From Weissella ceti (GTDB taxonomy: Bacteria; Bacillota; Bacilli; Lactobacillales; Lactobacillaceae), in assembly GCF_018394055.1 (NCBI RefSeq), contig NZ_CP074441.1, positions 1,240,001-1,304,000 of the forward strand: DNA of 64,000 nucleotides, in the 5' to 3' direction. This document shows, one piece after another, positions 1 through 64,000 of this stretch. The notes under the pieces are model-generated. The model was not told the DNA's origin and did not search any database. It saw only the letters and a program-made list of their open reading frames with translations. Position numbers and translations under genes: made by a program. Every line of letters begins with the position of its first letter. Positions within the stretch are counted from its first letter, which is position 1.

Positions 1-744
1 TATTCCTAATTTTTCTTTTACAAATTCAGCAACATTTTCTGTAATTCTTTTGCTGTCTAAAAATAACTCGCCATCAACTTGAATATTAAAGGGTTCAGTT
101 TCAAACTGTTTTTTGATGAAAAAGACATCACTTGAATAATCATTTTTATAGGGGGTTACTGTTGTCGATGTCGTTGTCACCAATGATTGATATACATCTC
201 CGACATAAACAATGTCCATTTTACTTTTTTGGATAAGTTCCCTCAAAAATGAAAAGTCATAATTTGTAAAGTCTTGAAATTCATCAACAATAATTACATC
301 AAAATATTTTCTTAGACGTTGTAACCCTTTTTCAAATACGAACTTATTGTCTAGTATTAATCTGCTTACTCGGTTCCCGTATATTTGTCCATTACTATTT
401 GTCCAAAAATCGATATTTTGCTTCTTCGCAAATCTTTTTTCACCAATTTCTTGTTCACTTACCCAACTTATTCCATTTGATAAATTAATATTCTCAGTAA
501 AACAACTATTAATGTCATTAATATAGGGTCTAATAAAATTGTTTATCAGCATCGAGTGATATGTTTGAATATAAACATTCTCACTCTTGTGTGATGAATC
601 CTGAACAAGAAAGGTAATATTCTTTATATTTTCATTTGTAAATGTTGTATATAAAATTCGCTTTCCAATAAATTCATTAGATTGTGTAACGTATCTCGTT
701 TTTCCAGCACCAGCTTTTGCTAATATTATTTTTTTAGTTGTCAT
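1..744 (-). CDS. gajB: UvrD/Rep-like helicase, GajB-type, 3' end outside window (partial)
   Basis: This is an open frame of 248 codons that starts at 744 and continues past the left edge. Translating the minus strand gives a superfamily 1 helicase N-terminus: Walker A GAGKT at residues 12-16, an Ia-like segment YTTFTN, Walker B DEFQD at 154-158 and motif III GDVYQ at 182-186. The ATG lies inside the last codons of the upstream nuclease gene, an 11-base overlap, so the two are translationally coupled. In Gabija systems an OLD nuclease (GajA) is followed by just such a UvrD-like helicase (GajB), which supports immunity against phage. The family is clear; the assignment to Gabija rather than another OLD/helicase pair is inference, because the C-terminal helicase motifs cannot be seen. 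The gene is AT-rich and uses AAA/ATT codons, unlike the core genes. Confidence 0.8.
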   Translation of the reverse strand, partial: MTTKKIILAKAGAGKTRYVTQSNEFIGKRILYTTFTNENIKNITFLVQDSSHKSENVYIQTYHSMLINNFIRPYINDINSCFTENINLSNGISWVSEQEIGEKRFAKKQNIDFWTNSNGQIYGNRVSRLILDNKFVFEKGLQRLRKYFDVIIVDEFQDFTNYDFSFLRELIQKSKMDIVYVGDVYQSLVTTTSTTVTPYKNDYSSDVFFIKKQFETEPFNIQVDGELFLDSKRITENVAEFVKEKLGI

Positions 745-2329
745 TCAATAACCAACTTAGTCCATTTTCAATATAACTAGGCATAACCAATGATCCATCT
801 GTAAATCTATCCACCATATCTAATGCTATTATCGTCTTATTATCTAGCATGTAATTCAATTCACTGTTTACAGTTCTAGTACTAAAAGGCGTCTTTTCAA
901 TTCTTTGTTTATTCCGCTCATATACGGCAGCTTCAAAAGTCCATTCAGTCTCCAAATCTTCACCTAGAAAAATCCTTACATCTTCATTTTTTTCATTGTT
1001 ATTCTTCGCCTGTTGTAATCGCTTCTCGTCTCGATCGTTATCTGTAAAAATAACTACCCGAGCATTTGTTATTCTTGCTAATTCATAAAAGGCATCGTAA
1101 TATCTCCCTTTATACGAAATCACTTCTACAGAATCAGCTAAAGCTGGATTAGCAATCTTTAATAAGGTTTCCATCACAATATATTCAGCCGTTCCCTCAA
1201 CTAACACAATATATTTTGCACTCAACAAATTCAGAAAATTCAAATTATCTAAGCGTTCAAAAAAACTTGTTGTTTTTTGAGTCAATTTAGAGAATGTTTG
1301 AATAGTTGGCTTATTATTTTTGATCCACAAAACGTTTTTAATCCCCATCCTGCTTATAATTTGAGGATTATGCGTGGTAACAATTAATTGTGATTCATTT
1401 ATATTTTTTTTGATATTTGTAATTTGTTGTTTAGTATTATTTGTAGATAAATGATTTTCTGGTTCTTCAATCAAAATCAATCGCGTATCTTCTGACTCTA
1501 ACGCGAGTTTCGTTTTTATAAGATTTTCTTGTCCACTACCTAAATGCCTTATAGATACTTGATTATTTACATTTATCACATCTAAAATTGACTCTAGACT
1601 GGTTGTATTTGGATTGATTTTTAATTCGTACTCCTCAATATTTTCAGAGTGTATTTGAGAAATTGATTGTCTGTACGAAGATTGCATTTTTTGTTTTTTT
1701 GAGTCAGTTAATCCATTGAATAATTGTTTTGCGAATATATTGAATGGATCGCCTATCCAATTACTGTTATCAATAGTTATTGTTTTTAATGGGTCTTGTC
1801 TCATTAAATATGCAACACCTGAAAATGTTCTCCAGGTTGCTTGATACAAGTCAAACGGTAACGTAAACACACCTAAATCCGATTGATTTAACGTCCATTC
1901 CATATATTGTTCTTTGAAATCTTCATTGAATTTATATTCAAAAATCACACCACTCGATCCCAGATTCCAATTTTTCATGGATTGTGGATAATTTTCTCCA
2001 TCAAAAACACTATTTTTAGGCACCTTTTCTAACTCAAATTCTATCACTAATTTAATTGATGGTAATTTTGTATAATCGTGTCTATTTTTTGTGTCGTTTT
2101 CAAACGACCTTACAAGATCAGCATTCAACAAATTAGCGTATGTATTGTCTGTTGACGAATTAATATTGTGGTATTTCCCTTTAAGTACAATAGAAATCGC
2201 TTGTAACACACTTGATTTCCCAGAGTCATTGTCTCCAATTAAGATAGAAATGTCCTTATTAAAATTAATTTCCGTATGTTCCTTATATTTCTTAAATCCC
2301 TCTAGATGTAGTTTAGAAATAGTATTCAT
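734..2329 (-). CDS. gajA: OLD-family ATP-dependent endonuclease (GajA-type, ABC ATPase + TOPRIM)
   Basis: The 531-residue protein begins with an ABC-type ATPase: Walker A GDNDSGKS at 32-39, a signature-like LGSGQ near 265, Walker B LILIEEPENHL near 285-295 and an H-loop TTHNPQ. A C-terminal TOPRIM domain follows from about residue 375, with VLVEGTAE (catalytic Glu) and FTDNDRD (metal-binding acidic cluster). This is the architecture of class 2 OLD nucleases, which sit beside UvrD-like helicases; Gabija GajA is a DNA nickase held in check by nucleotides and released during phage infection. GajA of Bacillus cereus is about 578 residues, so the length fits. The start has an SD-like GAGGG five bases upstream. 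Low GC and AAA-rich codons against a higher-GC AAG-rich neighbourhood suggest transfer. Activity against phage is inferred from family and context. Confidence 0.85.
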   Translation of the reverse strand: MNTISKLHLEGFKKYKEHTEINFNKDISILIGDNDSGKSSVLQAISIVLKGKYHNINSSTDNTYANLLNADLVRSFENDTKNRHDYTKLPSIKLVIEFELEKVPKNSVFDGENYPQSMKNWNLGSSGVIFEYKFNEDFKEQYMEWTLNQSDLGVFTLPFDLYQATWRTFSGVAYLMRQDPLKTITIDNSNWIGDPFNIFAKQLFNGLTDSKKQKMQSSYRQSISQIHSENIEEYELKINPNTTSLESILDVINVNNQVSIRHLGSGQENLIKTKLALESEDTRLILIEEPENHLSTNNTKQQITNIKKNINESQLIVTTHNPQIISRMGIKNVLWIKNNKPTIQTFSKLTQKTTSFFERLDNLNFLNLLSAKYIVLVEGTAEYIVMETLLKIANPALADSVEVISYKGRYYDAFYELARITNARVVIFTDNDRDEKRLQQAKNNNEKNEDVRIFLGEDLETEWTFEAAVYERNKQRIEKTPFSTRTVNSELNYMLDNKTIIALDMVDRFTDGSLVMPSYIENGLSWLLNDN

Positions 2330-2379
2330 ACATTCCCTCTTTTTTAAAATAATTAATAATTAGATAAACACGTTTAATA

Positions 2380-2402
2380 ATTATAATCATACACCTATGG
2401 TG
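2380..2402 (-). promoter_or_regulatory. Candidate gajAB promoter with small palindrome
   Basis: On the minus strand a TATAAT hexamer lies at 2380-2385. Just upstream, at 2392-2402, is a short palindrome with CACC and GGTG arms around a 3-base centre, placed where the -35/-10 spacer would be. No good -35 is visible. The palindrome could be an operator; this is weak evidence. Confidence 0.4.
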
Positions 2403-2425
2403 ATTTTTTTCAAATTTTAGACAAT

Positions 2426-2455
2426 AAAAAAAGCGACTAGCCTAAGCTAGTCGCT
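2426..2455 (-). terminator. Intrinsic terminator after tRNA-Lys
   Basis: A perfect 10-bp stem (AGCGACTAGC at 2432-2441 with its complement at 2446-2455) and a 4-base loop is followed on the minus strand by a T run (2426-2431). It ends tRNA-Lys transcription before the gajAB promoter. Confidence 0.85.
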
Positions 2456-2462
2456 CTAGTTA

Positions 2463-2535
2463 TGTCCCCTCAGGGGCTCGAACCCTGGACCCAAGGATTA
2501 AAAGTCCTCTGCTCTACCAACTGAGCTAAGGAGAC
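2463..2535 (-). tRNA. tRNA-Lys (anticodon TTT)
   Basis: A 73-nt cloverleaf is readable on the minus strand. The acceptor GTCTCCT pairs with AGGGGAC, the discriminator is A, the anticodon loop is CTTTTAA (anticodon TTT), and the T arm contains GGTTCGAGCC. CCA is not encoded. It lies between the AT-rich nuclease/helicase locus and prfB, a typical position for an integration site. Confidence 0.95.
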
Positions 2536-2626
2536 ATCGAAAGTTAATAAATAACTTACTTGATATATTATACAGTGTTTAAGGCAAAAATAAAGTGTTT
2601 TTCATTTTGAATATGCCATAAAAGAG

Positions 2627-2660
2627 AAATAGACCAACCTCAATTGAGATTGGTCTATTT
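2627..2660 (-). terminator. Terminator after prfB
   Basis: Two long complementary arms (starting AAATAGACCAA and ending TTGGTCTATTT) meet around a palindromic centre 10 bases after the prfB stop. There are T-rich tracts on both sides, so it may work in both directions. Confidence 0.8.
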
Positions 2661-2670
2661 TTTATCAACT

Positions 2671-3786
2671 TTATTCAGGATTTTCAGTCGCTAACTTCCA
2701 ACGCAAGTAGGCATCGATGAATGGATCTAATTCTCCGTCCATCACAGCTTGTGGATTTCCGTATTCAAAGTTCATACGGTGGTCCTTAACCATGCGGTAT
2801 GGTTGGAAAACATATGAACGAATTTGTGATCCCCATCCATTTTCCATTTGATCACCCGCAATTTGTGCACGTTCAGCTTCTTTCTTGTCCATTTCCACTT
2901 GATATAACTTGGCACGCAACATGTTGTAAGCTGTGTCCTTGTTTTGGAATTGTGAACGTTGTTGTTGTGAAGCAACAACGATTCCAGTCGGCATGTGCGT
3001 CAAACGAACAGCTGATGACGTCTTGTTAATGTGCTGTCCCCCAGCACCAGAAGCACGATAAACGTCCATCTTAACGTCAGCTGGATTAATATCCACTTCC
3101 ACAGAATCATCTAGTTCTGGCATCACATCAATTGAAACGAATGACGTGTGTCGACGACCAGCTGAGTCAAATGGTGAGATACGAACAAAACGGTGCACAC
3201 CACGTTCTGAACGTAGGTATCCATATGCATTGTGTCCAATAATCTTGATAGTAGCAGAATCAATTCCAGCCACATCACCTGGGTGATAGTCCATTAATTC
3301 AACCTTGAATCCATGACGTTCAGCCCAACGTGTGTACATACGTTGTAGGTTCGCTCCCCAATCGGCTGATTCAGTCCCACCAGATCCTGGGTGAATTTCT
3401 AGAATCGCATTACTCTTGTCGTAAGGTTCATTCAACAATTGACTCAAACGGTAAGCATCTAGATTGCTTTGCAGTTCTTCTAGTGCTTCTTCCATTTCAG
3501 CTTGCATGTCTTCATCTGGTAATTCGCTCAACAATTCCAAGGCCGTTGAGACTTCTTCAACACCTTCTGTTAGCTTTAGATAGTTATCTCGACGTTCTTT
3601 TAGACTGTTGTTATCATCAATCACAGCTTGTGCAGTTTCATGATTATTCCAAAAGTCTGGGAAACTCATTTCATTTTCATTGGCCGCAATGGCATCGTTC
3701 AATGCATCCAAGTCCAATGTCTTCCCAAAATTTTCAACATCTGTTGTAATTTCTAGTAATTGATTGCGTGCTTCGGCAATTTCCAT
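2671..3786 (-). CDS. prfB: Peptide chain release factor 2 (RF2)
   Basis: RF2 recognises UGA and UAA stop codons on the ribosome and triggers release of the peptide. The class I signatures are present: GGQ in GAGGQHINKT, and the tripeptide SPF in RISPFDSAGRR that reads the stop codon and distinguishes RF2 from RF1. The start chosen is the ATG at 3786 (MEIAEARNQ), which has GAGGT eight bases upstream and gives 371 residues, the family length; an in-frame extension to 3864 has no support. In many bacteria prfB contains an in-frame UGA near codon 25 that is bypassed by +1 frameshifting. Here the corresponding stretch (VENFGKTLDLDAL) is continuous with a TTG GAC junction, so this autoregulation is absent. 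A terminator separates it from secA. Confidence 0.97.
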   Translation of the reverse strand: MEIAEARNQLLEITTDVENFGKTLDLDALNDAIAANENEMSFPDFWNNHETAQAVIDDNNSLKERRDNYLKLTEGVEEVSTALELLSELPDEDMQAEMEEALEELQSNLDAYRLSQLLNEPYDKSNAILEIHPGSGGTESADWGANLQRMYTRWAERHGFKVELMDYHPGDVAGIDSATIKIIGHNAYGYLRSERGVHRFVRISPFDSAGRRHTSFVSIDVMPELDDSVEVDINPADVKMDVYRASGAGGQHINKTSSAVRLTHMPTGIVVASQQQRSQFQNKDTAYNMLRAKLYQVEMDKKEAERAQIAGDQMENGWGSQIRSYVFQPYRMVKDHRMNFEYGNPQAVMDGELDPFIDAYLRWKLATENPE

Positions 3787-3882
3787 ACTGACAACCTCAC
3801 ATTTCGTAGGCATTCGCCCGTCTCTATATCTTTTAATCATAGGCGAGATAAGTACCCTTGTCAATTCAATCCATGACAGTAA

Positions 3883-3912
3883 AAAAGCACCGCTGCAAGC
3901 AGCGATGCTTTT
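3883..3912 (-). terminator. Terminator after secA
   Basis: A 13-bp stem with one G-U pair and a CTTG loop on the minus strand, ending in six T residues, lies 12 bases after the secA stop. It indicates that prfB has its own promoter. Confidence 0.85.
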
Positions 3913-3923
3913 ATTTATATCAA

Positions 3924-6290
3924 TTAGCTACGGATGTTTTGACGAATTTCTGACTTCAACACTAGACGTGTTGCATCGTACTCAATTTGAGCAATCATTT
4001 CTTCAAACATACGGAACCCTTCGTTTTGGTATTCAATCAAAGGATTCAATTGACCGTATCCACGTAGTTGAATTGAATCACGTAGTTGGTTCATATTTTC
4101 CATGTGATCAGTCCAGTAACTATCAACAACACGCAAGATAACAACTTGTGTGAATTGTAGCAATTGTTGATCATCATCTAGCAATTCGCGCTTTGATTCG
4201 TAGTTCGCCTTGGCACGGCTGTACAATTCATCCTTAATTTCTTGGACAGACTTGTTACGCAAATCAGCAACGTTAATGCTATCTTCTGGCACCAAGACAC
4301 TCTTGGCAAATTCTGTTAGAGATGTCAAATTCCATTCGCTTTCACGTCCCAATGTGTTGTTATCAACAACATGATCGATTGTACGTTCAATCATTGGCAA
4401 GATAACATTTTCTAGACTACCTTCCGCATCAATCACTTGGTTACGGTTGTCGTAGAATGTTGTACGTTGTTGTGACATAACATCATCGTATTGCAAAACA
4501 TTCTTACGTGAGTCGTAGTTGTTACCTTCAACACGCTTTTGTGCTGATTCAACTGAGCGTGTGATCAAACCATTACGGATAACAGCATCTTCATCTTCAA
4601 GATTCAAAGAATCCATCATGTTCTTGATACGTTCTCCACCGAAACGAATCATCAAATCGTCTTGTAGTGACAAGAAGAATTGTGAGTAACCAGCGTCACC
4701 TTGACGACCGGCACGTCCACGCAATTGGTTGTCAATACGACGTGATTCGTGACGTTCTGTTCCAATAACAGCCAATCCACCAAGTTCAACCACACCAGGG
4801 CCAAGCTTGATGTCAGTTCCACGACCAGCCATGTTAGTGGCGATAGTAACGGCACCCTTTTGACCAGCGTTGGCGATGATTTCCGCTTCACGCGCGTGGT
4901 TCTTAGCGTTCAACACATTGTGTGCAATGCCACGTTGGTCCAACATGTGTGACAACAATTCTGAACTTTCAACGGCAACAGTACCAATCAAGATTGGTTG
5001 TCCAGTTGCGTGCAAACGTTCTACTAATTCGATAACCGCGTTAAACTTTTGTTCCAATGATGGGTACAAAAGATCTGGTTCGTCGATACGTTGGATTGGC
5101 ACGTTCGTTGGAATTGTTGTGACTTCCATGTTGTAAATTTCACGGAATTCTTCGGCTTCAGTTTGCGCTGTACCGGTCATTCCTGACAACTTCTTGTAGC
5201 GACGGAACAAGTTTTGGTAAGTAATTGAGGCCATTGAACGGTTGTCTTCTTGGATATCAACCTTTTCCTTAGCTTCCAAAGCTTGGTGCAGTCCGTCAGA
5301 GAAACGACGACCTTCTTGAATACGTCCTGAGAACGCATCAACCAAGACAACTTCACCTTCACGCACAACATAATCCTTGTTGTTAGCCATTGTGTAGTTA
5401 GCACGCAAAGCTTGGTCGATGTGGTGAGTCAATGCAGTATTATCTGCATCGTAGATATTTTCTAGCGTGAAGTATTCTTCAGCACGCTTGATTCCTTCTT
5501 CAGTCAATAGTACTGACTTAGTTTCATGATCAACCGTGTAATCTGTACCTTCAACCAATGTCTTAACGAAACGGTCCGCACGAATGTACAATTGCATGTT
5601 AACTTGCGCAGGTGCACCAGAGATAATCAATGGTGTACGCGCTTCGTCAATCAAGATTGAGTCTGTTTCATCGACTAGGGCGAAGTTCAAGGCACGTTGT
5701 ACACGATCTTCCTTACGGGTCACCATGTTGTCACGTAGGTAGTCAAATCCGATTTCTGAATTTGTTGCGTACGTAATATCGGCGGCGTAAGCTTCACGCT
5801 TTTCCATTGCAGTCATGTCAGCTGAGTTAATCCCAACAGTCAATCCCAACCACTTGTACAGTTCTCCCATTTCTTCCCCGTCACGACGTGACAAGTATTC
5901 ATTAACTGTAACAACGTGAACACCTTCTCCAGTAAGCGCGTTCAAGTAAACGGCCATTGTGGCTGTCAATGTCTTACCTTCACCAGTACGCATTTCAGCG
6001 ATGTTTCCACCATGCAACACTGTTGATCCCATGATTTGCACACGGAATGGGTAAAGTCCCAATACACGACGAGCTGCCTCACGAACAACTGCAAATGCTT
6101 CTGGCAAGATGTCATCTAATGTCTTACCATCTGCTAATTGTTGCTTGAAGTAAGGTGTCTTTGCTTGCAAGTCTTCATCAGACAATGTTGCCATTTGGTC
6201 TGCGTATGCTTCAACTTGATCTGCTGTTTTTCCCAAACGGCGCAGAGTACCGCGATCACTTTCAATAATCTTTCGTAATGGATTTGCCAT
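3924..6290 (-). CDS. secA: Preprotein translocase ATPase SecA
   Basis: SecA drives secretory proteins through SecYEG using ATP. The 788-residue protein shows the DEAD-motor features: Walker A in [13 protein letters not shown] near residue 100, the Walker B-like region [21 protein letters not shown], the preprotein-crosslinking domain, [12 protein letters not shown] and [11 protein letters not shown] of the second motor domain, and the helical scaffold/wing region. It ends with SEIRQNIRS and lacks the cysteine-rich zinc-binding tail (CXCX8CH) found at the SecA C-terminus in Bacillus subtilis (841 residues), a variation known in some Firmicutes. It is a single-gene unit with its own terminator. 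The secY (right edge) and secE genes in this window encode its channel partners. Confidence 0.97.
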
Positions 6291-6465
6291 TTTGCACTTC
6301 CTTTTTCAACACCCAATTTGGGCTTAGTTATAGATAGTATTATTTTACCACAATTCGTTTTCTAGGAACACTTTCAAAGGCAGATGAATTCCTGATAGAC
6401 ACATCCCACCCAGAATAATGTTCATATGTTTATCGTAGCGACTAAGTCTTAAATTCCAATAAAAA

Positions 6466-6500
6466 AAGTGACCTTATAATTATCATTTACAAGGTCACTT
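6466..6500 (-). terminator. Terminator after gltX
   Basis: A 10-bp stem (AAGTGACCTT and its complement) with an AT-rich loop, followed on the minus strand by seven T residues. The remaining 6291-6465 stretch upstream of secA shows no gene. Confidence 0.8.
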
Positions 6501-6526
6501 CTATTATTTTAATTTACTTGTTGCTC

Positions 6527-8020
6527 TTACAAAAAGTCGCGAACGTTCTTCAAAGTTTGTTCACGGCCCAACAATTCAAGCAATTCACCCAAGTTAGGTC
6601 CTTGTTCTTGACGTGTTGAAGCAATACGAAGTGGGTTCCACAATGCACGAGCACGGATACCTGTTTCGTTTTGGATTTCGCGAATAGCACCCATGATTGC
6701 GTGTGCAGTAAACAAAGGCAAAGCTTCTAGCTTGTCTACAAATGTTTGCAATAGCATTGGTACTTCTTCAGCAGCCATCCATTCCTTTTCTGATTCTGTG
6801 ATTTTTGATGCGGCTGGCATCTTGAAGAACACAGGTTCAACCAAAGGTACAATTTGTGATGTGTATGAAACACCATCCATGTAGACGTTCATTACTGAAC
6901 GCAACCATTGCATTGATTCGGCAGTCAATTCCTTAGGATCGACCAATTCAGAAGCAACCAATTGTTGCATCATCTTGTCAAAGACCATGTTTTGGTCTGC
7001 AGTCTTAATCCATTGGTTGTTAATCCATTCAAGCTTCTTGTTGTCGAACTTAGCTGGTGACTTTGACAAACGCGCTTCGTCAAACATCTTTACCAATTGT
7101 GACTTAGTAAAGATTTCCTTTTCACCAACTGGTGACCAACCAAGAAGAACGATGAAGTTCAACATCGCTTCTGGCAAGTATCCCAATTCACGGTATTGTT
7201 CGATGAATTGTAGGATTGTTTCGTCACGCTTTGACAACTTCTTTCCAGTTTCAGCGTTGATGATCAATGTCATGTGCCCAAAGATTGGTGCTTCCCAGTC
7301 AAAGGCTTCGTAAATCATCAATTGCTTTGGTGTGTTTGACACGTGATCATCCCCACGCAAAACGTGTGAGATTTCCATCATGTGGTCGTCCACAACAACG
7401 GCAAAGTTGTAAGTTGGCATTCCATCGGCCTTTTGAATAACCCAGTCTCCACCAATTGTGTTGGCGTTGATTTCAACGTTACCCTTAACCATGTCATCCC
7501 ATGCGTAAACCTTTTCAGGTACACGGAAACGTACAACGTAAGGCAATCCAGCTGCTTCAGCTTCTGCTTGTGCAGCTTCGATTTCAGCATCTGACATTCC
7601 TTCGTATTCGTATACGTAGTGAGGTGCTTCCTTCGCTTCGATTTGTGCTTCACGTTCAGCTTCTAGTTCTTCAGAAGTCTTGAATGACTTGTAAGCCAAA
7701 CCACGGTCTAGCAAATCTTGAACCAATGGTTGGTAGATTGATAGACGTTCTGATTGACGGTATGGTCCGTATTCTCCTGGATTAGCTGGTGATTCGTCCC
7801 AGTCTAGCCCCAACCATGCCAAGTTGTCCAATTGTGAACGTTCACCTTCCGCAATGTTACGTGCTTGGTCAGTATCTTCGATACGGATAACAAATTCACC
7901 CTTGTTGTGGCGAGCAAATAGCCAGTTGAACAAGGCTGTACGGGCGTTACCAATGTGTAGGTGCCCAGTTGGTGATGGTGCGTATCGAACACGAATCTTC
8001 TTTTCTGTTTGTTCAGTCAT
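6527..8020 (-). CDS. gltX: Glutamyl-tRNA synthetase
   Basis: This class I synthetase charges tRNA-Glu and, in most Gram-positive bacteria, also tRNA-Gln, which is then corrected by GatCAB. Its 497 residues contain the HIGH motif as HLHIGNART near residue 20 and the KMSKS motif as KLSKRDE near 260, with a helical anticodon-binding C-terminal half. The start has an AGAGGG-type SD. It is the last gene of a dut-radA-gltX run on the minus strand, an order seen in lactobacilli and relatives. No glnS is present in the window, though that says nothing about the rest of the genome. Confidence 0.97.
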
Positions 8021-8088
8021 GATTGACCCTCTCTTTTAATAAATCTGTACCTTTAAATATACATGTGTCAGGGCTATGTTTCAAGTTA

Positions 8089-9462
8089 TCAATCTAGTCC
8101 TAAACGCAATGCATCAGCTAATGTTTTAACGCCAACAACCTCAATACCACCGACCTTATCCTTGGCTGTTAGACCTGACATCGGCACGAAAACACGCTTG
8201 AAGCCCAATGTCTGTGCTTCAACGATTCGGTCATGCAAACGTGGCACACGACGAATTTCTCCCGTCAGTCCAATTTCACCGACAAAGGCATCGCCTGGAC
8301 GCGTCCCCTTATCGCGGTAACTAGATGCAATCGCCATAGCAATCGCAAGGTCAATCGCTGGTTCATCCAGTCGAACTCCACCCGCTGCACGGACATATGC
8401 ATCTTGGTTTTGTAGTAATAAGTTGGCGCGCTTTTCAAGTACCGCCATTAATACTGATACACGATTGCGGTCAATACCCGCAGCCGTACGTTGTGCATTT
8501 CCAAATACCGTCGGTGTCACCAATGCCTGTAATTCAACAAGCACAGGACGTGTTCCTTCTAAAGCAACGACCACGGCAGATCCACTAGCATCTTCCAAAC
8601 GTTCTTCTAGGAACATTTGTGAAGGATTCGCAACTTCCGCTAATCCTTCATGTTCCATTTCAAAGACACCTAATTCATTGGTTGAGCCAAAACGATTTTT
8701 AACTGCACGTAATAGACGGAAACTACGTTGGTTGTCACCTTCAAAATACAAAACGGTATCAACCATGTGTTCCAAAATCTTTGGTCCCGCAATGTTACCT
8801 TCTTTGGTCACGTGCCCCACGATGAAGATTGTCACACCATTAGTCTTTGCAATCTGCAACAATTCCGCAGTTGTTTCACGAATTTGTGCCACTGAACCAA
8901 CACTTGATTGTACGTCGGGTTCTTGCATCGTTTGAATTGAATCAATAACGACCAAATCCGGCTTTAATTCATCAATCGCTTTACGAATTTGACTCATGTC
9001 AGTTTCGGGATATAGGTAGAAGTCCGCATCACCTTGAACACCAAGACGCTCGGCACGTAACTTGATTTGTGACGCACTTTCTTCACCAGAAACGTACAGT
9101 ACTTTTTGGCCAGCATTAGCCAATGAACCAGAAACTTGTAGCAACAATGTTGACTTACCAATCCCTGGATCACCACCAATCAAGACTAGTGAACCTGGTA
9201 CGATTCCACCACCTAAGACACGATCAAATTCATTTGAATTAGACGTGACACGTAGTGTTTCTTCTATATTAATATCTGCTAGCTTTTCGAACTTCGCAAT
9301 TTCACCTGCCAAATTAACACGTGACTTACGATCTGCCTTTTCAGGTTGTTGAACTTCTTCGACCAATGTGCCCCATGCCCCACAGCTTGGACAACGTCCC
9401 ATGTAACGTTGTGATACTGCGCCACAGTTTGAACACACGAATTGCGTTTTAACTTTAGCCAT
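8089..9462 (-). CDS. radA: DNA repair protein RadA
   Basis: RadA is a RecA-like ATPase with a Lon-like domain that helps branch migration during recombinational repair and, in transformable species, during DNA uptake. Visible features are the N-terminal zinc finger ([19 protein letters not shown]), Walker [11 protein letters not shown] near residue 95, the RadA-specific KNRFGSTNE motif near 250, and a C-terminal Lon-protease-like P domain without proteolytic function. The length of 457 residues is typical. It starts 15 bases after the dut stop, so the two are surely cotranscribed. Confidence 0.97.
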
Positions 9463-9476
9463 TTATGCCTCGCTTC

Positions 9477-10019
9477 TTACGCTTGGCCGGAACTCCCAAA
9501 GCCTCCGACACGCGCATCTTTCTTATCATTCATATCATCATCAGTGACCAAGAATGGCATGAAAATACCTTGTGCGATACGTTCACCCTTCTTAACATGT
9601 ACATCCAAAATACCAAAGTTTGTCATTTGAATGAAAATTTCACCTTCGTTCTTTGGATTGTCAACGTAATCCGCATCAATAACGCCAACCCCGTTTGGCA
9701 CTAGCAAACGACGCTTCAATGGGTTTGATGAACGGTTCGCAATCATCAAGAATTCATTTTCAGGCATGTAGGCCTTAATTCCTGTTGGAATCAATACTGG
9801 CTTCAACGCACTTTGCGCTTGATCAGCTTCAGTAGCCAGTAGGCTACGCTTTTGACGAAGCAACTTGATAGCGTGCATCAAAGGGCTCTTCCAAATTGAA
9901 GGGACCACAAAGTCTTCAGCTGCTTCAAAGTCATATCCTGCAGCTTGTTGTGTTGCACGAACTGGTAAGTTCAAGTTCGCATCCTTGTACTTTGTAACGA
10001 TTGCAAATTTACGTGTCAT
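9477..10019 (-). CDS. dut: dUTP diphosphatase
   Basis: The enzyme hydrolyses dUTP to dUMP and pyrophosphate, keeping uracil out of DNA. Trimeric dUTPase motifs appear in order: AAGYDFEA, NRSSNPLKRRLLVPNG, GVIDADYVDNPKNEGEI, KKGERIAQGIF and the C-terminal GGFGSSG that closes over the active site. The ATG at 10019 is chosen, with GGTGGAG six bases upstream; a GTG at 10031 overlaps that SD and is rejected. At 180 residues it exceeds the usual 145-150 because of an insertion between motifs 1 and 2 (roughly residues 45-75), a form seen in lactic acid bacteria. It is the first gene of the dut-radA-gltX unit. Confidence 0.93.
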   Translation of the reverse strand: MTRKFAIVTKYKDANLNLPVRATQQAAGYDFEAAEDFVVPSIWKSPLMHAIKLLRQKRSLLATEADQAQSALKPVLIPTGIKAYMPENEFLMIANRSSNPLKRRLLVPNGVGVIDADYVDNPKNEGEIFIQMTNFGILDVHVKKGERIAQGIFMPFLVTDDDMNDKKDARVGGFGSSGQA

Positions 10020-10066
10020 TATGTTCTCCACCTTATTGTCTTAAGTAATACTCTCTATTATACATG

Positions 10067-10105
10067 AAAATGAGAAGTCCGAATTATCTTCGTCCGCCTC
10101 ATTTT
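10067..10105 (-). terminator. Hairpin between GNAT gene and dut
   Basis: AAAATGAG at 10067-10074 pairs with CTCATTTT at 10098-10105, with a smaller inner stem. It probably ends the transcript of the two upstream genes and may work in both directions. Confidence 0.6.
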
Positions 10106-10111
10106 AGATCA

Positions 10112-10387
10112 TTATTTCACTTCTAATGCTTGATAGTCTGGCGTTTTGGCAAACACCTTTTTCGCAAATGAGCAAGTAGGCTTTAATTGGACATGTTGTG
10201 CTCGTGCTAAACGAACAACTTCCGCCAACAATTGATTCGCAATTCCTTGACCACGTAAGCTTTCATCCACAAATGTATGATCAATATCCCAAATTGTTCC
10301 TTCGTCGTTAGCTGGGAAAGTAATCTTAGCTTTCACTTCACCATCAACACTGTAAGAAATCATACCCTCTTCATATTGAAAATTCAT
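10112..10387 (-). CDS. Small GNAT-family N-acetyltransferase (YjdJ-like)
   Basis: A 91-residue single-domain protein of the short GNAT type related to YjdJ/human GTLF3B proteins. It contains the acetyl-CoA-binding segment ESLRGQGIANQLLAEVV (an R/Q-x-x-G-x-G/A loop) and the downstream KPTCSFAKKVF segment found in this subfamily. The substrate is unknown. The start at 10387 (MNFQYEEG) has GAGGT eight bases upstream; an upstream in-frame start would run into the preceding gene. It begins one base after the stop of the NlpC/P60-like gene, so they form one unit. Confidence 0.85.
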   Translation of the reverse strand: MNFQYEEGMISYSVDGEVKAKITFPANDEGTIWDIDHTFVDESLRGQGIANQLLAEVVRLARAQHVQLKPTCSFAKKVFAKTPDYQALEVK

Positions 10388-10388
10388 T

Positions 10389-10943
10389 TTAAATACCTCG
10401 TGGCATAATCGTTCCAACAAAATCAGGTAACCACGTGTCTGCCAATGTCTTTATTGCAACTTCCCCCGCTAATAAATCAACCGTTAGATAGCGAGACCCA
10501 CCAATGTAAACTCCCGCATTAATAACTAAATCGCCTGACTTCCAGTACATCACATCCTTAGGCATAATGTCTTGTAGTTCAATCAAAGTCAACGCGTTTA
10601 ATTGATCCTCCAATTTACTTGGAAAACCACGCCCCATTGATTGGTTGTACACATATTGAATTAAACCAGCCACATCAAATCCTGTTTTAGGTTGATTACC
10701 TTGCATCTTATACGGTAGTCCTTCAACTTCTGAGGCTACTTCTAAAAGATTACGGCTACTACGTGCAATAATTAACTTCATTAATTCTTGTTCAATATAG
10801 TTCGAATTTCCACCACGTTGAATTTGTGATGACAAAATTTGTAAATGTTCTTCTCCGGTTGGTGCGATGAACGTAATCTTACTATCAATGTTCCCATAGT
10901 CATCCATATGGATGGCAACACCTGGTTCAATACTAAATGGCAT
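10389..10943 (-). CDS. NlpC/P60-fold protein lacking catalytic Cys and His
   Basis: The 184-residue protein has no signal peptide and so is probably cytosolic. Its second half follows the NlpC/P60 peptidase pattern: GLPYKMQGNQPKTGFDVAGLIQYVY corresponds in layout to the usual segment around FDCSGLV, and SGDLVINAGVYIGGSRY corresponds to the segment around HVGIYIG. The catalytic cysteine position is Val91 and the catalytic histidine position is Asn142, so peptidase activity is unlikely. It may bind a ligand or have a structural role; no function can be assigned. It is cotranscribed with the small GNAT gene. The fold assignment rests on motif reading rather than a profile search. Confidence 0.7.
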   Translation of the reverse strand: MPFSIEPGVAIHMDDYGNIDSKITFIAPTGEEHLQILSSQIQRGGNSNYIEQELMKLIIARSSRNLLEVASEVEGLPYKMQGNQPKTGFDVAGLIQYVYNQSMGRGFPSKLEDQLNALTLIELQDIMPKDVMYWKSGDLVINAGVYIGGSRYLTVDLLAGEVAIKTLADTWLPDFVGTIMPRGI

Positions 10944-10978
10944 ATGCTACTCCTTCAAAAGGTTTAAGTGTAAAAAAA

Positions 10979-11006
10979 GAAGGGTCCGCACGAGACGGAA
11001 CCCTTC
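10979..11006 (-). terminator. Terminator after LysM-CHAP gene
   Basis: GAAGGGTCCG at 10979-10988 pairs, with one bulge, with the arm ending CCCTTC at 11006. A seven-T tract follows on the minus strand. Confidence 0.8.
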
Positions 11007-11027
11007 ATTTCATTTATAAACTTAAGA

Positions 11028-11807
11028 TTAACGGATGAATGTTACTCCGGCAGTTGAGATAGTACGTGTGTTGTATGCCTTACCAGCGTAGTTACCTTCT
11101 GAGATAGTCATCATTCCACCGTTTACTGATTCAACGTAAGCAACGTGACCAAGGGGTCCGGCACCTTGTTGTCCAGCAGCGAATACGGCTACTGATCCAG
11201 CAGTTGCAGTTCCGCTGATTGTACGTCCAGCAGCTGCGGCTGAGCTAACCCATTGGTTGGCGTTTCCCCAGAAGCTACCAACGAATGATGCACGGTCGTA
11301 TACGTATGCAGTACATTGACCAGCCATGTAGGCGTTTCCTGAACGTCCTGTAACAGGAGCTGAAACTTCCTTAGTTGCAGCAGGTGTTTCGATAGTCTTG
11401 TTTTCAGCGGCTACAGAAACGTTTGTGTTAACTTCAGTTTCAACTGGAGCTTCAACAGTTACAGGTGCAGCAGCTACTTCAGCAGGTGCTTGTTCTGCTT
11501 GCTTAACTTCAACTTCTTCCTTAACTTCAGCAACAACTTCCTTTTGTTCGTCAGTCAAAGTCAAGTCCTTAGCAGCCTTACCAGTGATAACTAGCTTGTC
11601 TCCTGCCCAGATCTTGTTAGCGTCCTTGATGTTGTTTGATGAAACCAAGTCTTCAACAGTTGCATCGTATTCAATAGCAAGTTGTGACAAAGTGTCACCT
11701 GACTTGATAGTGATCTTTGAGTCAGCTGATCCCATTGCTGATGATCCAGCCATCAATACAGCCGCACCCGCAGTAGCCAACAACATGTTCTTTACAGTAG
11801 TATTCAT
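11028..11807 (-). CDS. Secreted LysM-CHAP peptidoglycan hydrolase
   Basis: A 259-residue exported protein. Residues 1-29 form a signal peptide (positive start, hydrophobic core, cleavage near SADS). One LysM domain (SGDTLSQLAIEYDATVEDLV...IWAGDKLVI, about 33-76) binds peptidoglycan. A low-complexity Ala/Val/Glu/Thr linker spans about 80-150. A C-terminal CHAP domain carries the catalytic Cys in AGQCTAYVYDRA and the His in GPLGHVAYVESV, and so probably acts as an amidase or endopeptidase. This architecture is common in Lactobacillaceae. It is a single gene with a long AT-rich upstream region and its own terminator. Confidence 0.9.
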   Translation of the reverse strand: MNTTVKNMLLATAGAAVLMAGSSAMGSADSKITIKSGDTLSQLAIEYDATVEDLVSSNNIKDANKIWAGDKLVITGKAAKDLTLTDEQKEVVAEVKEEVEVKQAEQAPAEVAAAPVTVEAPVETEVNTNVSVAAENKTIETPAATKEVSAPVTGRSGNAYMAGQCTAYVYDRASFVGSFWGNANQWVSSAAAAGRTISGTATAGSVAVFAAGQQGAGPLGHVAYVESVNGGMMTISEGNYAGKAYNTRTISTAGVTFIR

Positions 11808-12106
11808 AAGATTTAAATCTCCCAGTGATTTTTGTTTATTTGCTTGTTTTTTTAATTTGTTTTAATTTCTAACTTAAATTACAAGACTTAGTATATGCAT
11901 TGGGTTTTTCAGGAACATACCATAATCATGAACATTCATTTACGCTTATTTTACAGGAATGTTTCAAAGAACTTTTGATATTTAAACAAAAATCCGCTCT
12001 AAATACTGATACATCAACGTTCCTACTTATTTTGAACGTTTTTATAGCTCATTTATCTTCTATAAATAAGAGTTTATATGACATATTATATTTCTTCATA
12101 ATTAAA
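11808..12106. other. AT-rich intergenic region upstream of LysM-CHAP gene
   Basis: About 300 bases without a supported gene. It holds the 5' region of the LysM-CHAP gene; the long T-rich stretch near 11835-11870 corresponds to a purine-rich leader on the minus strand. A clear promoter or WalR-type direct repeat could not be established by eye. Confidence 0.5.
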
Positions 12107-12133
12107 AAAAGGCCACCAATGCGGTGGCCTTTT
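12107..12133 (-). terminator. Terminator after clpE
   Basis: An 11-bp stem (AAAAGGCCACC and its complement) with a 5-base loop, followed on the minus strand by T residues. Confidence 0.85.
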
Positions 12134-12148
12134 CCTATTTCAAATGAA

Positions 12149-14305
12149 TTACTCAGTTAAATCATGTGCTTCTTTGGCAATTTCATCTAACTCAGCAGCT
12201 TTTTCAGCTTCTTTCTTGTCTTGCTTCATTTCTTTTGTTGCTTCCTTTTCCTTATTAGGATCAGTTTCTGCAACAATCACGATTTCGTCATCACGTACTT
12301 CTGCACGCAAGTCCTTTACTTGTGGATTATCTAGATAGAAGTCGGCAATTTGATCTTCTAGTTGATCTTGGATTACACGACGTAGTGGACGTGCACCCAT
12401 AGCTGGGTCGTAACCTAAGTCAACCAACTTTTGCTTTGTTTGATCTGTAATATCGATGTGTAGCCCCTTCAATGCAATTGCATGGTTCATACCATCCAAC
12501 ATAAGGTCTACAATGCTTAGCAAGTCTTCCTTACTCAAAGCACTAAATTCAACAATCGCATCAAAACGGTTCAAGAATTCAGGCTTAAAGTATGGTGCTA
12601 ATCGTGTCATCAAATCAGTCTTCTCTTCATCTGTGTTATCAAAGCCAGCTTGCCCGGCATTTGATGTCATGATAATGATCGTGTCCTTAAATGAGACAAC
12701 ATGCCCTTGTGCGTCAGTCAAACGACCATCGTCCAAGATTTGTAGGAACATATTCATTACATCTGGGTGAGCCTTTTCAACCTCATCCAAAAGGATTAAT
12801 GAGTATGGGTGGCGACGAACAGCTTCAGTCAATTGACCGGCCTCTTCGTAACCAACATATCCAGCTGGTGCCCCAATCAACTTAGAAACAGAATGCTTTT
12901 CCATGTACTCTGACATGTCGAAACGAATCATGTTTTCGTCAGTTCCAAACAATTCCTTAGCTAATTGCTTAGCTGTTTCAGTCTTACCAACTCCAGTAGG
13001 TCCAGCAAATAGGAAGCTTCCAATTGGACGACCAGACTTGTTGAAGCCGACACGGTTACGACGAATTGCGCGTGCAACACGTTCAGTTGCTTCATCTTGT
13101 CCAATAACATGTGCTGCTAAATCCTTATCCAAGTTCTTCAATTGAGCTTGTTCAGATTCAGCTAATTCACCAACCGGAATACCAGTCTTTTGTTCCACGA
13201 CCTTTTCAATGTCACGCTTTGTAACAGTCAAAGCTGCATCAGTTTGGCGCTTTTGACTATTCAATGACTCTAATTGAAGTGTCAATTGGTTAACTTGATC
13301 CTTCCAGTGAGTTGCCTGTTCGAAGTCTTCAGCGTTTACGGCTTCAATCTTCTTGTTATCGGCAATTTGAATTTGCTTTTCAATTTCCTTAGGATCACCG
13401 ACCTTCACAGCTAAGTTCTTAACTGATCCAGCTTCGTCCATCAAATCAATCGCCTTGTCTGGCAAATAACGATCAGTAATGTAACGGTTTGATAGATCTA
13501 CCGCAGCTTCCAATGCGCCATCTGAATACTTTACCTTGTGATAATCAGCATAGCGTGGAGCCAAGCCCTTCAAAATCATCGTGGCTTCTTCAGTAGTGGG
13601 TTCGTTAACCATTACTGGTTGGAAACGACGAGCAATCGCACCATCCTTTTCAATTTGACGGTATTCATTCAAAGTCGTTGCTCCTAGCAATTGAAAATCA
13701 CCACGAGCCAAAGCTGGCTTCAAAATGTTTCCGGCATCCATAGAACCTTCGCCAGTTCCACCAGCACCCATAATTTCGTGAATTTCATCAATAAATAGGA
13801 TTACGTCTTGGCGTTGTGAAACTTCATCCATCAACTTTTGCATACGCTCTTCAAACTCTCCACGTACACCAGTTCCTTGAACAAGTGAGACAACGTCCAA
13901 ACGAATAACTTCCTTATTTTGTAGCTTAGCTGGTACCTTAGCGCTAACGATGGCTTGTGACAAACCTTCGACAACCGCTGTCTTACCAACACCAGGTTCA
14001 CCAATTAATACTGGGTTGTTCTTACTACGACGATTCAAAATTTCAATCGTACGTTGAATTTCATCGTCACGGCCAATCACGGGATCAAAGTTTCCACGAC
14101 GAGCTTCCTCGGTCATGTTAATTCCATATTGGTCTAGTAGTCCTTGTTCTTGTTGCGGAACCTGTTGTTGGCTTCGCATTTGTTGTTGTCGCATTTGTTG
14201 TTGCTGAGGTTGTTGACGAGACATGCGTTGTTGACGCGCAAGGTCATCATTCATCATTCGAAAAATATCGTCAAAATCTGAGAATCCAAAATTGTCTTGT
14301 GCCAT
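12149..14305 (-). CDS. clpE: ClpE-like AAA+ chaperone/unfoldase without zinc finger
   Basis: A Hsp100 protein with two AAA+ modules: GEPGVGKT and LFIDEIHE in the first, GPTGVGKT and [12 protein letters not shown] in the second, separated by a UVR/coiled-coil-like middle region ([15 protein letters not shown]). The sequence after residue 60 ([17 protein letters not shown]...IGRDDEI) matches ClpE rather than ClpC or ClpL. The ClpE N-terminal Cys4 zinc finger is missing and replaced by a Gln/Met-rich segment. The loop where ClpP-partner unfoldases carry an [IVL]GF tripeptide is short here ([11 protein letters not shown]), so pairing with ClpP is uncertain. The ATG at 14305 (MAQDNF) has GGAGG eight bases upstream, giving 718 residues. 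Its promoter carries a CIRCE-like operator. Confidence 0.88.
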
Positions 14306-14388
14306 AGTAACATCCTCCATATTCAATTTTAATATTTATTACTTTAACTATTTTTGTTTGGAGTTATCTCTACTAACTCCATGTCTAT

Positions 14389-14418
14389 ATATTAGCACTC
14401 ACTATATGTAAGTTCAAG
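14389..14418 (-). promoter_or_regulatory. clpE promoter with overlapping CIRCE-like operator
   Basis: The minus strand has TTGAAC (14412-14417), a 17-base spacer and TAATAT (14389-14394). A CIRCE half-site TTAGCACTC is perfect at 14392-14400. After the canonical 9-base gap the second arm (14410-14418) keeps 5 of 9 positions. The poor arm coincides with the -35, so HrcA could block RNA polymerase. A 7-bp hairpin (14360-14380) lies in the leader. Confidence 0.65.
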
Positions 14419-14476
14419 TGTTTTTAGAAACCTTTTTAACAAAACCGTAACAAAAATGAAATAAAAAACACAAAAA

Positions 14477-14505
14477 AACCTTTAACCATGCTTGATTAAA
14501 GGGTT
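14477..14505 (-). terminator. Terminator after oxidoreductase gene
   Basis: Arms AACCTTTAA (14477-14485) and TTAAAGGGTT (14496-14505) pair with a one-base bulge, and a seven-T tract follows on the minus strand. Confidence 0.65.
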
Positions 14506-14540
14506 TTAACCTACTTAAAGGTTTATAAATTCAGTTTTAA

Positions 14541-15539
14541 CTAATCATTCATAGCCACAACATGTTTACCATATTGTCCATTATTAGCTGTTTGTGCTAG
14601 TGCATCTGCGATATTTTCAACTGTTAGTCCGTTAAATACATGACCAACATACGGTGTCAAAACTTGTTCTGCACTTAATTGAGCCGCAATTTGTAATGCC
14701 TTTCCTTGTTCTGCCATCTTCTCTTCTATAGAAGCTTTGGCAAACATGAATTCCCAATCAATCGATACAGCCTTGTTTTTTACCAATCCAATATCAACAG
14801 GTTCAGCGGGTGCCACAATCATGCCAATATGTCCAAATGGTTCAATAATTTCAGCTACGCGTGCAAAGTGACGCGTTGGTTCATGTAAAACAGCAATATA
14901 TGAGATATTGGTCCAACCAGCATTTTGAATACTTTCTGCGTAATCTTCATAGTGATCAACCACTAAATCAGCACCATTATCACGTACCATCTCCTGGCTT
15001 GCTAAACTTGAAGCTGTCGCAATCACTTGCATCCCCATCCATTTAGCTAATTGTGTCATCACACGCCCAACTGCGCCTGATCCATTCACGATTAATAATG
15101 TTTCACCTGCGGCACCACCTGGTGAAAACATTAGTCCAAACTTATCAGTCAGCAGCTCATAGGCTGTTAAAAAAGTTAGTGGCATAGTTGCGGCTTCTTC
15201 ATCTGTTAGATTTTGTGGTGCTAACGCGATTAATTCTTCACGCACAATTTGCTTTTGCGCAAAACTACCATCACGTGTGACATCGCCACTATAGAAGACG
15301 CGATCCCCCGGTTGAAATGCTTGTACCTCGTCCCCAACGGAAATAACAATTCCCACAGCGTCGTAACCTAAGATTTTCCCCACTTCCGCAACTTCACGTT
15401 GCTTCATATCTACTGGGTTAACGCCGGCTGCCTTAACGTTAATTAGGACATCATGTGTGCCTAATTCTACTAACTCATATTCATTCTCAACTAATTGACC
15501 ATCTTCGGTTGTGCGAATGGCCATATTCATATATCCCAT
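14541..15539 (-). CDS. NAD(P)H quinone-oxidoreductase-like zinc-free MDR family protein
   Basis: A 332-residue medium-chain dehydrogenase/reductase. The N-terminal GroES-like domain shows AAGVNPVDMKQRE and GYDAVGIVISVGDEVQAFQPGDRVFY; the Rossmann domain shows VNGSGAVGRVMTQLAKWMG. The cysteine cluster of the structural zinc site is absent, as in the quinone oxidoreductase branch (COG0604), so NADPH-dependent reduction of quinones or enones is likely; the substrate is unknown. The ATG at 15539 has GGGAG nine bases upstream and is preferred over upstream in-frame codons. It is transcribed alone, divergent from alsS. Confidence 0.85.
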   Translation of the reverse strand: MGYMNMAIRTTEDGQLVENEYELVELGTHDVLINVKAAGVNPVDMKQREVAEVGKILGYDAVGIVISVGDEVQAFQPGDRVFYSGDVTRDGSFAQKQIVREELIALAPQNLTDEEAATMPLTFLTAYELLTDKFGLMFSPGGAAGETLLIVNGSGAVGRVMTQLAKWMGMQVIATASSLASQEMVRDNGADLVVDHYEDYAESIQNAGWTNISYIAVLHEPTRHFARVAEIIEPFGHIGMIVAPAEPVDIGLVKNKAVSIDWEFMFAKASIEEKMAEQGKALQIAAQLSAEQVLTPYVGHVFNGLTVENIADALAQTANNGQYGKHVVAMND

Positions 15540-15652
15540 GTGTGATTTCTCCCTTTTTTCGTAACAATGATTTATATGTATTCTACCAAACAATCTCCCC
15601 ATATTAATTTACAATTCTTAAAACCAGACAAACGCCGTTTTTCAAATGTTTT

Positions 15653-15747
15653 AAATAAACGAATTTATTTGCTATATTTCAAAATTAATCCTTTCTTTTT
15701 TTTTCGACAGGTGTACAATATGGTTATCAAATACTTAGATTATCTAA
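15653..15747 (+). promoter_or_regulatory. alsS upstream region with two inverted repeats
   Basis: Two palindromes lie upstream of alsS. One has AAATAAA and TTTATTT arms with a 4-base centre (15653-15670). The other has TTAGAT and ATCTAA arms around one base (15735-15747), five bases before the AAGGAG SD. A TACAAT hexamer preceded by TG near 15714 may be the -10. They are possible operators; the regulator is unknown. Confidence 0.45.
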
Positions 15748-15766
15748 TGACAAGGAGTACTGAAAT

Positions 15767-17452
15767 ATGTCTGATACACAACAATACGGGGCTGACTTAA
15801 TTGTCGACAGCCTAAACAACCACGGCGTTGATTTGATTTTTGGAATCCCCGGTGCAAAGATCGACCGTCTATTCGAACGACTAGAACACCCTGAAGAAGG
15901 CGCTGTTTCTCCGGAACTAGTTGTTGTTCGTCACGAACAAAACGCAGCCTTCATGGCACAAGGATTTGCACGTATCACACGTAAGCCAGGGGCCATGATT
16001 GCAACTTCAGGACCTGGTGTTGGTAACCTTGTTACTGGATTGATGACAGCTACTGCTGAAGGTGACCCTGTCTTGGCAATTGGTGGACAAGTACCACGTA
16101 AGGACCTTTACCGTCTAACACACCAAAGCACAGACTCTGTATCTATCTTTAAGCCAGTTACAAACTACTCTGTGGAAGTTCAAGACCCTGAAAACATTTC
16201 AGAAATCTTGTCTAATGCATTCGTTGCTGCTACTGGGCCAAAGCCCGGAGCTGCTTTCGTTTCTATTCCACAGGACGTCGATGACGCTGTTATCACAGCT
16301 AAGCCATTGCCAGTTGCAAACGCACCAAAGATGGGTGCTGCTCACTCAACTGATATTGCTTGGCTTGTAGAACAAGTGAAGAACGCTAAGTTGCCAGTTA
16401 TCTTGGTTGGACAACGTGGATCAGACGACGACACTGTTGCATCACTACGTGCCTTGTTAGAACAAACAAACTTGCCTGTTGTTGAAACATTCCAAGGAGC
16501 TGGAGTTATCTCTCGCGAATTAGAACCTTCAACATTCTACGGACGTATTGGTTTGTTCCACAACCAACCTGGTGATCAATTGTTGGCTGAATCTGACTTG
16601 GTTATTACAGTTGGTTACGATGCGATTGAATACGAACCACGTAACTGGAACGCAAACAACGACTTAAACATCGTAACAATCGATACTGCATTCGCCCAAA
16701 TTGATAACCACTATGTACCTGAACGTCAATTGATTGGTTCAATTGCAGATACTTTGGATGCATTGAAGGATGGTATCAAGGGTTACAAGCTAGAAGATGC
16801 TGCTTTGGCGACATTGGCTAAGACTAAGGAACGTATGCATGAATTGGACAACCAATCATACACACCTGCTGAAGCACACCTTAACCACCCATTGAACGTT
16901 GTTAAGGCTCTACAAGCACGTGTAACAGATGACATGACTGTTGCTAGTGACATTGGGTCTCACTACATCTGGATGGCACGTCACTTCAAGTCATTCGTTC
17001 CTCGTCACTTCTTGATCTCAAACGGTATGCAAACACTTGGTGTTGGACTACCATGGGCTATGGTCGCAGCAATGGTTCGTCCAAATGCAAAGGCTATCTC
17101 TGTTTCTGGTGACGGTGGATTCTTCTTCTCAGGACAAGAATTGGCCACAGCAGTTGAAATGAAGTTGAACACAGTTAGCCTTGTTTGGAATGACAACCAC
17201 CGTTACGACATGGTTAAGTTCCAAGAAGAAAAGAAGTACGAAGGAAAGTCAGCCGGAATCCAACTTGCCCCTATCGACATCGTTAAGTTTGCCGAATCAA
17301 TGGGTGCCAAGGGATTGCGTGTTGAATCACCTGATCAATTGGATGCTGTATTGGACGAAGCCTTCGCTACTGAAGGACCAGTTGTCATCGACATTCCTGT
17401 TGACTACTCACACAACCACGAATTAGCACAACTTGTTGCACAAGAAGGCTAA
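15767..17452 (+). CDS. alsS: Acetolactate synthase, catabolic type
   Basis: A thiamine-diphosphate enzyme that condenses two pyruvates to 2-acetolactate. The 561 residues show FGIPGAKIDRLFE and VVRHEQNAAFMAQGFAR (catalytic Glu in RHEQ) in the N-terminal PYR domain, a central domain with ILVGQRGSDDD, and the ThDP motif SGDGGFFFS with the downstream WNDNHRYDM. The KFQEEKKY segment and the absence of a regulatory subunit gene fit the catabolic AlsS type rather than IlvB. It is followed after a terminator by acetolactate decarboxylase, so its job is acetoin formation and pyruvate overflow rather than valine synthesis. AAGGAG precedes the ATG. Confidence 0.95.
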   Translation: MSDTQQYGADLIVDSLNNHGVDLIFGIPGAKIDRLFERLEHPEEGAVSPELVVVRHEQNAAFMAQGFARITRKPGAMIATSGPGVGNLVTGLMTATAEGDPVLAIGGQVPRKDLYRLTHQSTDSVSIFKPVTNYSVEVQDPENISEILSNAFVAATGPKPGAAFVSIPQDVDDAVITAKPLPVANAPKMGAAHSTDIAWLVEQVKNAKLPVILVGQRGSDDDTVASLRALLEQTNLPVVETFQGAGVISRELEPSTFYGRIGLFHNQPGDQLLAESDLVITVGYDAIEYEPRNWNANNDLNIVTIDTAFAQIDNHYVPERQLIGSIADTLDALKDGIKGYKLEDAALATLAKTKERMHELDNQSYTPAEAHLNHPLNVVKALQARVTDDMTVASDIGSHYIWMARHFKSFVPRHFLISNGMQTLGVGLPWAMVAAMVRPNAKAISVSGDGGFFFSGQELATAVEMKLNTVSLVWNDNHRYDMVKFQEEKKYEGKSAGIQLAPIDIVKFAESMGAKGLRVESPDQLDAVLDEAFATEGPVVIDIPVDYSHNHELAQLVAQEG

Positions 17453-17462
17453 AACAATCATT

Positions 17463-17486
17463 AGCCGCCTTCGGGTGGCTTTTTTT
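17463..17486 (+). terminator. Terminator between alsS and aldB
   Basis: A 7-bp stem around a TTCG loop, followed by seven T residues. The aldB SD (GGAGG, 17487-17491) begins immediately after the T run, so read-through controls aldB dose or aldB starts from a promoter within alsS. Confidence 0.85.
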
Positions 17487-17500
17487 GGAGGTAAATAATT

Positions 17501-18211
17501 ATGACAGTTCTTTATCAACACAGCACATTAGGGGCTCTTATGGCGCGCCAAATGGCTGGAACCACAACAGCACACGATCTTCTAACACACGGTGATACTG
17601 GTATCGGTACACTACACGGCGTTAATGGTGAAGTTATTATTCTTGATGGTCAAATGTATCATGCCCAAGAAGACGGTTCTGTTCATCATGTCACGGATAC
17701 TGAAAACACAACATTGCCATTCGCAACAGTTCATTTTTCAGAATCAGGACAAGCACTTAGCCTACCGTCTGCGGACTTCAATAGTCTGGCTACTTTAGCT
17801 GATGAATTCCACTTCCATAATAACTTTGCATCAATTCGCTTACATGGTGACTTTAGCCACGTCTTAGTGCGCATCGCACCTAAGTCAGAAGCACCTTACC
17901 CTAGCTTGGCAACGGTCGCAGCTAACCAACCGACTTTTACTGCTGAAAACATCAGTGGAACAATCGTTGGTTACTATTCACCTGAACTATATCAAGGGGC
18001 TGTTGCTGCTGGTTGGCATTTACATTTCTTAAGCGATGATCAAACCTTTGGTGGTCATTTACTAGCGATTGAAGGTACGAACTTAACAGGTAAATTGGAA
18101 GAATTTTCTGATTTTCAATTACACCTACCAATTGATAACGCTGATTTCAAAAATCACACACTTGAATTAGATGGCTTAAATGAAGGCATTGCAGCTGCTG
18201 AAGGACATTAA
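17501..18211 (+). CDS. aldB: Alpha-acetolactate decarboxylase
   Basis: The zinc enzyme decarboxylates 2-acetolactate to acetoin. Its 236 residues show the family segments THGDTGIGTLHGVNGEVIILDG, the conserved ASIRLHGDFSHVLVR with the central histidine, and WHLHFLSDDQTFGGHLL, which supplies the metal-binding His-x-His and His. The GGAGG SD is 9 bases before the ATG. Together with alsS it diverts pyruvate to neutral acetoin. The gene is also called budA. Confidence 0.95.
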   Translation: MTVLYQHSTLGALMARQMAGTTTAHDLLTHGDTGIGTLHGVNGEVIILDGQMYHAQEDGSVHHVTDTENTTLPFATVHFSESGQALSLPSADFNSLATLADEFHFHNNFASIRLHGDFSHVLVRIAPKSEAPYPSLATVAANQPTFTAENISGTIVGYYSPELYQGAVAAGWHLHFLSDDQTFGGHLLAIEGTNLTGKLEEFSDFQLHLPIDNADFKNHTLELDGLNEGIAAAEGH

Positions 18212-18232
18212 TTCATATCATGAATAAACAAT

Positions 18233-18265
18233 AAACCCCGTATCTAATACTTAGATACGGGGTTT
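18233..18265 (+). terminator. Terminator after aldB
   Basis: A 15-bp stem (AAACCCCGTATCTAA and its complement) with a 3-base loop and T residues on the plus side. It probably also serves the convergent toxin-antitoxin genes. Confidence 0.9.
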
Positions 18266-18289
18266 TACTTTGGCATTGATCATTAGGCT

Positions 18290-18760
18290 TTAATCAATAA
18301 ATCTATTAAACTGTTCAATTTCTAACTTTGAATATTCATTTAAATCTGATTTTAAAAAGCGTTCTCTAAGCCACACCAAATCAGCATTTTTAATCAACTT
18401 TAATTTATCGCTTAGTTCGTCACTAAGGATAGATCCTGCTTCAATTTGATTAAGCGTTCGGACGGGAATACCTGAAAATTCTGAAAACCCACGTTTTGAG
18501 AGCCCTAATGTCTGTCGTAATTCTATAACTTCTTCTGATGTCACCAGTTCATGACTCTGATTATAGATTGCAAATAGCTTCAAGTTATTTTCATTTTCCA
18601 CAACATGATCAAATACTTCTTCACCATTTTCTATAACAATACGGACATTTCCATTAATCGTTATCTCATGTCCCTTTACTGAACTCACAATAACCTTTTC
18701 AATGATTGTTGTTTCAGTTTCTTCAATTAATTTATCAGTTGATTCAACATAATATTTCAT
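18290..18760 (-). CDS. Putative antitoxin, XRE/Cro-type HTH
   Basis: A 156-residue protein with a beta-rich N-terminal half (residues 1-70, many T/I/V/E) and a Cro/XRE-type helix-turn-helix near 80-130 (EVIELRQTLGLSKRGFSEFSGIPVRTLNQIEAG). This resembles the DNA-binding half of MqsA-type antitoxins, but the zinc-binding Cys pairs of MqsA are absent. Its start overlaps the upstream toxin gene by ATGA, so it is translated after the toxin, the toxin-first order of mqsRA. It probably neutralises the toxin and represses the pair. Function is inferred from context. Confidence 0.75.
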   Translation of the reverse strand: MKYYVESTDKLIEETETTIIEKVIVSSVKGHEITINGNVRIVIENGEEVFDHVVENENNLKLFAIYNQSHELVTSEEVIELRQTLGLSKRGFSEFSGIPVRTLNQIEAGSILSDELSDKLKLIKNADLVWLRERFLKSDLNEYSKLEIEQFNRFID

Positions 18761-19101
18761 TTACTCACCTCCATATAATATACAGCTTCATGAAAGGAAA
18801 TAATCCATCCAAGTTCGTCGCGTAGTTGTAATTTAATATAGACCTGCTTCTCAACAAACGTTGTTGCAAACACCCATACAAAACATGCTACATGATTATG
18901 GTCTGGATCTGGACCTTTAATATAGTCTTTCGATGTTAGGCTACAGATTGTTTCTTCTACTGCACCAACCGATAGTCCCCATTCACGGATAAAATCTAAA
19001 TTCTTTTTTCGTGGAGATAAGTAATATTCATGACTTCGTATTTTATTCCTAAACTCTTTTAAAAACAAACTAATCTGAAATTCAGTCGCGTCATTGTACA
19101 T
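18757..19101 (-). CDS. Putative MqsR-family toxin
   Basis: A 114-residue protein. The central and C-terminal pattern fits MqsR-type ribonucleases of the RelE/BrnT fold: LSVGAVEETICSLTSKDYIKGPDPDHN, then WVFATTFVEKQVYIKLQLRD and ISFHEA. MqsR of Escherichia coli cleaves mRNA at GCU/GCN sites; the specificity here is unknown. The ATG has GTGAGGA close upstream. It lies in an AT-rich patch between terminators and next to tRNA-Gln, which suggests an acquired module. The family call is from motif resemblance. Confidence 0.7.
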   Translation of the reverse strand: MYNDATEFQISLFLKEFRNKIRSHEYYLSPRKKNLDFIREWGLSVGAVEETICSLTSKDYIKGPDPDHNHVACFVWVFATTFVEKQVYIKLQLRDELGWIISFHEAVYYMEVSK

Positions 19102-19244
19102 AATTCCTCACCCCCTTCGTCAACTTTATCAAGCGACATTCTTTTAAACCAATCTTGTTTTTTTGCTAAATCAAAAATAATTCACACTACATCGATTAGG
19201 AATTCCCCTCATTTTCTAACAGAGCGATATATCCACTCCAAAAT

Positions 19245-19288
19245 AAAAAGGCCCAAACTAACATTCCGTTATTAGTTTGGGCCTTTTT
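19245..19288. terminator. Bidirectional terminator upstream of toxin gene
   Basis: A perfect 17-bp stem (arms AAAAAGGCCCAAACTAA and complement) with a 10-base loop and T-rich ends on both strands. The 19102-19244 stretch between it and the toxin start shows no gene. Confidence 0.85.
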
Positions 19289-19336
19289 CGTTTTTATCTA
19301 TTAATATAGTAAGAAGTTGTTTTATTGCACAAAAAA

Positions 19337-19357
19337 AGCACTGCCAGAAGCAGTGCT
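19337..19357 (-). terminator. Terminator after tRNA-Gln
   Basis: AGCACTGC pairs with GCAGTGCT around a 5-base loop, and seven T residues follow on the minus strand. Confidence 0.8.
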
Positions 19358-19364
19358 AAATTGA

Positions 19365-19436
19365 CTGGGTATACTGGATTCGAACCAGTGAATAACGGCA
19401 CCAGAAGCCGTCGCCTTACCGCTTGGCCAATACCCA
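19365..19436 (-). tRNA. tRNA-Gln (anticodon CTG)
   Basis: A 72-nt cloverleaf on the minus strand. The acceptor TGGGTAT pairs with ATACCCA, the discriminator is G, the D arm is GGCCAAGCGGTAAGGC, and the anticodon loop TTCTGGT sits between ACGGC and GCCGT. A weak U1-A72 pair is typical of tRNA-Gln. CCA is not encoded. Confidence 0.93.
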
Positions 19437-19498
19437 AAAATCAACTTCATTATCATACTATAAACCTAACATGATAATCAAGCTGATTAGACAACTAA

Positions 19499-19961
19499 CT
19501 AGTAGTCACCATCAAGTTGACGAGCACGTGCACGCGTCTTTGAAACAACCTTTTCATCAAAGTGACGAATAAATTCCAAAATCGCTTGTGCTTTGTCTTC
19601 ACCGAATACTTCTACCCAACCATCAAAACGATTTGTTACACGTTCAGTAACAATTTGTTCAATTTCGACCCCTAAGTCTGTTAGGTGTAGCAACATGCGA
19701 CGACGATCGTTCTCATCAGCCTCTTGATAAATGTAGCCCTTCTTCAACAACATTTTAATTTGTCGTGAAACAGCAGCTCGTGTTACGTGGCGATCTTCCA
19801 CGATATCTGTCAACGTAATCCCATCTTTTTCAGCAATCCCATGCATGATTAGGTATTGTTCAAATGACAATCCATATTCATCCGCAGGCTCTGAAATGAC
19901 CTCATCCAGGTATTTCAGCGTTGATAGATAAGCATCAATATACTCACTTATGTAATTCCAT
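19499..19961 (-). CDS. MarR-family transcriptional regulator with apparent 5' frameshift
   Basis: The winged-helix domain is intact: SFEQYLIMHGIA, ITLTDIVEDRHVTRAAVSRQIKMLLKKGYI (recognition helix) and the wing EADENDRRRMLLHLTDLG. The reading frame continues upstream of the internal TTG (19870) with a convincing MarR helix 1 (SEYIDAYLSTLKYLDEVISEPADEYG), but that frame has no ATG/GTG/TTG start. An ATG with an ideal SD (AGGGGG, 5 bases away) lies at 19961 and reads MELHK then TGA; skipping one base at AAG-TGA joins it to the domain frame. Either a 1-base lesion, a sequence error, a programmed +1 frameshift, or translation from TTG 19870 as a truncated protein explains this. The target is unknown. 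Confidence 0.7.
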
Positions 19962-19995
19962 GTTTTCCCCCTAAATGCGATGCATCAATGCCCCT

Positions 19996-20059
19996 ATCTT
20001 ACACGAATACCTACATATTGTCAGCCAAAATCCCAAATATAGGTAAAGACCTTACCTAT
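19996..20059 (-). promoter_or_regulatory. MarR-gene promoter with upstream inverted repeat
   Basis: The minus strand shows CTGACA (20019-20024), a 17-base spacer and TAAGAT (19996-20001). Fifteen bases upstream of the -35 is a perfect inverted repeat, ATAGGTAA and TTACCTAT around five bases (20039-20059), just past the usp stop. No T tract follows, so it looks more like an operator than a terminator. Confidence 0.55.
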
Positions 20060-20061
20060 TC

Positions 20062-20499
20062 TTAGCGAACGATCATAACTGATACAGGTGCGTTGTTAGC
20101 GACATAACTTGATTGTGAACCAAAGTATGTTGTACGCCCAACATTAGAATGTGATCCGATAACCACGAAGTCGATGTTGTATTGTGGGACAACGTCCTTA
20201 ACAATCACTTGTCCGGGTTCTCCTTCAGCTAGAATCAATTGTACGTCCTTTACGCCTGCGTCCTTAGCAACCTTCTCATAACGTGCTAGGGCGTGTTCTA
20301 CGTCCGCGTAAGCAGCATTTGTCTTATCCTTAGACATTGCGTCAAACACACTCAAATCATCACGTTCAAAGACTGAAACAATTGATAACTTTGCTTCATC
20401 TTCTAATGATTGATGAATCGCATTCATCAATGCTAATTGTCCCAATTCTGACTCATCTACTGCGGCTAATACGTTCTTAAATTGCTTCCCTGGCTTCAT
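20062..20499 (-). CDS. Universal stress protein, UspA family
   Basis: A 145-residue single USP domain beginning KNVLAAVDESELGQLALMNA and ending with the nucleotide-binding pattern VVIGSHSNVGRTTYFGSQSSYVANNAPVSVMIVR (G-2x-G-9x-G-S/T type). USP proteins of this kind bind ATP and help stress survival; the precise role is unknown. The ATG at 20499 has GGAGG eight bases upstream; a GTG at 20514 overlaps the SD. Its promoter carries a near-consensus cre site, so CcpA control is likely. Confidence 0.9.
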   Translation of the reverse strand: MKPGKQFKNVLAAVDESELGQLALMNAIHQSLEDEAKLSIVSVFERDDLSVFDAMSKDKTNAAYADVEHALARYEKVAKDAGVKDVQLILAEGEPGQVIVKDVVPQYNIDFVVIGSHSNVGRTTYFGSQSSYVANNAPVSVMIVR

Positions 20500-20546
20500 G
20501 TGTATTTCCTCCACTCCATTTTCATAAGTATGTATGTTACATTAAA

Positions 20547-20583
20547 AGTATGCTCCTGATTAGTTTTCTTGTAAACCCTTTCA
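20547..20583 (-). promoter_or_regulatory. usp promoter with cre-like (CcpA) site on the -35
   Basis: TTTACA (20570-20575), 17 bases, then CATACT (20547-20552) on the minus strand. The overlapping 14-mer TGTAAACCCTTTCA (20570-20583) matches the cre consensus TGWAANCGNTNWCA at all but one position. Confidence 0.6.
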
Positions 20584-20614
20584 TAGAAGTTTCATGAATT
20601 ACAAGTCAGACGGC

Positions 20615-20643
20615 TTGACAAAAATCGAAATATAAAGTAAATT
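20615..20643 (+). promoter_or_regulatory. rpmF promoter
   Basis: A perfect TTGACA (20615-20620), a 17-base spacer and TAAATT (20638-20643). The leader contains a small hairpin, TATCAC and GTGATA arms (20688-20705), directly before the AAGGAGG SD, which could tune translation. Confidence 0.75.
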
Positions 20644-20719
20644 AGAACAGTTGAAAAAATAATCGATTATTAAACACTGCCTTCTTATATCACGGCGGTG
20701 TGATAAGGAGGATAGATCT

Positions 20720-20890
20720 ATGGCAGTTCCTGCACGTAAGACTTCAAAGATGAAGAAGCGTATGCGTCGTGGTGGTCAAGGTGGACTTAAGACACCTGTA
20801 CTTCACAAGAACGAAAACGGTGTTTACGTACGTAACCACCACGTGGCCGCTGACGGTTCATACAAGGGTAAGCAAGTTGTTTCTAAGTAA
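20720..20890 (+). CDS. rpmF: 50S ribosomal protein L32 (zinc-free form)
   Basis: A 56-residue basic protein starting MAVPARKTSKMKKRMRRGG and ending YKGKQVVSK, the L32 pattern. The four cysteines of zinc-binding L32 are absent, so this is the zinc-independent form, while L33 and L36 in this window keep theirs. AAGGAGG lies 8 bases before the ATG. It has its own strong promoter and terminator; the DUF177 (yceD) gene often found upstream is not here. Confidence 0.93.
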   Translation: MAVPARKTSKMKKRMRRGGQGGLKTPVLHKNENGVYVRNHHVAADGSYKGKQVVSK

Positions 20891-20904
20891 TCAACTAGCA
20901 AGCT

Positions 20905-20940
20905 AAAAAAAGCATTAGTCTTCTGACTAGTGCTTTTTTT
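20905..20940 (+). terminator. Terminator after rpmF
   Basis: A long stem (AAGCATTAGTC and complement with a G-T pair) around TTCT, followed by seven T residues. Confidence 0.9.
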
Positions 20941-21163
20941 GTGCTCTAAAATCCTTTTTCAAGCCTTTCTGTTCACTCCCACCCATTTATACTATTATCC
21001 CCTTAAAAGCGCTCACGCCCCCTCTTATAAGCGTTAAAACATACATACACGAAACAATCTACATCCCACCTGCATCATTACGTACATTATCGTTGTTTAG
21101 ATGTATTTTAATGCGTGTTACAACTTAACTACGTACCTAAAGAATTAATTTAAAACAAAAGAA
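20941..21163. other. Gene-free interval with two tandem cre-like sites
   Basis: No open frame with start signals is seen. Two cre-like 14-mers lie at 21004-21017 and 21026-21039, each matching 12 of 14 consensus positions, their centres 22 bases apart. They are not next to a recognised promoter; the interval lies between two terminators. Confidence 0.4.
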
Positions 21164-21191
21164 AAACGGCCGTCCCTAAGGACGACCGTTT
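21164..21191 (-). terminator. Terminator after PTS EIIC gene
   Basis: A 12-bp stem (AAACGGCCGTCC and its near complement) with a CTAA loop, then T residues on the minus strand. Confidence 0.85.
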
Positions 21192-21203
21192 ATTTAATTT
21201 GTC

Positions 21204-22346
21204 TTACATGTCTTGCTTAAAGTCTTCAGGTGAGTACAAGTGAAGAACCTTTGTGCATACGTAGTCGACTGCCAAACCAGCGACAACTGGAATAACAAAC
21301 CAAACCATCAAGCCAGGCAGCACACCAATTACATTGGTAACGAATGCTGCATCAGCCTTTTGTGCCAACATTGATTGGATAGGTGATACCATTCCAATCC
21401 AACCGAATCCGGCTGAAGTTGGTGTTCCTTGCACGTTTAGCAATGCAACTGGAATAGCTGAGATTGCGGCTGTTGCAAGGAAAGCAGTGATCATAATTGG
21501 CTTCTTGAAGATGGCAGGCATCATACCCTTCATCGCTCCCAAGAAAATCGCGAATGTTGTTCCACCCTTGTTAACCTTGAATGAGTTAACAAGCAGAATA
21601 ACTGTTGTTGCGACAACACCGACACCGGCAGCACCGGCACCCATACCAGCCAATGAGATTGCCAAAGCAATTCCAACTGTTGAAACTGGTGTGATGATGA
21701 TGAAGGCGAAGGCCATCGCAATCAAGATTGCCATTGGCAATGGTTGTAGATCAGTGAACAAACGCACTACGTCTCCGATAGCAGTTGTGATTGATCCAAC
21801 GTAAGGCGCAATCATACGTCCTAGCAAAGCAACTCCACCACCAATTAGCAATGGGCTGAAGATGATTGCAACAGCACCAAAGCCGTTCAAGTACTTAGAA
21901 ACTGCCCAGATAACCAACACACCAATCGCAGCAACGATCATGGCATTGATAACGTCTCCGGCTCCAGCAGCCAAGTAAACAGTACTTGGTGCCTTAGTAG
22001 CAACCCCTGTGATTGGGTTGACGAACCCAGCATCCACAGTGGCCCACTTGATTGACCCAGAAGCAGCTCCAGTAGCAATTGCCATAACTCCTACGTCAAG
22101 TGAACGCATGTTGAATTGTAGGGCCACCGCTACCCCGATCAAAACCGGAATAAATGATCCAAACAATACCAAGATTGCGTTCAAGTCAGCCGCCCAGGCT
22201 TGACCTGTAAACATCATCAAAACATACTTCAAAACGGCGGCTGGTAGAACCCCAATCAAAATTCCTTGTGCAGATCCTGAAAGAACCTTAAAGAAGAAAT
22301 CTTTTACATTAAACTCATAACTACCATCAAAAACTTTACTCGTCAT
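21204..22346 (-). CDS. PTS transporter subunit IIC (PTS_EIIC_2 family)
   Basis: A 380-residue integral membrane protein with about nine or ten hydrophobic segments, including GILIGVLPAAVLKYVLMMF, VYLAAGAGDVINAMIVAAIGVLVIWAV and MAILIAMAFAFIIITPVSTVGIAL. The pattern, with a long Gly/Ala-rich second half and the LGAMKGMMPAIFKKPIMITAF segment, fits the PTS_EIIC_2 family (PF13303), whose substrates are mostly unknown. No EIIA, EIIB or HPr gene is nearby. It follows ldhD by 56 bases with no terminator, so the two appear cotranscribed. Confidence 0.8.
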   Translation of the reverse strand: MTSKVFDGSYEFNVKDFFFKVLSGSAQGILIGVLPAAVLKYVLMMFTGQAWAADLNAILVLFGSFIPVLIGVAVALQFNMRSLDVGVMAIATGAASGSIKWATVDAGFVNPITGVATKAPSTVYLAAGAGDVINAMIVAAIGVLVIWAVSKYLNGFGAVAIIFSPLLIGGGVALLGRMIAPYVGSITTAIGDVVRLFTDLQPLPMAILIAMAFAFIIITPVSTVGIALAISLAGMGAGAAGVGVVATTVILLVNSFKVNKGGTTFAIFLGAMKGMMPAIFKKPIMITAFLATAAISAIPVALLNVQGTPTSAGFGWIGMVSPIQSMLAQKADAAFVTNVIGVLPGLMVWFVIPVVAGLAVDYVCTKVLHLYSPEDFKQDM

Positions 22347-22402
22347 CCTTCTAACCCCTAGTGATTTCTCAAATTTAGTTTTTTGTTTTCTTTATCGAAA
22401 TA

Positions 22403-23431
<1,029 letters not shown>

Positions 23432-23464
23432 TTATTTTTTTAAATATTCCTCTTAACATTTATT

Positions 23465-23497
23465 ATTATAAATCGTTGCTTGTGAAAATGTCAACAA
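23465..23497 (-). promoter_or_regulatory. ldhD promoter with Rex-like operator
   Basis: TTGACA (23489-23494), an 18-base spacer and TATAAT (23465-23470) on the minus strand. The 18-mer TTGTGAAAATGTCAACAA (23480-23497) covers the -35 and matches the Rex consensus TTGTGAAWWWWTTCACAA at 15 of 18 positions. Confidence 0.65.
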
Positions 23498-23580
23498 AGA
23501 TTTCGATATTTTGTGAAGTTTTTCTCACACTTTTTTTAAAACGATTTGAACAGCTTGATCTGACGGCTTTTAGACGAAAA

Positions 23581-23606
23581 AAAGCCGACCTAAATAGGTC
23601 GACTTT
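23581..23606 (-). terminator. Terminator after clpP
   Basis: A 12-bp stem (AAAGCCGACCTA with its near complement) and a 2-base-tight loop, followed on the minus strand by T residues. Confidence 0.8.
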
Positions 23607-23611
23607 CACGA

Positions 23612-24217
23612 TTACTTATCTTCAGTTTCACGATCTGATGCATTGGTCATGATCTTGTCAGCCAATCCATACGCAACTGATTCTTCGGCATCTAGCCAGT
23701 AGTCACGTTCAGTATCTGTTTCAAGACGTTCATATGGTTGCCCAGTATTACTTGCCAAGATTTGGTTCAACTTCTTACGTGTCTTCATGATTTCTTCAGC
23801 AGCGATCGCAATGTCACTTTGTTGACCTTGCGCACCACCAGAAGGTTGGTGAATCATGAATTGTGAGTTAGGCAAGATGAATCGCTTACCCTTAGCACCT
23901 GATGATGCTAGGACAGAACCCATTGATGCCGCCATTCCAATAACAATTGTTTGGACATCAGCCTTAATAAATTGCATCGTGTCGTAGATGGCCATCCCGG
24001 CAATAACTTCTCCACCTGGAGAGTTAATGTACATGTAGATGTCCTTTTCTGGATCTTGAGCATCCAAAAATAGTAATTGCGCAATAATTGATGTAGACAT
24101 TTGTGAGTCAATTGGTCCTGTAACCATGACAATACGATCAATTAATAGGCGAGAAAAAATATCATATGAACGTTCACCACGTGATGATTGTTCAATAACA
24201 TAAGGAATTGGTAACAT
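23612..24217 (-). CDS. clpP: ATP-dependent Clp protease proteolytic subunit
   Basis: The serine peptidase core of Clp complexes, which forms a tetradecamer. The 201 residues show the catalytic Ser in [17 protein letters not shown], His in [12 protein letters not shown] and Asp in [11 protein letters not shown], and the N-terminal [24 protein letters not shown] of the mature protein. It lies downstream of whiA as in many Firmicutes but has its own promoter: an extended -10 (TG-T-TATAAT) at 24251-24256 between the two genes. No CtsR heptad repeat (GGTCAAA) is visible in its upstream region. Confidence 0.97.
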
Positions 24218-24250
24218 TTTTGAAGCCCCCTTCGTTCTATAATTTTATCT

Positions 24251-24256
24251 ATTATA
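24251..24256 (-). promoter_or_regulatory. clpP extended -10
   Basis: TATAAT on the minus strand preceded by TGT in the whiA-clpP gap. No convincing -35 is seen, as expected for an extended -10 promoter. Confidence 0.5.
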
Positions 24257-24264
24257 ACACTAAA

Positions 24265-25230
24265 TTACTTGTTCGGTTGAATGCCTTTTGGCAGCATCCC
24301 CGTTGTTCGTATATCATCAGCCATCTTCGTCAATTTACGTAAACGATGATTAACCCCTGACTTAGAAATCGGTCCACTAGGGACATAATCGCCTAATTCT
24401 GATAGTGGCGCTTCACGATGTTGCAGACGTACGTGCGCAATTTCACGTAACTTTTCAGGCAAACGATGCAAGCCAACTTCTTCATCTAAGAACTCAATAT
24501 CTTCGATTTGCTTTTGACTCGCATTGACTGTTTTATCCATATTCGCGTTTTCAGCATTCACCAAACGATTAACTGAATTACGCATGTCACGCATAATCCG
24601 AACGTCTTCTAATTTAAACATCGCATTGGTTGACCCAATGGCCATTAACATGTCTGCGATTTTTTCCGCTTCCTTCAGATACACAATATAACCAGAACGT
24701 CGATCAACAACCTTCGCATTCAAATCATAACGATTCATCAAACGCTCTAGTTGCATTGCTTGTTCTTCATATAGAGAGTAAATCTCTAAATGATACCGAC
24801 TCGTTTCCGGATTGTTTACTGATCCAGCGGCCAAAAAGGCACCACGTAGATATGAACGCGCCATACCATCTTCTTCTAACCAGCTATCTGGTGGCGTCGG
24901 CACCATGCCCCCATCTTCCAGAATGTGCAGGTCATCCAATAGATCATTAACACCTTGTTTCAAACGAACAACATATAGGTTATTTTTCTTCAATTTCATT
25001 TGACGACGAACACTAATTTCCGCCGGCAAGTCATAAAACTTTTGCAATAATGTTAGGATACGACGTGCTGTCGCCGCATTTTCTGTCTGAACATTCAACG
25101 TGAATTGCATGTTACTCAGACCAAGCGATCCGTTCATTCGCAACAATGCAGCTAACTCTGCTCGTGCATTATTGGGATTATTAATCTCTAACATGGTCAG
25201 TTCTTTTTTAACATCACTTGCAAATGACAT
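24265..25230 (-). CDS. whiA: DNA-binding protein WhiA
   Basis: A 321-residue protein with an N-terminal LAGLIDADG-homing-endonuclease-like fold ([25 protein letters not shown] near 125) and a C-terminal helix-turn-helix ([28 protein letters not shown]). WhiA is a nucleoid-associated regulator; in Firmicutes it influences cell division and envelope growth. It is the third gene of the conserved rapZ-yvcK-whiA cluster, starting 13 bases after yvcK. Confidence 0.96.
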
Positions 25231-25243
25231 GTACTACCTCTTT

Positions 25244-26242
25244 CTAATCGTGCATCGCATTTGCAATTTCCATTATCAAGCGCGCAACTTTATCTTCATT
25301 GTGGAAAGCTCCGTTTTCACGTAGCTCAAGTAGATCAGCAATAACAGGACGAGCCCCTTCGGCTAATACAGCTTCTGGATCAAAATCAACTTGCTTCGCG
25401 ATTTCGCTCCATTTGTGCCAATCAACATAGTCTTCAGGCACTTTCGTTTCATTCATCACACAGGTGTCAACGATTCGCTGTCCTACGTGTTCATTAATGA
25501 CACGAATATGATCAGCTTCAGTGTAATTATCGGTCTCACCTTTTTGGGTCATAATATTCGCAACATACGTAATTGTCGCATTAGTTGCTTTCAAGGCTTC
25601 GCGTACATTAGGTACCATAACATTAGATAGCACACTCGTGTACAGACTTCCCGGTCCTAACACGATTTCATCAGCGCCCAAAATGGCATCGATCACTTCT
25701 TTTGGTGCATGTGCTTCTTCATTATCAGAATCCGGTTGTGGTGTCACCCAAATATTATCAATCACACCATGAGCGGCTGTAATTTCTGCCTCACCAGATA
25801 AAATCGAACCATCGCGGAATTTCGCATGTAATACCAATGGTTCATTTGCTACTGGATAAATGTGTCCTTGCACATTCATAAATTCAGCTAATTGCTGTAC
25901 ACCTAAGAAAATGTCTTGTTGTTTTTCTGCCATCGCCGCGATAATTAGATTACCTAGGGCGTGTCCAGCTAACATTTCGTCTTCTTTTTTAAAACGATAT
26001 TGGAAAACATCAATCATATTATCTGGCACATCCGCTAAAACGGCCATGACATTACGAATATCGCCAGGTGGAATCGTGTTCAAATAGTCACGCAATGTTC
26101 CAGAAGACCCACCGTCATCCGCAACAGTAATAATCGCCGTTAGATCGGCATCTAACTTTTTTAGTCCTTTTAAGATAATTGGTTGTCCTGAACCTCCACC
26201 AATCACAACTACCCGAGGACGTTCCAGCGTTTTCAAGTCCAT
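25244..26242 (-). CDS. yvcK: Gluconeogenesis factor YvcK family protein
   Basis: A 332-residue protein of the YvcK/CofD-like fold, starting with RVVVIGGGSGQPIILKGLKK and TAIITVADDGGSSGTLRDYL and containing LGNLIIAAM, GPGSLYTSVLSNVMVP and NIMTQKGETDNYTEADHI. YvcK binds UDP-sugars and is needed for normal cell shape and growth on gluconeogenic carbon in Bacillus. It sits three bases from rapZ and 13 bases from whiA, so the three are translationally linked. Confidence 0.95.
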   Translation of the reverse strand: MDLKTLERPRVVVIGGGSGQPIILKGLKKLDADLTAIITVADDGGSSGTLRDYLNTIPPGDIRNVMAVLADVPDNMIDVFQYRFKKEDEMLAGHALGNLIIAAMAEKQQDIFLGVQQLAEFMNVQGHIYPVANEPLVLHAKFRDGSILSGEAEITAAHGVIDNIWVTPQPDSDNEEAHAPKEVIDAILGADEIVLGPGSLYTSVLSNVMVPNVREALKATNATITYVANIMTQKGETDNYTEADHIRVINEHVGQRIVDTCVMNETKVPEDYVDWHKWSEIAKQVDFDPEAVLAEGARPVIADLLELRENGAFHNEDKVARLIMEIANAMHD

Positions 26243-26245
26243 GGT

Positions 26246-27130
26246 TTAGCTCCTCTTTCGGCGTTCAATATCACGGTGATATTCGTTAACTGCATACCCA
26301 GATTGTTTTAATTGTTCAGACAGGCGATGTGTAAAGGCTACTGAACGATGTTGTCCACCGGTACATCCAAAGGCAATCGTTACGTTAGACTTACCTTCCG
26401 CCTTGTAGCGGGGCAATAGCCATTCGATACTCTGCTGAACACGTTGATAGTACGTTTGGGCATCATCGTTATCCCAAACATAATCAGCGACTGGTGCATC
26501 TAGCCCTGTTTGTGGACGTAGTTCTTCTAGATAGTATGGATTATCCAAGAAACGGACATCCATGACCATATCTGCATCTGCTGGCAATCCATACTTAAAG
26601 CCAAAGCTCATGACTTGGACATTGAAAGCAGCTTTCTTATCTTCATCAGTTCCATAACGTTCAAAAATGGCTTGGCGCAATTCCTTGGCCGAAAATTCAT
26701 CTGTGCTAATCACACGGGTTGCCAACTTTTTGACATCATCTAACATACGACGTTCTTTGGCAATCCCAGCCAGAACACTTTTATTAGCGGCTAATGGATG
26801 AGCACGACGCGTTTCTTTGTAACGGGCAACCAATTCATGATCAGATGCATCCAAGAATAGAATCTTCAATTCATAGTCGTTGTGGTTTGCTTCACGCATA
26901 CGTTCGACTTCCGCTTCAAGTTCTGAAAAGAAGTTACCAGAACGCGCATCAATCATAATGGCTGCACGTTCTACATTTTCATCCCCCGAAATCAAGTCCC
27001 AAACTTTTGGCAACATTTCAGCCGGAATATTTTGCGCTGTGAAGTATCCCAAATCTTCTAGCGATCCCATTGTTACTGTCTTACCAGCACCACTCATCCC
27101 TGTTACGATTAACAGTTCTTTTTTTGCCAT
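26246..27130 (-). CDS. rapZ: RNase adapter RapZ / nucleotide-binding protein YvcJ
   Basis: A 294-residue protein with Walker A GMSGAGKT near residue 12, LGYFTAQNIP, a Walker B-like segment LKILFLDAS, and the C-terminal RapZ signature FGCTGGQHRSVAFTHRLSEQL. In Bacillus, YvcJ hydrolyses GTP/ATP and affects competence; in enterobacteria RapZ guides RNase E to a small RNA. It is the first gene of the rapZ-yvcK-whiA cluster. Confidence 0.96.
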   Translation of the reverse strand: MAKKELLIVTGMSGAGKTVTMGSLEDLGYFTAQNIPAEMLPKVWDLISGDENVERAAIMIDARSGNFFSELEAEVERMREANHNDYELKILFLDASDHELVARYKETRRAHPLAANKSVLAGIAKERRMLDDVKKLATRVISTDEFSAKELRQAIFERYGTDEDKKAAFNVQVMSFGFKYGLPADADMVMDVRFLDNPYYLEELRPQTGLDAPVADYVWDNDDAQTYYQRVQQSIEWLLPRYKAEGKSNVTIAFGCTGGQHRSVAFTHRLSEQLKQSGYAVNEYHRDIERRKRS

Positions 27131-27252
27131 GCTATTCCCCTCTCACAGTCTTTTTATAATGTTTCAATTATAGCATCTTTCCCTTTATCAATCATTAAGC
27201 CGGGTGTTTCATTTTACGATTATGGCCTCCAATATTTTAATTGAAAGCCCCA

Positions 27253-27283
27253 TAAAAAAAGCCCCGTTATAATCTACCTAATA
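27253..27283 (-). terminator. Possible terminator downstream of uvrA
   Basis: CCGTAT and ATAACGG form an imperfect stem followed on the minus strand by GGGC and seven T residues. It is weak but the only candidate in the 27131-27387 interval, which holds no gene. Confidence 0.4.
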
Positions 27284-27387
27284 CGGTTGATCTTAACGAG
27301 ACTCTATATTTACTTACCCAGACACAGGTTCATTAATCCATGGAATCGATTATACCTATCAATGCAGTTCCATCGCTAACATCCCTT

Positions 27388-30231
27388 TTATTTATGCATA
27401 CGGGCGATATCACGTGCCATGATTTCCTTTAGATAACGACCAGTATATGATTCTGGTGTTGCAGCGACCTTTTCGGGTGTACCCGTTACAAGTACTTCCC
27501 CACCACCAGCACCGCCTTCAGGTCCCATATCAATAATCCAATCAGACGTCTTAATGACATCTAGATTGTGTTCAATGACTAGGACTGAGTTACCACCATC
27601 AACCAAACGTTGTAGCACTTCTAGTAGACGCGCAATATCATCAGTATGCAATCCAGTTGTTGGTTCATCTAGGATATAGAATGTCTTACCAGTTGAGCGA
27701 CGTTGTAGTTCAGCGGCCAACTTCATACGTTGTGCTTCTCCACCAGACAACGTTGTGGCAGATTGACCTAGCTTCACGTAACCCAAACCAACATCATTGA
27801 TTGTTTGTAGCTTACGACGGATCTTTGGAATTGACGCAAAGAATTCAACAGCTTCTTCGGCTGTCAAATCTAGCACTTCAGAAATGTTCTTACCACGGTA
27901 CTTCACTTCAAGTGTTTCTGAGTTGTAGCGAGTTCCATGACACACTTCACAGGCGACGTAAACGTCAGGCAAGAAGTTCATTTCAATCTTCAAGACACCA
28001 TCACCCTTACAGGCTTCACAACGGCCACCCTTGGTATTGAATGAGAAACGTCCCTTAGCATAACCACGTAGCTTCGCTTCATTTGTATTCGCAAATAAGT
28101 CACGAATATCATCAAAGACACCTGTATACGTCGCTGGGTTAGAACGTGGTGTACGACCAATTGGACTTTGATCAATGTCAACGATCTTATCAATGTTCTC
28201 AACGCCAGTTATTGACTTATACTTACCTGGCTTTTCAGAATTATTGTTTAGTTTTTGTTTCAAAGCACGCTTCAAAATCGTATTCACTAACGTAGACTTT
28301 CCAGAACCAGAGACTCCAGTCACAGAAACAAATTCCCCTAATGGGAAATTAACATTGACGTTCTTTAGATTGTTTTCAGCAGCACCCTTCAACACTAGCT
28401 TTTCACCAGTTCCCTTACGACGAGACGTTGGGACAGGAATCAACTTCGTTCCGGCCATATATTGTCCGGTCAAAGAATCCGGGTTCGCTTCAATTTCTTG
28501 CGGTGTTCCGACTGCCATGATTTGCCCACCATGTGATCCAGCGCCAGGCCCGACATCAATAATGTAGTCCGCGGCTTGCATCGTATCTTCATCGTGTTCA
28601 ACGACAATTAGGGTATTCCCTAGATCACGCATGGCTTTCAAGGAACCAATCAAACGGTCATTGTCACGTTGGTGCAGTCCGATAGACGGTTCATCCAACA
28701 CGTACATAACCCCAGAAAGGTTTGAACCAATTTGCGTTGCCAAACGAATACGTTGTGATTCTCCACCTGACAATGTACGGGCAGAACGCGCTAATGTTAG
28801 ATAATCCAGCCCCACGTTCTTTAGGAACTTCAAACGATCGGTAATTTCCTTAATGATGGGACGTGCAATGGCTTCGTCTTGTTCACCGAAAGTCAAACTT
28901 TCCATGAATGTTAGTTCTTCATCAACCGGCCATGACACCAATTCACCAACATTGTGTTCACCAACCTTAACTGACAAAGCAGCTGGGTTTAGACGGTAGC
29001 CATGACACGCAGAACATGGCAATTCATCCATGAAGCCACGCATTTGTTCGCGGGTTACATCTGAAGTTGATTCACGGAAACGACGATTAATATTGGTAAT
29101 GATTCCTTCGAAAGTTGTATCCACATCACGAACACCACCAAAATCATTTTCGTAGTGGAAATGGAATTCCTTATCAGATCCATGCAAGATTTGATCTTGT
29201 TGTTCTGCATCTAATTCTTCATATGGGACATCCATGGGGATATCATTTTGCTCCGCGAATTGGCGCAACAATTCTGGGTAGTAGTTAGATGAAATGGGAT
29301 TCCATGGCGCAATCGCCCCTTCAGCCAATGTCTTGGTTGGATCAGGCACAATTCGATCAACGTCCACTTCCATAGTTTGCCCTAGTCCGTCACAGACTTC
29401 ACAGGCCCCAATAGGTGAGTTAAATGAGAACAATTGTGGTTCTAACTTCCCAACACCATAGTTCTTCAAGGCGCCTAGGTAATGGTCGGTAAATGTTAAT
29501 GAATCCCCACCCTTTAGTACATCAACCGTCACCATACCATCAGCCATGCGTAAGGCTGATTCAAAGGCTTCGAACAAACGGGCACGTGAGCTTTCTTTCA
29601 AAACAATACGATCAACAACCACGGCGACATCATGATACTTATTCTTATCTAGCTTGATATCTTCACTGACTTCAAGCATTTCACCATCCACCATGACACG
29701 GACGAAACCTTCTTGTTTAATACGGTCTAGCGTTGTGGCATGTGATCCACGCTTGTGTTGAATGATCGGGGCCAAAATTTGCATACGAGCACCCTCTTCT
29801 AGGCGCTCAAACACTTCGTTGATCATTTGATCAATTGAAGACTTCACAATTGTGCCATCAGATGGTGCATCTGGTTCACCGACACGAGCAAACAATAAAC
29901 GATAATAATCATTAATCTCGGTTACAGTTCCGACTGTAGAACGAGGGTTCTTTGATGTTGTTTTTTGGTCAATTGAAATCGCTGGACTCAACCCTTCGAT
30001 TGAATCGACGTCTGGCTTTTCCATTTGTCCCAAGAATTGTCGTGCATATGCTGACAAACTTTCAACATAACGGCGTTGCCCTTCGGCGTATAGCGTATCA
30101 AAGGCTAGTGAGCTTTTCCCAGAACCCGACAAACCAGTGACAACGACAAACTTATTCTTAGGTATATCTACCGTTACATTTTTTAAATTGTGCGCTCTGG
30201 CACCATGTACTGAAATTAAATCATTCGACAT
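27388..30231 (-). CDS. uvrA: Excinuclease ABC subunit A
   Basis: The damage-recognition ATPase of nucleotide excision repair, working as a dimer with UvrB. Two ABC modules are visible: [26 protein letters not shown] and [12 protein letters not shown] for Walker A, two LSGGE(S/A)QR signatures, and two Walker B segments ([28 protein letters not shown]). Zinc-finger cysteines appear in CEVCDG/CSACHG and [14 protein letters not shown]. The ATG at 30231 (MSNDLIS) has GGAGG eight bases upstream and gives 947 residues; upstream in-frame starts are not supported. uvrB, often adjacent, is not in the window. Confidence 0.97.
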
Positions 30232-30407
30232 ACACACTTCCTCCACAAATAGTATTACTTTCATTATAAACTAGTTGGCAATGATTATGTTAGGTTTTAA
30301 CTAACAAGACCTTAAAAGACTGTTAAAAGGGCATATCAGACTGTACCTTCCTTAAAAATAACGTATAATTAAGAAACAATAACCTCGGAACAAGGGAGCA
30401 TCGGGAA

Positions 30408-30695
30408 ATGCAAAATATCGATTCAAAGCCATGGTCATTCCGTTGGCTAATGGAACATCTAGGATCTGCAGTCCTACTAATCGGCGCAGTTACAGCCGCC
30501 GCTGTTGCACTAACAACACTAATCATTGGTGTTGAAGAACTTATTTCATTAATTGTGGTTCAACGCCCTATTAATACCTACACAAATGCCTACGGAAATG
30601 CCTTACAAACTGTCTTGTGGCATTTCCTAATCGTCTTTGTTGTGGTCGCCTTCTGGGCAGCACTAGACACATTTACAGCTGAACCGACTGAATAA
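30408..30695 (+). CDS. Small hypothetical membrane protein, two TM segments
   Basis: A 95-residue protein not matched to a named family. Two hydrophobic segments are clear: AVLLIGAVTAAAVALTTLIIGVEELISLIVV (about 21-51) and TVLWHFLIVFVVVAFWAALDTF (about 67-90), with a polar loop rich in Asn/Thr between them. An SD-like GGGAG precedes the ATG, a TATAAT lies near 30366, and a strong terminator follows, so the gene is probably real. It is transcribed divergently from uvrA. Confidence 0.65.
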   Translation: MQNIDSKPWSFRWLMEHLGSAVLLIGAVTAAAVALTTLIIGVEELISLIVVQRPINTYTNAYGNALQTVLWHFLIVFVVVAFWAALDTFTAEPTE

Positions 30696-30741
30696 ACATT
30701 AAATTTTCGAATTACTCACAAAAAATTAAAAACTATATGCG

Positions 30742-30791
30742 AAAGCATTCACAAAGTAAACCCTATGTTTACGGCTTGTGAATGCTTTTTT
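30742..30791 (+). terminator. Terminator after small membrane protein gene
   Basis: A long outer stem (AAAGCATTCACAA and its complement) encloses a second stem (GTAAAC/GTTTAC). Six T residues follow. Confidence 0.85.
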
Positions 30792-30905
30792 CACAAACTC
30801 ACTCATATCAACCAGTAAAACGCTTTAAAAGTCCTGTTTTAATGCAACCATTTTCACGAAGTTTGTAGTATACTGAACAAGTTAGTTTTTACTGGAGGAA
30901 TAATT

Positions 30906-32285
30906 ATGGAGTTTTTAATGTTAGCCATTTCAATCGCCCTATTGTTGGTGTTGATTGTTAAATGCAAGTTGAACACATTCGTGTCACTTATTATTACGGC
31001 CTTCGTTTTGGCCTTGTTGCTAGGAATGGATCCAATGTCAATTCCATCTGCGGTCTTAGGGGACCAAGGTGTGGGAAACATTCTAGGATCTAACTCAGTT
31101 ATCTTCATCTTTGGTGGAATGATTGGACGTTTGGTTGCTGATGCTGGTGGTTCATACCGTATTGCCCGCACATTGATCAACTGGTTCGGTCTAAAGCGTC
31201 TACAATGGGCTGTTTTGATTGCATCATTCATCATCGGAATCTCAATGATCTTCGGTGTTGGAATGGTCCTATTGATTCCTATTGTGTTCGCCGTTGCCAT
31301 CGAAGCTAAGGTGCCATTGCTATACCTAGGTATCTCAATGACAGCTGCTCTATCTTCTGCACAAGGATTCTTGCCACCACAACCTGCTCCTACTGCTGTT
31401 GCCACAGCTTTGGGTGCTAACATTGGTATGATGTTGATGCTTGGATTGGTTGTTGCGATCATTACTGCTGTTGTTGGTGGACCATTGTTCACTAAGTTGG
31501 CACAAAAGTACGCACCTGATGCATTCGTTATGAAGAAAGAATTGCCTGCTATCGGTCCTGTTGAAGAATACGACCTAGACAAGACACCTTCATTCGGATT
31601 GTCAGTTTTGACATCAATCTTCCCATTGATCTTCATGATTATCGCAACTGTCTACAAGATGATTTACACTGGTGGAGTTACACCAGCTAACCCAACTATG
31701 ACAGACTCAATCATTGAATTCATGGCTAACCCTGCTGTTGCAATGACTGTTTCATTGATCTTCGCTGTATTCTCAATGGGAATCTGGCAAAAGCGTACAA
31801 TGACACAAGTTGGTGTTTCAATGAACGAAGCAATCAACGCCGTTGCTGGTATCCTACTTATCGTTGGTGGTGGTGGTGCTTTGCGTGGTGTCTTGGTTAC
31901 TTCTGGATTCTCTGACCAAGTTGCTGCTATGTTCCAAACAAACGGTGACATGTCACCTGTTATGTTGATCTTGTTCGCCTGGGTTGTTACTGTTCTATTG
32001 CGTGTTTCTGTTGGATCAGCCACTGTTGCTGGTATGACAGCCGCTGGAATTTTGACTTCTGTTGTGGCAACACAATCAAACCCACTAATCGCTGTTTTGG
32101 TTGCTTTGGCAATCGGAGCTGGATCATTGTTCGCGTCACACGTTAACGATGCTGGGTTCTGGATCTTCAAGGAATTCTTCGATATCTCAGTTAAGCAAAC
32201 ATTCCAAATTTGGACAGTTCTTGAAAGTGTTATTTCATTGACTGGTTTGGTTGTTATTATCGGATTGGCATTGTTGCTAGTATAA
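30906..32285 (+). CDS. GntP-family gluconate:H+ symporter-like permease
   Basis: A 459-residue membrane protein with about 12 hydrophobic segments and GntP-family features: GGMIGRLVADAGGSYRIARTLINWFG near 75-105, QGFLPPQPAPTAVATALGAN near 150-170, GGALRGVLVTSG, RVSVGSATVAGMTAAGIL and HVNDAGFWIFKEFFDIS. GntP members import gluconate or related hydroxy acids; which one cannot be told, as no kinase or dehydrogenase is adjacent. GGAGG lies 8 bases before the ATG. A weak cre-like sequence (AAAACGCTTT core, near 30815-30830) is upstream. Confidence 0.85.
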   Translation: MEFLMLAISIALLLVLIVKCKLNTFVSLIITAFVLALLLGMDPMSIPSAVLGDQGVGNILGSNSVIFIFGGMIGRLVADAGGSYRIARTLINWFGLKRLQWAVLIASFIIGISMIFGVGMVLLIPIVFAVAIEAKVPLLYLGISMTAALSSAQGFLPPQPAPTAVATALGANIGMMLMLGLVVAIITAVVGGPLFTKLAQKYAPDAFVMKKELPAIGPVEEYDLDKTPSFGLSVLTSIFPLIFMIIATVYKMIYTGGVTPANPTMTDSIIEFMANPAVAMTVSLIFAVFSMGIWQKRTMTQVGVSMNEAINAVAGILLIVGGGGALRGVLVTSGFSDQVAAMFQTNGDMSPVMLILFAWVVTVLLRVSVGSATVAGMTAAGILTSVVATQSNPLIAVLVALAIGAGSLFASHVNDAGFWIFKEFFDISVKQTFQIWTVLESVISLTGLVVIIGLALLLV

Positions 32286-32314
32286 ACAAACATATAAAAA
32301 CTACACCATAAAAA

Positions 32315-32340
32315 AGACCCCGGCTTAATTGCCAGGGTCT
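32315..32340 (+). terminator. Terminator after GntP permease
   Basis: GACCCCGGC pairs with GCCAGGGTC (one mismatch) around TTAATT, followed by six T residues. Confidence 0.85.
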
Positions 32341-32449
32341 TTTTTAGTGCGTTTAAACACTAATTAATAGTGCCATTGAATGGTTTCATCGTCATCAGCC
32401 ATAATACCTAAAAGTATTACAGGCTTATCCTAGATGACTCTGAAACACC

Positions 32450-32623
32450 CTACACGCCTACATAATATTCATCTTCATAAGCAATACATGCGTTCAATAA
32501 TTGTCGCCATTACCTATAAAAATAGATTTCTTTCAACCGACTCCAAAAACGTCTCAGGTACGTCATACCGTGATTTATCCATATTTCAATGAGACAGTCC
32601 AACTCATAATCAATCGTGTCCAT
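32450..32623 (-). pseudogene. Possible decayed short gene
   Basis: An ATG at 32623 with GAGGGG upstream opens a frame of 37 codons (MDTIDYELDCLIEIWINHG...) that hits TAA at 32510-32512 and would continue in the same frame for 19 more sense codons (WRQLLNACIAYEDEYY...) to a TAG at 32450. It resembles a small gene broken by one nonsense change, but no family was recognised. The rest of 32346-32749 shows nothing supported. Confidence 0.25.
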
Positions 32624-32750
32624 ACATCCCCTCACAAACGCTAAATCGTATTGTGTACGGTGTTTCAGGCACTAGTGTACGTGGAATATATATACTTGTC
32701 TAGAATTTTATCTATTTCATTATCCTTAGGATTTTTTTCGTAAAAGAAAA

Positions 32751-32797
32751 GCCACAATAACGATTCTGTCTTTATACAGACAAAATGTTATTGTGGC
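32751..32797. repeat. Imperfect cruciform-type inverted repeat
   Basis: GCCACAATAAC (32751-32761) and GTTATTGTGGC (32787-32797) are perfect complements, enclosing a smaller TCTGT/ACAGA hairpin. There is an A-rich stretch on the left, so it may terminate the sigma-factor transcript on the minus strand, though the T tract is interrupted. Confidence 0.6.
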
Positions 32798-32907
32798 ATT
32801 GAATTTTAATTTCAACAACTAGGATGTACTCCTAATCAATGTAGGTTGGAAATCAGCCCTGAGTTAAATTGCCTACTTTGATTAAAAGTACAATTTATCT
32901 AAGAGCC

Positions 32908-33391
32908 CTATTCTTCATCTTGCAGTTCCTTAAAATGTTTCTTTATGCGATCTAACCGACGACGTGCAGTTGTTCGATGTATATCAAGCGCCTTGCAATA
33001 GTCGTTCAATTGTTCGCCTGGGGTTTCGCAGATATACTTCCATCAGCTTATAACTGGCATCCTTTTTATCTAGCGTCTCCATATATGCATTTAACGTTGC
33101 ACGTAAGTCCAAGTTATCCCACTCGCTGTACGTTAGCAAAGGTAACTCTTCGGTAGGCTCAAATCGTTTTTGATCACGATTATTTTTACGTAACATATCC
33201 AACAGACGCCATTTTAAGAACTTAAATAACATAGTGTTATTCGTTAACGAAAGATTGTTATCTTTTTCAAATTCTTGATATAACAAGATTAGTAACTCTT
33301 GTTTATAATCGTCATAATCTTGTTGGAATCCTTGTACACCTACGGCAGAAAGTACACCGCCCACTAATTTATTAGCTTGTTTCAAATCCAT
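32908..33391 (-). pseudogene. ComX/SigX-like sigma factor, frameshifted
   Basis: The first frame gives 135 residues resembling region 2 of the short ComX/SigX sigma factors (DYDDYKQELLILLYQEFEKDN, FKFLKWRLLDMLRKNNRDQK) and then runs out of homology. From about 33020 a neighbouring frame carries the missing region 4: TPGEQLNDYCKALDIHRTT and then ARRRLDRIKKHFKELQ, ending at TAG 32908. The frames join if two bases are restored in the run GTATATC (read GTATATATC), so loss of one TA unit is the simplest explanation. ComX-type factors switch on late competence genes; this copy is presumably inactive unless the repeat varies or the base calls are wrong. The SD AGGAGA lies eight bases before ATG 33391 and is partly inside a hairpin. 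Confidence 0.75.
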
Positions 33392-33403
33392 TTTCTAATT
33401 CTC

Positions 33404-33456
33404 CTAAAATACGATCTCGTATCCATACTATTTCTAGAGCCGATTCCGTATTTTAG
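33404..33456 (-). promoter_or_regulatory. Hairpin over the SD of the ComX-like gene, with alternative pairing
   Basis: CTAAAATACG (33404-33413) and CGTATTTTAG (33447-33456) are perfect 10-base complements. On the minus-strand mRNA the stem covers the first bases of the SD. A second, mutually exclusive palindrome, ATACGA and TCGTAT (33409-33422), uses the same strand. This may be a translational switch or an operator. Confidence 0.45.
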
Positions 33457-33553
33457 TTTAATTATCATTGGTCCCTGTGTCTTATTTATCTTTTCAAAAA
33501 ACGGAAATCAAATCTATTTATCATGCATGATTACATCGATGCAATTAATTTCA

Positions 33554-34458
33554 TTATCTCATTGAGCGACGGTATCCAGCATCAATAGCTTCTTGCTCTG
33601 AATTAAAGTACACTTTATTTTTTTCCGCCATGCGATAGTTTTGTTGTCCCGGCATGTGATAAATACGGCTTCGTACATTCCCAACAATCACTCCACCAAT
33701 ATCCGTCAATTGCGTTTCTGATCTAGTTACCGGCTTCTTTTCAGCAGCAACCTTACTTCGTGCTTCCTCTTGCTTGCAGCTGCCTTAACTCGTGCGTTTT
33801 CCTCTGCTTTAATTTTTGCCTGCGCTTCTGATTCCGACTTCTGTTGTGCTTTTACACGAGATTCTTCCTCGGCACGTTTCTTATCAGCTGATTCTGATTT
33901 CGCCTTGGCTTCTGATTCTTTTTTCTTTTTTTCTGCTTGCTTCTTATCTTCTTCTGATTGTTTCTTTGCTTCTGATTCGGATTTTGCTTTCGCTTCTGAT
34001 TCTTCTTTTTCTAACTTCTTTGCCGCAGCTTTTTCTTCAGATTCTGCTTTTTCCGATGCGATTTTAGCTGCAACTGCACGTTCTTTACGATCCGCTTCTG
34101 CATATGGAGCATTAATTACACTTCCTAATAGAAGCACAGCTGCTGCACCAATTCCCATTTGCTTAAACACTTTTTTCACGGGTTTTTTGGTTACAAATTT
34201 ATTTCTGATCAGGTGTACCAGAGAAGTAATTAATAAAACAAATCCTAGTAAAATTAAAATCTCTCCAATAGTACGTAATGTAGGTTGTCCCACAAAATAA
34301 CCAAACAACAAAATTCCTAAGCCAATAAATCCAAGTTTTTTCTCGGTTTGATTTAATTCAGGTCGTTTATGTAATTTAAAACTTACATATTTAACTCCCC
34401 AAATACTCATAGTAATTACCCCAACTAAAACAATAAGTCCCCCTAAAGTTTTCATCAT
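33554..34458 (-). pseudogene. Membrane coiled-coil protein with C-terminal sunset domain, frameshifted
   Basis: The first frame (243 residues) has three hydrophobic segments (LGGLIVLVGVITMSIWGVKYV, KLGFIGLGILLFGYFVG, ILILLGFVLLITSLVHLI), another near 105, then a long Ala/Glu/Lys/Ser coiled coil (EKAESEEKAAAKKLEKEE and onward). It ends out of frame at TAA 33727. A second frame continues: EEARSKVAAEKKPVTRSE, then a domain with VGNVRSRIYHMPGQQNYRMA, KVYFNSEQEAIDAGYRRS, ending at TAA 33554. That is the pattern of sunset/excalibur-like domains (IYH.PG...Y, VYF.SE.EA..AGYR). The shift falls in AAGC-type repeats (GCAAGCAAGAGG), where loss of one 4-base unit would explain it. Function unknown; it may attach near the membrane-cell wall boundary. 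Confidence 0.7.
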
Positions 34459-34583
34459 ATTCCTCCAATATGTATTTATTCATGTAAACACATCTATTAT
34501 ATCAACAATGTTTACTTTTTTAAAATAAGTACACATATACCACTTTTTGAAAAATATGTCAGTTTATAAATTTTTTATAAACA

Positions 34584-34617
34584 AAAACACCCGACCGCCT
34601 AAGCGATTGGGTGTTTT
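34584..34617 (-). terminator. Terminator after rpsI
   Basis: AAAACACCC (34584-34592) pairs with GGGTGTTTT (34609-34617) with a smaller inner stem, and T residues follow on the minus strand. Confidence 0.8.
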
Positions 34618-34670
34618 CATATTTGATAGTTGAAAAACGTCCAACTCTCGAAATCGAATAATCGTAAAGA

Positions 34671-35063
34671 TTAACGCTTTGAGAATTGTGATGCCTTACG
34701 GGCCTTCTTAAGACCTGGCTTCTTACGTTCCTTCATACGTGCGTCACGAGTCAACAATCCTGCTGACTTCAATGCTGCACGGAAGTCTGGGTCAACTTGC
34801 AATAGGGCACGGGCGATACCGTGACGGATTGCACCAGATTGACCAGAGAAACCTCCACCATCAACGTTAACCAAAACGTCGTATTGACCAAGAGTTTCAG
34901 TTACGTTGAATGGTTGAACCATAACCTCACGCAAGTTAGCGAAAGGAATGTATTGTTCAGCTGAACGACCGTTGATTGTAATCGCTCCGTTACCAGGTAC
35001 CAAACGTACACGTGCAACAGAATTCTTACGACGACCAGTTCCGTAGTATTGTACAGTAGCCAT
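34671..35063 (-). CDS. rpsI: 30S ribosomal protein S9
   Basis: A 130-residue S9 with the start [21 protein letters not shown], the central [20 protein letters not shown] and the basic C-terminal tail ending [11 protein letters not shown] that reaches the P-site tRNA. It follows rplM by 25 bases, the universal rplM-rpsI pair, and ends in a terminator. Confidence 0.98.
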
Positions 35064-35088
35064 AATAAACTATTCTCCTTCCGTTAAA

Positions 35089-35532
35089 TTAGATAAGGTT
35101 GTTGATGTTCAACAACACTGGTTGTTGCGCTTCGTGGTTGTGTTCTGAACCAGCGAAGACATGCAACTTCAAACCTTGTTGGCGACCAAGTGATCCCTTT
35201 GGCAACATTCCGTGAACTGAAAGTTCTAGCAAACGTTGTGGGTTCTTTTCGCGCAAGTCACCAGCCTTACGTTGCTTCAATCCACCTGGGTGGTTTGAGT
35301 GGTGGTAGTATACCTTGTCAGATGCCTTGTTACCAGTCAAAGCGACCTTTTCAGCATTGATAATGATTACGTTGTCACCAGTGTCAACGTGTGGTGTGAA
35401 AGTTGGCTTGTTCTTACCGCGCAAGATTGATGCTGCTACAGTTGAGATACGTCCCAAAGGAACATCAGTCGCGTCAAGAATGTACCACTTGCGGTCAATT
35501 TCACCGGCTTTTGCCATATAAGTTGTACGCAT
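35089..35532 (-). CDS. rplM: 50S ribosomal protein L13
   Basis: A 147-residue L13 starting [20 protein letters not shown] with [14 protein letters not shown] and [14 protein letters not shown] near the C-terminus. The start at 35532 has GGAGG eight bases upstream; a longer in-frame start lacks support. It has its own promoter and a structured leader that may mediate autogenous control. Confidence 0.98.
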
Positions 35533-35628
35533 GGAAATTTCCTCCAATAATTTGTTTGTTTACTTTACCAAAAAATATAAATAGTCGTACCAGGACAATT
35601 CCCAAATTGTGGTTGGTAAACAATACCA
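35533..35628 (-). promoter_or_regulatory. Candidate L13 leader (ribosomal protein autoregulation)
   Basis: About 95 bases of leader between the predicted start of transcription and rplM. On the minus strand it shows two hairpins in series, TGGTA/TACCA and ACAATT/AATTGT. Leaders of this kind upstream of rplM in Firmicutes are described as L13 leaders; identity is by position and shape. Confidence 0.5.
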
Positions 35629-35634
35629 GCTTCA

Positions 35635-35663
35635 ATCTTACCGCGGATTTTGTTTACCGTCAA
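35635..35663 (-). promoter_or_regulatory. rplM promoter
   Basis: TTGACG (35658-35663), exactly 17 bases, TAAGAT (35635-35640) on the minus strand, between truA and the leader. Confidence 0.7.
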
Positions 35664-35694
35664 TGTAAATATGGATAATTTCCTGAACTAAATA

Positions 35695-36444
35695 TTAGTA
35701 GCGAACTTCAACCAAATACAACCCTTGAGCTGGTGCAGTGAAGCGCGCTTCTTGTCGATCTTTTACTTCAAATAATCGTTGAATGTCATCAACTGGACGT
35801 GAACCATGTCCAATTTCTAATAATACCCCGACCATAATTCGAATTTGGTTATATAGGAAACCATTCCCTGAGAATTCAAACCAAATTTCATTTTCTTCCG
35901 GCTTCAAGAACATTTCAGCTGAGTACACAGTACGCACTGTTGTCTTTTGTTGGAAGCCAGCAGCAACGAAGCTTAACCAATCGTGTTCACCCACGTAATC
36001 ACCAATTGCTTGTTGCATTAGGTCAGTATCTAAACGACGGTTCCAGTGTCCTGTGTAGTTACGCTTGAATGGGTCACGGAATTCAGTTGTTGAAAAGCGG
36101 TAACGATAAGTCTTATCATGCGCTGCGTATTGTGCATGGAATTCATCATCCACAATTTCAACATCTTTAATCCCGATGTCGTATGGCAACATTGTTGATA
36201 GTCCCTTACGCACTGCTTCAGCTGGGATATTAAATGGTAAGTCGAAGTGCGCAACCTGACCAATCGCATGGACACGTGCATCAGTGCGGCCAGATCCTTG
36301 AACACGAATTGGTTCTGCTGGATTCTTAGCCATCTTGTTTACAGCTGCTTCTAGTTCTAGTTGCACTGTACGCTTACCTGGTTGAACTTGCCAACCAAAA
36401 AAATCAGTACCATCATAAGCAATCGTTGCTTTATATCGTGGCAT
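35695..36444 (-). CDS. truA: tRNA pseudouridine(38-40) synthase
   Basis: TruA isomerises uridines 38-40 in the anticodon stem of many tRNAs. The 249 residues show RYKATIAYDGTDFFGWQVQPGKRTVQ, the catalytic Asp in GSGRTDARVHAIGQVAHFD, and FSGNGFLYNQIRIMVGVLLEIGHG. It lies 19 bases after ecfT in the conserved ecfA1-ecfA2-ecfT-truA order. Confidence 0.97.
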   Translation of the reverse strand: MPRYKATIAYDGTDFFGWQVQPGKRTVQLELEAAVNKMAKNPAEPIRVQGSGRTDARVHAIGQVAHFDLPFNIPAEAVRKGLSTMLPYDIGIKDVEIVDDEFHAQYAAHDKTYRYRFSTTEFRDPFKRNYTGHWNRRLDTDLMQQAIGDYVGEHDWLSFVAAGFQQKTTVRTVYSAEMFLKPEENEIWFEFSGNGFLYNQIRIMVGVLLEIGHGSRPVDDIQRLFEVKDRQEARFTAPAQGLYLVEVRY

Positions 36445-36463
36445 ATCTTACTCCTCAGTCACT

Positions 36464-37261
36464 CTAAATAAATCGTGTAGCAAACAACAGAATCGCAAAA
36501 GCGATAAATCCAATGTAAGCAACTGTATCTTGGTTGGTTGATTGTAGGACACGGTAGCGACTACGGTTATCGCTGTCACGGTAACCACGCGCTTCCATCG
36601 CATCCCCTAACTCAATGGCCCGTTTAATGGCGTTCACAAATAGCGGAATCATTAATGGCACATATGACTTCGCACGCTTAAACAAATTTCCTTCGTTAAA
36701 GCGTACACCTCGTGCACGTTGCGCATTCATAATGTTTTCTGCTTCATCCATCAAGGTTGGCACAAAACGTAACGCAATTGAGACCATTAACGCTAATTCA
36801 GCGACTGGTACATTGAATCGCTTTAGTGGTGACAATAGCGACTCCATTGCATTCGCAACTTGTAGCGGTGGCGTTGTTAGCGTCAAAATTGTTGAAAACA
36901 TAATGATCAACATGAAACGCACAAACACAACCAAACTATTAATCACACCATCTTGTGTAATCCGTAGCCATCCCCAGTCTACCCAAACTGGTCCAGTCTG
37001 AATAAAGAACAGTTGTAGGATTGTTGTTAATAACATCAAGAAGGCAATTGGTCGTAGACCACGTAAGAAGACCCCAAAGCCTAAACCTGTTAAGGCAATT
37101 GATAAGGCCGTAAAGGCACCTGCAGCCAAGTAACCCCACACATTATCAGCCATAAAAATAATGAAGATAAATGTGAAGCTCAAGACAAACTTGGTGCGTG
37201 GATCTAAACGGTGAACCCACGAGTTACCCGGTAGGTAACGTCCAATAATTAACTTACCCAT
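36464..37261 (-). CDS. ecfT: ECF transporter transmembrane component EcfT
   Basis: The membrane scaffold of the energy-coupling factor module that lets interchangeable S components import vitamins and metals. The 265 residues have about six hydrophobic segments, and the two cytoplasmic coupling helices carry the ARG motifs AQRARGVRF and AMEARGYRD that dock on the two ATPases. It overlaps ecfA2 by eight bases. No S-component gene lies in this window. Confidence 0.95.
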   Translation of the reverse strand: MGKLIIGRYLPGNSWVHRLDPRTKFVLSFTFIFIIFMADNVWGYLAAGAFTALSIALTGLGFGVFLRGLRPIAFLMLLTTILQLFFIQTGPVWVDWGWLRITQDGVINSLVVFVRFMLIIMFSTILTLTTPPLQVANAMESLLSPLKRFNVPVAELALMVSIALRFVPTLMDEAENIMNAQRARGVRFNEGNLFKRAKSYVPLMIPLFVNAIKRAIELGDAMEARGYRDSDNRSRYRVLQSTNQDTVAYIGFIAFAILLFATRFI

Positions 37262-38117
37262 GCGTCCCTCCTTGTAATTGTTTTACAAGTTCATCAGCCA
37301 AGGCATCCATATCTAACACTTGGTTTAGTTGAATATCTTTTTCAGCCAATGCATCTGCGAATTGTTGCGCCGCTGGTACATCCAGTTGATGTGCTTTTAG
37401 CCAGGCACTGTCCGCAAAGATTTCCGCGGTTGGCCCTTCTTTTAGTACAGTTCCGCCTTCAAACACGATCACATGGCTTGCATATTCTGCAACGAACTCC
37501 ATTTGGTGCGTAATCAACACAATTGTTAGATTACGTTCCTTTTGGAGACGACCAAACGAAGCCATCAATTCTATCTGACCAGCCGGATCTAGTCCTGCTG
37601 TTGGTTCGTCCAAAATTAACAGGTCGGGTTTCATTGCTAAAATACCGGCAATGGCAACACGTCGCATTTGTCCACCTGACAAGTCAAATGGCGTGCGGTC
37701 ATCAAAGCGTTCAGCCATACCGACAGTACGCAACGCTTCTTTAGCCGCAATACGTGCTTCGTCTTCCGTCATCCCATAGTTCATTGGTCCAAACATAACG
37801 TCTTGTAAAACAGTTTGTTCAAACAATTGTGCTTCTGGAAATTGGAAAACCATTCCGATATGCTCACGCATTTCGTTTAAGGCCTTCTTCTTTGTTTCAG
37901 CGGTAATCACTTGATTCCCTACCGTCACTTGCCCCGTCGTTGGTTGTGTTAAACCATCAAGCATTTGAACCATCGTAGACTTACCAGAACCAGTATGCCC
38001 AATAACAGCCGTAAACGTGTTTTCTGGGATATGCAAATTAACATCATGTAATGCTGACGTTGCAAACGGCGTACCAGCTTGGTATGTAAAACTTACTGCT
38101 TCGAAATTGATTGCCAT
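37254..38117 (-). CDS. ecfA2: ECF transporter ATPase EcfA2
   Basis: A 287-residue ABC ATPase with Walker A GHTGSGKST, Q-loop VFQFPEAQLFEQTV, signature LSGGQMRRVAIAGILAMKPDLLILDEPTAGLDP and H-loop ITHQME. The PEAQLFE stretch is typical of EcfA2. It overlaps the end of ecfA1 by 25 bases and the start of ecfT by 8, indicating tight translational coupling. Confidence 0.95.
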   Translation of the reverse strand: MAINFEAVSFTYQAGTPFATSALHDVNLHIPENTFTAVIGHTGSGKSTMVQMLDGLTQPTTGQVTVGNQVITAETKKKALNEMREHIGMVFQFPEAQLFEQTVLQDVMFGPMNYGMTEDEARIAAKEALRTVGMAERFDDRTPFDLSGGQMRRVAIAGILAMKPDLLILDEPTAGLDPAGQIELMASFGRLQKERNLTIVLITHQMEFVAEYASHVIVFEGGTVLKEGPTAEIFADSAWLKAHQLDVPAAQQFADALAEKDIQLNQVLDMDALADELVKQLQGGTHG

Positions 38118-38938
38118 AACCAGTCCGCCATCCCTTCTGTTGTCATATATGCTTCTGGTACATTAACACCACGTTCGGTTAACTTTTCTTTTAATTGTTC
38201 CGCAAAGGGGACACTCAAACCTAACTCACGCAACTTAGTTGCATTTGAAAAGATTTCTTGTGGTTCCCCCATTTCACGAATACGGCCGTCACTTAACACA
38301 ACAACTTTATCAGCGTGTGATGCTTCATCAATGTCATGTGTAATTGACAGAACTGTTAATTCGTCACCCATTGTCGCTTTCAATTCACGTACTAAGGCAA
38401 TCATTTCCATGCGCCCTTGTGGATCAAGCATGGCTGTAGCTTCATCTAGAATCAAGATCTTAGGTTCTACTGCTAAAACAGATGCAATGGCCACACGTTG
38501 CTTTTGTCCACCAGACAAACGAGCCGGTTCACGATCACTAAAGGCACTCATGTGGACGCGATCTAAAACAGACGCCACACGTGGTAACATCTCTTCACGT
38601 GGTGTATTACGGTTTTCTAATCCAAATGCAACGTCGTCTTCAACGGTTGCCCCAACGAATTGGTTATCAGGATTTTGAAAGACCATTCCGACTAAGTCAC
38701 GAATCGTCCAAACATTTTCTTCATTCACAGAAACACCATCAATTTCAATGGTTCCTTCTGTTGGCACTAATAGATAGTTCAATAATTTTGCAAAGGTTGA
38801 TTTACCGGATCCATTACGCCCAATAATCGCTACCCAGTCACCTTGAGCAATCGTTAGGTCGATATGTTCCAAAGCTGGTTGTTCTGCATTGGGGTATGTG
38901 TAAGAAACATCTTTTACTTCAATTATGTTTGCCATCAT
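38093..38938 (-). CDS. ecfA1: ECF transporter ATPase EcfA1
   Basis: A 281-residue ABC ATPase with Walker A GRNGSGKST, Q-loop VFQNPDNQFVGATVEDDVAFGLEN, signature [33 protein letters not shown] and H-loop ITHDIDEA. The NPDNQFVG stretch marks EcfA1. It is the first gene of the ecf-truA unit; two adjacent ATG codons (38938 and 38935) follow an AAAGGA SD, and either could be used. Confidence 0.95.
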   Translation of the reverse strand: MMANIIEVKDVSYTYPNAEQPALEHIDLTIAQGDWVAIIGRNGSGKSTFAKLLNYLLVPTEGTIEIDGVSVNEENVWTIRDLVGMVFQNPDNQFVGATVEDDVAFGLENRNTPREEMLPRVASVLDRVHMSAFSDREPARLSGGQKQRVAIASVLAVEPKILILDEATAMLDPQGRMEMIALVRELKATMGDELTVLSITHDIDEASHADKVVVLSDGRIREMGEPQEIFSNATKLRELGLSVPFAEQLKEKLTERGVNVPEAYMTTEGMADWLWQSISKQ

Positions 38939-39075
38939 GTCAATGTCCTTTCATGTAAACTCATACCTTCTATCATACCAAATAACCATTAAATTGGCTT
39001 GAATTATTCTATCGAAGACTATTCTGTCAATGATATACTAGTTCTATTATGTCATAACATTTAAGGGAGGTTCCA

Positions 39076-40086
39076 ATGCCCCAACGCATTTCTTGGATAG
39101 ACGTTGCTAAAGGCCTGACAATCTTACTTGTCGTCTTTGGTCATGTTATCATCGGTTTATTTGATGCCAACCTATACATAGGACAAACACAGGCAAATCT
39201 CTTAAATACTGTACAAAGTATTTATCTGTTCCATATGCCCGTGTTTATCGCTTTTTCTGGTTACTTTTTTACACGGACTGCGTCCATCAACAGTTTTATC
39301 GAACGATTGAAAAAACGTAGTATCTCAATTGGTATCCCCTATCTTGTTTTTAGTGTCATTCTATTGTTCCTATTTCAATTAGGCGGTTCGAAAGTGCGTG
39401 CCATGTATGATTGGCATTCCTTATCACAACTTTGGCAAATACCTATTGGGCCACTTTGGTTCTTAGATGTGCTATTTGGCGTTATTATCGCAAATTCCGC
39501 ACTGTCTATGTTTATCAAAGATACACGTGTCCACTTTGCCATCGCCTGCTTACTCGCTTTAATGGCTAATTTTTGGATCGTACCCATTTATGCTATCCAA
39601 CGGATTCTAATCTGGTCTCCATTCTTCCTATTAGGTGCCTTATTACGCAAATATCCACTCAAAGGTTCTTGGCTATCAATTAGTCTTTTAACTAGCATAT
39701 ACGGCTTTTATTTAATTATTTGGGCAAATGCAGGCCATACATCCCGTGTTAGCTACAATGCACCTGGCGTTGATGGTATCATCATGCTAATCGCCGTCAT
39801 GTTAGCCTTTATGATTTTCCCAAAGATTAATTTACAAACTGCTTTTGGGCGTTATTTTAATCATGTGGGTCAATTGTCACTAGGTATTTACTTAGTTCAT
39901 GTGCCAATCGTCAGTGCAACACGTATGTTGCTATTGCAACTGGGTTATCATAATGTCTTTCTACACATTGTTATAGGTTCGCTCATTGGGTGGTTTGGTA
40001 GTCTATTGATTCTAAAATATGTTTCCGTCCTTAACTATGTGCTTTATCCACTAAATTATATTCAAATTAAAAAGAAGGTATCTTAA
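39076..40086 (+). CDS. Membrane acyltransferase family 3 protein
   Basis: A 336-residue membrane protein with about ten hydrophobic segments. The N-terminus RISWIDVAKGLTILLVVFGHVIIG carries the Asp/His pattern of acyltransferase 3 (OafA/WecH-like) proteins, and FHMPVFIAFSGYFFTR follows near 60. Such enzymes O-acetylate or acylate cell-surface polymers; the substrate is unknown. GGGAGG lies 6-8 bases before the ATG. It is followed one base later by the SpoU gene. AT-rich with more AAA codons than neighbours. Confidence 0.85.
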   Translation: MPQRISWIDVAKGLTILLVVFGHVIIGLFDANLYIGQTQANLLNTVQSIYLFHMPVFIAFSGYFFTRTASINSFIERLKKRSISIGIPYLVFSVILLFLFQLGGSKVRAMYDWHSLSQLWQIPIGPLWFLDVLFGVIIANSALSMFIKDTRVHFAIACLLALMANFWIVPIYAIQRILIWSPFFLLGALLRKYPLKGSWLSISLLTSIYGFYLIIWANAGHTSRVSYNAPGVDGIIMLIAVMLAFMIFPKINLQTAFGRYFNHVGQLSLGIYLVHVPIVSATRMLLLQLGYHNVFLHIVIGSLIGWFGSLLILKYVSVLNYVLYPLNYIQIKKKVS

Positions 40087-40087
40087 T

Positions 40088-40690
40088 ATGTCTCAAATCG
40101 ATCTTTCTCGTTCAGCTGATTACCGTAACATCATTGATTACTTCAAAGGTAAGCCTAACGAACAAATTAAAGCAGAACTAGCCGAAACGCGTGGTGACAT
40201 GATTTCAATCATGCAAAATCTAAGTCACGACTTCAACAAGTCTTCTGCTGTCCGTAACAGTAATGCATTCGGTATGCGTAAGGTGATCTTCCTTAACCCA
40301 GAAAACCCAATGTTGCCTGACTCAAAGGAAGGTATGAAGAAGTGGGATCGTCGCGGTGCACTAGGAACGCAAAATTACGAAACAATCGAACACCTACGCA
40401 TTACTGATTACCAAGAATTGTTCGACCAATTGCATGAAGAAGGTTACACAATCTTCGCCGTAGATAACACTGAAGGTTACACACCACAATCATTGTACGA
40501 AGTAGAATTGCCTAAGAAGTCAGCCTTCTTGTTCGGTGAAGAACAACTAGGGTTGGCTGATGATCTAATCGAAGCCAGTGATGCAATGATTTACATTCCG
40601 CAATACGGCAGCATTGCTTCAATTAACGTTAGTGTCGCTAACGGGGTTATCGCTGCGTTCTACGCAAATCAACACATGCCTAAGCGTTAA
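40088..40690 (+). CDS. SpoU/TrmH-family RNA 2'-O-methyltransferase
   Basis: A 200-residue SPOUT methyltransferase with the three TrmH motifs: SSAVRNSNAFGMRKV near 57, AFLFGEEQLGLADDLI near 148, and YIPQYGSIASINVSVANGVIAAFY at the C-terminus forming the AdoMet knot. The RNA target is not clear; lack of an N-terminal RNA-binding extension distinguishes it from RlmB. Highly biased codons resemble core genes, unlike the acyltransferase gene in front of it. Confidence 0.88.
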   Translation: MSQIDLSRSADYRNIIDYFKGKPNEQIKAELAETRGDMISIMQNLSHDFNKSSAVRNSNAFGMRKVIFLNPENPMLPDSKEGMKKWDRRGALGTQNYETIEHLRITDYQELFDQLHEEGYTIFAVDNTEGYTPQSLYEVELPKKSAFLFGEEQLGLADDLIEASDAMIYIPQYGSIASINVSVANGVIAAFYANQHMPKR

Positions 40691-40713
40691 TTAATAGCTT
40701 TATGAACACGAAA

Positions 40714-40741
40714 AAAGCACTCACAGAAATGTGAGTGCTTT
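40714..40741. terminator. Bidirectional terminator between SpoU gene and ndh
   Basis: AAAGCACTCAC pairs with GTGAGTGCTTT, with a T tract on each strand, between convergent genes. Confidence 0.9.
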
Positions 40742-40787
40742 TCTTTTACCTTCTAAATGACTTTACTCATTCAAATGGTTTATTTGA

Positions 40788-42479
40788 TTACTTGTAATCG
40801 TGGTATTGTGATGAACGCTTTCCGTGCAATACACGGTTAGCAAAACGTTCTAGGGCTGGGATCAACCAGAAGTCGACACCAAGCACACGTCCAGAACCGT
40901 TCATAACAGCCAATGAAGCTGCAGCAGTCATCAACCATGCTCCAGTAATGAATCCTGAAACACCGCTAGTTGTGATAACGAAGTACAAGCTCAACAAAAT
41001 TCCGACGAAAGCCGCAACTGATGTGAACATACCAAGTACGATCAACCAACCAACGATCAAAGCCAAAGTTCCTAGCCATGAACCAGTCATACCAACTGCT
41101 TGTCCCACTGACATCCATACCATACCTGTGATGAAACGAAGTGGCAATGTGAACAATACGTTAGCGTGGCGTGAAGTCCATCCGAAGAATGGGTTACGGC
41201 CATCTGGTGTTTCGAAGATTTCATCACGTAGGTAGTGACCTAGGTAGTACCAGCTGTTCAATTGCAAGAACCAGTAAACGTTGATCATGTGCTTGAACAT
41301 GTTGGCGAAGAAACCAGACATTCCGATTCCGTTCTTACCAATCTTCTTGTCTCCTAGTTGTAGCCAAACAGCAACAGCGTAACGAGAACCAATAGAAACA
41401 GCGTAACCTTGGTAACGTCCCTTAAATAGCTTACGTTCTCCCTTACCAGTCAAGTCAAAGACAATGTTTGGTACAGCAGTCTTAGCAGCAGATTCTCCAC
41501 CTTCAACTGTTTGTGGAGTCCAACCAGCACGTGGGTTTTCTGGGTCAGCCAATTCAGGGTCTTGGTATGCAGCAGCGTCTCCAACGGCGTAGATATCTTC
41601 TTCACCTTGAACACGTGAGTAACCATCAACCATGAAGCGTTGACCAGGTCCCAATTCAAGTCCCCATTGTTGTCCTTGATCCTTAGCCTTAACACCGGCA
41701 GTCCAGATCAAAGTTTCTGTAGGAATTTCTGATCCGTCCTTAAGAACAGCAGCGTTTTCCTTAACTTCAACAACACCAGTAGACTTCATCACTTCAACAC
41801 CGTGTGCAGTAAAGTGAGCTTCAGCCTTGTCAGCCAACTTACGATCTAGCATGTTCAAGATTGTTGGTGCAGCTTCCACCATCTTGATCTTGATTTCGCT
41901 TTCGTCCAAGTTGTTAGCCAATGCCAATTCGTGACGTTGTTCCATCAATTCACCGGCCAATTCTGAACCAGTAAATCCTGAACCAACAACAACGATTTGC
42001 AACTTAGCTGCACGAACTTCTGGGTCTAGTTCCAAAGCACCATCACGGATAACCTTTTCGATGTGTTCGCGCAAACGAACAGCTTCTTCATATGACCATA
42101 GTGTGTAACCATATTCGTAAACACCAGGTGTTCCGAATGTGTTAGTAGTTCCACCAGTTGCCAAAACCAACTTTTCGTATGGAACAGTTCCATCAGTTGT
42201 TTCGATAACCTTCTTTTCCTTGTCGATTGACTTAACTTCAGCAGTCATCAATTCAACGTTCTTGTATGGGTAGAACAAAGTACGCAAATCGTTTTGCACG
42301 TGCTTAGGTTCAACACGGCCTGTAGCGACTTCGTGCAATTCAGTCATGTAAGTCATGAATGAGTGCTTGTCGATCAAGACAATCTTGTAATCTGTACCCT
42401 TTAGCTTCTTAGCTAACTTACGTGCCGCAACGACACCGGAAAAACCGGCCCCAACGACAACTACGTTCTTAGTTGACAT
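40788..42479 (-). CDS. ndh: Type II NADH dehydrogenase with C-terminal DoxX-like membrane domain
   Basis: The first ~400 residues form a two-dinucleotide-binding flavoprotein: FAD motif VVVVGAGFSGVVAARKLA, NADH motif IVVVGSGFTGSELAGEL near 165, and the FAD-contacting DIYAVGDAAAYQDPE near 310. NDH-2 passes electrons from NADH to menaquinone without pumping protons. The last ~130 residues hold about four membrane helices (LPLRFITGMVWMSVGQAVG onward) resembling DoxX, so the enzyme is anchored by an integral domain. The start at 42479 (MSTKNVV) has AAGGAGA five bases upstream, giving 563 residues. A promoter TTTACA-17-TAGAAT lies at 42526-42554. Confidence 0.9.
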   Translation of the reverse strand: MSTKNVVVVGAGFSGVVAARKLAKKLKGTDYKIVLIDKHSFMTYMTELHEVATGRVEPKHVQNDLRTLFYPYKNVELMTAEVKSIDKEKKVIETTDGTVPYEKLVLATGGTTNTFGTPGVYEYGYTLWSYEEAVRLREHIEKVIRDGALELDPEVRAAKLQIVVVGSGFTGSELAGELMEQRHELALANNLDESEIKIKMVEAAPTILNMLDRKLADKAEAHFTAHGVEVMKSTGVVEVKENAAVLKDGSEIPTETLIWTAGVKAKDQGQQWGLELGPGQRFMVDGYSRVQGEEDIYAVGDAAAYQDPELADPENPRAGWTPQTVEGGESAAKTAVPNIVFDLTGKGERKLFKGRYQGYAVSIGSRYAVAVWLQLGDKKIGKNGIGMSGFFANMFKHMINVYWFLQLNSWYYLGHYLRDEIFETPDGRNPFFGWTSRHANVLFTLPLRFITGMVWMSVGQAVGMTGSWLGTLALIVGWLIVLGMFTSVAAFVGILLSLYFVITTSGVSGFITGAWLMTAAASLAVMNGSGRVLGVDFWLIPALERFANRVLHGKRSSQYHDYK

Positions 42480-42525
42480 ATATATTCTCCTTGTTCTCGT
42501 AAAACACAATAAATACTCATGTTCA

Positions 42526-42554
42526 ATTCTATTCCTGTACTAATACTTTGTAAA
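42526..42554 (-). promoter_or_regulatory. ndh promoter
   Basis: TTTACA (42549-42554), 17 bases, TAGAAT (42526-42531) on the minus strand. A single Rex-like half-site (TTGTGA) lies further upstream near 42577-42582, with no partner. Confidence 0.55.
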
Positions 42555-42639
42555 CCGAATAAAGCTAATTTCATCACAAAGATTATAAATTTTTTTAGGA
42601 ACTCTATTTATTTCATTTACGTTTTTTAAAATATTAAAA

Positions 42640-42669
42640 AACGACACCATCATTTAAGATAGCGTCGTT
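42640..42669 (-). terminator. Terminator after metal ABC transporter operon
   Basis: AACGACACCATC pairs with GATAGCGTCGTT (one or two wobbles), followed by six T residues on the minus strand. Confidence 0.8.
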
Positions 42670-42690
42670 CTTGTTTTTTTATTACTCAGA

Positions 42691-43641
42691 TTACTTAGCC
42701 TTACCCATCATTCCATCATGCATGTGGTCGATATTCCACTTCATCATGTCGTAGTAAGTGTCCCCTGTCTTACCTTCCTTGGCCAATGAGTCTGTGAAGA
42801 CTGTTGAGTAGATTGACAATCCTGTTTCCTTACCAACCTTTTCCATTGACTTAGGTGATACTGAACTTTCAACGAACAATGACTTAACGTTTGTGTCAGC
42901 GATCTTCTTCAAGACGATCTTCATTTGTTCAGGTGTTCCTTGAGATTCAGTGTTGATTTCCCAGATAAATACTGGTGAAATTCCGTATGCCTTTGAGAAG
43001 TACTTGAAGGCTCCTTCTGAAGTAACCAATACACGTTGGTCTTCAGGGATATCATTGAACTTTGACTTAGCTTCTGCGTCCAACTTCTTCAATTCAGCAA
43101 CGTACTTGTCTGAACGTTCTTGGTAAGCGTCAGCATGCTTAGCATCCTTCTTCTTCAAAACGTCAGTAATGTGTTGAACGTACTTGATACCGTTTTGAAT
43201 ATCTAGCCATGCGTGTGGGTCTTCTTCGTTTTCTTGTCCCTTAGATGTTAGGTACATTGCCTTAACATTTTCTGAGGCTGAGAATACTTCTTCACCATCG
43301 CGCTTGTTTGATTGTTCCATCAACTTTGTGAACCAACCGTTTCCACCTGTTTCCAAGTTCAAACCGTTGTGGAAGACTACGCTAGCTTCTGTAGCTTGAC
43401 GAATGTCTTCTGGTGTTGGGTCATATTCGTGTGGATCAGTACCACGCGGAACCATGCTGTATACCTTAACGTCGTCCCCACCAACCTTTTCAACCATGTC
43501 TTGCAAGATTGAGTTTGTTGTTACAACGCTAAACTTTCCACCATTTGTTGATTGTTGATCACCACGTCCGTTAACGAACCAAACGACTCCACCGATTACG
43601 ACTAGTAATGCCGCAAGTGTAATTCCTAACTTCTTAAGCAT
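42691..43641 (-). CDS. Zn/Mn ABC transporter substrate-binding protein
   Basis: A 316-residue cluster A-I metal-binding protein of the MtsA/PsaA/AdcA type. Metal ligands are readable: His in GTDPHEYDP near 71, His in DPHAWLD near 143, Glu in LVTSEGAFKYFSKAYG near 208 and Asp in VFTDSL near 283, the H-H-E-D set usual for Mn-binding PsaA-like proteins. The N-terminus (LGITLAALLVVIGGVVWFV) is hydrophobic but has no cysteine, so it is probably anchored by an uncleaved helix rather than a lipid. It is the last gene of a three-gene unit and overlaps the permease by eight bases. Metal specificity is uncertain. Confidence 0.88.
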   Translation of the reverse strand: MLKKLGITLAALLVVIGGVVWFVNGRGDQQSTNGGKFSVVTTNSILQDMVEKVGGDDVKVYSMVPRGTDPHEYDPTPEDIRQATEASVVFHNGLNLETGGNGWFTKLMEQSNKRDGEEVFSASENVKAMYLTSKGQENEEDPHAWLDIQNGIKYVQHITDVLKKKDAKHADAYQERSDKYVAELKKLDAEAKSKFNDIPEDQRVLVTSEGAFKYFSKAYGISPVFIWEINTESQGTPEQMKIVLKKIADTNVKSLFVESSVSPKSMEKVGKETGLSIYSTVFTDSLAKEGKTGDTYYDMMKWNIDHMHDGMMGKAK

Positions 43642-44488
43642 TTTTTCCCCCTAGCTTTTGAATGAATCCTTGCTTTGGTGCAATAAAGAATGACACCAAG
43701 AAAATAATAGCTGCTACCAACACAATAGCGGGCCCCGATGCCCAGTTAAATGTGTATGAAAGGTATAGCCCGACAACTGATGATACAGTTCCGAATGCTG
43801 ATGCCAACGCCAACATTGTTGACAACTTGTTTGTCCACAAGAATGCAATGGCCGCTGGTGTGATCAACATCGCAACGATCAAGATAATACCAACTGTTTG
43901 AAGAGCAGTAACAGTTACAAGAGTCAAAACGATCATCAAACCGTATTGAATCAAGTATGTCTTCAAACCGTACACACGTGCAAATGTTTCGTCGAATGAT
44001 GTGATTTGCAATTCCTTGAAGAACAAAACCACAAACAAGATAACAATTGCCAAGATGATAACTGTTGTAACCAAGTCAGAATCTGACACGGCCAAAACGT
44101 TACCAAACAAGATGTGGTGCAAGTTAGTTGATGATTCTGCCATTGAAATCAAAATGAATCCCAAAGCAAAGAATGCTGAGAAAACAATTCCGATAGCAGT
44201 ATCATTCTTCAACTTACTGTGAGTTGAAACGAAACCAATCAATAGCGCTGCGATAACTCCGAATGTAGCTGCTCCCCAAAGCATGTTAATTCCAAGCATG
44301 TACGCAACGGCAACTCCAGGAAGAACTGAGTGAGAAATCGCATCTCCCATCAATGACATTCCACGAAGAATGATGAAACTTCCGATGATACCTGACATGA
44401 TTCCAACCATGATTGAAGCCATCAAGGCACTTTGTAGGAAGTTGTATTGTCCTAAAGCGACAATAAAATCTTGAATACTAGCAAACAT
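43634..44488 (-). CDS. Zn/Mn ABC transporter permease
   Basis: A 284-residue ABC-3 family membrane protein with about eight hydrophobic segments, beginning with FLQSALMASIMVGIMSGIIGSFIILRGMSLMGDAISHSVLPGVA, which holds the GDAISHSVLPG coupling region. It shares one base with the ATPase gene stop and eight with the binding protein, so all three are cotranslated. Confidence 0.92.
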   Translation of the reverse strand: MFASIQDFIVALGQYNFLQSALMASIMVGIMSGIIGSFIILRGMSLMGDAISHSVLPGVAVAYMLGINMLWGAATFGVIAALLIGFVSTHSKLKNDTAIGIVFSAFFALGFILISMAESSTNLHHILFGNVLAVSDSDLVTTVIILAIVILFVVLFFKELQITSFDETFARVYGLKTYLIQYGLMIVLTLVTVTALQTVGIILIVAMLITPAAIAFLWTNKLSTMLALASAFGTVSSVVGLYLSYTFNWASGPAIVLVAAIIFLVSFFIAPKQGFIQKLGGKNA

Positions 44489-45225
44489 TAAGCTTCCTCC
44501 TTGTTATCAAACAATACTGCACCAAGATCGGCAGAGAAGGCCTTTTGAATGTTTTGTTGTGTGTATACTTCTTCAACTGGTCCAGCTGCCACAATACCGT
44601 GGTTCATGATTACCAAGTTGTCAAAGTAGTTCGCAACCTTGTTCAAGTCGTGGTGAACAACGATGATTGACTTACCTTCGTCACGCCACTTCTTCAAGAT
44701 ATTCATGATTTCTGCTTCTGAAGTCATGTCGATTCCAACGAAAGGTTCGTCCAAAATCACAACTTCAGCTTGTTGAACAATCGCACGAGCAACGAACACA
44801 CGTTGCAATTGTCCACCTGACAAACCACCGATTTGGCGGTTCTTAAATTCTTCTAACTTGACTTGCTTCAATGCATCCATTGCCAAGTCTTTTTCTGCCT
44901 GCCCAGGGCTTTTGAATAATCCTAACTTACCGTATGTACCGGTTAGAACCAACTCAAAAACACTGATCGGGAAGGTTAGGTCCAAGTTGGCACGTTGTTC
45001 AACGTACGCAATCTTTTGACGTTCCTTTGTGACGGGTTGTCCATCAACTGTGACTTCCCCACCTTGCTTACGAATCAACTCCAAGATACCCTTGATCATT
45101 GTTGACTTCCCAGCTCCGTTGGGTCCGATGATACCCGTGATTTTTGCCGGTTCAAAATTAACTGACAAGTTTTCAAATACAGGGGTCGCCGTGTAACCGA
45201 CTGTTAAATTCTTTACCTCTAACAT
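44488..45225 (-). CDS. Zn/Mn ABC transporter ATP-binding protein
   Basis: A 245-residue ATPase with Walker A GPNGAGKST, Q-loop YVEQRANLDLTFP, signature LSGGQLQRVFVARAIVQQAEVVILDEPFVGID and H-loop VVHHDLN, the pattern of metal ABC-ATPases (MtsB/ZnuC type). The ATG at 45225 has GGAGG five bases upstream; an earlier in-frame ATG overlaps that SD. First gene of the importer operon. Confidence 0.93.
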   Translation of the reverse strand: MLEVKNLTVGYTATPVFENLSVNFEPAKITGIIGPNGAGKSTMIKGILELIRKQGGEVTVDGQPVTKERQKIAYVEQRANLDLTFPISVFELVLTGTYGKLGLFKSPGQAEKDLAMDALKQVKLEEFKNRQIGGLSGGQLQRVFVARAIVQQAEVVILDEPFVGIDMTSEAEIMNILKKWRDEGKSIIVVHHDLNKVANYFDNLVIMNHGIVAAGPVEEVYTQQNIQKAFSADLGAVLFDNKEEA

Positions 45226-45286
45226 TTGAGCCTCCATTACCTTTTTTTATGACACGAAAAAACTTCTTTTCATATTCGCCTTAATT

Positions 45287-45315
45287 AGATTAACAGGTTT
45301 CATCTGAATAAACAA
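45287..45315 (-). promoter_or_regulatory. Metal ABC operon promoter with AdcR-like box
   Basis: TTGTTT (45310-45315), 17 bases, TAATCT (45287-45292) on the minus strand. TTAACAGGTTTC (45290-45301) overlaps the -10 and matches 9 of 12 positions of the AdcR box TTAACYRGTTAA. Zinc control is therefore possible. Confidence 0.45.
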
Positions 45316-45702
45316 CAGTTTTCATCACATAACAAACTTTATTTATTTCACATATCATTAAAAAAAAGACATGGTTAAAGCATATGGTTCACACCGCTTG
45401 AATGTAAGCGCTTAACCTGTTTTTGAAGAATTAATATGCTTTTTAGAATTGTTGATATTTACCATTCTTTCGCCTTTTTCACATACTTTATCTGGTTCCA
45501 TATGCATAATTATACAAATCTATAATCGATGACAAGCAAACCATATTTAAACATACCTACTTCAAAACACCCGTTTTATGCATACCATTATTGCCTCACA
45601 CACTTTTAGCCGAACTCACGCTCATCAAACTATTGTTTTAGCTAATCCACCGGCAATGACTACGCTGCTTTAATTGTCATTCATATTTTTTAGCCCAATA
45701 AA
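45316..45702. other. Gene-free AT-rich interval with an orphan cre-like site
   Basis: No open frame with start signals. The strongest element is TGTAAGCGCTTAAC (45403-45416), 12 of 14 cre positions with a perfect palindromic core TAAGCGCTTA. It is about 180 bases from the nearest start codon. Confidence 0.45.
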
Positions 45703-45730
45703 AAAGACTAAACATTTCTGCTTAGTCTTT
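45703..45730 (-). terminator. Terminator after msrB
   Basis: AAAGACTAA pairs with TTAGTCTTT, followed by a T tract on the minus strand. Confidence 0.8.
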
Positions 45731-45757
45731 CATAATTAACATGATTAATTGCGCCTA

Positions 45758-46201
45758 TTAGCTAAATAATCCCTTATATTTTCCGTATACAGCTTCTTCT
45801 AATTCAGAAACAGGAATAAACTTCAATGCTGCTGAGTTAATGCAGTAACGTAATCCACCGCGATCAGCGGGTCCGTCCGTAAATACGTGACCTAGATGTG
45901 AATCAGCTTCCTTAGAACGCACTTCTACTCGTGGACGTAGTAACTTGTAGTCTGCTACTTCATTAATTTCATGTGCATCAATGGGTTGTGTAAATGCTGG
46001 CCACCCACAACCTGCATCATATTTATCGGTTGAACTGAACAATGGTGTCCCATCAACCACGTCTACATAGATTCCTTCTTTATAAAAGTCATCATATACA
46101 CCCGTAAATGGATGTTCTGTCGCACTTTCTTGCGTTACCGCATACTCTTCAGGGGTTAAACGTGCACGTAACTCTGCTTTTTCTTCTTCTGTTTTTGCCA
46201 T
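45758..46201 (-). CDS. msrB: Peptide-methionine (R)-S-oxide reductase
   Basis: Repairs oxidised methionine. The 147 residues show the MsrB signatures [26 protein letters not shown] and [13 protein letters not shown] with the catalytic Cys in RYCIN. The structural zinc CxxC pairs of many MsrBs are absent. It has its own promoter (TTGAAT-17-TAAGAT upstream) and an AGGAGG SD, and stands between the metal importer and rplL. No msrA is adjacent. Confidence 0.95.
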
Positions 46202-46265
46202 ATTAACTTCCTCCTTAATGTGTCCTTATCTTACGCTACGAACCTTAAAAATTCAAGACAACAAA

Positions 46266-46295
46266 AAAAGACCAACTCCTAAGAGTTGATCTTTT
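46266..46295 (-). terminator. Terminator after rplL
   Basis: AAAGACCAACTC pairs with GAGTTGATCTTT (one G-U), followed by seven T residues on the minus strand. Confidence 0.85.
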
Positions 46296-46310
46296 CTTTA
46301 GAAGACGAAA

Positions 46311-46679
46311 TTACTTAACAGTAACAACGGCTCCAGCTTCTTCCAACTTAGCCTTCAATTCGTTAGCTTCGTCTTCTGAAACACCTTCCTTAACCATTGA
46401 TGGTGCACCATCAACAAGGTCCTTGGCGTCCTTTAGTCCCAAACCAGTTGCTTCACGAACTGCCTTGATAACCTTAACCTTAGCGGCTCCACCAGAAGTC
46501 AATTCAACATCGAATTCTGACTTAGCAGCTTCAGCAGCTCCACCAGCGGCACCAGCAGCTGCAACAGGAGCAGCGGCTGAAACACCAAATTCTTCTTCGA
46601 TAGCTGAAACCAAGTCAGCCAAATCCATGATAGTTGCTTCCTTCAATGAAGCGATGATTGTATCCTTATCAAAAGCCAT
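46311..46679 (-). CDS. rplL: 50S ribosomal protein L7/L12
   Basis: A 122-residue stalk protein: N-terminal dimerisation region, Ala-rich hinge ([20 protein letters not shown]) and globular C-terminal domain ([21 protein letters not shown]) that recruits translation factors. It follows rplJ and ends the rplJL unit. Confidence 0.97.
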
Positions 46680-46764
46680 GATAATTCCTCCATATATTGA
46701 TGTCTTATAGACATTGTTTTTTTATATTTGTGGGACAAGTCCCGGATAAGTCAGAACGTTGAGC

Positions 46765-47271
46765 TTACGCTTCAACAGTTTCTTCCTTGGCGTCCTTAAC
46801 TGCGTTAACAGCGTAAGCAACGTTACGAACAGGTGCTTGCAATGTTGACAACAACATTGATAGCAATCCGTCGCGGTCTGGCAATGCAGCGTACTTGTTG
46901 ATATCTTCAACAGACGCAACGTTACCATCGACAACACCACCCTTGATTTCCAAGGCTTCGATCTTGTCGGCAAACTTCTTCAAAATACGTGAAGGTGCGA
47001 TTGCATCTTCAGTTGAGAATGCAACGGCTGAAGGTCCAGCGAACACGTCGTTCAATTCGGCCAAGTCTGCAGCAGCAGCGGCACGAGTCAAAATCTTGTT
47101 CTTGATAACCTTAAGTTCAACACCTTCTTCACGCAATGCAGAACGCAATTCGTTTGATTGTTCAACAGTCAAACCACGTACGTCTACCACAACAGCTGAA
47201 GCAGCATCCTTAAACTTAGCGGCTACTTCTTCAACTTGTTGTGCTTTAACAGCAATATTTGCTTCACTCAT
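46765..47271 (-). CDS. rplJ: 50S ribosomal protein L10
   Basis: A 168-residue L10 that anchors L7/L12 dimers. It contains [35 protein letters not shown] and the C-terminal helices. The ATG at 47271 has AGGAGG nine bases upstream; in-frame codons further up lie in the leader. The preceding L10 leader regulates the pair. Confidence 0.97.
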
Positions 47272-47420
47272 GTGATCATTCCTCCTGTTTAGAATTTTTG
47301 ATCCTAACCAAAACCCCCCGTTACACAAAGGTACCGGGGGGTCAAAAGTCGCTTGCGCGTTTTTCACTTCCTCGGCGGGATTTATGTCTTACGACACCTG
47401 CGTCTTAGGTAGAATCGATA
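47272..47420 (-). promoter_or_regulatory. L10 leader with attenuator hairpin
   Basis: On the minus strand the segment about 47370-47408 reads AAGACGCAGGTG then TAAATCCCGCCGAGGAAG, the L10 leader core that binds the L10-L12 complex. A terminator-like hairpin follows: seven G-C pairs (47314-47320 with 47335-47341) and TTTTGG. It gives negative feedback on rplJL. Confidence 0.85.
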
Positions 47421-47483
47421 TATTACATTAGTTACTATATCAGCTTCTCGAGGAAGCGTCAACTGGCAAACTGAAATTGTCTA

Positions 47484-48179
47484 TTACAACAATCCAGCTG
47501 GGTCCAAGTTGATTGAAGGTCCGAATGTTGAAGCGATTGATACGTGTTGTACGTATGTTCCCTTAACAGCAGCAGGACGTGCCTTAACAACAACGTCTGC
47601 CAAAGCCTTGATGTTTCCAGCAAGCTTTTCGGCGTCGAATGAAGCCTTACCAACTGGTACAGCAACGTTTCCGTCACGGTCAGTACGGTAAGTAACTTGA
47701 CCTGACTTAGCATCGGCAACAGCCTTAGCAACGTCAAATGTAACTGTTCCAGTCTTAGGGTTTGGCATCAATCCCTTAGGTCCAAGTGCACGTCCAACAC
47801 GTCCAACTTGAGCCATCATGTCAGGTGTTGCGATAGCAACGTCGAAGTCCAACCATCCATCAGAGATGCGTTGTACCAAGTCAGCAGCACCAACAACGTC
47901 GGCACCAGCTGCTTCAGCTTCCTTCGCCTTATCACCTTGAGCGAACACAACAACAGTTTGATCCTTACCAGTTCCGTTAGGCAAAACTAGTGCCCCACGC
48001 AATTGTTGGTCAGCTTGACGTGTGTCTACGTTCAAGTTGAATGCAATTTCAACTGTTGAGTCGAAGTTTGCGAATTCAATTTCTTTAACTAGTGTAGCAG
48101 CTTCTTCGATAGTGTATAGCTTGTTAGCATCTACCTTTTCAGCGGCTGCTAAATACTTCTTACCATATTTCTTAGCCAT
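47484..48179 (-). CDS. rplA: 50S ribosomal protein L1
   Basis: A 231-residue L1, the mobile stalk that contacts E-site tRNA. It shows [24 protein letters not shown] and [18 protein letters not shown]. The start at 48179 (MAKKYGKKY) has AGGAGG upstream; the longer frame is not supported. It is 102 bases downstream of rplK in the usual rplK-rplA pair. Confidence 0.97.
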
Positions 48180-48281
48180 GGTTGCTTTCCTCCTTGCAAA
48201 TGCGGTCAAACGGTCGTCCAGACCTTCCGCTTGATCATGCTTAGTTTCCTATGCGATCCGTACAAACACTTGGTTTATGAA

Positions 48282-48707
48282 TTAACCTTCAACGATGAAT
48301 CCCATTGAACGTGCAGTACCTTCAATCATGCGCATTGCTGCTTCTACGTCAGCTGCGTTTAGATCTTGCATCTTAGTTTCTGCAATTTCGCGAACTTGCG
48401 CTGCAGTAACTGTTGCGACCTTCTTCGTGTTAGGTTCTCCTGAACCCTTTTCAACCTTAGCTGCCTTCTTTAGCAAAACTGCTGCAGGAGGTGTCTTAGT
48501 GATGAATTCGAATGAACGATCTTCATATACAGTAATAACAACAGGAATCAACATACCATCTTGATCAGCAGTACGTGCGTTAAATTCCTTTGCGAACCCC
48601 ATGATGTTAACACCAGCTTGACCCAATGCAGGTCCAACTGGAGGTGCAGGTGTAGCCTTACCGGCTGGAATCTGCAACTTAACAATACTTGAAACTTTCT
48701 TAGCCAC
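48282..48707 (-). CDS. rplK: 50S ribosomal protein L11
   Basis: A 141-residue L11 with [29 protein letters not shown] and [18 protein letters not shown] near the C-terminus. The start is GTG at 48707 (VAKKVSSI), with GGAGG eight bases upstream and giving the standard length; the upstream in-frame ATG is rejected. Confidence 0.96.
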
Positions 48708-48801
48708 GATTGTTTCCTCCTTCGTGTTTGTGGTATAAATGGCGAGTTTCGATTTCCGCCTCCCACATACGTTTGTCACCAAACATACTTGTCCATAATA
48801 A

Positions 48802-48831
48802 CAAAGCCCCTGCCAATTGGCAAGGGCTTTG
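48802..48831 (-). terminator. Terminator after nusG
   Basis: CAAAGCCC pairs with GGGCTTTG around an inner TTGCCAATTGGCA hairpin on the minus strand. The T tract is short, so read-through to rplK is possible. Confidence 0.6.
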
Positions 48832-48837
48832 GAATAA

Positions 48838-49404
48838 TTAATCTAGTGTTTCTACTTCTGAGAATGGCATTTCAGTTGGTGTTTCACGTCCCAAGAAGTT
48901 AACCAATACAGTAACTTCTTGCTTTTCAGTGTTAATGTGCGTGATTGCACCTTCCATACCAGCGAATGAACCTGAAACGATGTTAACAACATCACCAACT
49001 TCAGCGTTCAATTCTTCAACAACTTGACGTTCTGTCATGTTCATACGTGACAACATTTCGTCAACTTCTTCAGGCAACAATGAGTTAGGCTTTGACCCAC
49101 CACCGTGTGATCCCAAGAATCCAGTAACTCCTGGTGTGTTACGTACAACATACCAAGCTTCGTCAGTCATTACCATTTCAACAAGAACGTAACCAGGGAA
49201 GTCATTTTCCATAACAACCTTAGTTTCGTCACCTTCGCGAACAGTAACTTCTTGTTCTGGAACAACTACACGGAAGATGTAGTCAGTCATTCCCATTGTT
49301 TCAATACGTGATTCTAGGTTAGCCTTCACCTTGTTTTCGTAACCTGAGTATGTGTGAATAACAAACCATTCATTTTGAAGTGATTCTGCGCCTGATTGTG
49401 CCAT
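48838..49404 (-). CDS. nusG: Transcription termination/antitermination protein NusG
   Basis: A 188-residue NusG with the NGN domain ([46 protein letters not shown]) and a C-terminal KOW domain ([19 protein letters not shown]). It binds RNA polymerase and links it to ribosomes or Rho. The start at 49404 has GAGGAG nine bases upstream. Confidence 0.97.
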
Positions 49405-49451
49405 GATTTCAGTCTCCTCGTGCTTATATGTGCCTATTTTTTTGTAAATAA

Positions 49452-49479
49452 AAACCCTCAAAAAGAACCTGAGGGGTTT
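49452..49479 (-). terminator. Terminator between secE and nusG
   Basis: AAACCCTCA pairs imperfectly with TGAGGGGTTT, followed on the minus strand by a T-rich tract. It partly separates rpmG-secE from nusG. Confidence 0.65.
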
Positions 49480-49516
49480 ACTTGCTTATCTATATGTTGA
49501 TTATAACGTAACCAGC

Positions 49517-49687
49517 TTACTTCGACAAGAACATTAGTCCATGTTCAAAGATCCAGTCAACGGCTCCCAATAGAATGGCAAAGAATCCACTAGTTACCAA
49601 CACAATCATTGTATTACGCATGTTTTGATTGAATGTTGGCCATGTTACACGCTTCATTTCTGCCGCTACACTTGCAATAAACTTCAT
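49517..49687 (-). CDS. secE: Preprotein translocase subunit SecE
   Basis: A 56-residue protein with one membrane helix (MIVLVTSGFFAILLGAVDWIF). The upstream amphipathic segment AAEMKRVTWPTFNQNMRNT carries the conserved KRVTWP motif of SecE. It stabilises SecY in the translocon. It lies between rpmG and nusG as in most Firmicutes. Confidence 0.96.
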   Translation of the reverse strand: MKFIASVAAEMKRVTWPTFNQNMRNTMIVLVTSGFFAILLGAVDWIFEHGLMFLSK

Positions 49688-49703
49688 AGTGTTACGTCTC
49701 CCT

Positions 49704-49853
49704 TTACACAGTCTCGCGATGCATTGTGTGCTTATCGCAAGTCTTGCAGTACTTCTTCACTTCTAACCGAACGGCGCGATCAAGCTTTTTTGCAACCGTA
49801 TAGTTTCGTGAACCGCATTCACTACAGGCCAAAGCCACTTTTTTTCCTGCCAT
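49704..49853 (-). CDS. rpmG: 50S ribosomal protein L33
   Basis: A 49-residue L33 beginning [19 protein letters not shown] with a second CKTC motif ([15 protein letters not shown]). Both CxxC pairs are present, so it is the zinc-binding form. It is directly upstream of secE. Confidence 0.96.
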
Positions 49854-49918
49854 GTCGATTACCTCTACTTTTCAAATATAGTCACATTCTATCACGAATA
49901 CAGAAAAAAAACATCTTT

Positions 49919-50452
49919 TTATATTCGAGTCCATTGATCACAATAAATCCGTATTTCTTTCATTGTCAAATAGCACCATGATTTTGACCTTTTTAATATT
50001 CGTGCACACTCTGCGATTGAATATCCTGTGACACGTAATTGTAGTAGCTGATACTGCTCTGCTTGTAACTCAATCACCATCTCATTACAGAACAAATGCA
50101 GTTGGAGCTCTGGTTCCACAATAAAATACTCCCTCGGATTAATTGCGCCATTCTTGAGTACATCTTTAACGATAGCAGCTCGTTTCTCTTCTTGACGCCA
50201 TAAAGTTACTGGATGATGTATTAGCGCACGCTGATAATATGCTGTTAAGACACCCCATTGTAGGTCTTTAATCCGTTGTAAACAATAAAACAGTACAATA
50301 CGTGCTTCATGTTGCCAATCTTTCGACGCAATTCGAATGGATTGATATTTGTACCCGCGCCAAATTAAGCCAGAATACCTCTGTACAATTACTTCAAATG
50401 CCTCTTCATCCCCCGACTGTGCGGCCAATAATAATTCTGCGTCTGTTTGCAT
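49919..50452 (-). CDS. SigH/ComX-type alternative sigma factor
   Basis: A 177-residue sigma-70-family protein. Residues 1-90 resemble region 2 (AELLLAAQSGDEEAFEVIVQRYSGLIW, then WQHEARIVLFYCLQRIKDL), and the C-terminal part is a region 4 helix-turn-helix (QLLQLRVTGYSIAECARILKRSKSWCYLTMKEI). It lies immediately upstream of rpmG-secE-nusG, the location of sigH in Bacillus and of sigX/comX-like genes in some lactobacilli. A role in competence or stress is plausible; its regulon is unknown. GGAGG precedes the ATG. Confidence 0.75.
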   Translation of the reverse strand: MQTDAELLLAAQSGDEEAFEVIVQRYSGLIWRGYKYQSIRIASKDWQHEARIVLFYCLQRIKDLQWGVLTAYYQRALIHHPVTLWRQEEKRAAIVKDVLKNGAINPREYFIVEPELQLHLFCNEMVIELQAEQYQLLQLRVTGYSIAECARILKRSKSWCYLTMKEIRIYCDQWTRI

Positions 50453-50517
50453 TCTGCATCCTCCTGTTTTTACACACCTTTATTACAGACGTTGCAAAAT
50501 GGATTTATGACACAAAA

Positions 50518-50543
50518 AAACACATCATTTTCATGATGTGTTT
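50518..50543 (-). terminator. Terminator after rlmB
   Basis: CACATCAT pairs with ATGATGTG around TTTC, with flanking A/T pairs and seven T residues on the minus strand. It separates the cysS unit from the sigma-factor gene. Confidence 0.85.
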
Positions 50544-50557
50544 TAATTTTATTCACT

Positions 50558-51454
50558 TTATAGTGGGTTACGTGAGTTAAACCCTTGGTAAATCAATAGG
50601 CTGGCTGCAACAGAAGCGTTCAAACTTTGCACGTGTCCAACCATTGGAATAGTTAGCGTTTCGTCCATTGTCTTCTTCAACAATGGTGCAATTCCCTTAC
50701 CTTCGTTTCCAATAACTAGCGCAGTTGCGCCCTTAGCATCCCATTGACGGTAGTCCTTACCGTTCATATCAGTTCCGTAAACCCATAGGCCACGCTTCTT
50801 CAATTCAGTAACAGTTTGTACTAGGTTCGTTACACGGGTAACTGGTACGTGTTCGATTGCCCCTGTTGAGGTCTTCGCAACAACAGCAGTCAATTGAACC
50901 GCACGACGCTTTGGAATGATAATTCCGTGGACTCCAGCTGCATCAGCTGTACGTAGAATTGATCCCAAATTGTGTGGGTCTTCGATTGAATCTAAGATCA
51001 AGAAGAATGGTTCTTCATTCTTTTCAGCAGCCTTAGCAAACAAGTCATCAAGTTCTGCGTATGCATATGCCGCAACAGACATCACAACACCTTGGTGGTT
51101 TGCGCCGTTTGCTAGTTCGTCTAGCTTAGCCTTAGGTGCATCTTGTACAATCAAGCCACGCTTCTTCGCAAGTGCGATTAATTCGTTACGTGTCTTGTCA
51201 GCAAGTCCAGCTTGCAGCCAAACCTTGTTGATGTCCGTTTCACCCTTCAATGCTTCAGTTGAAGCGTGAATTCCAAAGATGAATTCTGAATCTTCAGGGA
51301 CTTGTACGACTTCAACTTGTTCAGTTTGTGGGCGTGACTTCTTAGTTGGACGATTGTCGCGGTTATCACGATCGTCACGACGCTTAGCTGGCTTGTTAGG
51401 CTTAGTTCCCTTTACCGGCTTTGGCGTCTTCATCTTCTTGTTATTTTGTACCAT
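50558..51454 (-). CDS. rlmB: 23S rRNA 2'-O-methyltransferase RlmB-like (TrmH group 3)
   Basis: A 298-residue SPOUT methyltransferase. A basic Lys/Arg/Asp-rich N-terminal extension (residues 1-45) precedes the RNA-binding domain (FIFGIHASTEALKGE) and the TrmH motifs LDSIEDPHNLGSILRTADAAG, ALVIGNEGKGI and IPMVGHVQSLNASVAASLLIYQ. RlmB methylates G2251 of E. coli 23S rRNA. The ATG at 51454 is chosen; it lies inside the end of mrnC (14-base overlap). Confidence 0.93.
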   Translation of the reverse strand: MVQNNKKMKTPKPVKGTKPNKPAKRRDDRDNRDNRPTKKSRPQTEQVEVVQVPEDSEFIFGIHASTEALKGETDINKVWLQAGLADKTRNELIALAKKRGLIVQDAPKAKLDELANGANHQGVVMSVAAYAYAELDDLFAKAAEKNEEPFFLILDSIEDPHNLGSILRTADAAGVHGIIIPKRRAVQLTAVVAKTSTGAIEHVPVTRVTNLVQTVTELKKRGLWVYGTDMNGKDYRQWDAKGATALVIGNEGKGIAPLLKKTMDETLTIPMVGHVQSLNASVAASLLIYQGFNSRNPL

Positions 51455-51866
51455 TTTCTCGTGTCCGTCCACTTTCTACTTGTTCAAATACCCATGACAC
51501 AACTTCATCCAATCGTTCGATTTGACGACTTGCATATAGATATCCAATTAATGCTTCAAAACCAGTTGAGATACGGTATGTTACCACGTCCGTATTCTTG
51601 GCCTTTGTATGTGAGTTAGCATTACGACCACGCTTGAAGTATGATTCTTCAGCTTCCGTCAATAGTGCATCTTCTTCCATCAAGCGATAAAGCGCCGCGT
51701 GTGCTTTCGCTGAAACGTATTGCTTCGCTTCACGTTGTAGCTTGTGTGGCTTCTTAATCCCTAGTGCTAATAGATGTTGACGTACATAGAATTCATACAC
51801 AGCATCCCCAAAAAACGCTAGGTCTAACCCAGTCATTTGTTGGTAATCGACTTTTTCATCTAACAT
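51441..51866 (-). CDS. mrnC: Mini-ribonuclease 3
   Basis: A 141-residue RNase III catalytic domain without a dsRNA-binding domain: GLDLAFFGDAVYEFYVRQHL near 13 with the catalytic Asp, and STGFEALIGYLYA with the second acidic cluster. It matures 23S rRNA in Gram-positive bacteria. It starts nine bases after cysS, the conserved cysS-mrnC-rlmB order. Confidence 0.95.
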   Translation of the reverse strand: MLDEKVDYQQMTGLDLAFFGDAVYEFYVRQHLLALGIKKPHKLQREAKQYVSAKAHAALYRLMEEDALLTEAEESYFKRGRNANSHTKAKNTDVVTYRISTGFEALIGYLYASRQIERLDEVVSWVFEQVESGRTRENGTK

Positions 51867-51875
51867 GTTTATTCC

Positions 51876-53297
51876 TTAATCTTGTGTCGCACGACGCCAA
51901 CGCGTCCCTTGCGGTGTATCTTCTAGTAAAATATCTTGTGCTGCTAGTTCTTCGCGAATTTCATCTGAACGCGCAAAGTCACGGTTCTCACGGGCTGCAT
52001 CACGTTCATCAATCAATGCTTGAATTGTTTCGTCAGCCAATTCTTCTTGCGCCAAGTCATCAACTCCGAAGATATCCATCAACTTAGCTAATGTTTCTAG
52101 AATCAAGTTAACGTCACTTGTGACCACAACGTTTTCTTGTGAAGTTGTGTTAGCCAATTCAACTAGATCGTAGATAGCTGACAACGCGTTTTGTACGTTA
52201 AAGTCATCATCCATAGCTTCGTTGAATGTGTTAACGATTGTCGCAACTTGAACAAGTGTTTCTGGGTTAATACCTTCTTGTGCATCCGCCAAACGGAATT
52301 GCAAGTTACGGTATGCCGTACGGATACGGTTCAAGTTGTTCGTTGCTTGTTCTAGGTTCGCTGTTGAGAAAGCAATTGGGCGACGGTATTGTGTGCTTGC
52401 CATGAAGAAGCGCAAAGCCAATGGGTCGCTCAATTCTTGCAACAAGTCGTGGACTGTTGTGAAGTTACCTAATGACTTAGACATCTTCTCTTGTGCATCC
52501 CCAACTGTCACAAATCCATTGTGCAACCACTTGTGCACGAATGTTTCGCCAGAACGTGCTTCTGATTGTGCAATTTCATTTGTATGGTGTGGGAAAGCCA
52601 AATCGATTCCACCACCGTGGATATCAATATTGTTACCCAAATACTTAGTAGACATGACTGAACATTCAATGTGCCATCCTGGACGTCCTGCTCCCCATGG
52701 TGAATCCCATGAAATAGCGTTGTCATTAGCTGCTGACTTCCAAACAGCGAAGTCCATTGGATCTTCCTTACGGTCTTGTTCTTCATCATCCAAACGACCT
52801 GCAGCATTATGCTCCATTTCGTCTAGGTCTTGGTGAGCCAAGTGACCGTAATCAGGGAACTTACGTGCACGGAAGTACACATCCCCTTCTGCAACATAAG
52901 CGTAGTCCTTGGCAATCAAGTCTTCTACGAATGTGATAATTTCTGGAATGTTATCTGTGGCACGTGGTTGTACCGTAGCAGGCTTAACATTCAAGGCAGC
53001 TGTATCTTCAAAGTAAGCTGCAATATAACGGTCCGCTAGTTCAGGTACTGTAATACCTTCTTCAGCGGCTGCTTTAATCATCTTGTCATCAACGTCAGTG
53101 AAGTTAGAAACAAAGTTAACTTCGTTTCCACGGTATTCCAAATAACGTCGAATAGTGTCAAAGGCAATAGCAGAACGTGCGTTTCCAATATGAATGTAGT
53201 TATACACCGTTGGTCCACAGACGTACATGTTAATGACCCCTGGAGTTACCGGTTCAAACGTTTCTTTTTCTAAAGATAATGTATTAAATACTTTCAT
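51876..53297 (-). CDS. cysS: Cysteinyl-tRNA synthetase
   Basis: A 473-residue class I synthetase. The first zinc Cys and HIGH-like motif appear in [20 protein letters not shown], the second zinc ligands in [14 protein letters not shown] and [11 protein letters not shown], and KMSKS in [12 protein letters not shown] promoter TTGACG-17-TATGCT is at 53371-53399. No T-box is seen in the roughly 70-base leader. First gene of cysS-mrnC-rlmB. Confidence 0.97.
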
Positions 53298-53370
53298 TCT
53301 TGATAGTTCTCCTTACCTTATTATTTTCATGCTTTTTATAGAGCATATGTCGATTAATTGTTTCTCTTTA

Positions 53371-53399
53371 AGCATACTTAAACAAAGGGTTAACGTCAA
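53371..53399 (-). promoter_or_regulatory. cysS promoter
   Basis: TTGACG (53394-53399), 17 bases, TATGCT (53371-53376) on the minus strand. Confidence 0.65.
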
Positions 53400-53471
53400 T
53401 GAAAGGGGCTAAAACACTCTAATAATCTCTCTATTTTTACATCGTCTTTTTCATTGATTTGAATAAGAAAA

Positions 53472-53497
53472 AACTCTATCACCTCAGTGATAGAGTT
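53472..53497 (-). terminator. Terminator after nadE
   Basis: An 11-bp stem (AACTCTATCAC and complement) with a 4-base loop, followed by six T residues on the minus strand. Confidence 0.9.
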
Positions 53498-53513
53498 CGT
53501 AAGTAGATTCGGT

Positions 53514-54338
53514 TTAACGCCACCATTGGTCAAAGACTGTAACTGGTCCACGACGCTTGTGCATTGTGCGGTTATACCAACCTTCAATCTTAGTTGCGGC
53601 ATCGTCTGAAACTGTCTTACCTTCTAGGTAGTCGTCTAGGTCATCATATGTGACACCTAGCGCAACTTCATCAGGTAATGATGGACGGTCTTCTTCAAGA
53701 TCAGCTGTTGGCACCTTTTCATACAAGTGCACAGGTGCTCCTAGCATTTCCAAAATTTGACGTCCTTGACGCTTAGTTAGACGGTATAGTGGCGTAATGT
53801 CCGCTGCACCATCCCCAAACTTTGTGTAGAATCCAGTCACTGCTTCGGCTGCATGATCCGTTCCAATCACAACACCACCAACTTCACCAGCCACCGCAAA
53901 TTGTGAAATCATACGTTGACGGGCTTTGATGTTTCCTTTGTTGAAATCAGAAACAGACATCCCCGCATCGGTTAGTTGCTTAACTGACGCTTCGGTTGCA
54001 CCTTGAATATTAACACGAATTGTTTGGTCTGCATTTTGCCAGGCAATTGCATCCAACGCATCTTGTTCATCAGCTTGTTCATTGTATGGCAAACGCATTG
54101 CAATAAACTTGTATCCTGCATCTCCAGTTTCTTCGCGCAATTCTTCCACGGCTGTTTGTGCCATTTTACCGGCTAACGTTGAATCTTGCCCACCAGAAAT
54201 ACCTAATACATAAACTTTTAGTCCTGTCTTCTTTAGGTATTCCTTCAACAAATCAACGGAACGACGGTATTCAACCATCGGGTCAATCGTTGGTTGTGAG
54301 CCTAAAGCGGCAATAATTTCTGCTTGTTTCGTTGTCAT
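53514..54338 (-). CDS. nadE: NH3-dependent NAD(+) synthetase
   Basis: Converts nicotinate adenine dinucleotide to NAD. The 274 residues show the PP-loop [15 protein letters not shown] near 44, [35 protein letters not shown] and [11 protein letters not shown]; no glutaminase domain is present, so ammonia is the nitrogen donor. It follows pncB by two bases, so the pair makes NAD from nicotinate. Confidence 0.96.
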
Positions 54339-54340
54339 GA

Positions 54341-55846
54341 TTAGTCCTCGTTGATATCCTTTGGCAATGCTTCTTCAGTCACTGCAATACGCTTTACGAA
54401 TCCTTGTACTTCTTCAATCAAACTCATCTTGTTTTGCCAAGCCTTCTTAGATAGATCGACTGGGTATTCTTGTGGGTTCAAATCACGACGATATTCTGCC
54501 CACAATGCTTGCAAGTTTTCTTGAGAGTATGCACGAATTTCAGCCAAGTCTGGTGATTCATAGACAATCTCACCATCCACAACCACATCATGCAACAAAG
54601 GACGTGCTGTGTAATCAGTAATCGTCTTGTTTAGGTATGGGTAGTTCGGATTGAACATGTACACACCTTCTGGGTCATCCTTAGGGTTTTCATCCCATAG
54701 GGCAACATAGTCACCTTCAGACTTACCATCCGCATTTGATGTAATACGCCAAACTTGCTTCTTACCTGGTGTAGAAATCTTCGCAGCCGTTCCAGAAATC
54801 TTAATGGTGTCGACCATCTTACCGCGTTCGTTCTCAATTGAGACAACCTTGTAAACACCACCTAGTGCTGGTTGATCGTACGCTGTAATCAACTTAGTTC
54901 CAATTCCCCAGACGTCAATCTTGGCATCTTGGCGCTTCAAACTCGTAATTGTTTCTTCATCCAAATCATTAGATGCGTAGATCTTGGCATCTGGGAAACC
55001 AGCATCATCCAACATCTTACGCACACCCTTAGACAAGTAAGCCATGTCTCCTGAGTCAATGCGAACACCTAAGAAGTTAATCTTATCACCAAATTCACGC
55101 GCCACCTTAATTGCGGCAGGTACACCAGAACGCAATGTGTCATAAGTATCTACTAAGAATACACAGTCACGGTGACTTTCGGCGTACGCCTTGAAAGCTT
55201 CATAATCACTACGGTAAATTTGAACCAAACTGTGCGCATGTGTTCCAGAAATTGGAATACCAAAAATCTTACCCGCGCGGACATTTGAAGTTGCATCAAA
55301 TCCTCCAATGTATGCAGCACGTGTTCCCCATAGTGCGGCGTCCATTTCTTGGGCACGACGTGTTCCAAATTCCATCAAAGCTTGATCCCCAACAACGCTT
55401 CGAATACGTGATGCCTTTGTCGCAATCAATGTTTGATAATTAATGATGTTCAATAATGGTGTTTCAATTAGTTGCGCATCAAAAACGGATCCTTCGACTT
55501 GCAAGATTGGTTCATCATTGAAGACTGGTTCTCCTTCACGAGGCGCACGGACAGTTCCCTTAAAGCGCCAGTTCTCCAAGTAATCAATGAATTCTTCACT
55601 GTATGAACCTGTTTCACGTAGGTAGGCAATATCCGTTTCTGAAAAGTGCAAACCACGTAAGTATTCTAAGACGCGTTCCAGACCTGCAAAAATTGCATAT
55701 CCATTCTTAAATGGCAGCTTACGGAAATACATTTCATAAACCGCGTGACGGTTATTAATTCCTTGATCAAAATATGTTTGCATCATAGACAGTTGATAAG
55801 CATCGGTGTGCAATGCTAGGCTATCATCCGCGTAATGTAATGACAT
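54341..55846 (-). CDS. pncB: Nicotinate phosphoribosyltransferase
   Basis: Makes nicotinate mononucleotide from nicotinate and PRPP. The 501 residues show [47 protein letters not shown] with the catalytic-loop region, and [26 protein letters not shown]. The ATG at 55846 (MSLHYADDS) has GGAG seven bases upstream; the longer frame is unsupported. With nadE it forms a salvage pair; the adenylyltransferase nadD is elsewhere. Confidence 0.96.
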
Positions 55847-56049
55847 GATGTTTCTCCACTTCCCTCTTGTGACGTTTTTAATAAGTACTATTTTACCACA
55901 CACTATACAAACCGCCCTTATAATTCTACATATGACTAAACCGATCAATTTCGACTACATCCCATAATATAAAAATCGCCTATGTGCTCTTTACATCACC
56001 CATTAATTAGTTAATAATTAACGCCATGCCTTACAGAGGAGAATTTAAT

Positions 56050-56451
56050 ATGCAATTATATTTTTTATGCACTGGTAATTCATGTCGTAGTCAAATAGCA
56101 GAAGGATTTGCCAAACACTATTTGCCTACTGATTGGACGATTAAAAGTGCCGGAATAGAAACTCACGGCTTAAATCCTAATGCTGTCAATGTTATGCAAG
56201 AAATCGGAATTGATATTTCAAATCAAACCTCAAACTTAATTGATCCTGATTATTTAAATTCTAGTGACATTATTATTACGCTATGTGGGGATGCCAAAGA
56301 CAAGTGTCCTATGACACCTCCCCATATCAAGCGATTACACTGGGATCTACTAGATCCTGCACAAGCAACAGGAACACCTGAGCAAATTATTCAAGTGTTT
56401 AGAGATACGCGCGATACTATACAAGAGCTCGTCAAATCCTTGCAACCTTAG
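56050..56451 (+). CDS. arsC: Arsenate reductase, thioredoxin-coupled (ArsC)
   Basis: A 133-residue low-molecular-weight-phosphatase-fold protein. The catalytic loop CTGNSCRS (CX5R) is near residue 8, and the redox pair appears in [12 protein letters not shown], matching the Cys10-Cys82-Cys89 triad of thioredoxin-coupled ArsC. It reduces arsenate to arsenite. The ATG at 56050 has GAGGAG seven bases upstream. No arsR, arsB or acr3 is adjacent, and the gene is AT-rich with AAA/ATT codons, which suggests transfer or an orphaned remnant of an ars cluster. Confidence 0.88.
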
Positions 56452-56523
56452 GGTTATTAGTTCTAGGATAGTCATTCATGGCATAAATCTATGTACATTA
56501 AATAAATATTTTTCACTTACTAT

Positions 56524-56552
56524 TTGACAACGAAAATAAAATCTATTATTAT
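56524..56552 (+). promoter_or_regulatory. metQNI promoter
   Basis: TTGACA (56524-56529), exactly 17 bases, TATTAT (56547-56552), leading into the T-box. Confidence 0.75.
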
Positions 56553-56559
56553 TACTCAC

Positions 56560-56880
56560 AAGTATTAGAACTAAACAAAGTGATCAGGAAAGTAATTTGG
56601 ATTTATCCTCCTCAGAGAGACAACGGTGGTGCAAGTTGTCGTGTGATAACCAAATGAAAATGACCTGTGATTGGCGTTGATGAGCAGCAAGTCTGTAAGT
56701 TAACGACGGATTGGTCTCCGTTATCAGGACACACGAATCGGCATAGCATCATTTCGCTCACTGCCTGCTCGTTGCAAGGTCTTTTTGGGTAACCAAAAGA
56801 TAAACTAGAATGGTAACACGAGGTGACTCGTTTCTATTGTGTCTTTCGCAGCTGCGACACATAGGAACGGGTCTTTTTTT
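56560..56880 (+). ncRNA. T-box riboswitch, methionine specifier
   Basis: A complete T-box leader. Stem I has a specifier loop closed by CAGG/CCTG and ATTTGG/CCAAAT; its 5' side holds AGTA and its 3' side GAAAATGA, giving the codon ATG at 56660-56662. The T-box sequence AGAATGGTAACACG is at 56807-56820, with TGGT complementary to an uncharged ACCA end. The terminator is a long stem (arms starting GACTCGTTTC and ending GGAACGGGTC, 56825-56873) and a T run. Uncharged tRNA-Met turns on the importer operon. Confidence 0.93.
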
Positions 56881-56907
56881 GTGCCATAAAATTTAAGGAG
56901 AGAGATT

Positions 56908-57768
56908 ATGAATACGAAATTGAAAATTGCTGGAACTGCATTAGCTACTTTTGCCCTAACTGTAACTGGTATGGGATTACTAACTACTGAACGTCCAAAT
57001 AATGGTACTTCAAGTAATAATGACTCACCTACTGTAACGATTGGGTTAGTTGGTTCATCTGATAAGGAATTATGGGATTCTGTTGCTAAAACCGCTAAGG
57101 ATGAATACGGTATTACGGTTAAGACCAAGACATTCACTGATTACAATCAACCTAATAAAGCTGTGGCAGACGGTTCAATTGACTTGAACGCCTTCCAGCA
57201 TAATGACTTCTTAAAGAACTGGAATGCTTCAAACAATAACCAATTAGTCGGCATTGGGGATACAGCCATTTCACCCCTGCGTCTTTACTCAGATTCTTTG
57301 AAGACTGTATCAGACTTTAAGGCTGGTGACACCATTGTTGTTCCTAACGATCCGACTAATGAAGCACGTGCATTACAACTATTGGCCCAAGCAAAGCTAA
57401 TTGATATCAAGAAAACAGCAATGCCTACTGTCAAAGACATTACTAAAAACAATAAGGATTTGAAGATTAAGGCAGTTGCCGCTGACCAAACTGCTTCAAA
57501 CCTAAAGTCAGGTAATGTGGCCGGGGCCGTTATCAATTCTAACTACGCCGTTGAAGCTAAGGTCGATCCAGAAACTGCAATCTTCGTTGAGCCACTAACT
57601 AAAGCATCTAAGCCATGGATTAACATTATTGCAGCTAAGAAGGATCAAAAGGATAATGACAACTACGCTAAGGTCGTGAAGTCATTCCAAACAGAAACAA
57701 CAAAACAATACTTCAAAAAGCACTGGGGTGACACTCAAATTGCAGCTTGGGATTTGGATCTAAAATAA
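56908..57768 (+). CDS. metQ: Methionine ABC transporter substrate-binding protein MetQ
   Basis: A 286-residue NlpA/MetQ-family protein: IGLVGSSDKELWDSVAKTAKDEYGI, KTFTDYNQPNKAVADGSIDLNAFQHNDFLKNW and the binding-site region ALVNSNYA-like AVINSNYAVEAK. The N-terminal segment KLKIAGTALATFALTVTGMGLLTT is hydrophobic but has no lipobox cysteine, so it is either released or held by an uncleaved helix. It is preceded by the Met T-box and followed by metN after nine bases. Confidence 0.93.
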   Translation: MNTKLKIAGTALATFALTVTGMGLLTTERPNNGTSSNNDSPTVTIGLVGSSDKELWDSVAKTAKDEYGITVKTKTFTDYNQPNKAVADGSIDLNAFQHNDFLKNWNASNNNQLVGIGDTAISPLRLYSDSLKTVSDFKAGDTIVVPNDPTNEARALQLLAQAKLIDIKKTAMPTVKDITKNNKDLKIKAVAADQTASNLKSGNVAGAVINSNYAVEAKVDPETAIFVEPLTKASKPWINIIAAKKDQKDNDNYAKVVKSFQTETTKQYFKKHWGDTQIAAWDLDLK

Positions 57769-57777
57769 GGAGTTCTT

Positions 57778-58836
57778 ATGCCGATTATTGAATTAAAGAA
57801 TATTAACGTCACATTTAAACAAGGACAACGTAATATCGTTGCTGTGCAAAATGAAAGCCTAACTGTTGAAGCTGGTGACATCTACGGTATCGTAGGTTAC
57901 TCAGGAGCTGGTAAGTCTACGCTTGTCCGTAACATTAACCTACTCCAACGCCCAACATCTGGGGAAGTTATCATTAATGGTCAAGACCTAACGAAGCTAT
58001 CTTCTAAAGACTTACGTAATCAACGTAAGAAGATTGGGATGATTTTCCAACACTTCAATTTGCTAGATGAAATCACAGTCTTTGATAATGTCCTACAACC
58101 ACTAAAGCACGCTTCACTAAGCACAGCTGAAAAGAAAGCTAAAGTTTCCGAGCTATTAGAATTAGTTGGTCTATCTGATCGAGCTGGTAACTACCCGTCA
58201 CAACTATCTGGTGGTCAAAAGCAACGTGTTGCCATTGCGCGTGCGTTGGTTAATGATCCTGACATCTTGCTTTCTGACGAAGCAACGTCTGCGCTTGATC
58301 CACGTACAACGAACCAAATTTTGAAACTACTAAAAGAAGTTAATCAAACATTGGGTGTCACAATCATTATGATTACCCACGAAATGCAAGTCGTTAAGGA
58401 AATCGCCAATAAAGTTGCGGTGATGGAAAATGGTCACATTATCGAACGTGGTTCACTACTTGAAATCTTTACCAACCCACAAAAGACCCTAACTAAGGAC
58501 TTTATCAATACAGCTACTAATCTAGATGCTGCATTAGAAAATGTCCAAGAACTATTGGCGACACGTCCCTTAGATGCGAATAGTAAACTTGTCCAAATCC
58601 ACTATGTTGGAAATGATACAGCACAACCATTGTTAGCAACAATCTATGCTGATTACGGCGTGGCACCAAACATTCTATACTCAAACATGGAAATCCTAAC
58701 ACAAACACCTGTAGGACTCGCTATCGCAGTCTTTAGTGGTCCAAGTGAAGCTGCGATTAACGACGCACTACAACACTTCCGTGATCAAGGTGTTGGTATC
58801 AAAATCTTAAATGAAGGAGGAAATGCCAATGCTTAA
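57778..58836 (+). CDS. metN: Methionine ABC transporter ATP-binding protein MetN
   Basis: A 352-residue ATPase with Walker [11 protein letters not shown]-loop [13 protein letters not shown], signature [33 protein letters not shown] and H-loop ITHEMQ. The C-terminal ~90 residues are the NIL regulatory domain, which binds methionine and inhibits transport. It overlaps metI by eight bases. Confidence 0.96.
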
Positions 58837-59524
58837 TTGGATTGAAACGAATTTCCCTAACGTCTATAACCTAGGTTGGACCGGTGACGGTGCCTGGGGA
58901 ACATCTATCTTTGAAACACTATACATGACTTGTGGTTCTGCGATTTTCGGTGGTCTACTTGGTTTAATCTTTGGAATCGGATTGGTTCTAACTGATGCGA
59001 ACGGTATTATGCCTAATAAGGTTGCTTTCCAGTTCCTAGACAAGTTTGTCTCAATTGGCCGTGCAATTCCTTTCATTATCATGGTTGTTATCTTCTCTCC
59101 ATTGACGCAATTCGTGGCCGGAACAACAATCGGTCCAACTGCTGCATTAGTGCCCCTTTCATTGGGGGTATTCCCCTTCTTCGCGCGCCAAGTGCAAGTT
59201 GCCCTCCTAGGTGTATCTACTGGTAAGGTTGAAGCAGCACGTTCATACGGTGCAACCAACTGGGACATCATTACATCCGTTTACCTACGTGAAGGTCTAT
59301 CAGAACTAATTCGTGTTTCTACAGTCACAACCATTAGCCTAGTTGGATTAACAACGATGGCGGGAGCTATTGGTGCCGGTGGTTTAGGAACTACTGCCAT
59401 TGTTACTGGATACCAACGTTTCCAACCCGATGTTATGTGGACAGCCACAATCATCGTGCTACTATTGATCCTATTAATTCAATTCACTGGTGATGCTTTA
59501 GCTAAGCTAAGCCGTCACGGTTAA
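58829..59524 (+). CDS. metI: Methionine ABC transporter permease MetI
   Basis: A 231-residue permease with about five membrane segments and the EAA-like coupling loop [28 protein letters not shown]. The start at 58829 ([12 protein letters not shown]) has GGAGG eight bases upstream; an ATG six bases earlier is too close to it. Last gene of metQNI. Confidence 0.95.
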
Positions 59525-59577
59525 CCAGTAGTTATTTAACACAGCGTTGTTTAATAAATCATCTAAATATACAAAAA

Positions 59578-59612
59578 GAACCTCAATCTAACACATCGTT
59601 AGACTGAGGCTC
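59578..59612 (+). terminator. Terminator after metI
   Basis: ACCTCAATCTAAC pairs with GTTAGACTGAGG (one mismatch) around ACATC, followed by a T-rich tract. Confidence 0.85.
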
Positions 59613-59891
59613 TTTCTTTATCAATATATCCATCCAGGGTACATCATTTCAATACCGATCGCTGTTGATACAACGTACTCATCCATAATGACCCGAATAT
59701 AAAAACCCCATGGCATATCTACCAAGAGGTTTTATGTTATCGATGGTAATTGTAGATACAAAAAAACCTCACACACTAAGAGGCGCGACACGAGTGTCAT
59801 TCAACCTAGACTCGGCAATGCCATCATCATAGCGGTTTATACCTCAAAGCATGAGAGATTTGATTGTTAATGTAAAGTAGTTACTTTAGAA
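59613..59891. other. Gene-free interval between convergent metI and rplQ
   Basis: No gene is supported. A short stem CCTC/GAGG followed on the minus strand by seven T residues (about 59762-59783) may terminate the rplQ transcript. Confidence 0.45.
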
Positions 59892-60278
59892 TTAGTCAAC
59901 CAATTGCAAAAGAACCATAGGAGCAGCGTCTCCACGACGTTGGTCCATCTTTAGAATACGAGTGTAACCACCCGCACGACCCTCAAAGCGTGGTGCAACT
60001 TCGTTAAACAAGTATTGCACAGCATTTTGAATCTTAACGTTTTCTTCTTCAGAAACGTTTACGTCCGCAACTACGTTACGTAGGAAAGCAGCAGCCTTAC
60101 GGCGTGATGCCAAGTCTCCATGCTTACCTAATGTAATTATCTTATCAGCAGTACGGCGAACTTCCTTCGCACGTGCTTCTGTAGTTTGGATTGATCCGTT
60201 GATCAACAATTGTGTTGTCAAGTCGCGCAACAAAGCCTTACGTTGTGCGCTAGAACGTCCTAACTTACGGTATCCCAT
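59892..60278 (-). CDS. rplQ: 50S ribosomal protein L17
   Basis: A 128-residue L17 starting [24 protein letters not shown] and ending [24 protein letters not shown], with the family insertion ([29 protein letters not shown]). It follows rpoA by 38 bases and ends the alpha operon. Confidence 0.98.
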
Positions 60279-60316
60279 GAGTGTATTCTCCTTTACTTGG
60301 ATTTATCTATTTAGGT

Positions 60317-61261
60317 TTAGTCTTCCTTGCGGAAGCCTAGTCCTAGTGCTGTTAGCTTATCTTGGATTTCGTCAAGTGACTTACGTCCAAGGTTACGCAC
60401 ATTCATCATTTGGTTTTCTGAGCGATCAGTCAACTCTTGAATCGTGTTAATTCCAGCACGCTTTAGACAATTGTATGAGCGAACTGAAAGGTCCAATTCT
60501 TCAATCGGAACTTCCGCATGCTTGCTCGTTGTTGTTTCTTCCTTGTCTAGCATAACTTGTGTTTCCACCGCACGCTCTGACAATTCAACGAATGGGTTCA
60601 AGTGGTCTGACAAGATACGAGCTGCCAATGAGATTGCCTCAGTAACAGAAAGTGATCCATCAGTCCAGATGTCCATTGTCAACTTGTCGAAATCGTTACG
60701 TTGACCAACACGAGTTTCTTCGACTTGGTAGTTAACGCGTTCGATAGGGGTGTAGATTGAATCAATTGCTAGAACTCCGATTGGCATGTTTGAATGCAAT
60801 TCTTTGTTCTGATCTCCTGAAACATACCCACGTCCACGTTCCGCTGTAAGCGTCATGTGCAACGTTGCCCCTGCCGCAACAGTGGCGATGTGCAAATCCT
60901 TGTTCAAGATTTCAACATCCGCATCACCGATGATATCACCGGCAGTAACCATTGCTGGACCATTTACGTTAACTTCGAGTGTTTTTGCATCATCGCTATC
61001 AATACGCATTGCAACCTTTTTAAGGTTTAGGATGATTTGCGTAACATCTTCAACAACGCCTTCGACGGTTGAAAATTCGTGCAAAACTCCATCAATTTGT
61101 ACTGAGTTGATTGCAGCCCCTGGTAATGAAGACAACAAAACACGGCGTAGGGAATTCCCTAGAGTAGTTCCATAACCACGTTCAAGCGGTTCAACCACAA
61201 ACTTACCGTAGTTACCATCATCTTCAACCAAAGTAATCTTTGGGTTTTCGAATTCAAGCAT
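60317..61261 (-). CDS. rpoA: DNA-directed RNA polymerase subunit alpha
   Basis: A 314-residue alpha subunit: N-terminal dimerisation domain ([34 protein letters not shown]) and C-terminal domain that contacts UP elements and activators ([40 protein letters not shown]). Between rpsK and rplQ, the universal position. Confidence 0.98.
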
Positions 61262-61309
61262 ACTGTTTGTCCCCTTTCAAAGCGTTTTGTGAACTAGTTG
61301 TAGTAACAA

Positions 61310-61696
61310 TTAGACACGACGACGCTTTGGTGGGCGACATCCGTTGTGTGGTACTGGAGTAACGTCCTTAATTGAAGTTACTTCCAAACCAGCAGCGGCC
61401 AAGGCACGGATAGCTGATTCACGTCCTGAACCAGGACCCTTAACAGTAACCGCTACAGTCTTCATTCCGTTTTCCATTGCTCCCTTAGTAGCAGCTTCGG
61501 CGGCCATTTGCGCAGCAAATGGAGTTGACTTACGGCTTCCCTTGAAACCAAGAGAACCAGCTGAAGACCAAGCAACAGCATTACCTTGAACGTCTGTGAT
61601 CATAACGATCGTGTTGTTGAATGTTGCGTGGATGTGAACTACACCTGCTTCAATATTCTTCTTAACACGACGCTTACGAGTATTACGACCTGCCAT
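61310..61696 (-). CDS. rpsK: 30S ribosomal protein S11
   Basis: A 128-residue S11 starting [31 protein letters not shown] and ending [21 protein letters not shown]. The ATG at 61696 gives the usual N-terminus; a TTG two codons upstream is possible but less likely. Confidence 0.97.
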
Positions 61697-61727
61697 AATC
61701 AAGTAATCTCCTTTCTTTAAAAATTAA

Positions 61728-62093
61728 TTACTTCTTCTTACCTGCAATTGCAACAGCTGGGCCCTTTCGAGTACGAGCATTGTTCTTCGTGTTTTGACCA
61801 CGAACAGGCAAGCCCTTACGATGACGGATACCACGGTATGAAGCCATTTCTTGCAAGTTTTTAATGTTCATTGAGATTTCGCGACGCAAGTCACCTTCCA
61901 CCTTAATTCCGTCTACGACGGCACGGATGGCGTCTTCTTGGTCGGGAGTCAAGTCTCGAACACGAACATCTTCTGAAACACCAACTTCACTCAAAATGTT
62001 TTGAGCAGTAGTGCTACCGATTCCATATACATATGTCAATGCGATCACGATACGCTTATCGCGAGGCAAATCAACACCAGCAATACGAGCCAT
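61728..62093 (-). CDS. rpsM: 30S ribosomal protein S13
   Basis: A 121-residue S13 starting [26 protein letters not shown] with the C-terminal [24 protein letters not shown] tail that contacts the P-site tRNA. Confidence 0.98.
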
Positions 62094-62134
62094 TACGATT
62101 ACCTCCTATAAATTTTATATATTTTAAGGAAAAA

Positions 62135-62254
62135 TTACTTTCCTTGACGTTGCTTGTGCTTTGGGTTTGCTGAGCAAATCACCATAACACGACCGTTACG
62201 CTTGATAGTCTTACAACTATCGCACATAGGCTTAACAGATGGACGAACCTTCAT
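62135..62254 (-). CDS. rpmJ: 50S ribosomal protein L36
   Basis: A 39-residue L36, [19 protein letters not shown], then [14 protein letters not shown]. The zinc-binding CxxC...C...H set is present. It lies between infA and rpsM as usual. Confidence 0.96.
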
Positions 62255-62287
62255 GATATTTACCTCCCCTTGGGTTTTTTAACTTGA

Positions 62288-62506
62288 CTATTTAATGTAG
62301 CGGTATGTGATACGGCCCTTAGTCAAGTCGTATGGCGACATTTCTACCGTTACGCGATCACCGGGCAAGATACGAATGAAATTCTTACGGATCTTACCTG
62401 ATACGTGAGCTAAAATTGTCGCTCCGTTTTCCAATTCAACGGTAAACATGGCATTTGGTAATGTTTCTTTAACAATACCAGAAATTTCAATAACATCTTT
62501 GGCCAC
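62288..62506 (-). CDS. infA: Translation initiation factor IF-1
   Basis: A 72-residue OB-fold protein starting [28 protein letters not shown] and ending [17 protein letters not shown]. It binds the ribosomal A site during initiation. AGGAGGC precedes the ATG. Confidence 0.98.
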
Positions 62507-62597
62507 GTTGTTGCCTCCTTAGTGTGACATTGGAGAACGTAACAAGTCATTATAGCAGACAATATATATTTATTCAACATTTATTGTCTGAGACTTA

Positions 62598-63164
62598 TTA
62601 CCCTTCCAAATTATCAAGTACCTTTTCTACATCGGCGAACACTTGGCTAAGTTCACGTGTTCCGTCAATTTCATGCAAGATGTTTTTATCTGCATAGTAA
62701 TCGGCGATAGGTTGTGTCAACTTTCCGTTAACATCCAAACGATTCTGAATAACTTCAGGTGTATCGTCTGCACGTCCGCGGGCCATCATACGTTCAACCA
62801 ACACGTCGTTATCAGCTGTGAAATAAAGAACGCCGTCAATTGAGCGATCGTTCTTTGCCAACATAGTTTGCAATGCCTCAGCTTGGTCAATGTTACGTGG
62901 ATAACCATCTAGAATGAATCCAGCTGATGTATCAGGTTGAGCCAAACGCTCTTCCACAATACCGTTCGTAACTGAATCGGGAACTAGGTTACCTGAGTCC
63001 ATGTAAGACTTAGCTTCCAAGCCCAATTCTGTTTCGTTCGCCATTGCTTCACGGAACATATCTCCAGTACTGATGTGCGGCAAGTTGTATGCTTCCACAA
63101 TCTTTGCAGCCTGAGTACCTTTTCCTACGCCTGGTAGTCCCAGGAGAATGATATTCTTGCTCAT
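62598..63164 (-). CDS. adk: Adenylate kinase
   Basis: Interconverts ATP + AMP and 2 ADP. The 188 residues show the P-loop GLPGVGKGTQA, the AMP-binding HISTGDMFREA and GFILDGYPRN. The LID is the short type without zinc cysteines. Its ATG overlaps the secY stop (ATGA), so the two are translationally coupled. Confidence 0.97.
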   Translation of the reverse strand: MSKNIILLGLPGVGKGTQAAKIVEAYNLPHISTGDMFREAMANETELGLEAKSYMDSGNLVPDSVTNGIVEERLAQPDTSAGFILDGYPRNIDQAEALQTMLAKNDRSIDGVLYFTADNDVLVERMMARGRADDTPEVIQNRLDVNGKLTQPIADYYADKNILHEIDGTRELSQVFADVEKVLDNLEG

Positions 63165-64000
63165 TTTGCTTCGACTCCTTCTTGAATAAATCCAACATAC
63201 TGTCGCTTCATCATCAATCCTTCAAGCTGGCGAATTAAGTCAATTGCGACACCAATAACGATCAAAATTGACGTTCCTGACATTGCAAGGTTACTGTCCA
63301 ACCCGAAGAAATAAGCGGCTAGGATTGGGGCCAAAGCGACAAATCCTAGGAATAGCGATCCGACTGATGATAAACGCAATAGAAGAGATGAAAGCCATTC
63401 TTCAGTTGCCTTACCAGGACGAACACCAACAATATAACTACCTTGCTTTTGCAAGTTCTCCGCAATCTTTTCAGGATTAATCTGAACGAAAGCGTAGAAG
63501 AATGTAAACAAGATAATAAGAGTGGTATACAAAATCCCACCTTGCAAAGTTTGCATGTCTAGGAATTGCATCGCCGTTGTATACCAACTAGCATCACCAA
63601 ACTTTCCCGCAAACAATTGTAGAATTGTTTGTGGTGTCACGATAAGTGACGAAGCAAAGATGACGGGAATCACACCAGCAACATTGACTTTCAAAGGTAA
63701 GTAAGACGTGCTTCCTGAACCCTTTGATTGTCGTGTATATTGCATTGGAATCTTGCGAATAGCTTGGTTAAACCAAGTAACAAAGCTAATCACAACGACA
63801 AAGATAATTGCCAATCCCAATAGGAAAGCCCAACCACGCGCTTGGTCAGGACTTGCGATAATGTGTTCCTTAAATAGTTGATACACATCTGCAGGGAATC
63901 GAGAAATGATTCCTGCAAAAATTAGCATTGAGACACCTTGCCCAAGACCACGGTCTGTGATCATATCACCCAACCAGACAGCGAACATAGTTCCTGCTGT
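63161..64000 (-). CDS. secY: Preprotein translocase subunit SecY (5' end outside window)
   Basis: The C-terminal 279 residues of SecY; the frame is open to the right edge. Membrane segments and conserved loops are clear: WLGDMITDRGLGQGVSMLIFAGII, the cytoplasmic loop QSKGSGSTSYLPLKVNVAGVIPVIFASSL that binds SecA and ribosomes, and GVRPGKATEEWLSS. It forms the translocon with SecE. Followed by adk. Confidence 0.97.
   Translation of the reverse strand, partial: TAGTMFAVWLGDMITDRGLGQGVSMLIFAGIISRFPADVYQLFKEHIIASPDQARGWAFLLGLAIIFVVVISFVTWFNQAIRKIPMQYTRQSKGSGSTSYLPLKVNVAGVIPVIFASSLIVTPQTILQLFAGKFGDASWYTTAMQFLDMQTLQGGILYTTLIILFTFFYAFVQINPEKIAENLQKQGSYIVGVRPGKATEEWLSSLLLRLSSVGSLFLGFVALAPILAAYFFGLDSNLAMSGTSILIVIGVAIDLIRQLEGLMMKRQYVGFIQEGVEAK

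Follow-up and report, generated by a model that had tools for sequence, protein, structure and literature searches.

Gabija systems combine an OLD-type ATPase–TOPRIM nuclease, GajA, with a UvrD-like protein, GajB. In the Bacillus cereus VD045 system (8SM3, 8JQB and 8U7I), a UvrD-like gene comes after the nuclease gene, adjoining or overlapping it. Nucleotides inhibit BcGajA, a nicking endonuclease; the E379A, D511A and K541A variants are dead, while H320A relaxes inhibition by ATP (PMC8136825). Residues E379, D432 and D434 are used by BcGajA, GajA tetramers carry GajB, and the GajA–GajB contact is needed for defence (PMC10781630). No helicase activity was seen for GajB (PMC10681800). One study reports that Gabija acts on DNA ends without RecBCD activity and that the defence protein Nhi responds to phage SSB (PMC12904381). 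A lactic acid bacterium Gabija, LsGajA/LsGajB of Ligilactobacillus salivarius Ren, likewise has overlapping or nearly overlapping genes and is a non-specific nuclease; it groups with B. cereus VD045 in an 18-homologue tree, and Weissella does not appear in the text of that study (PMC13304284). We found no description of a Weissella Gabija in the literature searched.

The window analyzed here is a 64,000-nucleotide stretch of the Weissella ceti chromosome (G000:C1:1240001-1304000); the whole genome, 1,505,791 bp in one contig, was also used. Two overlapping genes lie on the minus strand at its left end. The first, gajA (window 734–2329), is a complete, intact ORF encoding a 531-residue OLD-type ABC ATPase with a C-terminal TOPRIM nuclease domain. 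The second, gajB, starts at 744, an overlap of 11 nt, and the window holds its N-terminal 248 residues (1–744), belonging to a compact UvrD-like SF1 protein. The first-pass annotation had read this arrangement as a Gabija pair, and missed a third gene because the window ends inside gajB. When the left flank was recovered from the genome as part of a 15-kb locus examined for ORFs (L003), gajB proved to be 374 codons long (L003:9620-10744), extending past the window edge to G000:C1:1239620. It is followed, 13 nt downstream and on the same strand, by a 525-residue abiO/nhi-like gene that lies entirely outside the window (L003:8029-9606, equivalent to G000:C1:1238029-1239606). This gap and an AAGGAG ribosome-binding site before the GTG start of the third gene make it likely that gajB and the abiO/nhi-like gene share one transcript. 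A candidate operon promoter, found by consensus scan only, is on the minus strand at 2386–2413 (TTGAAA, 16-nt spacer, TATGAT), between the gajA start and the intrinsic terminator of a tRNA-Lys gene (2430–2457, minus strand; 12-bp stem followed by a T-run). The inserted cassette ends on its right side at this terminator, and the tRNA-Lys (TTT) gene itself (2462–2536, minus strand; ARAGORN) is the adjoining chromosomal landmark. On the other flank are an HD-domain gene (L003:7488-7997) and a shared terminator (L003:7985-8018). We consider it very likely, from gene content and sequence, that these genes form a horizontally acquired chromosomal anti-phage operon in which a compact Gabija pair is joined by an AbiO/Nhi-type gene acting as an independent second defence. 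The assignment to Gabija rests on full-length PADLOC matches, a GajA fold match and a conserved gene pair.

GajA is matched by the PADLOC GajA model PDLC00102 over residues 3–525 (E = 1.5e-74) and by the Pfam families AAA_15 and OLD-like_TOPRIM. The ATPase motifs are all recognizable, including Walker A (GDNDSGKS, K38), the ABC signature (LGSG, 263–266), Walker B (LILIEEPEN) and the H-loop residue H320. The TOPRIM domain carries the LVEGTAE and TDNDRD motifs noted at first reading, with E378, D430 and D432. These three residues and H320 align directly with E379, D432, D434 and H320 of BcGajA, and the catalytic residues tested, E378, D430 and D432 among them, are invariant in 74/74 homologues. 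E466 and K498 are probably further TOPRIM residues; a similar spacing (32 residues, compared with 30) suggests that they correspond to D511 and K541 of BcGajA.

The locus is a divergent family member, mostly 25–40% identical to its homologues, and GajA is only ~14% identical to BcGajA by structural alignment. In single-sequence searches of solved structures, retron, Septu PtuA and AriA proteins rank ahead of GajA, a sign of this distance. That ranking, together with a length close to Class 1 OLD (531 residues against 528 in the 6p74 chain), is what could be cited for a different OLD or ABC system, such as a solo Class 1 OLD, PARIS, Septu or a retron-associated OLD, that happens to lie beside an unrelated helicase. 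However, the PADLOC GajA and GajB models win by far, and the gene pair is kept in 78 of the 80 loci listed. A profile of eight relatives retrieved BcGajA (2.8e-16) and BcGajB (1.3e-15) among solved structures. An AlphaFold model of GajA (pLDDT 90, 74-sequence alignment) also matched Gabija GajA structures best, with BcGajA at the top (TM-score 0.58–0.63 by query length) and lower scores for the Class 1 Thermus OLD (0.49) and the Retron-Eco8 OLD (0.45). None of the ORFs in the surrounding 15 kb encodes a reverse transcriptase, an HNH protein or a DUF4435 (AriB) partner, and the retron reading, which the first-pass annotation had named as a way in which it could fail, is ruled out by the missing reverse transcriptase. 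The idea of another OLD or ABC system is thus largely refuted already, and we regard it as exceedingly improbable. The TM-scores are moderate and the rmsd is large, so the domain arrangement of the modeled GajA may differ from that of solved GajA structures.

GajB is matched over residues 3–352 of its 374 by the PADLOC GajB model PDLC00148 (E = 3.9e-41), which gives the full-length helicase hit that had been proposed as a check, and by the Pfam family UvrD-helicase. SF1 motifs I, II, III, IV, V and VI are all present, among them AGAGKT, DEFQD (154–158), VGDVYQ, motif V (SKGSTFENV) and motif VI (YVALTRSK); loss of the last two had been the other anticipated ground for rejecting a Gabija helicase. 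In the family alignment, K15, Q186, R233, K301, R342 and the DEFQD residues are invariant or nearly so.

The pair differs from the B. cereus VD045 system in more than its very low identity. The interval between the motif IV Arg and the motif V Lys of GajB is 67 residues in W. ceti and 63–77 in all 63 compact GajBs examined, compared with 201 in BcGajB (R232 to K434, 8jqb chain numbering, counted from the printed alignment). In BcGajB the Cacc/2B subdomain occupies residues 314–416 (PMC10681800), and it has no counterpart in any of the 63 GajBs. The four-subdomain plan of BcGajB (1A, 1B, 2A and 2B) is not present in W. ceti GajB; since 2B is a trait of the characterized example and not part of the PADLOC definition, Gabija membership is retained. 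The compact proteins keep a region of 1B size (70–106 residues separate T61 from D154); in BcGajB, 1B is the part that touches GajA (PMC10781630). A model of another family member's GajB, that of L074, showed a compact two-RecA fold (pLDDT 90.5) with a Gabija AB complex chain as its top match, and many general SF1 helicases followed at comparable E-values.

GajA is also reduced. It is ~41–43 residues shorter than BcGajA, both in total length and from DxD to Lys, and ~43 residues are missing between DxD and the presumed next catalytic acid; the region past DxD is unaligned, and equivalence there is by spacing. Class 2 OLD nucleases are described as sharing a helical TOPRIM insert of ~50 residues (PMC10568477), and the shortening suggests that GajA lacks it.

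A new subtype had been proposed for this locus. The part of that proposal that stands is that the compact lineage differs structurally from the Bacillus system. The PADLOC-DB models of compact size, PDLC00102 and PDLC00098 (532 and 534 positions) for GajA and PDLC00148 and PDLC00140 (369 and 365) for GajB, agree with the Weissella proteins in size and match them over their full length with no difference found, and they match all 74 GajA and 63 GajB homologues. PADLOC therefore already models the compact lineage, and this is no new subtype for detection tools. We found no paper in the open-access literature describing the structural difference between compact and canonical forms. The structural reduction is of interest and open to experiment, but it is not unique to this genome.

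A scan of genome contigs with a single sequence gave no locus matches, while a search with an alignment query recovered at least 80 genomic loci in Bacillota, Pseudomonadota, Bacteroidota and other groups. In 78 of the 80 listed, gajB directly follows gajA, usually with an overlap of ~15 nt; the two exceptions are fragments on short contigs. Relatives were found on 1,702 plasmid records. The closest gajA relative, from Weissella fangxianensis (L004/L072), is 48% identical, lies at a contig end and contains an in-frame TGA. Matches to gajA in five other Bacilli (G720, G548, G736, G605 and G791) have a single in-frame TAA, either an interruption or a gene end that was read through. Two Leuconostoc-type genomes (L016:10078-11832, minus strand; L079:5750-7159, plus strand) carry a reverse transcriptase ~0.7 kb upstream of a compact gajA–gajB pair. 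These reverse transcriptases have a TOPRIM-like C-terminal part, are retron-type by inspection and are probably neighboring defences.

The composition of the cassette is foreign to its surroundings. Window bases 1–2300 have 30% GC, the lowest of any stretch in the window (mean 41%, SD 2.3% for 2.3-kb pieces), and the cassette overall has 30.9%. AAA accounts for 57 of the 75 Lys codons of gajA and gajB, compared with 0–2 AAA codons in each of six housekeeping genes of the flanks, bearing out the contrast with neighboring genes that was drawn from the window; the HD gene, with AAA in 5 of 8 Lys codons, is an exception among the flanks. AAA, ATA and AGR codons are common in all three cassette genes and hardly occur in the housekeeping flanks, and the third gene resembles gajA and gajB in GC content and codon use. 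The nearest Weissella relative (G055) is collinear at 83–86% DNA identity but has ~100 bp at this spot, where W. ceti has 4.4 kb; similarity resumes at L003:12427, which is window position 2427. Because a 4.4-kb segment with 31% GC and foreign codons is missing from the nearest relative, the cassette is best described, on comparative sequence grounds, as a recent horizontal acquisition in one chromosomal insertion. Other genomes hold different contents at this spot, a 9.4-kb cluster that includes several surface-protein-like genes in G161 and a glycerophosphodiester-phosphodiesterase-like (GDPD-like) gene in G319 and G329, so that the interval between the HD gene and tRNA-Lys is a variable chromosomal spot in Weissella.

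Vehicles for the insertion were also considered. A tRNA-mediated or integrase-borne island is unsupported despite the adjoining tRNA-Lys gene, since no direct repeat of the tRNA-Lys 3′ end or other flanking repeat was found at the other edge of the cassette and no integrase lies near the locus, the nearest being ~0.27 Mb away. A prophage origin is likewise unsupported, because relatives in 50,697 phage records are few and all below 60% identity (gajA in two Listeria phage contigs only, the third gene in four records). Plasmids yielded no near DNA match of the locus.

Foreign codon use also bears on whether the cassette works in its host. An island that is decayed or silent, its genes intact by chance soon after transfer and unexpressed or non-functional, would fit a codon usage very foreign to the host, and the in-frame stops in the W. 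fangxianensis and several Bacilli homologues point the same way. In W. ceti, however, all three ORFs are intact and keep their catalytic residues, with a plausible promoter, ribosome-binding sites and flanking terminators, and we consider a silent island very unlikely.

The third gene matches the PADLOC models for AbiO (7.2e-85, residues 12–514) and Nhi (4.4e-83, residues 16–515) over ~95% of its length, with scores too close to choose between the two, and the Pfam family SLFN-g3_helicase (6.6e-13). Its helicase motifs GSGKT and DEAQ are kept. E41, D79 and K94 are invariant, and D92, two residues before K94, is D or E elsewhere; from this pattern we infer that the protein carries a PD-(D/E)XK-like nuclease. 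Elsewhere this family stands without Gabija, whereas here it comes third in an operon with gajA and gajB.

One possible reading is that the three genes make up a single integrated system, in which, for example, DNA processing by a helicase, a role lost from compact GajB, falls to AbiO/Nhi. The missing 2B subdomain of GajB is compatible with such a division of labor, as are the shared strand, the 13-nt gap, the separate ribosome-binding site, the similar GC content and codon use, and the single insertion. Co-occurrence argues otherwise. AbiO/Nhi is absent beside all 80 compact Gabija loci listed, and Gabija is absent beside all 11 other Lactobacillaceae AbiO/Nhi genes, where one weak ABC-ATPase hit was a transporter-like ORF. 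Among 398 Lactobacillaceae genomes, gajA occurs in 10 and abiO/nhi in 12, and only this genome has both. Among 399 Bacilli, 12 have gajA and 13 have abiO/nhi; two have both, adjacent in this genome and 76 kb apart in the other. These counts rule out the third gene as an obligate component, and an integrated three-component system is quite unlikely. A related proposal would make compact Gabija a distinct subtype, with a minimal GajA lacking the Class 2 insert and a GajB that serves solely as a sensing switch, a 1A–1B–2A core that is no processive helicase and senses DNA ends or NTPs; here AbiO/Nhi would have been recruited as a third subunit restoring DNA processing. Taken as a whole, we judge this combination quite unlikely. 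Because AbiO/Nhi adjoins Gabija in no other genome examined, the AbiO/Nhi-type gene is most likely a stacked, independent second defence and not a component of the system.

A mechanism for an operon of compact Gabija with a separate AbiO/Nhi defence can be sketched, in which the steps past gene content and motifs are drawn from characterized relatives. GajA would oligomerize via its ATPase domain, with bound nucleotides holding the TOPRIM nuclease off. GajB would act as an SF1 NTPase docked on GajA and responding to phage DNA ends or replication. Formation of a GajA–GajB complex by this compact pair is assumed; at the interface known from the characterized system (GajA R97 and GajB V147–Q150), the sequences are too divergent for residue-by-residue alignment. 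Phage infection would expose ends or drain nucleotides, and GajA would then nick or degrade DNA. Independently of this, phage replication intermediates would be the target of AbiO/Nhi, through the PD-(D/E)XK nuclease and SF1 helicase predicted for it.

The locus adds one more Gabija, now with its exact insertion documented in Weissella. With the stacked AbiO/Nhi gene, two DNA-targeting defences occur together naturally, apparently under one promoter, and the triggers published for them differ: DNA ends or RecBCD status for Gabija and phage SSB for Nhi. For the family, GajB unwinding and GajA activation are debated in published work, and a GajB without 2B occurs naturally in many phyla, so that the role of the 2B subdomain is directly testable.
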